This document shows, in pieces, positions 1 to 20,092 of a stretch of 20,092 nt of DNA. A model generated the notes under the pieces. It had not been told where the DNA came from, ran no database searches, and saw nothing but the letters and a program-made list of their open reading frames with translations. A program made the position numbers and the translations under genes. The DNA is from an uncultured Selenomonadaceae bacterium. Lineage in GTDB: Bacteria > Bacillota > Negativicutes > Selenomonadales > Selenomonadaceae. Every line of letters begins with the position of its first letter. Position 1 is the first letter of the stretch. Where the stretch lies: positions 1-20,092 of the forward strand of contig CAJORE010000128.1 of NCBI GenBank assembly GCA_905236595.1. Reading direction: 5' to 3'.

Positions 1-1470
1 AGAAAGCGTACCGCCGAGGCAGCCATCGGCGCTGCCGAGATCGAAGCCAAGCGTATCGTCGAGGAAGCGGTTATCATTGGCGAAAACAAAAAGAAAGAAG
101 CCGTGCTTGCCGCCAAAGAGGAAATTCATCGCCAACGACAAGAAGCGGACAAAGAAATCCGCGACCGTCGCAACGAAATGAATCGCTTGGAACGCCGTTT
201 GACGCAAAAAGAAGAACATCTCGATCGCAAGATTGATTCTATTGAAAAGAAAGAAAATGCCTTGGCCAAAAAGGAAATCCGCATCGGCGAAAAGGAAGCC
301 GCCGTAGACGAAATGCACGAAAAGGAACGGTTGGAGCTTGAACGCATCGGCAACCTTACCGAACAAGAAGCCAAGGATATAATCATGGCCGAAACCGAGG
401 ACGCTCTAAAGCACGAAAAAGCCATGAAAATAAAAGAATACGAGCAACAAACAAAGGACGAGGCAACAAAAAAAGCCCGCGAAATTGTTTCGTTGGCCGT
501 ACAGCGCGTAGCGGCAGATCACGTCGCCGAAACAACGGTATCGGTCGTGGAGTTGCCCAGCGATGAAATGAAAGGACGCATTATCGGTCGTGAGGGTCGC
601 AACATCAGAACACTCGAAAATTTGACGGGCATTGATTTAATCATTGATGATACGCCGGAGGCAGTCATAATATCGGGTTTTGATCCGGTGCGGCGCGAAA
701 CGGCACGCATAGCCCTTGAGAAACTCATAATCGACGGGCGTATACATCCGGCGCGAATTGAGGAAATGGTAGAAAAAGCCAAACGCGAAATTGAGCAAGA
801 AATGCGCGAAGCCGGGGAGCAGGCGACTTTTGAAACGGGAGTTCACGGAATTCATCCGGAACTTATAAAACTTTTGGGTCGGCTAAAATATCGTACAAGC
901 TACGGACAAAATGTCCTTAGTCATTCGATTGAAGTTTCCCATTTGGCGGGTGTCATGGCCAGCGAATTGGGCGTAGACGTAATGCTTGCCAAACGAGGCG
1001 GGTTGCTTCATGACATCGGCAAAGCCGTCGACCAAGAAGTTGAAGGTTCGCACGTTACGATTGGCGCCGATTTAGCAAAAAAATTTCGCGAAGGCAAAGA
1101 CGTAATAAATGCCATCGCCGCGCACCACGGTGATATTGAACCGACCAGCGTCGAATCCGTACTCGTCGCGGCGGCGGACGCCATATCCGCAGCACGCCCC
1201 GGAGCACGGCGCGAAAGCTTGGAGACTTACCTAAAACGTCTGAAACGTTTGGAAGAAATCGCCGAATCCTTTGACGGCGTCGAACGTTGCTTTGCAATAC
1301 AGGCTGGGCGCGAGATTCGCGTTATCGTCCGTCCGGACAAGGTCGATGATGCCGAAGCAACAGCCTTGGCTCATAACATTGTCAAAAAAATCGAGGGCGA
1401 ACTTGAGTATCCCGGTCAAATAAAAGCTACCGTCATTCGTGAAACAAGAGCCGTAGCTTACGCAAGATAA
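1..1470 (+). CDS. rny: Ribonuclease Y, 5'-truncated by the window edge
   Basis: Endoribonuclease that starts bulk mRNA turnover in many Gram-positive bacteria. It is normally tethered to the membrane by an N-terminal helix. The frame is open from base 1, giving 489 visible residues against about 520 for the family, so the membrane anchor lies outside the window. Visible order: a long charged coiled coil (residues about 1-170, rich in Lys, Glu and Arg), a KH RNA-binding domain with the GRIIGREG loop (residues 192-199), and an HD metal-dependent phosphohydrolase domain with the LLHDIGKA motif (His-Asp codons at 1009-1014). The C-terminus is complete and ends at TAA 1468-1470. A GTG at 103 lies inside the coiled coil and is not a plausible start. 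The next gene follows after 26 bases on the same strand, so the two are probably co-transcribed. Identity is very secure from domain order and motifs. Confidence 0.97.
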
Positions 1471-1496
1471 GATGCCGCAAGGCGGAGGTGGTTTTA

Positions 1497-2021
1497 ATGT
1501 GGGGATTCGGCAAAAAGAAAAAAACAAACCCTGACGGTGTTAATCTTTTGGCGTCGATTCTGGTGTGCTACCCGGAAATAACGACAATTTCCTACGAGCC
1601 GTCCGAACAAACGGTTGAAATCACTTTTGCCCTAAATCAACGAATGGACGAAAAAGAATACACAACAACAGTAAATTTCATTTGGGAAAGCGTCGCCGCT
1701 TACCAATCGCTCCAGGGGCTTGACGATGTCTCTATGGAATGTTCCATGGAGCTGCAAGGCGAAATGGGCTTTTTGCACATAAAACGCGATCTGATGTCCT
1801 TGACTCGCGGCGAAGTCGCACTTTTGGCAACGCTTATGCGTGAACGTTTCGGCGATAAACTGGCGCTTGATACCAAGACGGATATGCGAATAGATTCGGA
1901 ATCGCAAGCCATGCAGGAAGAAATAATTGAGCGCATACTCGGCAATGTTCAACAGGTTAGGTTGTCGGAGCGCTTGGTCGGTATTCGCGAAGAAGATCAT
2001 GTGGTTGTGTTTAATCGTTAA
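1497..2021 (+). CDS. Conserved-looking hypothetical protein between rny and der, 174 aa
   Basis: I do not recognise this protein. The preferred start is ATG 1497, preceded by GGAGGTGG (1484-1491). A GTG at 1488 lies inside that Shine-Dalgarno and is rejected. The product starts with a short basic patch (GKKKKT), followed by what reads as a mixed alpha/beta domain. The second half is helical and ends in an amphipathic stretch (EEIIERIL). There is no signal peptide, no membrane segment and no obvious cofactor motif. Two cysteines, in LVCYPE and MECSME, are not in a metal-binding arrangement. It is the last gene before a strong terminator that begins inside its stop codon, so it probably shares a transcript with rny. 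A role linked to RNase Y is only a guess from position. Codon use looks like that of its neighbours. Confidence 0.85.
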   Translation: MWGFGKKKKTNPDGVNLLASILVCYPEITTISYEPSEQTVEITFALNQRMDEKEYTTTVNFIWESVAAYQSLQGLDDVSMECSMELQGEMGFLHIKRDLMSLTRGEVALLATLMRERFGDKLALDTKTDMRIDSESQAMQEEIIERILGNVQQVRLSERLVGIREEDHVVVFNR

Positions 2022-2057
2022 GAAAACCTCGCGGGATTATTCTCGCGAGGTTTTCTT
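2020..2057. terminator. Intrinsic terminator after the rny operon
   Basis: A perfect 14-base inverted repeat (arms 2020-2033 and 2044-2057, 10-base loop). The left arm includes the last two bases of the preceding stop codon. The A-rich left flank and TTTTCTT right flank allow it to act in both directions. It separates the rny unit from der. Confidence 0.9.
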
Positions 2058-2102
2058 GGAAGCAAGCTGTGCCTATCCTCTATCCGGCAAAAGGAGGTCT
2101 AA

Positions 2103-3443
2103 ATGAAACCAATAGTAGCGATTGTCGGCAGGCCAAACGTAGGGAAGTCAACGCTGTTTAACCAAATAGGCAAACGCCGTGTATCAATAGTCGACGATAT
2201 GCCCGGCATAACCCGCGATCGCATTTATATGGACGCCGAATGGTTGAATCACGAATTTACGCTAATCGACACCGGCGGAATCGAATTTATCAACGAACGC
2301 GAAAATATGTCACAGCTGATTCGCCTTCAAGCCCGTTTAGCCATTGATGAGGCGGATGCAATAATTTTCGTCGTCGACGGTCGCGCCGGCATACAAGAAG
2401 ACGACGCACAAATTGCCGCCGGTCTGCGACGCACCAAAAAGCCGATTTTACTTGCCGTCAATAAAACCGACAGCCCCGAACGCGAAAACTTCATATATGA
2501 ATTTTATCAACTGGGATTGGGCGATCCTTTCGGCATATCCGCATCCAATGCTTTGGGGCTTGGCGATTTGCTTGACGCACTGACAACAAGCTTTGAAAAA
2601 TTGCCCGATACGGCGGACGACAAGGAAGATGACGAGATAGCCATCGCCGTTATCGGCCGACCAAACGTCGGAAAATCGTCCATAGTCAATAAAATCCTTG
2701 GCGAAGATCGCGTTATCGTAAGCAACGTCCCGGGTACAACCCGCGACGCCATCGACACGCATTTTGCGGAAAATAACACAAAATTCATGCTCATAGACAC
2801 AGCCGGTATGCGCAAAAAAGGCAAAATCGACTTGCCCGTCGAACATTACAGCGTCATTCGTTCGTTACGCGCCATAGATCGCGCCGACGTGGTCTTAATG
2901 ATGATTGATGCGTCAGCCGGAATAACTGAACAAGACAAAAAAATTGCCGGCTATGCACACAACGCCGGCAAAGGGACGGTAATAATCGTCAATAAATGGG
3001 ACATTTTCCCCGATAAGAACGATAAATCGACGCTGCGCTTCACCGATGATTTGCGGCGCGAGTTGCCGTTTTTACAGTACGCGCCGGTGCTTTATGCGTC
3101 GGCACTCACCGGGCAACGCATAAATCGCGTGACGGAACTTGTCAAGTTCGTCGTTGAGCAACAAAATATGCGCATCCAAACCAGCGTACTGAACGAACTT
3201 ATGCGCGACGCGCAAGCCGTCAATCCGCCGCCTTCGCACAAGGGCAAGCAACTCAAAATTTATTTTGTCACCCAGGCCGCCATCAAGCCGCCGCGCTTTG
3301 TCATATTCGTCAACGACGCCGAACTTATGCACTTTTCTTACTTGCGCTTCATCGAGAATCGTCTGCGGGAAACATTCGGTTTTGAGGGTACACCGTTAAA
3401 ATTTGTCGTCAAAAATCGTCGCGAAGACGAAGAGGAGTCTTAA
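2103..3443 (+). CDS. der: GTPase Der (EngA), ribosome assembly factor
   Basis: Essential GTPase with two tandem G domains that binds the 50S subunit and promotes its late assembly. Domain 1 has the P-loop GRPNVGKST (residues 9-17), switch II DTGG (56-59) and NKTD (120-123). Domain 2 has GRPNVGKSS (185-193), DTAGMRKKGKI (from 232) and NKWD. The C-terminal KH-like domain, which packs between the G domains, runs to the acidic end EDEEES. At 446 residues it is the usual family length. The start is ATG 2103 with AAGGAGG at 2091-2097. It follows the terminator by 45 bases, in which I see no convincing promoter. It is 2 bases from plsY, so der and plsY are almost certainly one operon. Confidence 0.98.
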   Translation: MKPIVAIVGRPNVGKSTLFNQIGKRRVSIVDDMPGITRDRIYMDAEWLNHEFTLIDTGGIEFINERENMSQLIRLQARLAIDEADAIIFVVDGRAGIQEDDAQIAAGLRRTKKPILLAVNKTDSPERENFIYEFYQLGLGDPFGISASNALGLGDLLDALTTSFEKLPDTADDKEDDEIAIAVIGRPNVGKSSIVNKILGEDRVIVSNVPGTTRDAIDTHFAENNTKFMLIDTAGMRKKGKIDLPVEHYSVIRSLRAIDRADVVLMMIDASAGITEQDKKIAGYAHNAGKGTVIIVNKWDIFPDKNDKSTLRFTDDLRRELPFLQYAPVLYASALTGQRINRVTELVKFVVEQQNMRIQTSVLNELMRDAQAVNPPPSHKGKQLKIYFVTQAAIKPPRFVIFVNDAELMHFSYLRFIENRLRETFGFEGTPLKFVVKNRREDEEES

Positions 3444-3445
3444 AA

Positions 3446-4039
3446 ATGTTGATGTTTATCGCGTTGATTTTAAGCTATGTGTTGGGGTCTGTGCCAAACG
3501 GATTGATTTGCGGGAAATTACTATGGAATACGGATTTGCGCGAACACGGAAGTCACAATATCGGCGCCACCAATGCTTGGCGAACGATCGGCAAAGCGGC
3601 GGGAATTTTGGTTTTTGCGTTAGATTTCCTAAAAGGTGTGTTTGCCGTACTGATTGGCTTATACTTGGTCGGAACATCATTAGCGCTTGTTTTGTGCGGC
3701 TTTGCCGTCATTGCCGGACACTCGGCATCGCTGTTTTTGAATTTTCAGGGCGGCAAAGGCGTAGCCACCGGCTTGGGCGTCATCGCCATGCTGTTGCCGA
3801 AAGTGACCGTCGTTGTTTTCGTCGTGTGGCTGATAATCGTTTATTTTACGCGCTATGTTTCCTTGGGTTCGATTGTCGCCGCCGCCCTCGTGCCGCTTTT
3901 GGCATGGCTGTTTAACAATCCCGGCGAATACGTAGTATTCGGCATCATTGTCGCCGTGCTTATCATCGTGCGTCATAAATCAAACATCACCCGCCTGATG
4001 AACGGCACGGAAAGCAAAATCGTTGCCGGTGGCAGATAA
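3446..4039 (+). CDS. plsY: Acyl-phosphate:glycerol-3-phosphate acyltransferase
   Basis: Integral membrane enzyme that transfers an acyl group from acyl-phosphate to the 1-position of glycerol-3-phosphate, the first step of phospholipid synthesis in most bacteria. The three family motifs are present: GSHNIGATNAWR (residues 35-46), GH...NFQGGKGVATG (91-109), and RH..NITRL..G (176-187). Hydrophobic segments between them give the expected multi-helix membrane protein. The length of 197 aa is typical. ATG 3446 follows the der stop by 2 bases and has GAGGAG at 3432-3437. An in-frame ATG two codons later is possible. No terminator lies after the stop, and the next gene ends head-on only 10 bases away (see findings). 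Confidence 0.97.
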   Translation: MLMFIALILSYVLGSVPNGLICGKLLWNTDLREHGSHNIGATNAWRTIGKAAGILVFALDFLKGVFAVLIGLYLVGTSLALVLCGFAVIAGHSASLFLNFQGGKGVATGLGVIAMLLPKVTVVVFVVWLIIVYFTRYVSLGSIVAAALVPLLAWLFNNPGEYVVFGIIVAVLIIVRHKSNITRLMNGTESKIVAGGR

Positions 4040-4049
4040 CCTTCACAGT

Positions 4050-4784
4050 CTACATCTTGCCGACGGTCGCCGCATAAGCTACAAAACAATCAATGTCGTT
4101 AGGTAAACCAAGCGCCGCCGAAAGTTTTTCGTCATCGAATGCACCGACGGCACACACGCCGATACCGACGGCAAAACCCGCCAAATACAAATTTTGGCAA
4201 ACGTGACCGGCGTCTATCAATACATAGCGGTAGCCGCGCATCCCGAAACGCGCCCGCATCTTTGCCGCCTCGGTCGCCCATACAAAAGTCACGGCGCTAC
4301 CCTTAATCATATTTTTGTTCTTAAAGCCGGCCAAAAAGTGTTCGGCGACGGCGGCGCTGTCATCAATAAACAGCAAGGCGTGTTCCGCCGCCAAGAAACG
4401 GTATAAGCCGGCCTTGAGTCCGTCAACATTTTGTATGTACAAAAAAGTCGTAAACGTGTGGGTACCGCCCGCCGACGGGACGGTGCGTTTCGTCCGGCCA
4501 TCGGCGTCCTGCGCTTTTACGCCTTGAGTGCACCACAGCAAATACGACAAATCCTTTTGCGTCAAAGGCGTGTTTTGATATTGACGCACGGTGGAGCGAA
4601 TTTCCACCAACTCCAAAAAATTGACATTCACATCGGGCAAAAGCTCCGGCTCCGGCAACTTGATTATTTCGCCGCGACCTTCGGGCAAAGCAGGCGGCGC
4701 AGGCTTCTCTTCGACGGAGTGACTATTGACTAAAGTCGTCATCGCCAAAAAATCACCGATAATTTTGGCTTCGTTATCAAGCAT
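4050..4784 (-). CDS. SagB/ThcOx-type nitroreductase-family oxidoreductase
   Basis: FMN-dependent nitroreductase-fold protein of the SagB/ThcOx branch. Evidence is the FMN-binding RSTVRQY (residues 63-69, family R-S-x-R-x-Y), the signature VPSAGGTHTFTTFLYI (102-117) with downstream GLYRF, and a C-terminal region with DAGH..QNLYLAG and VGIGVCAVGAFDD that resembles the flavin-contacting end of the family. ATG 4784 is preceded on the minus strand by GCGAGGAA at suitable spacing. The first 50 residues are proline- and charge-rich and lie outside the core fold. SagB proteins in toxin clusters oxidise azolines, but no precursor peptide, cyclodehydratase or YcaO gene is visible here. It is therefore better treated as a stand-alone oxidoreductase of unknown substrate. 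No promoter is clear in the 64 bases upstream, so it may depend on read-through from hisIE. Confidence 0.85.
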   Translation of the reverse strand: MLDNEAKIIGDFLAMTTLVNSHSVEEKPAPPALPEGRGEIIKLPEPELLPDVNVNFLELVEIRSTVRQYQNTPLTQKDLSYLLWCTQGVKAQDADGRTKRTVPSAGGTHTFTTFLYIQNVDGLKAGLYRFLAAEHALLFIDDSAAVAEHFLAGFKNKNMIKGSAVTFVWATEAAKMRARFGMRGYRYVLIDAGHVCQNLYLAGFAVGIGVCAVGAFDDEKLSAALGLPNDIDCFVAYAATVGKM

Positions 4785-4809
4785 AAAAAATTCCTCGCTT
4801 TCAAATTAT

Positions 4810-4837
4810 GCCCCGCCCAAACAGGCGGGGCTTTTTT
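4810..4837 (+). terminator. Intrinsic terminator acting on plus-strand transcripts
   Basis: GCCCCGCC (4810-4817) pairs perfectly with GGCGGGGC (4824-4831) around a 6-base loop, followed by six T (4832-4837). On the plus strand this is a textbook terminator. On the minus strand the stem is followed only by ATAATTT, a poor U-tract. Its plus-strand client can only be the der-plsY transcript after it has crossed the whole SagB-like gene in antisense. Confidence 0.85.
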
Positions 4838-4848
4838 GCGCCGATAAA

Positions 4849-5565
4849 TCACATATCGGGGCGCTGGCCGGTTTTCCCGGTAAATTTGTGGTAATTGCCG
4901 CCCTTCCGACGATTCATAAGCTCGGCAAATAATTCTTCCGGGCGAATGTCATGGAAAGCCAACAGTACCAAGCAATGATACCACAAATCGCCCATTTCAT
5001 AGAGAATATCGCCGCGCTCCATATTTTTTGACGCGATAATCGTCTCGACGGCTTCTTCGCCAACCTTTTTCAAAATTTTGTCATGGCCTTTTTCAAAAAG
5101 ATAATTGGTGTAAGAACCATCAACGGGATTAAGCCGCCGATCTTGAATAACTTCGTAAAGATCGGTCAAAATTTTCGCCAACGCATTAGGCGGGAGCTGA
5201 TTGTCAACAATCGCTGGGGCATTATCGCCGACTTTGCCAAAAATTTTCCTGCCGCTAAAACAAGAGTAACTCCCCGTATGGCAAGCAACACCCGTCTGGT
5301 GAACTTTTAAGAGCAACGTATCGCCGTCGCAATCATAATAAAGCTCCTTCACTTCCTGAACATTGCCGGATGTTTCGCCTTTTTTCCACAACTTCTGCCG
5401 ACTGCGCGAAAAATAATGAGCGTACCCCGTCTCAAGTGTTTTTGTCAGCGCCTCGAAATTCATGTAGGCCAGCATTAAAACCTGCCCGTTTTCCTCTTGC
5501 ACCACAGCGGGGACAAGCCCCCGGTCATCAAATTTGATTTTTGATACGTCAACTTCGACTTGCAT
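4849..5565 (-). CDS. hisIE: Bifunctional phosphoribosyl-AMP cyclohydrolase / phosphoribosyl-ATP pyrophosphatase
   Basis: Catalyses histidine steps 2 and 3: the C-terminal HisE half hydrolyses phosphoribosyl-ATP to PR-AMP, and the N-terminal HisI half opens the PR-AMP ring. HisI carries [11 protein letters not shown] and [12 protein letters not shown]. The zinc cysteines are at residues 79, 95 and 102, with the +16/+23 spacing of the family, and the magnesium aspartates are 78, 80 and 82. HisE (from about residue 130) has LYEVIQDRR, the KKVGEEAVE helix (residues 167-174) and EMGDLWYH (190-197). The fused 238-residue form is common in bacteria. ATG 5565 has AGGAGG just upstream on the minus strand. 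It is 11 bases after the hisF stop and is the last of the three consecutive his genes in this operon. Confidence 0.97.
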
Positions 5566-5576
5566 TAAGACACCTC

Positions 5577-6341
5577 CTAAAATCTTACGTCTATGCCGCG
5601 TGAACTTAGGTATTCTTTCACTTGGCGGATGGTGAATTTGCCGTAATGAAATACCGACGCCGCCAACACCGCATCCGCCTTGCCCGCCGTCAACACATCA
5701 TAAAAATGTTCAAGTTCCCCGGCGCCGCCGGACGCAATGACGGGCACCCCGACACTTTCGGCGACGGCACAGGTAAGCTCGATGTCGTAGCCATCCTTAG
5801 TGCCGTCCGCATCCATACTCGTCAACAAAATTTCCCCCGCTCCCAAGGCCACGGCTTTTTGCACCCATTCGATGCAATCAAGCCCTGTCGGCGTGCGTCC
5901 GCCGTTTACATAAACCTCCCACGAAAGCGGCGGCGTTTCGCGGCGCTTGGCATCAACCGCCAACACCACACACTGACTGCCGAAAATTGCCGCGCCTTCG
6001 CCGATGATCTGCGGATTGTTTACGGCGGCGGTATTGACGGAAATTTTATCCGCCCCGGCTTTTAGCATACGCCGCATATCTTCGGCGGTGCGAATTCCGC
6101 CACCGACGGTAAAGGGAATGAAAACCTCCCCGGCACATTTTTCGGCAATGTCAATCATTACGGGACGTTCTTCATGCGAGGCGGTTATATCCAAAAAAAC
6201 CAACTCGTCGGCGCGTTCTTCGTCATAACGATGCGCAAGCTCCACGGGATCACCGGCGTCGATAAGTCCAACAAAGTTAGTTCCCTTAACCACGCGTCCG
6301 TTTTTTACGTCAAGACAGGGAATTATGCGTTTGGCCAACAT
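5577..6341 (-). CDS. hisF: Imidazole glycerol phosphate synthase cyclase subunit
   Basis: Cyclase half of the HisF-HisH complex. It uses ammonia from HisH to convert PRFAR to imidazole glycerol phosphate and AICAR. The (beta/alpha)8 barrel shows [16 protein letters not shown] at the N-terminus, TVGGGIRT, and [11 protein letters not shown] in the C-terminal half. A TTG at 6347 would add two residues. I prefer ATG 6341 because GGAGG lies 10 bases upstream, and because it places the catalytic aspartates at Asp11 and Asp130, exactly the family numbering. The product is then 254 aa. The start lies 2 bases after the hisA stop. The partner hisH is not in the window. Confidence 0.97.
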
Positions 6342-6343
6342 GG

Positions 6344-7072
6344 TCAATCCGCCTCCGCAACTTTTATCGCCTCGGTTAAATCAAGCGCTCCCGTATAAAT
6401 GCACTTGCCGACGATAACGCCTTCCACGCCGTCTTTTTCATGCGCCTTTAAGGCACGAATATCCTCGATTGAACGTACGCCGCCCGACGCCAAAACATAA
6501 ACGCCCGACTCTTTGGCCAATTCGGCGGTCGATGCGACGTTCAGTCCTGCCAGAGTGCCGTCGCGGGAAATATCCGTATAGACGATGTTGACGACGCCAA
6601 TATCTGCCATGCGCTTGGCAAGGGTTACGGCGTCCATATTGCTGGCCGTCCCCCAACCGTTCACCGCCACAAACCCGTCCTTGGCGTCGATGCCGACGAC
6701 GATACGATCACCGTACTCGCCCACGGCTTTTTTCACCAATTCCGGTTCGTGTACGGCCACCGTCCCCAAAATGACACGCTCGGCTCCCATAGCCAGCATT
6801 TCTTCGATATTCTGCATTGTCCGAATACCGCCGCCCACTTGAACGGGTATATCGACCTCCGCAAGAATCGCTTTTAGGGCGGCAATATTCACGGGCTTTT
6901 TTTCGCGGGCGCCGTCAAGATCGACAATGTGCAAAAAATGTGCGCCTTTGTCCTGCCACTTTAATGCCATTTGCGCGGGATTGTCGGAAAAAACCGTTTC
7001 CTTGGCAAAATCGCCGTTGACAAGGCGAACACAATGCCCGCCGCGGATATCTATCGCCGGAAAAATAACCAT
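6344..7072 (-). CDS. hisA: ProFAR isomerase (phosphoribosylformimino-5-aminoimidazole carboxamide ribotide isomerase)
   Basis: Amadori isomerase converting ProFAR to PRFAR, the step before HisF-HisH. It is a (beta/alpha)8 barrel with [14 protein letters not shown] (catalytic Asp8), VGGGIRT (phosphate loop), GIDAKDG (Asp130, the second catalytic acid), YTDISRDGT and ASGGVRS (second phosphate loop). HisA is distinguished from HisF by the IDIRGG start and the YTDISRDGT motif. The 242 aa length is normal. ATG 7072 has AAGGAG upstream on the minus strand, inside the end of nspC. The nspC stop codon directly abuts this start with no spacer, indicating a shared transcript and possible translational coupling. 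Confidence 0.97.
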
Positions 7073-8209
7073 TTAACTTAATCGCTCCTTAAAGTCGTCA
7101 TAACCGAATTTTTTTACCGTAGTTAAGGTGCCGTCGCTACGCAAAAGCATAATCGTCGGCAACGGCACACCGTTAAACGTGTTGTTCTTAACCATGGTAT
7201 AAATTGCCATGTCCTCGAACAACAAACAATCACCTTCTTTGAGCGGATCGGCAAAAGAATATTCGCCGAACACATCACCGGCCAAGCACGTCGCCGCGCC
7301 CAAACGATATGTATAGGCTTTCGCCCCCGGTACATCGGCGCCCATTATACGCGGACGATATGGCATCTCCAAAACATCCGGCGCATGACACGCCGCCGAT
7401 GCATCTATTATCACGTTACCGTCGGCGCGTACCTCAAGCACCCGCGTCGCCAAATAACCGGCGTCCAATGCAACGGCTTCCCCCGGTTCCAAGTAAACCG
7501 TAAGATTATACTTTTGTTGCATACGCCTTATACATTCGCGCAGAATATCCAACCGATAATCGGCGCGGGTGATATGGTGTCCGCCGCCAAAGTTCAGCCA
7601 TTTTATTTTCGGCAGATATTCGCCGAATTTTTCCTCCACCGCCGCCAAAGTTTCCGCCAAGGCATCGGCATTTTGTTCGCACAATGTATGAAAATGCAAT
7701 CCATCCACTTCGGACGGCAAACCATCCGCCGGAAAATCGGCGCGTTTTATGCCCATCCGCGAACCTTCGGCACAGGGATCGTATATTGCCGCTGCCTGCG
7801 TAGAGTGTTCGGGATTTATGCGCAAACCACATTGTGCGCCATGTTCTTTGGCAATCGCGGCAAATTTTTTTAGCTGTCGAAAAGAATTAAACACGACATG
7901 ATCGCAAAGATTGGCTATTTCGACAAACTCGCTTTCTTTGTACGCCGGCGCAAAAACATGATTTTCCTTGCCCATTTCGTCACGGGCAAGCCGCGCCTCA
8001 AACAATCCGCTGGCCGCCGTTCCCGCCAAATATTCACCGATTAATGGATAAAGCCGAAACAAAGCAAAACACTTTTGCGCCAACAGAATTTTTGCGCCCG
8101 TTTCCCGTTGCACCTTCGCCAGAATCGCCAAATTTTGGCGAAGTTTGTTTTCGTCGATAACGTAAGCGGGCGTATCGCGCAAGTTATCTGCCCAGCCTGC
8201 GCCGCTCAT
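7073..8209 (-). CDS. nspC: Carboxynorspermidine/carboxyspermidine decarboxylase
   Basis: PLP enzyme of the alanine-racemase/DapDC fold. It decarboxylates carboxyspermidine or carboxynorspermidine to spermidine or norspermidine. Seen in the sequence: TPAYVIDE near the N-terminus, the PLP-lysine motif AQKCFALF (Lys46), HFHTLCEQ, FGGGHHITR, the phosphate-binding EPGEAVAL, ASAACHAPDVLEMPYRP with the active-site Cys-His pair, and CLAGDVFGEYSF. These distinguish it from diaminopimelate and ornithine decarboxylases. An upstream in-frame ATG at 8242 exists, but ATG 8209 overlaps the preceding stop as ATGA (8209-8206), the usual sign of coupling. It gives 378 aa, the family length, beginning close to the conserved TPAYVI strand. 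The preceding gene supplies its substrate. Confidence 0.94.
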   Translation of the reverse strand: MSGAGWADNLRDTPAYVIDENKLRQNLAILAKVQRETGAKILLAQKCFALFRLYPLIGEYLAGTAASGLFEARLARDEMGKENHVFAPAYKESEFVEIANLCDHVVFNSFRQLKKFAAIAKEHGAQCGLRINPEHSTQAAAIYDPCAEGSRMGIKRADFPADGLPSEVDGLHFHTLCEQNADALAETLAAVEEKFGEYLPKIKWLNFGGGHHITRADYRLDILRECIRRMQQKYNLTVYLEPGEAVALDAGYLATRVLEVRADGNVIIDASAACHAPDVLEMPYRPRIMGADVPGAKAYTYRLGAATCLAGDVFGEYSFADPLKEGDCLLFEDMAIYTMVKNNTFNGVPLPTIMLLRSDGTLTTVKKFGYDDFKERLS

Positions 8210-9414
8210 TCGACCGCCGCAGGCTTGTCCGTCGTTTGCCACGGCAACCCCCGCTTATTAAGTTCATCCATAAACGGATCGGGATCAAACTCTTCGACAT
8301 TATGGACGCCACGCAAATTCCACACGCCGGTCAACATCATTTTTGCACCGATCATTGCCGGTACGCCCGTCGTGTATGCAACAGCCTGAGAACCGACTTC
8401 GCGATAACATTGCTCGTGATCGCATACGTTGTAGACGTACCATGTTTTTGCTTGGCCGTCCTTCATGCCCTGCACAATACAACCGATATTGGTGTTGCCC
8501 TTGGTGCGTTCACCCAAAGTTGCCGGATCGGGCAAAACAGCTTTTAAGAATTGCAACGGCACAATTTTTTGTCCGTTGAAATCAATGGGCTTTATGCTTG
8601 TCATGCCGACGTTCTCCAAACATTTTAGGTGCATAAGATAGCTTTCGCCGAAAGTCATAAAAAAGCGAATACGTTTCAAATGCGGAATGTTTTTGACCAA
8701 CGACTCCAATTCTTCGTGATAAAGCAAATACATATCGCGGCGACCGACTTCGGCAAAATCATACGAGCGTTTGACGGACATTGGCGGAACGGTAATCCAT
8801 TCGCCGTTTTCCCAATAGCGCCCTTCGGCGGTAACTTCCCGAATGTTTATTTCGGGATTGAAGTTGGTGGCGAACGGATAACCATGGTCGCCGCCGTTGC
8901 AATCCAAAATATCTATGCTGTGTATCTCGTCAAATTCGTGCTTTTGCGCGTAAGCGGTAAAAACACCGGTCACGCCGGGGTCGAAGCCGCAACCCAATAC
9001 CGCCGTCAATCCGGCGGCCGCAAAACGCTCGTTATACGCCCATTGCTCTTTGTACTCAAATTTTGCCAGAGTCTCGTCTTCGTAATTGGCGGTGTCAAGA
9101 TAATTCGTCTTCGTTTTGAGGCACGCTTCCATTATGGAAAGATCCTGATAGGGAAGAGCCAAATTCATCACCAGATCGGGGCGGAAATTTTCAATTAAAT
9201 CAACAAGTGCCGCCGTATTTGCCGCATCAACAGCGTCGGTGGAAATTTTTGCCGACGGATCTTTGGCGAGAAGCCGCGCTTTTAGCGCATCGCATTTCTC
9301 TTTTGTGCGCGAGGCAATCAAAATTTCGGAAAAAATCGGCGCACCGACTTCAACGCACTTATGCGCCGCCACCGACGCAACGCCGCCGCTACCGATAATC
9401 ATGACTTTTCCCAT
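8206..9414 (-). CDS. Carboxynorspermidine/carboxyspermidine dehydrogenase (saccharopine dehydrogenase family)
   Basis: NADPH-dependent enzyme of the saccharopine dehydrogenase superfamily. It condenses aspartate beta-semialdehyde with putrescine or diaminopropane to form the carboxylated triamine. The Rossmann start is KVMIIGSGGVASVAAHKC (GxGGVA). Other family-like segments are LVMNLALPYQD, YLDTANYEDE, VLGCGFDPGVTGVF and DCNGGDHGYPFATNFNPEINIREV. The match to CANSDH rather than lysine-pathway enzymes rests on these plus the immediate overlap with nspC. The start is ATG 9414, with GGAGG 11 bases upstream. ATGs at 9456 and 9468 lack a Shine-Dalgarno and would add a non-conserved tail before the nucleotide-binding strand. 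The product is 402 aa. It is the first gene of the polyamine-histidine operon and has a leader of about 140 bases. Confidence 0.93.
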   Translation of the reverse strand: MGKVMIIGSGGVASVAAHKCVEVGAPIFSEILIASRTKEKCDALKARLLAKDPSAKISTDAVDAANTAALVDLIENFRPDLVMNLALPYQDLSIMEACLKTKTNYLDTANYEDETLAKFEYKEQWAYNERFAAAGLTAVLGCGFDPGVTGVFTAYAQKHEFDEIHSIDILDCNGGDHGYPFATNFNPEINIREVTAEGRYWENGEWITVPPMSVKRSYDFAEVGRRDMYLLYHEELESLVKNIPHLKRIRFFMTFGESYLMHLKCLENVGMTSIKPIDFNGQKIVPLQFLKAVLPDPATLGERTKGNTNIGCIVQGMKDGQAKTWYVYNVCDHEQCYREVGSQAVAYTTGVPAMIGAKMMLTGVWNLRGVHNVEEFDPDPFMDELNKRGLPWQTTDKPAAVE

Positions 9415-9561
9415 TTTTTCGTTTTCCTCCACAAACCCATAAAATTTTTCATTCATGGCAAACGCCAACGGGACATATTAGCTATGATTGACTTAACCTC
9501 CCATAGGACATCGGGGAAAATAACCAATCAAAAATCAAACCCGTTTACCATATAATCGTTG

Positions 9562-9590
9562 ATTTTAGCAGAATTTGACCGTTTCTTCAA
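9562..9590 (-). promoter_or_regulatory. Promoter of the polyamine-histidine operon (minus strand)
   Basis: Read on the minus strand: TTGAAG (9590-9585), 17-base spacer, TAAAAT (9567-9562), with an extended -10 TG one base before the hexamer. The predicted start is near 9555, leaving a leader of about 140 bases before the dehydrogenase ATG. It shares sequence with the divergent panE promoter. Confidence 0.7.
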
Positions 9591-9603
9591 GGTGCGGTAT
9601 ACT
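9575..9603 (+). promoter_or_regulatory. Promoter of the ketopantoate reductase gene
   Basis: TTGACC (9575-9580), 17-base spacer, TATACT (9598-9603), a near-consensus housekeeping promoter. The predicted start is near 9610, about 45 bases before ATG 9654. Confidence 0.8.
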
Positions 9604-9653
9604 TATTGCGGCAAATGTTCCACAGACTTTATCACAGAAACGGAAGATACCTC

Positions 9654-10568
9654 ATGAAATTTGCAATTTTCGGTACGGGCGGCACGGGAGCCGTCTTAGG
9701 CACATATCTGTCTCTTGCCGGCAATGACGTCACCTTTATCGCCCGCGGCGAAAAATTAGCCGCCCTAAAAGAGCATGGATTGACGCTCAGAACGGCTCAT
9801 CGCGGCGATATAGTTTTGCCGACGGTAAACGCTTGCGCGGCAAACGATTATTCGGACAAGCCCGATGTTATTTTCGTTTGCGTAAAATATTATTCGCTCT
9901 CCGATGCCGTCGCTTTTGTCGCCCAAGCAGCAAACGAAAACACTTTGGTTATCCCCATATTAAACGTTTACGGCACGGGCGAAATTATGCAACGGGATTT
10001 GCCGCACGTCGCTTGTTTAGACGGTTGCATTTACGTTTTTGCCTACGGCGAAAAACCCGGGATTTACGCCCAACCGCAAGCAATTTTGCGCGTATTTTTC
10101 GGTTTTCGCCCGGGGCAAGACAAACGCCTCGCCGATAAAGCCGCCGCGCTTGAAAAAATATTGCAAGCGGCGGACATTAAGGGGCATTTCAGCCAAAATA
10201 TTCGTCGCGATGCCTTGCAAAAATTTGCTTTCGTCAGTCCAATGGGCGCGGCGGGACTTTATTGCCATGCCAAAAGCGATGATTTTAAGCATGACGGCGA
10301 ACCGCGCCGAATGTTTGTCGGTCTGGTAAAAGAAATTGTCGCCATTGGCGCCGCCCTCGGCCTTACCTTTGAGAAAGATTTGGTTGAAGTCGGGCTAAAT
10401 ATGCTCGACGCTTTCAAACCCGGACTGATGACCTCAATGCAACGCGATATAGCCTCCGGACACGAATCGGAATTTGACGGGTTGGTTACAAGCGTCGTTC
10501 GATTGGGCGAACGACTGAACGTGCCGACACCGCTGTATAAAAAAATAGCCGAAAATTTCCGGCCTTAA
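9654..10568 (+). CDS. panE: 2-dehydropantoate 2-reductase family protein
   Basis: Likely ketopantoate reductase, the NADPH-dependent step to pantoate in coenzyme A synthesis. It has an N-terminal Rossmann fold with FGTGGTGAVLG (residues 6-16) and VCVKYYSLSDA with Lys78 in the place of the substrate lysine. Asn104 (PILNVYGTGE) corresponds to the conserved asparagine. The helical C-terminal domain has Lys190 (DALQKFAFV) as the expected catalytic lysine, and SMQRDIASGHESEFDG, the conserved acidic segment. ATG 9654 has GGAAG at 9642-9646. A TTG at 9606 would give a longer frame but lies at the transcription start, so I reject it. The length of 304 aa fits. Paralogues of this family act on other 2-oxoacids, so the exact substrate is not proven. 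It is a single-gene unit with its own promoter and terminator. Confidence 0.88.
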   Translation: MKFAIFGTGGTGAVLGTYLSLAGNDVTFIARGEKLAALKEHGLTLRTAHRGDIVLPTVNACAANDYSDKPDVIFVCVKYYSLSDAVAFVAQAANENTLVIPILNVYGTGEIMQRDLPHVACLDGCIYVFAYGEKPGIYAQPQAILRVFFGFRPGQDKRLADKAAALEKILQAADIKGHFSQNIRRDALQKFAFVSPMGAAGLYCHAKSDDFKHDGEPRRMFVGLVKEIVAIGAALGLTFEKDLVEVGLNMLDAFKPGLMTSMQRDIASGHESEFDGLVTSVVRLGERLNVPTPLYKKIAENFRP

Positions 10569-10584
10569 CACAAACCGTCTCCAC

Positions 10585-10625
10585 AAAAAACCGTCTCTCA
10601 AATAATTTTGAGAGACGGTTTTTTT
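10585..10625. terminator. Bidirectional terminator between panE and the chemoreceptor gene
   Basis: A perfect 18-base inverted repeat (arms 10585-10602 and 10607-10624) with a 4-base loop TAAT. A run of T closes the right arm (10619-10625) and a run of A opens the left arm. It serves both convergent genes. Confidence 0.92.
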
Positions 10626-10651
10626 GTTTAGATTCACCGTTGCAAGATTTA

Positions 10652-12379
10652 TCAGAAGCGGAATTTTTGCAAAGAGTTCTGCAAATCCTGCGCCAAGTTC
10701 GCCAAGGCATCGCTGGCCGAAGCAATTTCCTCGGCAGAAGCGGACTGCTCCTCGGAAGCCGCCGAAACGCTTTCCATTTCGCTCGACACCGCGCCGCCCT
10801 TTTCGGAAATCTTGTTGGAACGGGATTTGATATTTTCCGTATCCTGCGAAACAACCTTCAAATCGTTGCTCATCTCTTGAGCTTTCTCCGAAACACCGTT
10901 CGACGAATTTCTAATCTCGTCAAAGGTGGTGCGAAGCTGCTCAACCGAACGAGTGCCTTCCTTAACGGCCGCACTACCCTGTTCCATCGACTTAACCGCA
11001 TCGGCGGTATCGGCCTGAATTCCGGAGATAAGCCCGGTAATGCGTTGCGCCGCCTCTTGGGATTCCTCGGCAAGCTTACGCACCTCGTCGGCAACGACGG
11101 CGAATCCGCGGCCGTGTTCACCGGCGCGGGCAGCCTCGATGGCGGCGTTCAAAGCAAGAAGGTTTGTCTGGTCGGCAATGGCCGAAATCGTCTCGACAAT
11201 CTGCCCGATTTCCTGCGAACTCTGCCCAAGTTTATCAACCGTGGCGGCAGAGCTGTTGACAATCTTTTCGACGCTGACAATCTGATTAACGGCGGTTTCG
11301 ATAGCCTCGCTGCCGGCGGCGGCTTGGTCATGCGCCGCAACGGCAAAGCTGGCAACATCTGCGGCGGTCTTGTTCAAGCGTTCAATGGACACCATCGCAT
11401 TGTCGATGGACTCCATCGCGTCAGCAACGTGTTGTTGTTGCTCGACGACAGCGCTGGCCGAATTGGTGACGGACTGCGCCACCTGCTCGGAGGCCTGCGC
11501 CGATTGATGCGCGCTGGCAGTCAGCTCTTGGCTGGAGGCGGCAAGCTGTTCGGCGGAAGAATTGGTCTGCCGCATAAGCTTGTTGATTGTTTTCCTCATA
11601 TCAAAGATGAGCCGCCCCATATCGCCGAACTCGTCGGAACGATCGACATCTTCCTTCGTATCGGTGAAATCACCGTCGCGAAGTTTGCCGCAAATCGCCA
11701 AAGTACGCTCAACGGGATCGACTATGTTGCGCGTTACGGCAAATACAATCACCGTCAACACAATTATGACTGCGACACAAACCAACGTCATGTTGCGAAT
11801 CGCCGCATTGACATCTTCTTCGCCCGCCACCAATGCCTCTTGCGATTCCTCGCGACATTCTTCCTGCACTTTTGCCAACACGTCACCCAAGGCGACGGCG
11901 TTCGGCATAACGCTTTCTTCATAGAAATTCATCGGCGCACGTTCATCAACGCCCTCGCCGAACGAAACCATCTGCATAAGCTCCTTGGCGTTGTCGCGAT
12001 ATTTGTTGAAATCTTCGCGAGCAACCTTTAGACGCGCCGTCAAATCGGCATTGTCGGCGACAATCTTCTCAAGTTCGTTCGTAGCCGTTTCGGCGTCGGC
12101 AATCGCATCGTTAAACTTATTAACGCGACTTTGACGACGATCTTCCCTTATTGTGTACGGTTGCAAAGAAGCCTGTATCTGGGCATAACGGACGTTATAA
12201 CGGATGCGTCCCAACCAATATAGGCTCATCGCTTCCTTGTTGTACATCTCCTCAAGATGCTCTTGCGACTGATGAAGCGAAAAATAACCTATGGTGCCGA
12301 TAAGAACCGTGGCGATAAAGGCCGCGACGCCAATAAGGGTCAGCTTATACGCCACTTTGATGTTTGACAAAAACTGCAT
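10652..12379 (-). CDS. Methyl-accepting chemotaxis protein
   Basis: Membrane chemoreceptor that passes ligand signals to CheA/CheW. Order of the 575 residues: N-terminal membrane helix (about 12-33), a mostly helical extracytoplasmic domain of the four-helix-bundle type (about 34-195), a second membrane helix (about 197-216), a HAMP linker (about 217-269), then the long cytoplasmic coiled coil. The conserved hairpin tip is visible as [20 protein letters not shown] followed by [18 protein letters not shown] (about 401-440). Glu/Gln-rich helices flanking the tip are candidate methylation sites. There is no C-terminal CheR-tethering pentapeptide. ATG 12379 has AAGGAGG upstream on the minus strand. 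The ligand cannot be predicted. No other chemotaxis gene is nearby, so it is a solitary receptor, with a possible flagellar-sigma -10 box upstream. Confidence 0.96.
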
Positions 12380-12463
12380 ACATATATCCTCCTTGTGTTT
12401 TTGCGGAACGTCCCACGCCCCGATAATTTGCCGCTTTCTTCTCGGTACTTCGCCTTATTCAAC

Positions 12464-12471
12464 ATATCGGC
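12464..12471 (-). promoter_or_regulatory. Candidate flagellar-sigma (SigD/FliA) -10 element upstream of the chemoreceptor
   Basis: On the minus strand, GCCGATAT is an exact match to the SigD -10 consensus, about 85 bases before the ATG. The expected TAAA -35 at 14-16 bases is not present (the region is T-rich). An overlapping housekeeping candidate, TTGGCA-18-TTGAAT, is also weak. Suggestive only. Confidence 0.4.
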
Positions 12472-12623
12472 GTAAAATCCTGCCAAAAAATAAAAAACTT
12501 TGCGGGAAGGAACTGGTTTTTTTTTGGCGAAAGATTTCGATAAATTTGTGTTGCAATGCCGTAAATTTCAGCCACAACGGCAAGCGATTACTCATTCTTT
12601 TTTCGCGACGTTTCACGCTCGCT

Positions 12624-12629
12624 TATATT
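12624..12629 (+). promoter_or_regulatory. Candidate -10 box for pyk
   Basis: TATATT lies about 25 bases before the pyk ATG. The -35 position (TTTCGC, 12601-12606) is poor. The rest of the 274-base divergent gap (12380-12653) shows A/T runs but no other clear element on this strand. Confidence 0.3.
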
Positions 12630-12653
12630 ACATCAAAACGGGGAGGAAAACAA

Positions 12654-14066
12654 ATGCTCAAAAAAACAAAAATAATTTGTACGCAAGGCCCGTCCACGGA
12701 TCGCGACGGTATTGTGGAAGAACTTATAAGAAACGGTATGAACTGTGCGCGTTTTAATTTTTCGCACGGAACCCACGAAGAACACCTAAAACGCATAGAA
12801 CGCGTGCGAAACGCCGCCATGCAAACCGGACGCGTCATATCGCTCATCTTGGACACGAAGGGTCCCGAAATGCGTTTGGGCGAATTTGCCGAAGGCAAAG
12901 TGCAACTTGAAAAAGATCAAAAATTCACGCTTACCTACGCCGACGATCCCGGCGACAACACCCATGTGTCCGTCAGCCACAAAGGACTGTACGCCGAAGT
13001 GAAGCCCGGCGACAAACTGCTCTTGTCCGACGGCTTGGTGGAACTTTCCGTCGATAAAATCGTCGGCAAAGACATCGAAACAACGGTGTTAAACAGCGGC
13101 GTCATGAGCACCCGAAAGCGCGTCGCCGCCCCCGGCGTTTCCCTGGGCTTGCCGCCCATCTCGGAGCAGGACGCCAAAGACATAATTTTCGGTGTCGAAA
13201 ACGATATGGATTTTGTCGCGGCTTCATTCGTGCAACGCCCTTCGGATGTTGAGGCAATTCGCCGCCTAATCGCCGAACACGGCGGCCACATGGAAATTAT
13301 TCCCAAGATCGAAAACCTTGAAGGCGTCAAAAACTTTGACGATATTTTGGCGGTTTCCGACGGCATTATGGTGGCGCGCGGCGACTTGGGCGTCGAAGTC
13401 CCCGCCGAGGACGTGCCGATTATCCAAAAAGAAATCATCGCCAAATGCAACAAAGCCGGCAAGCCCGTCATTGTCGCCACGCAAATGCTGGAATCCATGA
13501 CGAACAATCCGCGCCCGACCCGCGCCGAAGTATCCGACGTCGGAAACGCGATTTTGGACGGCACGGATGCCATCATGCTCTCGGGCGAAACGGCCAGCGG
13601 CGATTACCCCGTCGAAGCGGTGGCGACGATGAACCGCATAGCGCTCCGCATGGAAAGCTCGCTTCAGTACAAAAAATTATTCACCTCCCGCGGTTTTGAA
13701 CATCTTGATTCGCGTACCGAGGCCGTGGCTCACGCAACGGTGCAAATGGCTTACGAACTTTCCGCCGCCGCGATTATCACGCCGACGCTCTCCGGCTACA
13801 CGACCCGTGCGGTTTCAAAATATCGTCCGAAAGCGGCCATTGTCGCCTACGCCACAAACAAAATGGTGGCGCGCCACTTAAATCTTCGCTGGGGTGTCTA
13901 TACCGTGCCGGGCGTTATGTGGAACGACGTCGCCGAAATGGAACGCGGCGCAGCAAAAGCGGCGCTTGATTACGGCTTTGTAAAAGTCGGCGACACAACC
14001 ATAATGACCAGCGGCATGAAATTCGGCGAAGGACATACCAGCTCCATTCGCGTACATTCCATTTGA
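12654..14066 (+). CDS. pyk: Pyruvate kinase
   Basis: Final glycolytic step: phosphoenolpyruvate plus ADP to pyruvate plus ATP. Motifs in order: KIICTQGPS at the N-terminus, ARFNFSHGTHEEH (Arg33, Asn35, Ser37, His38 at the substrate and potassium site), DTKGPEMR (67-74), IIPKIENLEG (catalytic Lys218, metal ligand Glu220), ARGDLGVEVP (metal ligand Asp244), then ATQMLESM and the TRAEVSDVGNAILDGTDA segment. The C-terminal effector-type domain ends in RVHSI. The extra C-terminal PEP-utiliser domain seen in Bacillus-type pyruvate kinases is absent, so 470 aa is the standard form. ATG 12654 has GGGAGG at 12641-12646. Longer open frames upstream lack this and run through the promoter region. Transcribed alone and divergent from the chemoreceptor gene. 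Confidence 0.98.
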   Translation: MLKKTKIICTQGPSTDRDGIVEELIRNGMNCARFNFSHGTHEEHLKRIERVRNAAMQTGRVISLILDTKGPEMRLGEFAEGKVQLEKDQKFTLTYADDPGDNTHVSVSHKGLYAEVKPGDKLLLSDGLVELSVDKIVGKDIETTVLNSGVMSTRKRVAAPGVSLGLPPISEQDAKDIIFGVENDMDFVAASFVQRPSDVEAIRRLIAEHGGHMEIIPKIENLEGVKNFDDILAVSDGIMVARGDLGVEVPAEDVPIIQKEIIAKCNKAGKPVIVATQMLESMTNNPRPTRAEVSDVGNAILDGTDAIMLSGETASGDYPVEAVATMNRIALRMESSLQYKKLFTSRGFEHLDSRTEAVAHATVQMAYELSAAAIITPTLSGYTTRAVSKYRPKAAIVAYATNKMVARHLNLRWGVYTVPGVMWNDVAEMERGAAKAALDYGFVKVGDTTIMTSGMKFGEGHTSSIRVHSI

Positions 14067-14157
14067 CGAAGGAAAATTTCAGACTGTTCGCTTGCCGTAT
14101 CTTCGGCCAAGGCCGACGACAACGTACAACACCTTGCCTTTCGTTCATTCGGCAACA

Positions 14158-14190
14158 AAAAACCTCAAAGCTGTCGCTTTGAGGTTTTTT
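14158..14190. terminator. Bidirectional terminator between pyk and map
   Basis: A 13-base perfect stem (14158-14170 with 14177-14189) around a CTGTCG loop, with T to 14190 on the plus strand and a matching A-run on the left for the minus strand. The 91 bases between the pyk stop and this stem show nothing else. Confidence 0.9.
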
Positions 14191-14209
14191 ATTGCCATCG
14201 TTTATTGCA

Positions 14210-15085
14210 TCAACTCGATAAAATCTCCGTGCCTTTTTCGGTAATGAGCACGGTCTTTTCCCACTGAGCGGACAATTTGCCGTCTTTCGTGCGCGCCGTC
14301 CAATTGTCAACCTCGTCTATGTAAAGCTCCTTTTTACCTTCGTTTATCATCGGCTCAACCGTCAACACCATCCCCGGCACCAAGAGCATCCCCGTCTCTT
14401 TGCGGCCGGTGTGTTGCACAAACGGCTCCAGATGAAATTTTTTGCCGACACCGTGACCGCCCAAATCGGTGACGACGCTGTACCCGTTTTTGCCGGCATG
14501 GGCGCCGACAGCCGCGCCAATATCACCCAGCCAGCCCCACGGCTTTATCGCTGCTATGCCGATTTCCATACACTCTTTGGTGACTTCAACCAAACGCTTT
14601 GCGTTCGGCGTCGTCACGCCGCCCACGATATACATACGCGATGCGTCGGCGTAATACCCGTCCACAATCGTCGTCGAATCAACGTTTATGATGTCGCCTT
14701 CCTTCAACACGACGTCGGGCGAAGGTATGCCGTGACAAACAACATCGTTAACCGACGTGCAAATGCTTTTGGGAAAGCCGCCATAGTTCAACGTGGCCGA
14801 AACAGCATTATGCTTTTTCATATAATCGGCGGCGGCGTTGTCGAGTTGTTCGGTGGTCACCCCCGGCTTTATCAACTCGGCCATCAGATCCAAAACGCCG
14901 TCATTGACGACGCCGCTCTTTTTTATGCCGGCAACGTCCCGGTCATTGTTTATTATTTCATGCGGCGGCTTGCTTTGTCCTTTCAGGAAACTAAAGCGCA
15001 TGGTTGAAATTTTGGCGTCAAAATCCATGTGACAACGTTTGTATTTTTTGCCGCTGCCGCACCAACAAAGTTCGTTTCTGTTCAT
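14210..15085 (-). CDS. map: Type I methionine aminopeptidase with N-terminal SEC-C zinc motif
   Basis: Removes the initiator methionine from nascent proteins at the ribosome. The N-terminus carries a SEC-C motif, CWCGSGKKYKRCH, with Cys7, Cys9, Cys18 and His19 as the probable zinc ligands. The pita-bread catalytic domain follows. The dimetal ligands are all present: Asp136, Asp147, His211 (GGHGVG), Glu244 (TVEPM) and Glu276 (QWEKTVLIT). The substrate-binding His118 lies in VVCHGIP. At 291 residues it is longer than the 264-residue E. coli enzyme because of the SEC-C extension, a form common in clostridia-related bacteria. ATG 15085 has only a weak AAAGG Shine-Dalgarno, but the SEC-C motif directly after it fixes the start. 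The promoter upstream has both consensus hexamers. Confidence 0.96.
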   Translation of the reverse strand: MNRNELCWCGSGKKYKRCHMDFDAKISTMRFSFLKGQSKPPHEIINNDRDVAGIKKSGVVNDGVLDLMAELIKPGVTTEQLDNAAADYMKKHNAVSATLNYGGFPKSICTSVNDVVCHGIPSPDVVLKEGDIINVDSTTIVDGYYADASRMYIVGGVTTPNAKRLVEVTKECMEIGIAAIKPWGWLGDIGAAVGAHAGKNGYSVVTDLGGHGVGKKFHLEPFVQHTGRKETGMLLVPGMVLTVEPMINEGKKELYIDEVDNWTARTKDGKLSAQWEKTVLITEKGTEILSS

Positions 15086-15127
15086 ATTTGCCTTTCTTGT
15101 TCATCCTTTCGCAAAAATTCCGTTTTT

Positions 15128-15155
15128 ATTATAAGCCCGTTGCCGAAAATGTCAA
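15128..15155 (-). promoter_or_regulatory. Promoter of map, perfect consensus hexamers
   Basis: On the minus strand TTGACA (15155-15150), 16-base spacer, TATAAT (15133-15128). Both hexamers match the housekeeping consensus exactly. The predicted start is near 15121, about 36 bases before the map ATG. Confidence 0.85.
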
Positions 15156-15172
15156 AATCATTTTCGCGGGCT
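15134..15172. repeat. Interrupted palindrome between the map and glmS promoters
   Basis: AGCCCG (15134-15139) pairs with CGGGCT (15167-15172), and CGAAAATG (15144-15151) pairs with CATTTTCG (15159-15166). Four unpaired bases interrupt the left arm and the central loop has 7 bases. It covers the map spacer and -35 and ends 1 base before the glmS -35. It has no T-run, so it is not a terminator; operator or cruciform is inference. Confidence 0.7.
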
Positions 15173-15173
15173 A

Positions 15174-15202
15174 TTGTTAAAATCGCCGCGATAATGTAAA
15201 AT
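15174..15202 (+). promoter_or_regulatory. Promoter of the glmS operon
   Basis: TTGTTA (15174-15179), 17-base spacer, TAAAAT (15197-15202). The predicted start is near 15209, giving a leader of about 43 bases, too short for a glmS ribozyme. Confidence 0.75.
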
Positions 15203-15251
15203 GGCTGTCATTGACGACGAAAAAATTTTCACCTTTACGGGAGGATTTTAT

Positions 15252-17081
15252 ATGTGTGGAATTGTGGGCTATGTCGGCAACGGTCAGGCCGCGCCGTTTT
15301 TGCTTGAAGGACTTTCCAAGCTTGAATACCGGGGTTACGATTCGGCGGGCATCGCCGTTTATGACGGGCAAATCGTAAACGTTGACAAGAGCGTCGGACG
15401 TCTCGCCGCATTGCGCGAAAAAATCGGCAAAGATATGCCGCAAGGAACGCTGGGCATAGGCCATACCCGTTGGGCGACGCACGGACGTCCCTCCGACCGC
15501 AACGCCCATCCTCATGCCGACTGTTCCGGCGATTTTGTTGTCGTGCATAACGGCATTATCGAAAATTATTTATCACTCAAAGAAGAACTAATCGAAAAAG
15601 GACACCATTTCCAATCCGAGACCGATACGGAAGTTGTGGCGCATCTTATCGAAGACGTGTACGACGGTGATTTCCTAAGCTCCGTACGCAAAGTTTTGCA
15701 ACGCATCGAAGGTTCGTATTCACTGGTGTTCATGAGCAAAAAACATCCCGACGAACTTATTTGCACCAAGCAGGACAATCCCCTCGTCATCGGCCTGGGC
15801 GAAGGCGAAAATTTCATTGCTTCCGACATTCCCGCCATTATCGGCAGAACGCGCCAAACCTTCATCATGGCCGACGGCGAAATTGCCACGGTGAAAAAGG
15901 ATTCAATCAAAATTACCGATCGCAGCGGCAACGTCTTGAAGAAAAAAGTTTTCACGGTTAATTGGAACGCCGAGGCCGCAGAAAAGGGCGGCTATGAGCA
16001 TTTCATGCTCAAAGAGATCATGGAACAGCCCAAAGCCGTGCGCGACACCATGCGCGAGCGCATCACGAAAGACGGTTCGGGCATCGTGATGAACGAATTA
16101 AAGTGGGACAAAGAATACTTAAAGAGCTTTAACAAAATTTATATTGTCGCGTGCGGCACGGCTTATCACGCCGGCTTGGTCGGCAAGTATTACATCGAAA
16201 AATTGGCGCGGATTTTAGTCGAAGTTGACGTAGCTTCGGAATTTCGTTACCGCGACCCGATTATCGACGAAAAGACGCTTATGCTCGTCGTGAGCCAGTC
16301 CGGCGAAACCAGCGACACATTGGCGGCGCTGAAGGAAGCCAAACGGCGCGGCGCCAAAACGCTTGCGGTCACCAACGTCGTCGGTTCGTCCATTGCCCGC
16401 GAGGCGGACGCGGTTCTTTATACATGGGCAGGCCCCGAAATTGCCGTTGCCAGCACCAAGGCATATACGACACAACTCATTTTGATGTTCATGCTTGCGC
16501 TCTATATGGCGGAGATTTTGGAAACGCAAACGCCGACGCGCATAAAAGAACTAATCGACCTTTTGAAGAACATTCCCGGCCAAATAGGCGAAACGCTCTC
16601 CGACACCGAACCCATAAAAACTTTCGCCAAACGCTACGGCTTCAACGAAGATGTGTTTTACATAGGCCGCTCCCTTGATTACGACGTAGCCTTGGAAGGT
16701 GCTTTGAAACTAAAGGAAGTGTCGTACATTCACGCCGAAGCCTATGCCGCCGGCGAATTAAAACACGGAACGTTGGCGTTAATCGTCGAAGGCGTTCCGG
16801 TCATCGCCCTTGCCACGCAAAAAAGCGTCTATGAAAAAACACTTTCAAACATCAAGGAAGTAAAAGCACGCGACGCAGTAGTCATCGGCATTGCCGCCGA
16901 TGGCGACGAAGAACTCATCAAATACGTCGATCACGTCATTACCGTTCCGCAAACCGACGAACTTTTGATACCGCTGTTGACGGTGGTGCCGTTGCAGCTT
17001 TTGGCATATTACGGCGCGATAACCCGCGGTTGCGACGTTGACAAGCCGCGCAATTTGGCCAAATCGGTAACGGTTGAATGA
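15252..17081 (+). CDS. glmS: Glutamine--fructose-6-phosphate aminotransferase (isomerizing)
   Basis: Makes glucosamine-6-phosphate from fructose-6-phosphate and glutamine, the entry step to UDP-GlcNAc for peptidoglycan and lipid A-type sugars. The start is set by ATG-TGT at 15252: Met removal exposes Cys2, the glutaminase nucleophile (MCGIVGYVG). GGGAGG at 15239-15244 is 7 bases away. The glutaminase domain includes YRGYDSAGIAV, HTRWATHGRPSDRNAHPH and VVHNGIIENY. Two SIS sugar-isomerase domains follow: VACGTAYHAG (about residue 297), SQSGETSDTL, ASTKAYTTQL, and GRSLDYDVALEGALKLKE with GELKHG (about 470 on). The C-terminal KSVTVE contains the catalytic lysine region. The length of 609 aa is standard. 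An upstream ATG at 15201 lies in the -10 box and is rejected. The SpeD-like gene starts 10 bases after the stop. Confidence 0.98.
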   Translation: MCGIVGYVGNGQAAPFLLEGLSKLEYRGYDSAGIAVYDGQIVNVDKSVGRLAALREKIGKDMPQGTLGIGHTRWATHGRPSDRNAHPHADCSGDFVVVHNGIIENYLSLKEELIEKGHHFQSETDTEVVAHLIEDVYDGDFLSSVRKVLQRIEGSYSLVFMSKKHPDELICTKQDNPLVIGLGEGENFIASDIPAIIGRTRQTFIMADGEIATVKKDSIKITDRSGNVLKKKVFTVNWNAEAAEKGGYEHFMLKEIMEQPKAVRDTMRERITKDGSGIVMNELKWDKEYLKSFNKIYIVACGTAYHAGLVGKYYIEKLARILVEVDVASEFRYRDPIIDEKTLMLVVSQSGETSDTLAALKEAKRRGAKTLAVTNVVGSSIAREADAVLYTWAGPEIAVASTKAYTTQLILMFMLALYMAEILETQTPTRIKELIDLLKNIPGQIGETLSDTEPIKTFAKRYGFNEDVFYIGRSLDYDVALEGALKLKEVSYIHAEAYAAGELKHGTLALIVEGVPVIALATQKSVYEKTLSNIKEVKARDAVVIGIAADGDEELIKYVDHVITVPQTDELLIPLLTVVPLQLLAYYGAITRGCDVDKPRNLAKSVTVE

Positions 17082-17091
17082 GGAATTGAGC

Positions 17092-17544
17092 GTGAAAACA
17101 TTAGCCAAACACTTGGTGGCCGACCTTTACGGATGCCACCCCGCTTCAACCGCCGACAAGGATGCGGCGGAAGGCGAAATCGCCGATAAATTGCAGGAAG
17201 CGGGCTACACGATATTAAAAATTTCCTCCGAACACATGACCGAAAATCATGCGATCCTGACCGCCGTGTTCAATCAAGGACACATCACGGTTCACGTTTA
17301 TGCAGACTTAAAATATGTGGCAACGGATATTTTCTTAAACGGCAACAACGCCGAACCGGAAATTTTGTTCAAGGAAATAAGGAATTTCTTTAAGCCGGAA
17401 AAAACACGCATAACCGTTTTGAAACGCGGCGATTTTAAGCAAGGCAGCGACATGAAGCCGCAAATAAAAACCCGCGTTGCCCCATTGCGAAAGATTCACA
17501 ACACGGGCGCCAAGGTAATAAGAACATTGGCGCGGCGCAAGTAA
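17092..17544 (+). CDS. SpeD-like protein lacking the pyruvoyl serine (probable non-canonical AdoMet decarboxylase homologue)
   Basis: The first 120 residues follow the small prokaryotic AdoMet decarboxylase fold: KTLAKHLVADLYGC matches the family opening G-R-H-x-x-A-E-x-x-x-C, and GHITVHVYADLKYVATDIF matches the segment written S-H-L-x-I-H-T-W-P-E-x-x-Y-A in active enzymes. Measured from GTG 17092, the numbering coincides with the Thermotoga enzyme, as recalled: Ser63, which becomes the pyruvoyl cofactor, is Gly63 (GGA 17278-17280), the preceding Glu is Gln62, and Cys83 is Asn83. His68 is kept. Self-cleavage at this site is therefore not possible. The C-terminal 35 residues are strongly basic, ending IRTLARRK, unlike the usual family end. 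GAGGAA (17080-17085) sits over the glmS stop, which supports GTG as start. Function unknown: a regulator, binding protein or unrelated enzyme on the same fold are options. Confidence 0.8.
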   Translation: MKTLAKHLVADLYGCHPASTADKDAAEGEIADKLQEAGYTILKISSEHMTENHAILTAVFNQGHITVHVYADLKYVATDIFLNGNNAEPEILFKEIRNFFKPEKTRITVLKRGDFKQGSDMKPQIKTRVAPLRKIHNTGAKVIRTLARRK

Positions 17545-17568
17545 TGCCTCGCTTTGGTGTGAATAACC

Positions 17569-18519
17569 ATGAAATATTTTTTCTTTGTTGCCGCCGCCGT
17601 TATGTTGGCGGGCGGGTTTGCCGGAATGAGCGAACTGCCGCAACTTGGCACGGCGATGCTGTTTATCGGCGGCTGGTGTCTGTATAAGGGCGTAAAAAAC
17701 GCCAAAAATGACGAGCGGCGCTTGGCTTTGTCCGGCGAAGCCGAAAGCGAACGGGCAGCAATGCTCCAAGAAAGCTACGACAAGGCCGTCGGCGATTACC
17801 GAGCGATCGAAACGGCGCGGCGCACTATCGGCGACATTGAGTTATCCAACAATCTGGCGGCAATGCAACAAGTGAGCGGCAAACTTTTGCGCTACCTCGA
17901 AAAACATCCCGATCGGATTCCGTTGGCGCGAAAATTCATCGACTACTATCAGGATCGTGCAGCTCACTTAGCGGCAAAATATGCCGAACTTGAAGAGACG
18001 GGCATAAACACGGCCGAAATTGCCGACATGAAAGAACGCACCAAGATTGCCCTATCACAGATGAACGACGCTTACGCCGAACAATTTACCGCCGTGCTGA
18101 ACGATCGATTGTTAGACATGGATGCCGAACTTAAAGTGCTAAGCCAAACTCTTTCGCAAGACGGCGTGACAACAAACGGTAGGCGTCCGCCGCTTTTGGG
18201 CAAGCCCGGTGAAGCGGTGGGCGTGTTACCGGCGGCAAATACGTCCGTCGGGCGACGAAACAGTGCCGCGCTGAGTATAATTCCTCCCGCCAAACGAAGC
18301 GATGTTGTTTTGACAAAAGTGATTCAATCGGCATTGGCAATTTTTTTGGGAGGCTTCGGTGCGCACAAATTTTACCAAGGCAAAACCCTGCAAGGTGTGC
18401 TGTACATCATCTTTTGCTGGACGGCGATACCGTCGTTTATCGGTTTTTGCGAAGGACTTCGGTATCTTTTCATGAAGTTGGACACCTTTTATTTGGATTA
18501 TTACGAAAAGCGCACTTGA
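17569..18519 (+). CDS. Membrane protein with XpaC-like helical region and C-terminal TM2 domain
   Basis: A 316-residue protein. Two hydrophobic segments sit at the N-terminus (about residues 3-20 and 25-40). A charged helical region follows (about 45-190), in which YLEKHPDRIPLARKFIDYY (109-127) resembles XpaC, the 5-bromo-4-chloroindolyl phosphate hydrolysis family. A low-complexity linker rich in Pro, Gly and Arg spans about 195-245. The C-terminal TM2 domain (about 246-300) has FLGGFGAHKFYQGK, the family's G-x-x-G-x-H-x-F-Y signature, and two hydrophobic stretches. XpaC is often found with tellurite-resistance TelA proteins, which are not seen here. The function of either domain is not established. 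ATG 17569 follows the SpeD-like stop by 24 bases. The Shine-Dalgarno is weak, suggesting coupled or low translation. Its stop codon overlaps the infC promoter -35. Confidence 0.8.
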   Translation: MKYFFFVAAAVMLAGGFAGMSELPQLGTAMLFIGGWCLYKGVKNAKNDERRLALSGEAESERAAMLQESYDKAVGDYRAIETARRTIGDIELSNNLAAMQQVSGKLLRYLEKHPDRIPLARKFIDYYQDRAAHLAAKYAELEETGINTAEIADMKERTKIALSQMNDAYAEQFTAVLNDRLLDMDAELKVLSQTLSQDGVTTNGRRPPLLGKPGEAVGVLPAANTSVGRRNSAALSIIPPAKRSDVVLTKVIQSALAIFLGGFGAHKFYQGKTLQGVLYIIFCWTAIPSFIGFCEGLRYLFMKLDTFYLDYYEKRT

Positions 18520-18544
18520 CAAAAGCGGCTTTTGGCGTTATCAT
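18516..18544 (+). promoter_or_regulatory. Promoter of the infC-rpmI-rplT operon
   Basis: TTGACA (18516-18521), 17-base spacer, TATCAT (18539-18544). The -35 contains the TGA stop of the preceding gene (18517-18519). The predicted start is near 18551, giving a leader of about 270 bases. Confidence 0.85.
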
Positions 18545-18550
18545 ACGAAC

Positions 18551-18823
18551 CGTTTCATTGATAAAGCGGAGGTCGCCTTGACGGCGGGAAATTTCCCGCG
18601 GCTTCTCACCTGCCGACGGATCGTCGTGCGGGTTGCCAATATGCCGGAAGCTTTTGTTCGGCTTCGTTGATTAGGGACGGGGCAAACGAAGGTTTGCGAC
18701 GGTATTTTGCAAAATTTCGGGGCGGCTGACGGCTGCCCTTTTTTGTTTCGCTGTTCCCGACCTATAAATAACCGGGACGGTTCTCTCCCCAATGTTTATG
18801 GGGACTACGGAGGTGTTTAAGTC
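18551..18823 (+). ncRNA. Structured leader of the infC operon, probable ribosomal-protein (L20-type) leader
   Basis: This gene-free stretch between promoter and infC is full of structure. There is a 16-base perfect palindrome at 18584-18599, a stem with CGACG/CGTCG arms around 18614-18626, a hairpin at 18682-18697, and an intrinsic terminator at 18720-18744. After the terminator come two short stems, one with CCCG/CGGG arms (18755-18776) and one with CCCCA/TGGGG arms (18787-18803), just before the Shine-Dalgarno. Firmicutes commonly control infC-rpmI-rplT by L20 binding such a leader and causing early termination. Placement and the internal terminator fit that, but I cannot confirm the family model by eye. 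Confidence 0.6.
18720..18744 (+). terminator. Attenuator in the infC leader
   Basis: GGGCGGC (18720-18726) pairs with GCTGCCC (18732-18738), with one G-U pair and a 5-base loop, followed by six T (18739-18744). It lies about 80 bases before the infC start, so it must be conditional for the operon to be expressed. Confidence 0.75.
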
Positions 18824-19396
18824 ATTAGCAGGGAATCTTTGAGGATTAACGACGAAATCCGCATAAGAGAAGTTCGCGTAACGGGTGCCGATGGCGAACA
18901 ACTCGGCATCATGCCGACGCGTGACGCGCAAAAGTTGGCGGAAGATCAGCATTTGGATTTAGTGGAGGTCGCGCCCCACGCCAAACCGCCGGTATGCCGC
19001 ATCATGGATTTCGGCAAGTACAGATACGAGCAACAAAAAAGGGAAAAAGAGGCGCGCAAAAAGCAAAAGATTATCACCATTAAAGAAGTTAAACTGCGTC
19101 CCCATATCGAACAACATGATTTTGAAGTCAAACTTAAAAGCGCTCTGCGGTTTGTCGAAGAGGGCAACAAAGTCAAGCTGACAATTATGTTCAGAGGACG
19201 TGAACTTTCGCATCCGGAACTCGGCAAGGCCGTTTTGGACAAGGCGGTCGAAAAGCTCGGCTCATTGGTGAATGTCGAAAAGACCGCCAAACTTGAAGGC
19301 AAAAACATGACAATGATTGTGTCCCCCAAAACAAAACAGGCGGCCAAAAAAATTGCCGACAAAGTTACGGAAAAAACCGTAAAAGAGGAGGATTAG
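18824..19396 (+). CDS. infC: Translation initiation factor IF-3
   Basis: Binds the 30S subunit, prevents premature joining of 50S and proofreads the start codon. The N-domain shows [22 protein letters not shown] and LDLVEVAP. The linker has [28 protein letters not shown]. The C-domain has [29 protein letters not shown] and [10 protein letters not shown] place the start at ATT 18824. This codon is in frame, lies 10 bases after GGAGG (18809-18813), and gives an N-terminus reading M(I)[12 protein letters not shown], like clostridial IF-3. The only standard-type alternative, TTG 18839, has a poor upstream site. AUU is the classic self-regulatory start of infC, discriminated against by IF-3 itself. 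The product is 190 aa. The stop is 2 bases before rpmI. Confidence 0.96.
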
Positions 19397-19398
19397 TT

Positions 19399-19596
19399 AT
19401 GCCGAAAATCAAAACCCGTCGGGCAGCGGCCAAACGTTTTACCGTTACCGGCAGCGGAAAATTTAAGCGCAACAAAGCTTACAAGAGCCACATTTTGGAG
19501 AAAAAATCGCCCAAACGCAAACGTAATCTGCGGAAGGGCGCTATCGTCGGCGTTAGCGAATTTGAACGCGTACGGCGTATGTTGCCCAACCTATGA
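19399..19596 (+). CDS. rpmI: 50S ribosomal protein L35
   Basis: A 65-residue very basic ribosomal protein. It starts [20 protein letters not shown] and contains [20 protein letters not shown] and the C-terminal RRMLP, all typical of L35. The start is ATG 19399, with GAGGAGG (19385-19391) lying in the end of infC. It is the middle gene of the conserved infC-rpmI-rplT order, 15 bases before rplT. Confidence 0.98.
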
Positions 19597-19611
19597 GGAG
19601 TGTGATTTTTT

Positions 19612-19965
19612 ATGGCAAGAGTAAAAAGCGGCGTTACGGCACACCGTCGCCACAAAAAAATATTAAAGCTCGCCAAAGGTTACCGCGGCGCCAAGAGCAA
19701 ACAGTTTAAGAAAGCCAATGAAACGGTGATGAAGGCGTTGTATTACGCCCGCCGCGATCGTCGCGCCAAAAAAGGCGAGTTCCGTCGGTTGTGGATTGCC
19801 CGTATCAATGCGGCGGCTCGTCTCAACGGCATCAGCTATTCGCGCATGATTTGCGGCTTGACCAAAGCCAACATCGCCGTCAACCGCAAAATGCTCGCCG
19901 ATTTGGCCGTCAATGATGCGGCGGCGTTTGCCAAATTAGTTGCCGTCGCCAAGGAAAATCTTTGA
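19612..19965 (+). CDS. rplT: 50S ribosomal protein L20
   Basis: Early-assembly protein of the large subunit that binds 23S rRNA, and in Firmicutes the feedback regulator of this operon. The N-terminal extension is [24 protein letters not shown] in family form, followed by [25 protein letters not shown] and the globular C-domain with [18 protein letters not shown]. The 117 aa length is standard. ATG 19612 is preceded by GAGGAG at 19595-19600, overlapping the rpmI stop, with 11 bases between. Its C-terminal domain is the part that in Bacillus recognises the operon leader, matching the structured leader upstream here. Confidence 0.98.
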
Positions 19966-19972
19966 AAAACCC

Positions 19973-20001
19973 TTGCATTTTACGTTTTTTTGTTGTAAAA
20001 T
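19973..20001 (+). promoter_or_regulatory. Promoter of the glycine tRNA gene
   Basis: TTGCAT (19973-19978), 17-base spacer, TAAAAT (19996-20001). The predicted start is near 20008, about 11 bases before the mature tRNA 5' end. The hexamers overlap the two arms of the rplT terminator stem. Confidence 0.75.
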
Positions 20002-20014
20002 GCCTTTGTTTTTG
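19975..20014 (+). terminator. Probable terminator after rplT
   Basis: GCATTTTAC (19975-19983) pairs perfectly with GTAAAATGC (19995-20003) across an 11-base T-rich loop, followed by CTTTGTTTTT and further T-rich sequence. The stem is A/T-rich, so termination may be incomplete and some tRNA could come from read-through. Confidence 0.6.
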
Positions 20015-20018
20015 ACAA

Positions 20019-20092
20019 GCGGGCATAGTTCATCGGTAGAATATCAGCTTCCCAAGCTGAGGAGGGCGGTTCGATTCCGCTTGCCCGCTCCA
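20019..20092 (+). tRNA. tRNA-Gly(CCC), with encoded CCA
   Basis: A complete 74-base cloverleaf. Acceptor stem GCGGGCA/TGCCCGC, D-stem GTTC/GAAT with loop ATCGGTA, anticodon stem TCAGC/GCTGA with 7-base loop TTCCCAA (anticodon CCC at 20051-20053 after U33), 4-base variable loop, and T-arm GGCGG-TTCGATT-CCGCT with one G-U pair. The discriminator is T and CCA is genomically encoded at 20090-20092, the last bases of the window. It reads GGG glycine codons. Confidence 0.96.

Follow-up and report, generated by a model that had tools for sequence, protein, structure and literature searches.

The window analysed here, a stretch of 20,092 nucleotides from an uncultured Selenomonadaceae bacterium, carries on its forward strand a serine-less, tailed speD-like paralogue at positions 17092–17544, which starts with GTG, in agreement with the aligned starts of its relatives, and encodes 150 amino acids followed by a stop codon. 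Pfam places AdoMet_dc (PF02675) on residues 7–113 of the protein (2.2e-19) as the only domain over the cut-off, and an output domain was not found in this search. The NCBIfam model of the Bsu-type AdoMet decarboxylase (AdoMetDC), TIGR03330, scores 65.9 bits, below its cut-off of 75.65. Alignment with T. maritima SpeD (S-E-S-H-L-T-I-H) is gap-free through the motif and sets Q-G-H opposite E62-S63-H64. Specifically, codon 63 (17278–17280, forward strand), the self-cleavage serine site, is GGA and encodes Gly within N-Q-G-H; codons 64 (17281–17283) and 68 (17293–17295), on the same strand, both encode His; and codon 83 (17338–17340, also forward) is AAC, giving Asn where SpeD has Cys83. Distinct from class 1b SpeD (T. 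maritima TM0655, the B. subtilis type; PF02675/TIGR03330), which has Ser63, Cys83 and Glu11, the window protein lacks all three, has Asp11 in place of Glu11, scores under the TIGR03330 cut-off and bears an extra 34-residue tail; from the class 1b pair of His68 and Cys83 it keeps His68 only. Re-reading of the frame thus bears out the coordinates, the Gly63, the Asn83 and the retained His68 of the original prediction, and its view that the gene does not encode an ordinary AdoMetDC gains support, as residues that a pyruvoyl enzyme would require are absent from the predicted protein. Nor is Gly63 a sequencing error, an eventuality raised there: it recurs in 57 of 57 sequences of alignment A2 and in 46 of 46 unbroken loci of the window's family. 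Asn83, on the other hand, is local, since Cys83 is present in 43 of 46 sequences of the family; Asn83 recurs in P0003, the closest other homologue (88% identity), and P0004–P0007 have Cys83. Structure models of the window protein match 1tlu and 1vr7, which indicates an AdoMetDC fold, and they also hit AdoMetDC/prozyme heterodimer entries; mitochondrial ribosomal proteins came up in Foldseek with weak matches that were set aside.

The added basic C-terminal tail that had been predicted is real and spans 34 residues after the domain. It starts with the class-wide motif KRGDFKQGSDMKP (residues 111–123; 17422–17460, forward strand), which conforms to the tail head R-G-D-F-G...D-M-K-P, and continues into a basic end (residues 124–150; 17461–17541, forward strand) with a predicted strand at residues 124–129 and a predicted helix at 131–147 (block pLDDT 72–82). 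Block pLDDT for the tail is 70–82 when the class-wide alignment is used and 47–68 with the family alignment. The net charge over residues 108–150 of the window protein is +11, and the tails of six example sequences range from +8 to +17. Tail-end amphipathicity exceeds that of shuffled sequences in four of six sequences (p 0.006–0.012), the f15 and f122 examples not among them. The strict pattern RG...D.[KRM]P matches 129 of 150 tailed sequences, and the 21 printed misses comprise 11 with Glu for Asp, five with other spacing and five with another residue after Arg. A single-sequence tail search of 199 genomes of the phylum returned five matches, all inside the class, and a profile search of 299 phylum genomes (E up to 0.01) returned 14, of which 10 lie in the class and four are weak (E 1.7e-4 to 0.0097), with in-frame stops in two. 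Judged by these sequence searches, there appears to be no convincing tail outside the class among the 199 and 299 genomes.

Ten bases upstream and co-directional lies glmS (15252–17081, forward strand), recognised by sequence and by the SIS and GATase domains of its product. The suggested link to glmS or the cell envelope finds no support in the wider set: of 47 family loci, 5 (G000, G001, G018, G027 and G356) have a co-directional glmS no more than 300 bases upstream, no locus of another family has one, and a conserved glmS operon was rejected. The next gene downstream, at 17569–18519, has a Halogen_Hydrol domain (PF10112) and, at the C terminus, a TM2 domain. Neighbour counts are lower bounds, as flank lengths differ between loci; the names CtsR, McsB kinase domain, LGT and others were checked with Pfam, and mcsA, clpC and recD2 were named from sequence. 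With this reading of the counts, lgt is co-directional upstream in 17 of 47 window-family loci, clpC lies upstream in four of six f4 loci, 18 of 20 f15 loci have a divergent recD2, and 6 of 13 f122 loci and all three f125 loci have ctsR as their immediate divergent neighbour. Many other families show the gene in divergent orientation to a nitronate monooxygenase-type gene and a flavodiiron-type gene, followed by ctsR-mcsA-mcsB-clpC, and genes of this last cluster occur in the flank of at least one locus in 18 families besides the window's own (f1). The recurrent cluster raises the idea that the protein is an adaptor of the ClpC protease. MecA is the usual ClpC adaptor, and a search of 60 class genomes returned no MecA match, with B. 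subtilis and L. lactis controls positive. We nevertheless consider an adaptor role very improbable, because its basis is the neighbourhood and the gene lies near the operon in 1 of 47 window-family loci and 0 of 20 f15 loci. As a separate observation on the class genomes, alongside the lack of MecA matches in those 60, the paralogue stands beside or near ctsR-mcsA-mcsB-clpC in many loci (for example L071, L142 and L272).

The gene belongs to a family that is spread widely. PF02675 matches are present in 59 of 60 relatives and in 148 of 150 genomes sampled from the class, and the tailed short paralogue was confirmed in 137 of the 150, a count that takes in the frame-shifted G036 and the TGA-bearing G272. 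Among the remaining 13, three have no tailed paralogue (G050, G326 and G054) and ten have a PF02675 match whose tail was not inspected. Named records with family members include Sporomusa, Pelosinus, Anaerovibrio, Propionispira, Megasphaera, Veillonella, Phascolarctobacterium and Acidaminococcus. Phascolarctobacterium and Sporomusa belong to the Negativicutes, as do the other six genera; by these records, the tailed family extends through most of the Negativicutes. This spread suggests that a tailed SpeD-like protein predates the radiation of the class. Ser63 is absent in 53 of 77 named loci, an uneven sample whose search patterns favour the tail motif. Two copies are broken: that of L059 (G036) is frame-shifted between core and tail, with unbroken copies in G008 and G364 of the same genus, and that of L205 (G272) has a single in-frame TGA.

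The residue counts cover 150 tailed sequences from as many different genomes of the sets of 60 relatives and 150 genomes; nine tail-less SpeDs and G036, G310, G339, G272, G319, G336, G357 and G359 were left out. Position 63 is Gly in 87, Ser in 41, Phe in seven, Cys in seven, Ala in five, Thr in two and His in one, and serine-less members occur in 17 of 32 coded families. The full set of Ser63, His68 and Cys83 is found in 26 sequences, Ser63 occurs without Cys83 in 15, and Cys83 is lost in 55. Forty of the 41 Ser codons are AGY, one base from the Gly codon GGY, and this single-base step may contribute to the predominance of Gly among the replacements. With columns 62, 63, 64, 68 and 83 removed, a 105-row tree requires at least eight changes between Ser and non-Ser (bootstrap 5–95% range 7–9), five of them forced by starred branches. 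Its columns are few and some of its branches long, the number of changes does not separate loss from regain, and regain may account for a few of the Ser rows that sit within the others. The original prediction had looked to a clade with Gly at position 63. Within the window's family this holds for all 46 of 46 sequences, but the serine-less rows do not form one clade, a single grouping of all 75 non-Ser rows being rejected (AU p 4.3e-26). Nor does the gene stand as a single oddity: relatives with Ser exist in other families (41 of 150), which points to repeated change within an old tailed family.

Other positions are kept to very different degrees. Asp11 (150 of 150), Cys15 (149), His64 (147), His68 (144) and Asp79 (150) are near-universal, and an aromatic residue at position 70 is also present in nearly all 150. 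In the window's family a displaced nucleophile was sought and none was found: no Ser, Thr or Cys between positions 50 and 82 is kept in more than 43% of sequences. In the serine-less f15 (for example L122 and L128), Cys60 is present in 19 of 20 sequences and Ser or Thr82 in 20 of 20, which counts against a complete loss of chemistry in that family and leaves room for a possible displaced nucleophile. The two histidines and these f15 residues could belong to an enzyme that uses the old pocket by a different mechanism, with no usual pyruvoyl, and new activities do turn up in some pseudoenzymes, according to the available portion of PMC10211241. Residue 63, however, is variable in some lineages (Ala, Thr, Ser, Cys or Phe), Cys83 is lost in more than a third of the 150 as counted above and Cys60 is found in just 3 of 47 members of the window's family; we hold such an enzyme to be quite improbable.

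Selection acts on the serine-less copies themselves. In close serine-less pairs dN/dS is 0–0.22 (for example G006/G034 0.08, G007/G035 0.13, G258/G286 0.07, G312/G354 0.07, G292/G340 0.02 and G045/G255 0.03), and purifying selection on these copies is what the sequence comparison indicates. For distant pairs of the family, whose dS is near 1, the values are 0.28–0.57, which probably reflects saturation. The frame-shifted and TGA-bearing copies, together with the distant-pair values if these are not due to saturation, would suit a functionless relic of a redundant SpeD that is slowly decaying. With the paralogue in 137 of 150 class genomes, the low close-pair values and the retained tail motif, we regard a relic as extremely improbable, and a decaying pseudogene was rejected by the close-pair dN/dS and the spread; the earlier view that the gene is not decaying holds, given its open frame as well. 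Additionally, mean pairwise identity was compared between the catalytic block (residues 58–72) and the tail (residue 104 on). The block is the better conserved part in the 26 full-triad sequences (0.92 for the block and 0.68 for the tail) and in the 15 that have Ser63 and lack Cys83 (0.58 and 0.49). Among the serine-less groups the values are 0.43 and 0.63 in f1, 0.53 and 0.61 in f122+f4, 0.54 and 0.63 in the other non-Ser sequences, and 0.56 and 0.53 in f15. Because the tail exceeds the block in three of four serine-less groups, the emphasis appears to have shifted from catalysis to the tail there, but not in f15; the f15 values and those of the Ser63, Cys83-less group count against the binding protein proposed below. 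The same three-of-four result speaks against the enzyme of new mechanism considered above.

The window also holds genes of a spermidine route that is independent of AdoMetDC. On the reverse strand lie nspC (7073–8242), encoding carboxynorspermidine decarboxylase, over the NCBIfam cut-off, and a carboxynorspermidine synthase-like gene of the saccharopine dehydrogenase family (8206–9468; NF043000, E 5.2e-121, below the curated cut-off). Class-wide, NspC matches occur in 79 of 150 genomes (E up to 1e-40) and SpeE matches in 124 of 150 (E up to 1e-15). Besides a SpeE match, the genome that contains the window (77% complete) carries a second SpeD (L002:827–1765) with an intact L-D-K-S-H motif, which we take to be that of the E. 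coli (class 1a) type of SpeD. A presumably dead copy thus occurs beside a presumably live one, and the protein might pair with the catalytic SpeD and switch it on. The trypanosome prozyme, a catalytically dead paralogue beside a live AdoMetDC, offers a precedent in the available part of PMC5201418, and the models match AdoMetDC/prozyme heterodimer entries. Against such an activator, the tailed gene, the second SpeD and the SpeE gene lie on three different contigs, and in eight genomes of one genus of the window's own family the short match is the only PF02675 match (four of the eight were read). Furthermore, in 14 f15 genomes (G272, G281, G290, G312, G319, G322, G330, G334, G338, G342, G352, G354, G357 and G359) the tailed paralogue is the only PF02675 match and SpeE and NspC matches are absent, although most are drafts, in which absence is not proof, and G272 has the in-frame TGA. 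The paralogue thus extends to genomes that lack any other AdoMetDC match, which makes a SpeD-activator role clearly unlikely, and the 14 genomes argue that the family is not tied in general to the spermidine genes searched.

A different combination was noted in 19 of the 150 genomes, which have a SpeE-family match with one PF02675 match (17) or none (G050 and G326). In 13 of the 17 the sequence was read, and the single PF02675 match is the serine-less tailed paralogue. The 19 comprise G016, G285, G294, G308, G315, G333, G351 and G361 of f1, G301 of f4, and G050, G258, G266, G286, G295, G302, G305, G309, G316 and G326 of f15. At L300, L301 and L302, SpeE clusters with a probable PLP decarboxylase (by reading of the sequence) and two carboxyspermidine-route genes, and SpeE in these clusters may use another donor.

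The conservation of pocket residues bears on what the protein may bind. His64, His68, the aromatic residue at 70, Asp11 and Asp79 persist in nearly all 150 sequences though most are serine-less, which would suit a ligand sensor, a special case of the binding protein proposed below, in which the old pocket of a dimer binds a small molecule, likeliest a polyamine, and the tail relays the signal. A precedent is the binding of putrescine by eukaryotic AdoMetDC (3epa and 3epb, by their titles; beta-sheet putrescine sites in the part of PMC5201418 available). AdoMet itself fits less well as the ligand. Phe49 and Glu72, which we take to be AdoMet contacts, are mostly gone in f1, f15 and f122+f4 (pooled, kept in 3 of 84 and 18 of 84); Phe49 is present in 15 of 25 of the remaining serine-less group. 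For the window's family, with Phe49 in 3 of 46 and Glu72 in 10 of 46, the AdoMet sensor once suggested is weakened. The conserved residues may also serve packing only, and a known output domain is absent, AdoMet_dc being the only Pfam domain. A sensor is possible in our estimation, if rather unlikely.

We give an even chance to the reading that the gene encodes a pseudoenzyme, a serine-less SpeD fold of a tailed, class-wide family that is retained for binding as a dimer with a cationic arm. It draws on what the sequences indicate, namely the absent serine, its repeated change, selection, tail conservation and occurrence without the spermidine genes searched. Because the serine appears to have been lost repeatedly while fold and tail were kept, a second, non-catalytic job is the simplest cause. 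In the proposed course, an ancestor with an active site would have gained the cationic C-terminal tail and this second job; catalysis would then have become dispensable and the serine would have been lost several times; and what was kept would be the core fold, the residues on the face where the halves pack, and the tail, leaving a probably inactive protein that acts by binding. We infer from the shared tail that the second job preceded the serine losses, and 41 of 150 relatives keep Ser63. In bacterial SpeD two chains pack via their sheet faces, as described in the accessible part of PMC5201418. In the model of the window protein the conserved residues 11, 64, 68, 70 and 79 sit on strands, and these strands would form the chain-packing face. 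Since the kept residues lie on this predicted face, a dimer with a cationic arm is to be expected, whose arm would add a strand and a basic helix and might dock on a partner, be it nucleic acid, membrane or protein.

A further, doubtful suggestion likens the tailed family to the 'presumed intermediate' on the way to eukaryotic AdoMetDC, of which it would be the bacterial counterpart: one SpeD half, extended at its C terminus by a stretch that adds a sheet-edge strand, would have become a binding module and then lost catalysis repeatedly. Alignment of the second model with human AdoMetDC extends to model residues 130–132 and human 327–329 (range ends only), just past the tail strand; with the first model it ends at residues 114–128. 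The extension here is predicted as helix-strand-helix, in contrast to the alpha-beta-beta of the presumed intermediate, and the likeness is without demonstrated homology.

Among known systems, the prozyme and the N-terminal domain of human spermine synthase are dead AdoMetDC folds. Unlike the prozyme, which has the eukaryotic two-half fold, the tailed family is a single bacterial half and also occurs without any other AdoMetDC match; the spermine synthase domain sits within a larger synthase polypeptide, whereas the window protein stands alone. The arginine and ornithine decarboxylases SpeDA and SpeDC are likewise repurposed bacterial SpeD paralogues, but they are pyruvoyl enzymes and so keep the serine that Gly63 replaces here (available part of PMC10407285). 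The nearest bacterial case in that part of PMC10407285 is the broken SpeD domain of a V. vadensis fusion, with others in Desulfobacteria; the V. vadensis domain is fused to a live SpeD domain, unlike the stand-alone tailed paralogue. The main text of PMC10407285 does not mention Selenomonas, Negativicutes, prozyme or Bacillota. A search of the open-access literature recognised no tailed or serine-less SpeD of this class, and we found there no earlier description of a stand-alone, class-wide dead SpeD.

If the pseudoenzyme reading is right, a stand-alone bacterial pseudo-AdoMetDC has been retained in most of a class. With at least five to eight parallel changes of its serine, the family would serve as a natural experiment on how an enzyme persists once its chemistry is gone, and with Ser-bearing beside serine-less members the order of second job and loss is directly testable. 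In source annotations, where given, such proteins mostly carry the name AdoMet decarboxylase; tallies of spermidine synthesis drawn up from genes may therefore be inflated when they cover these bacteria.
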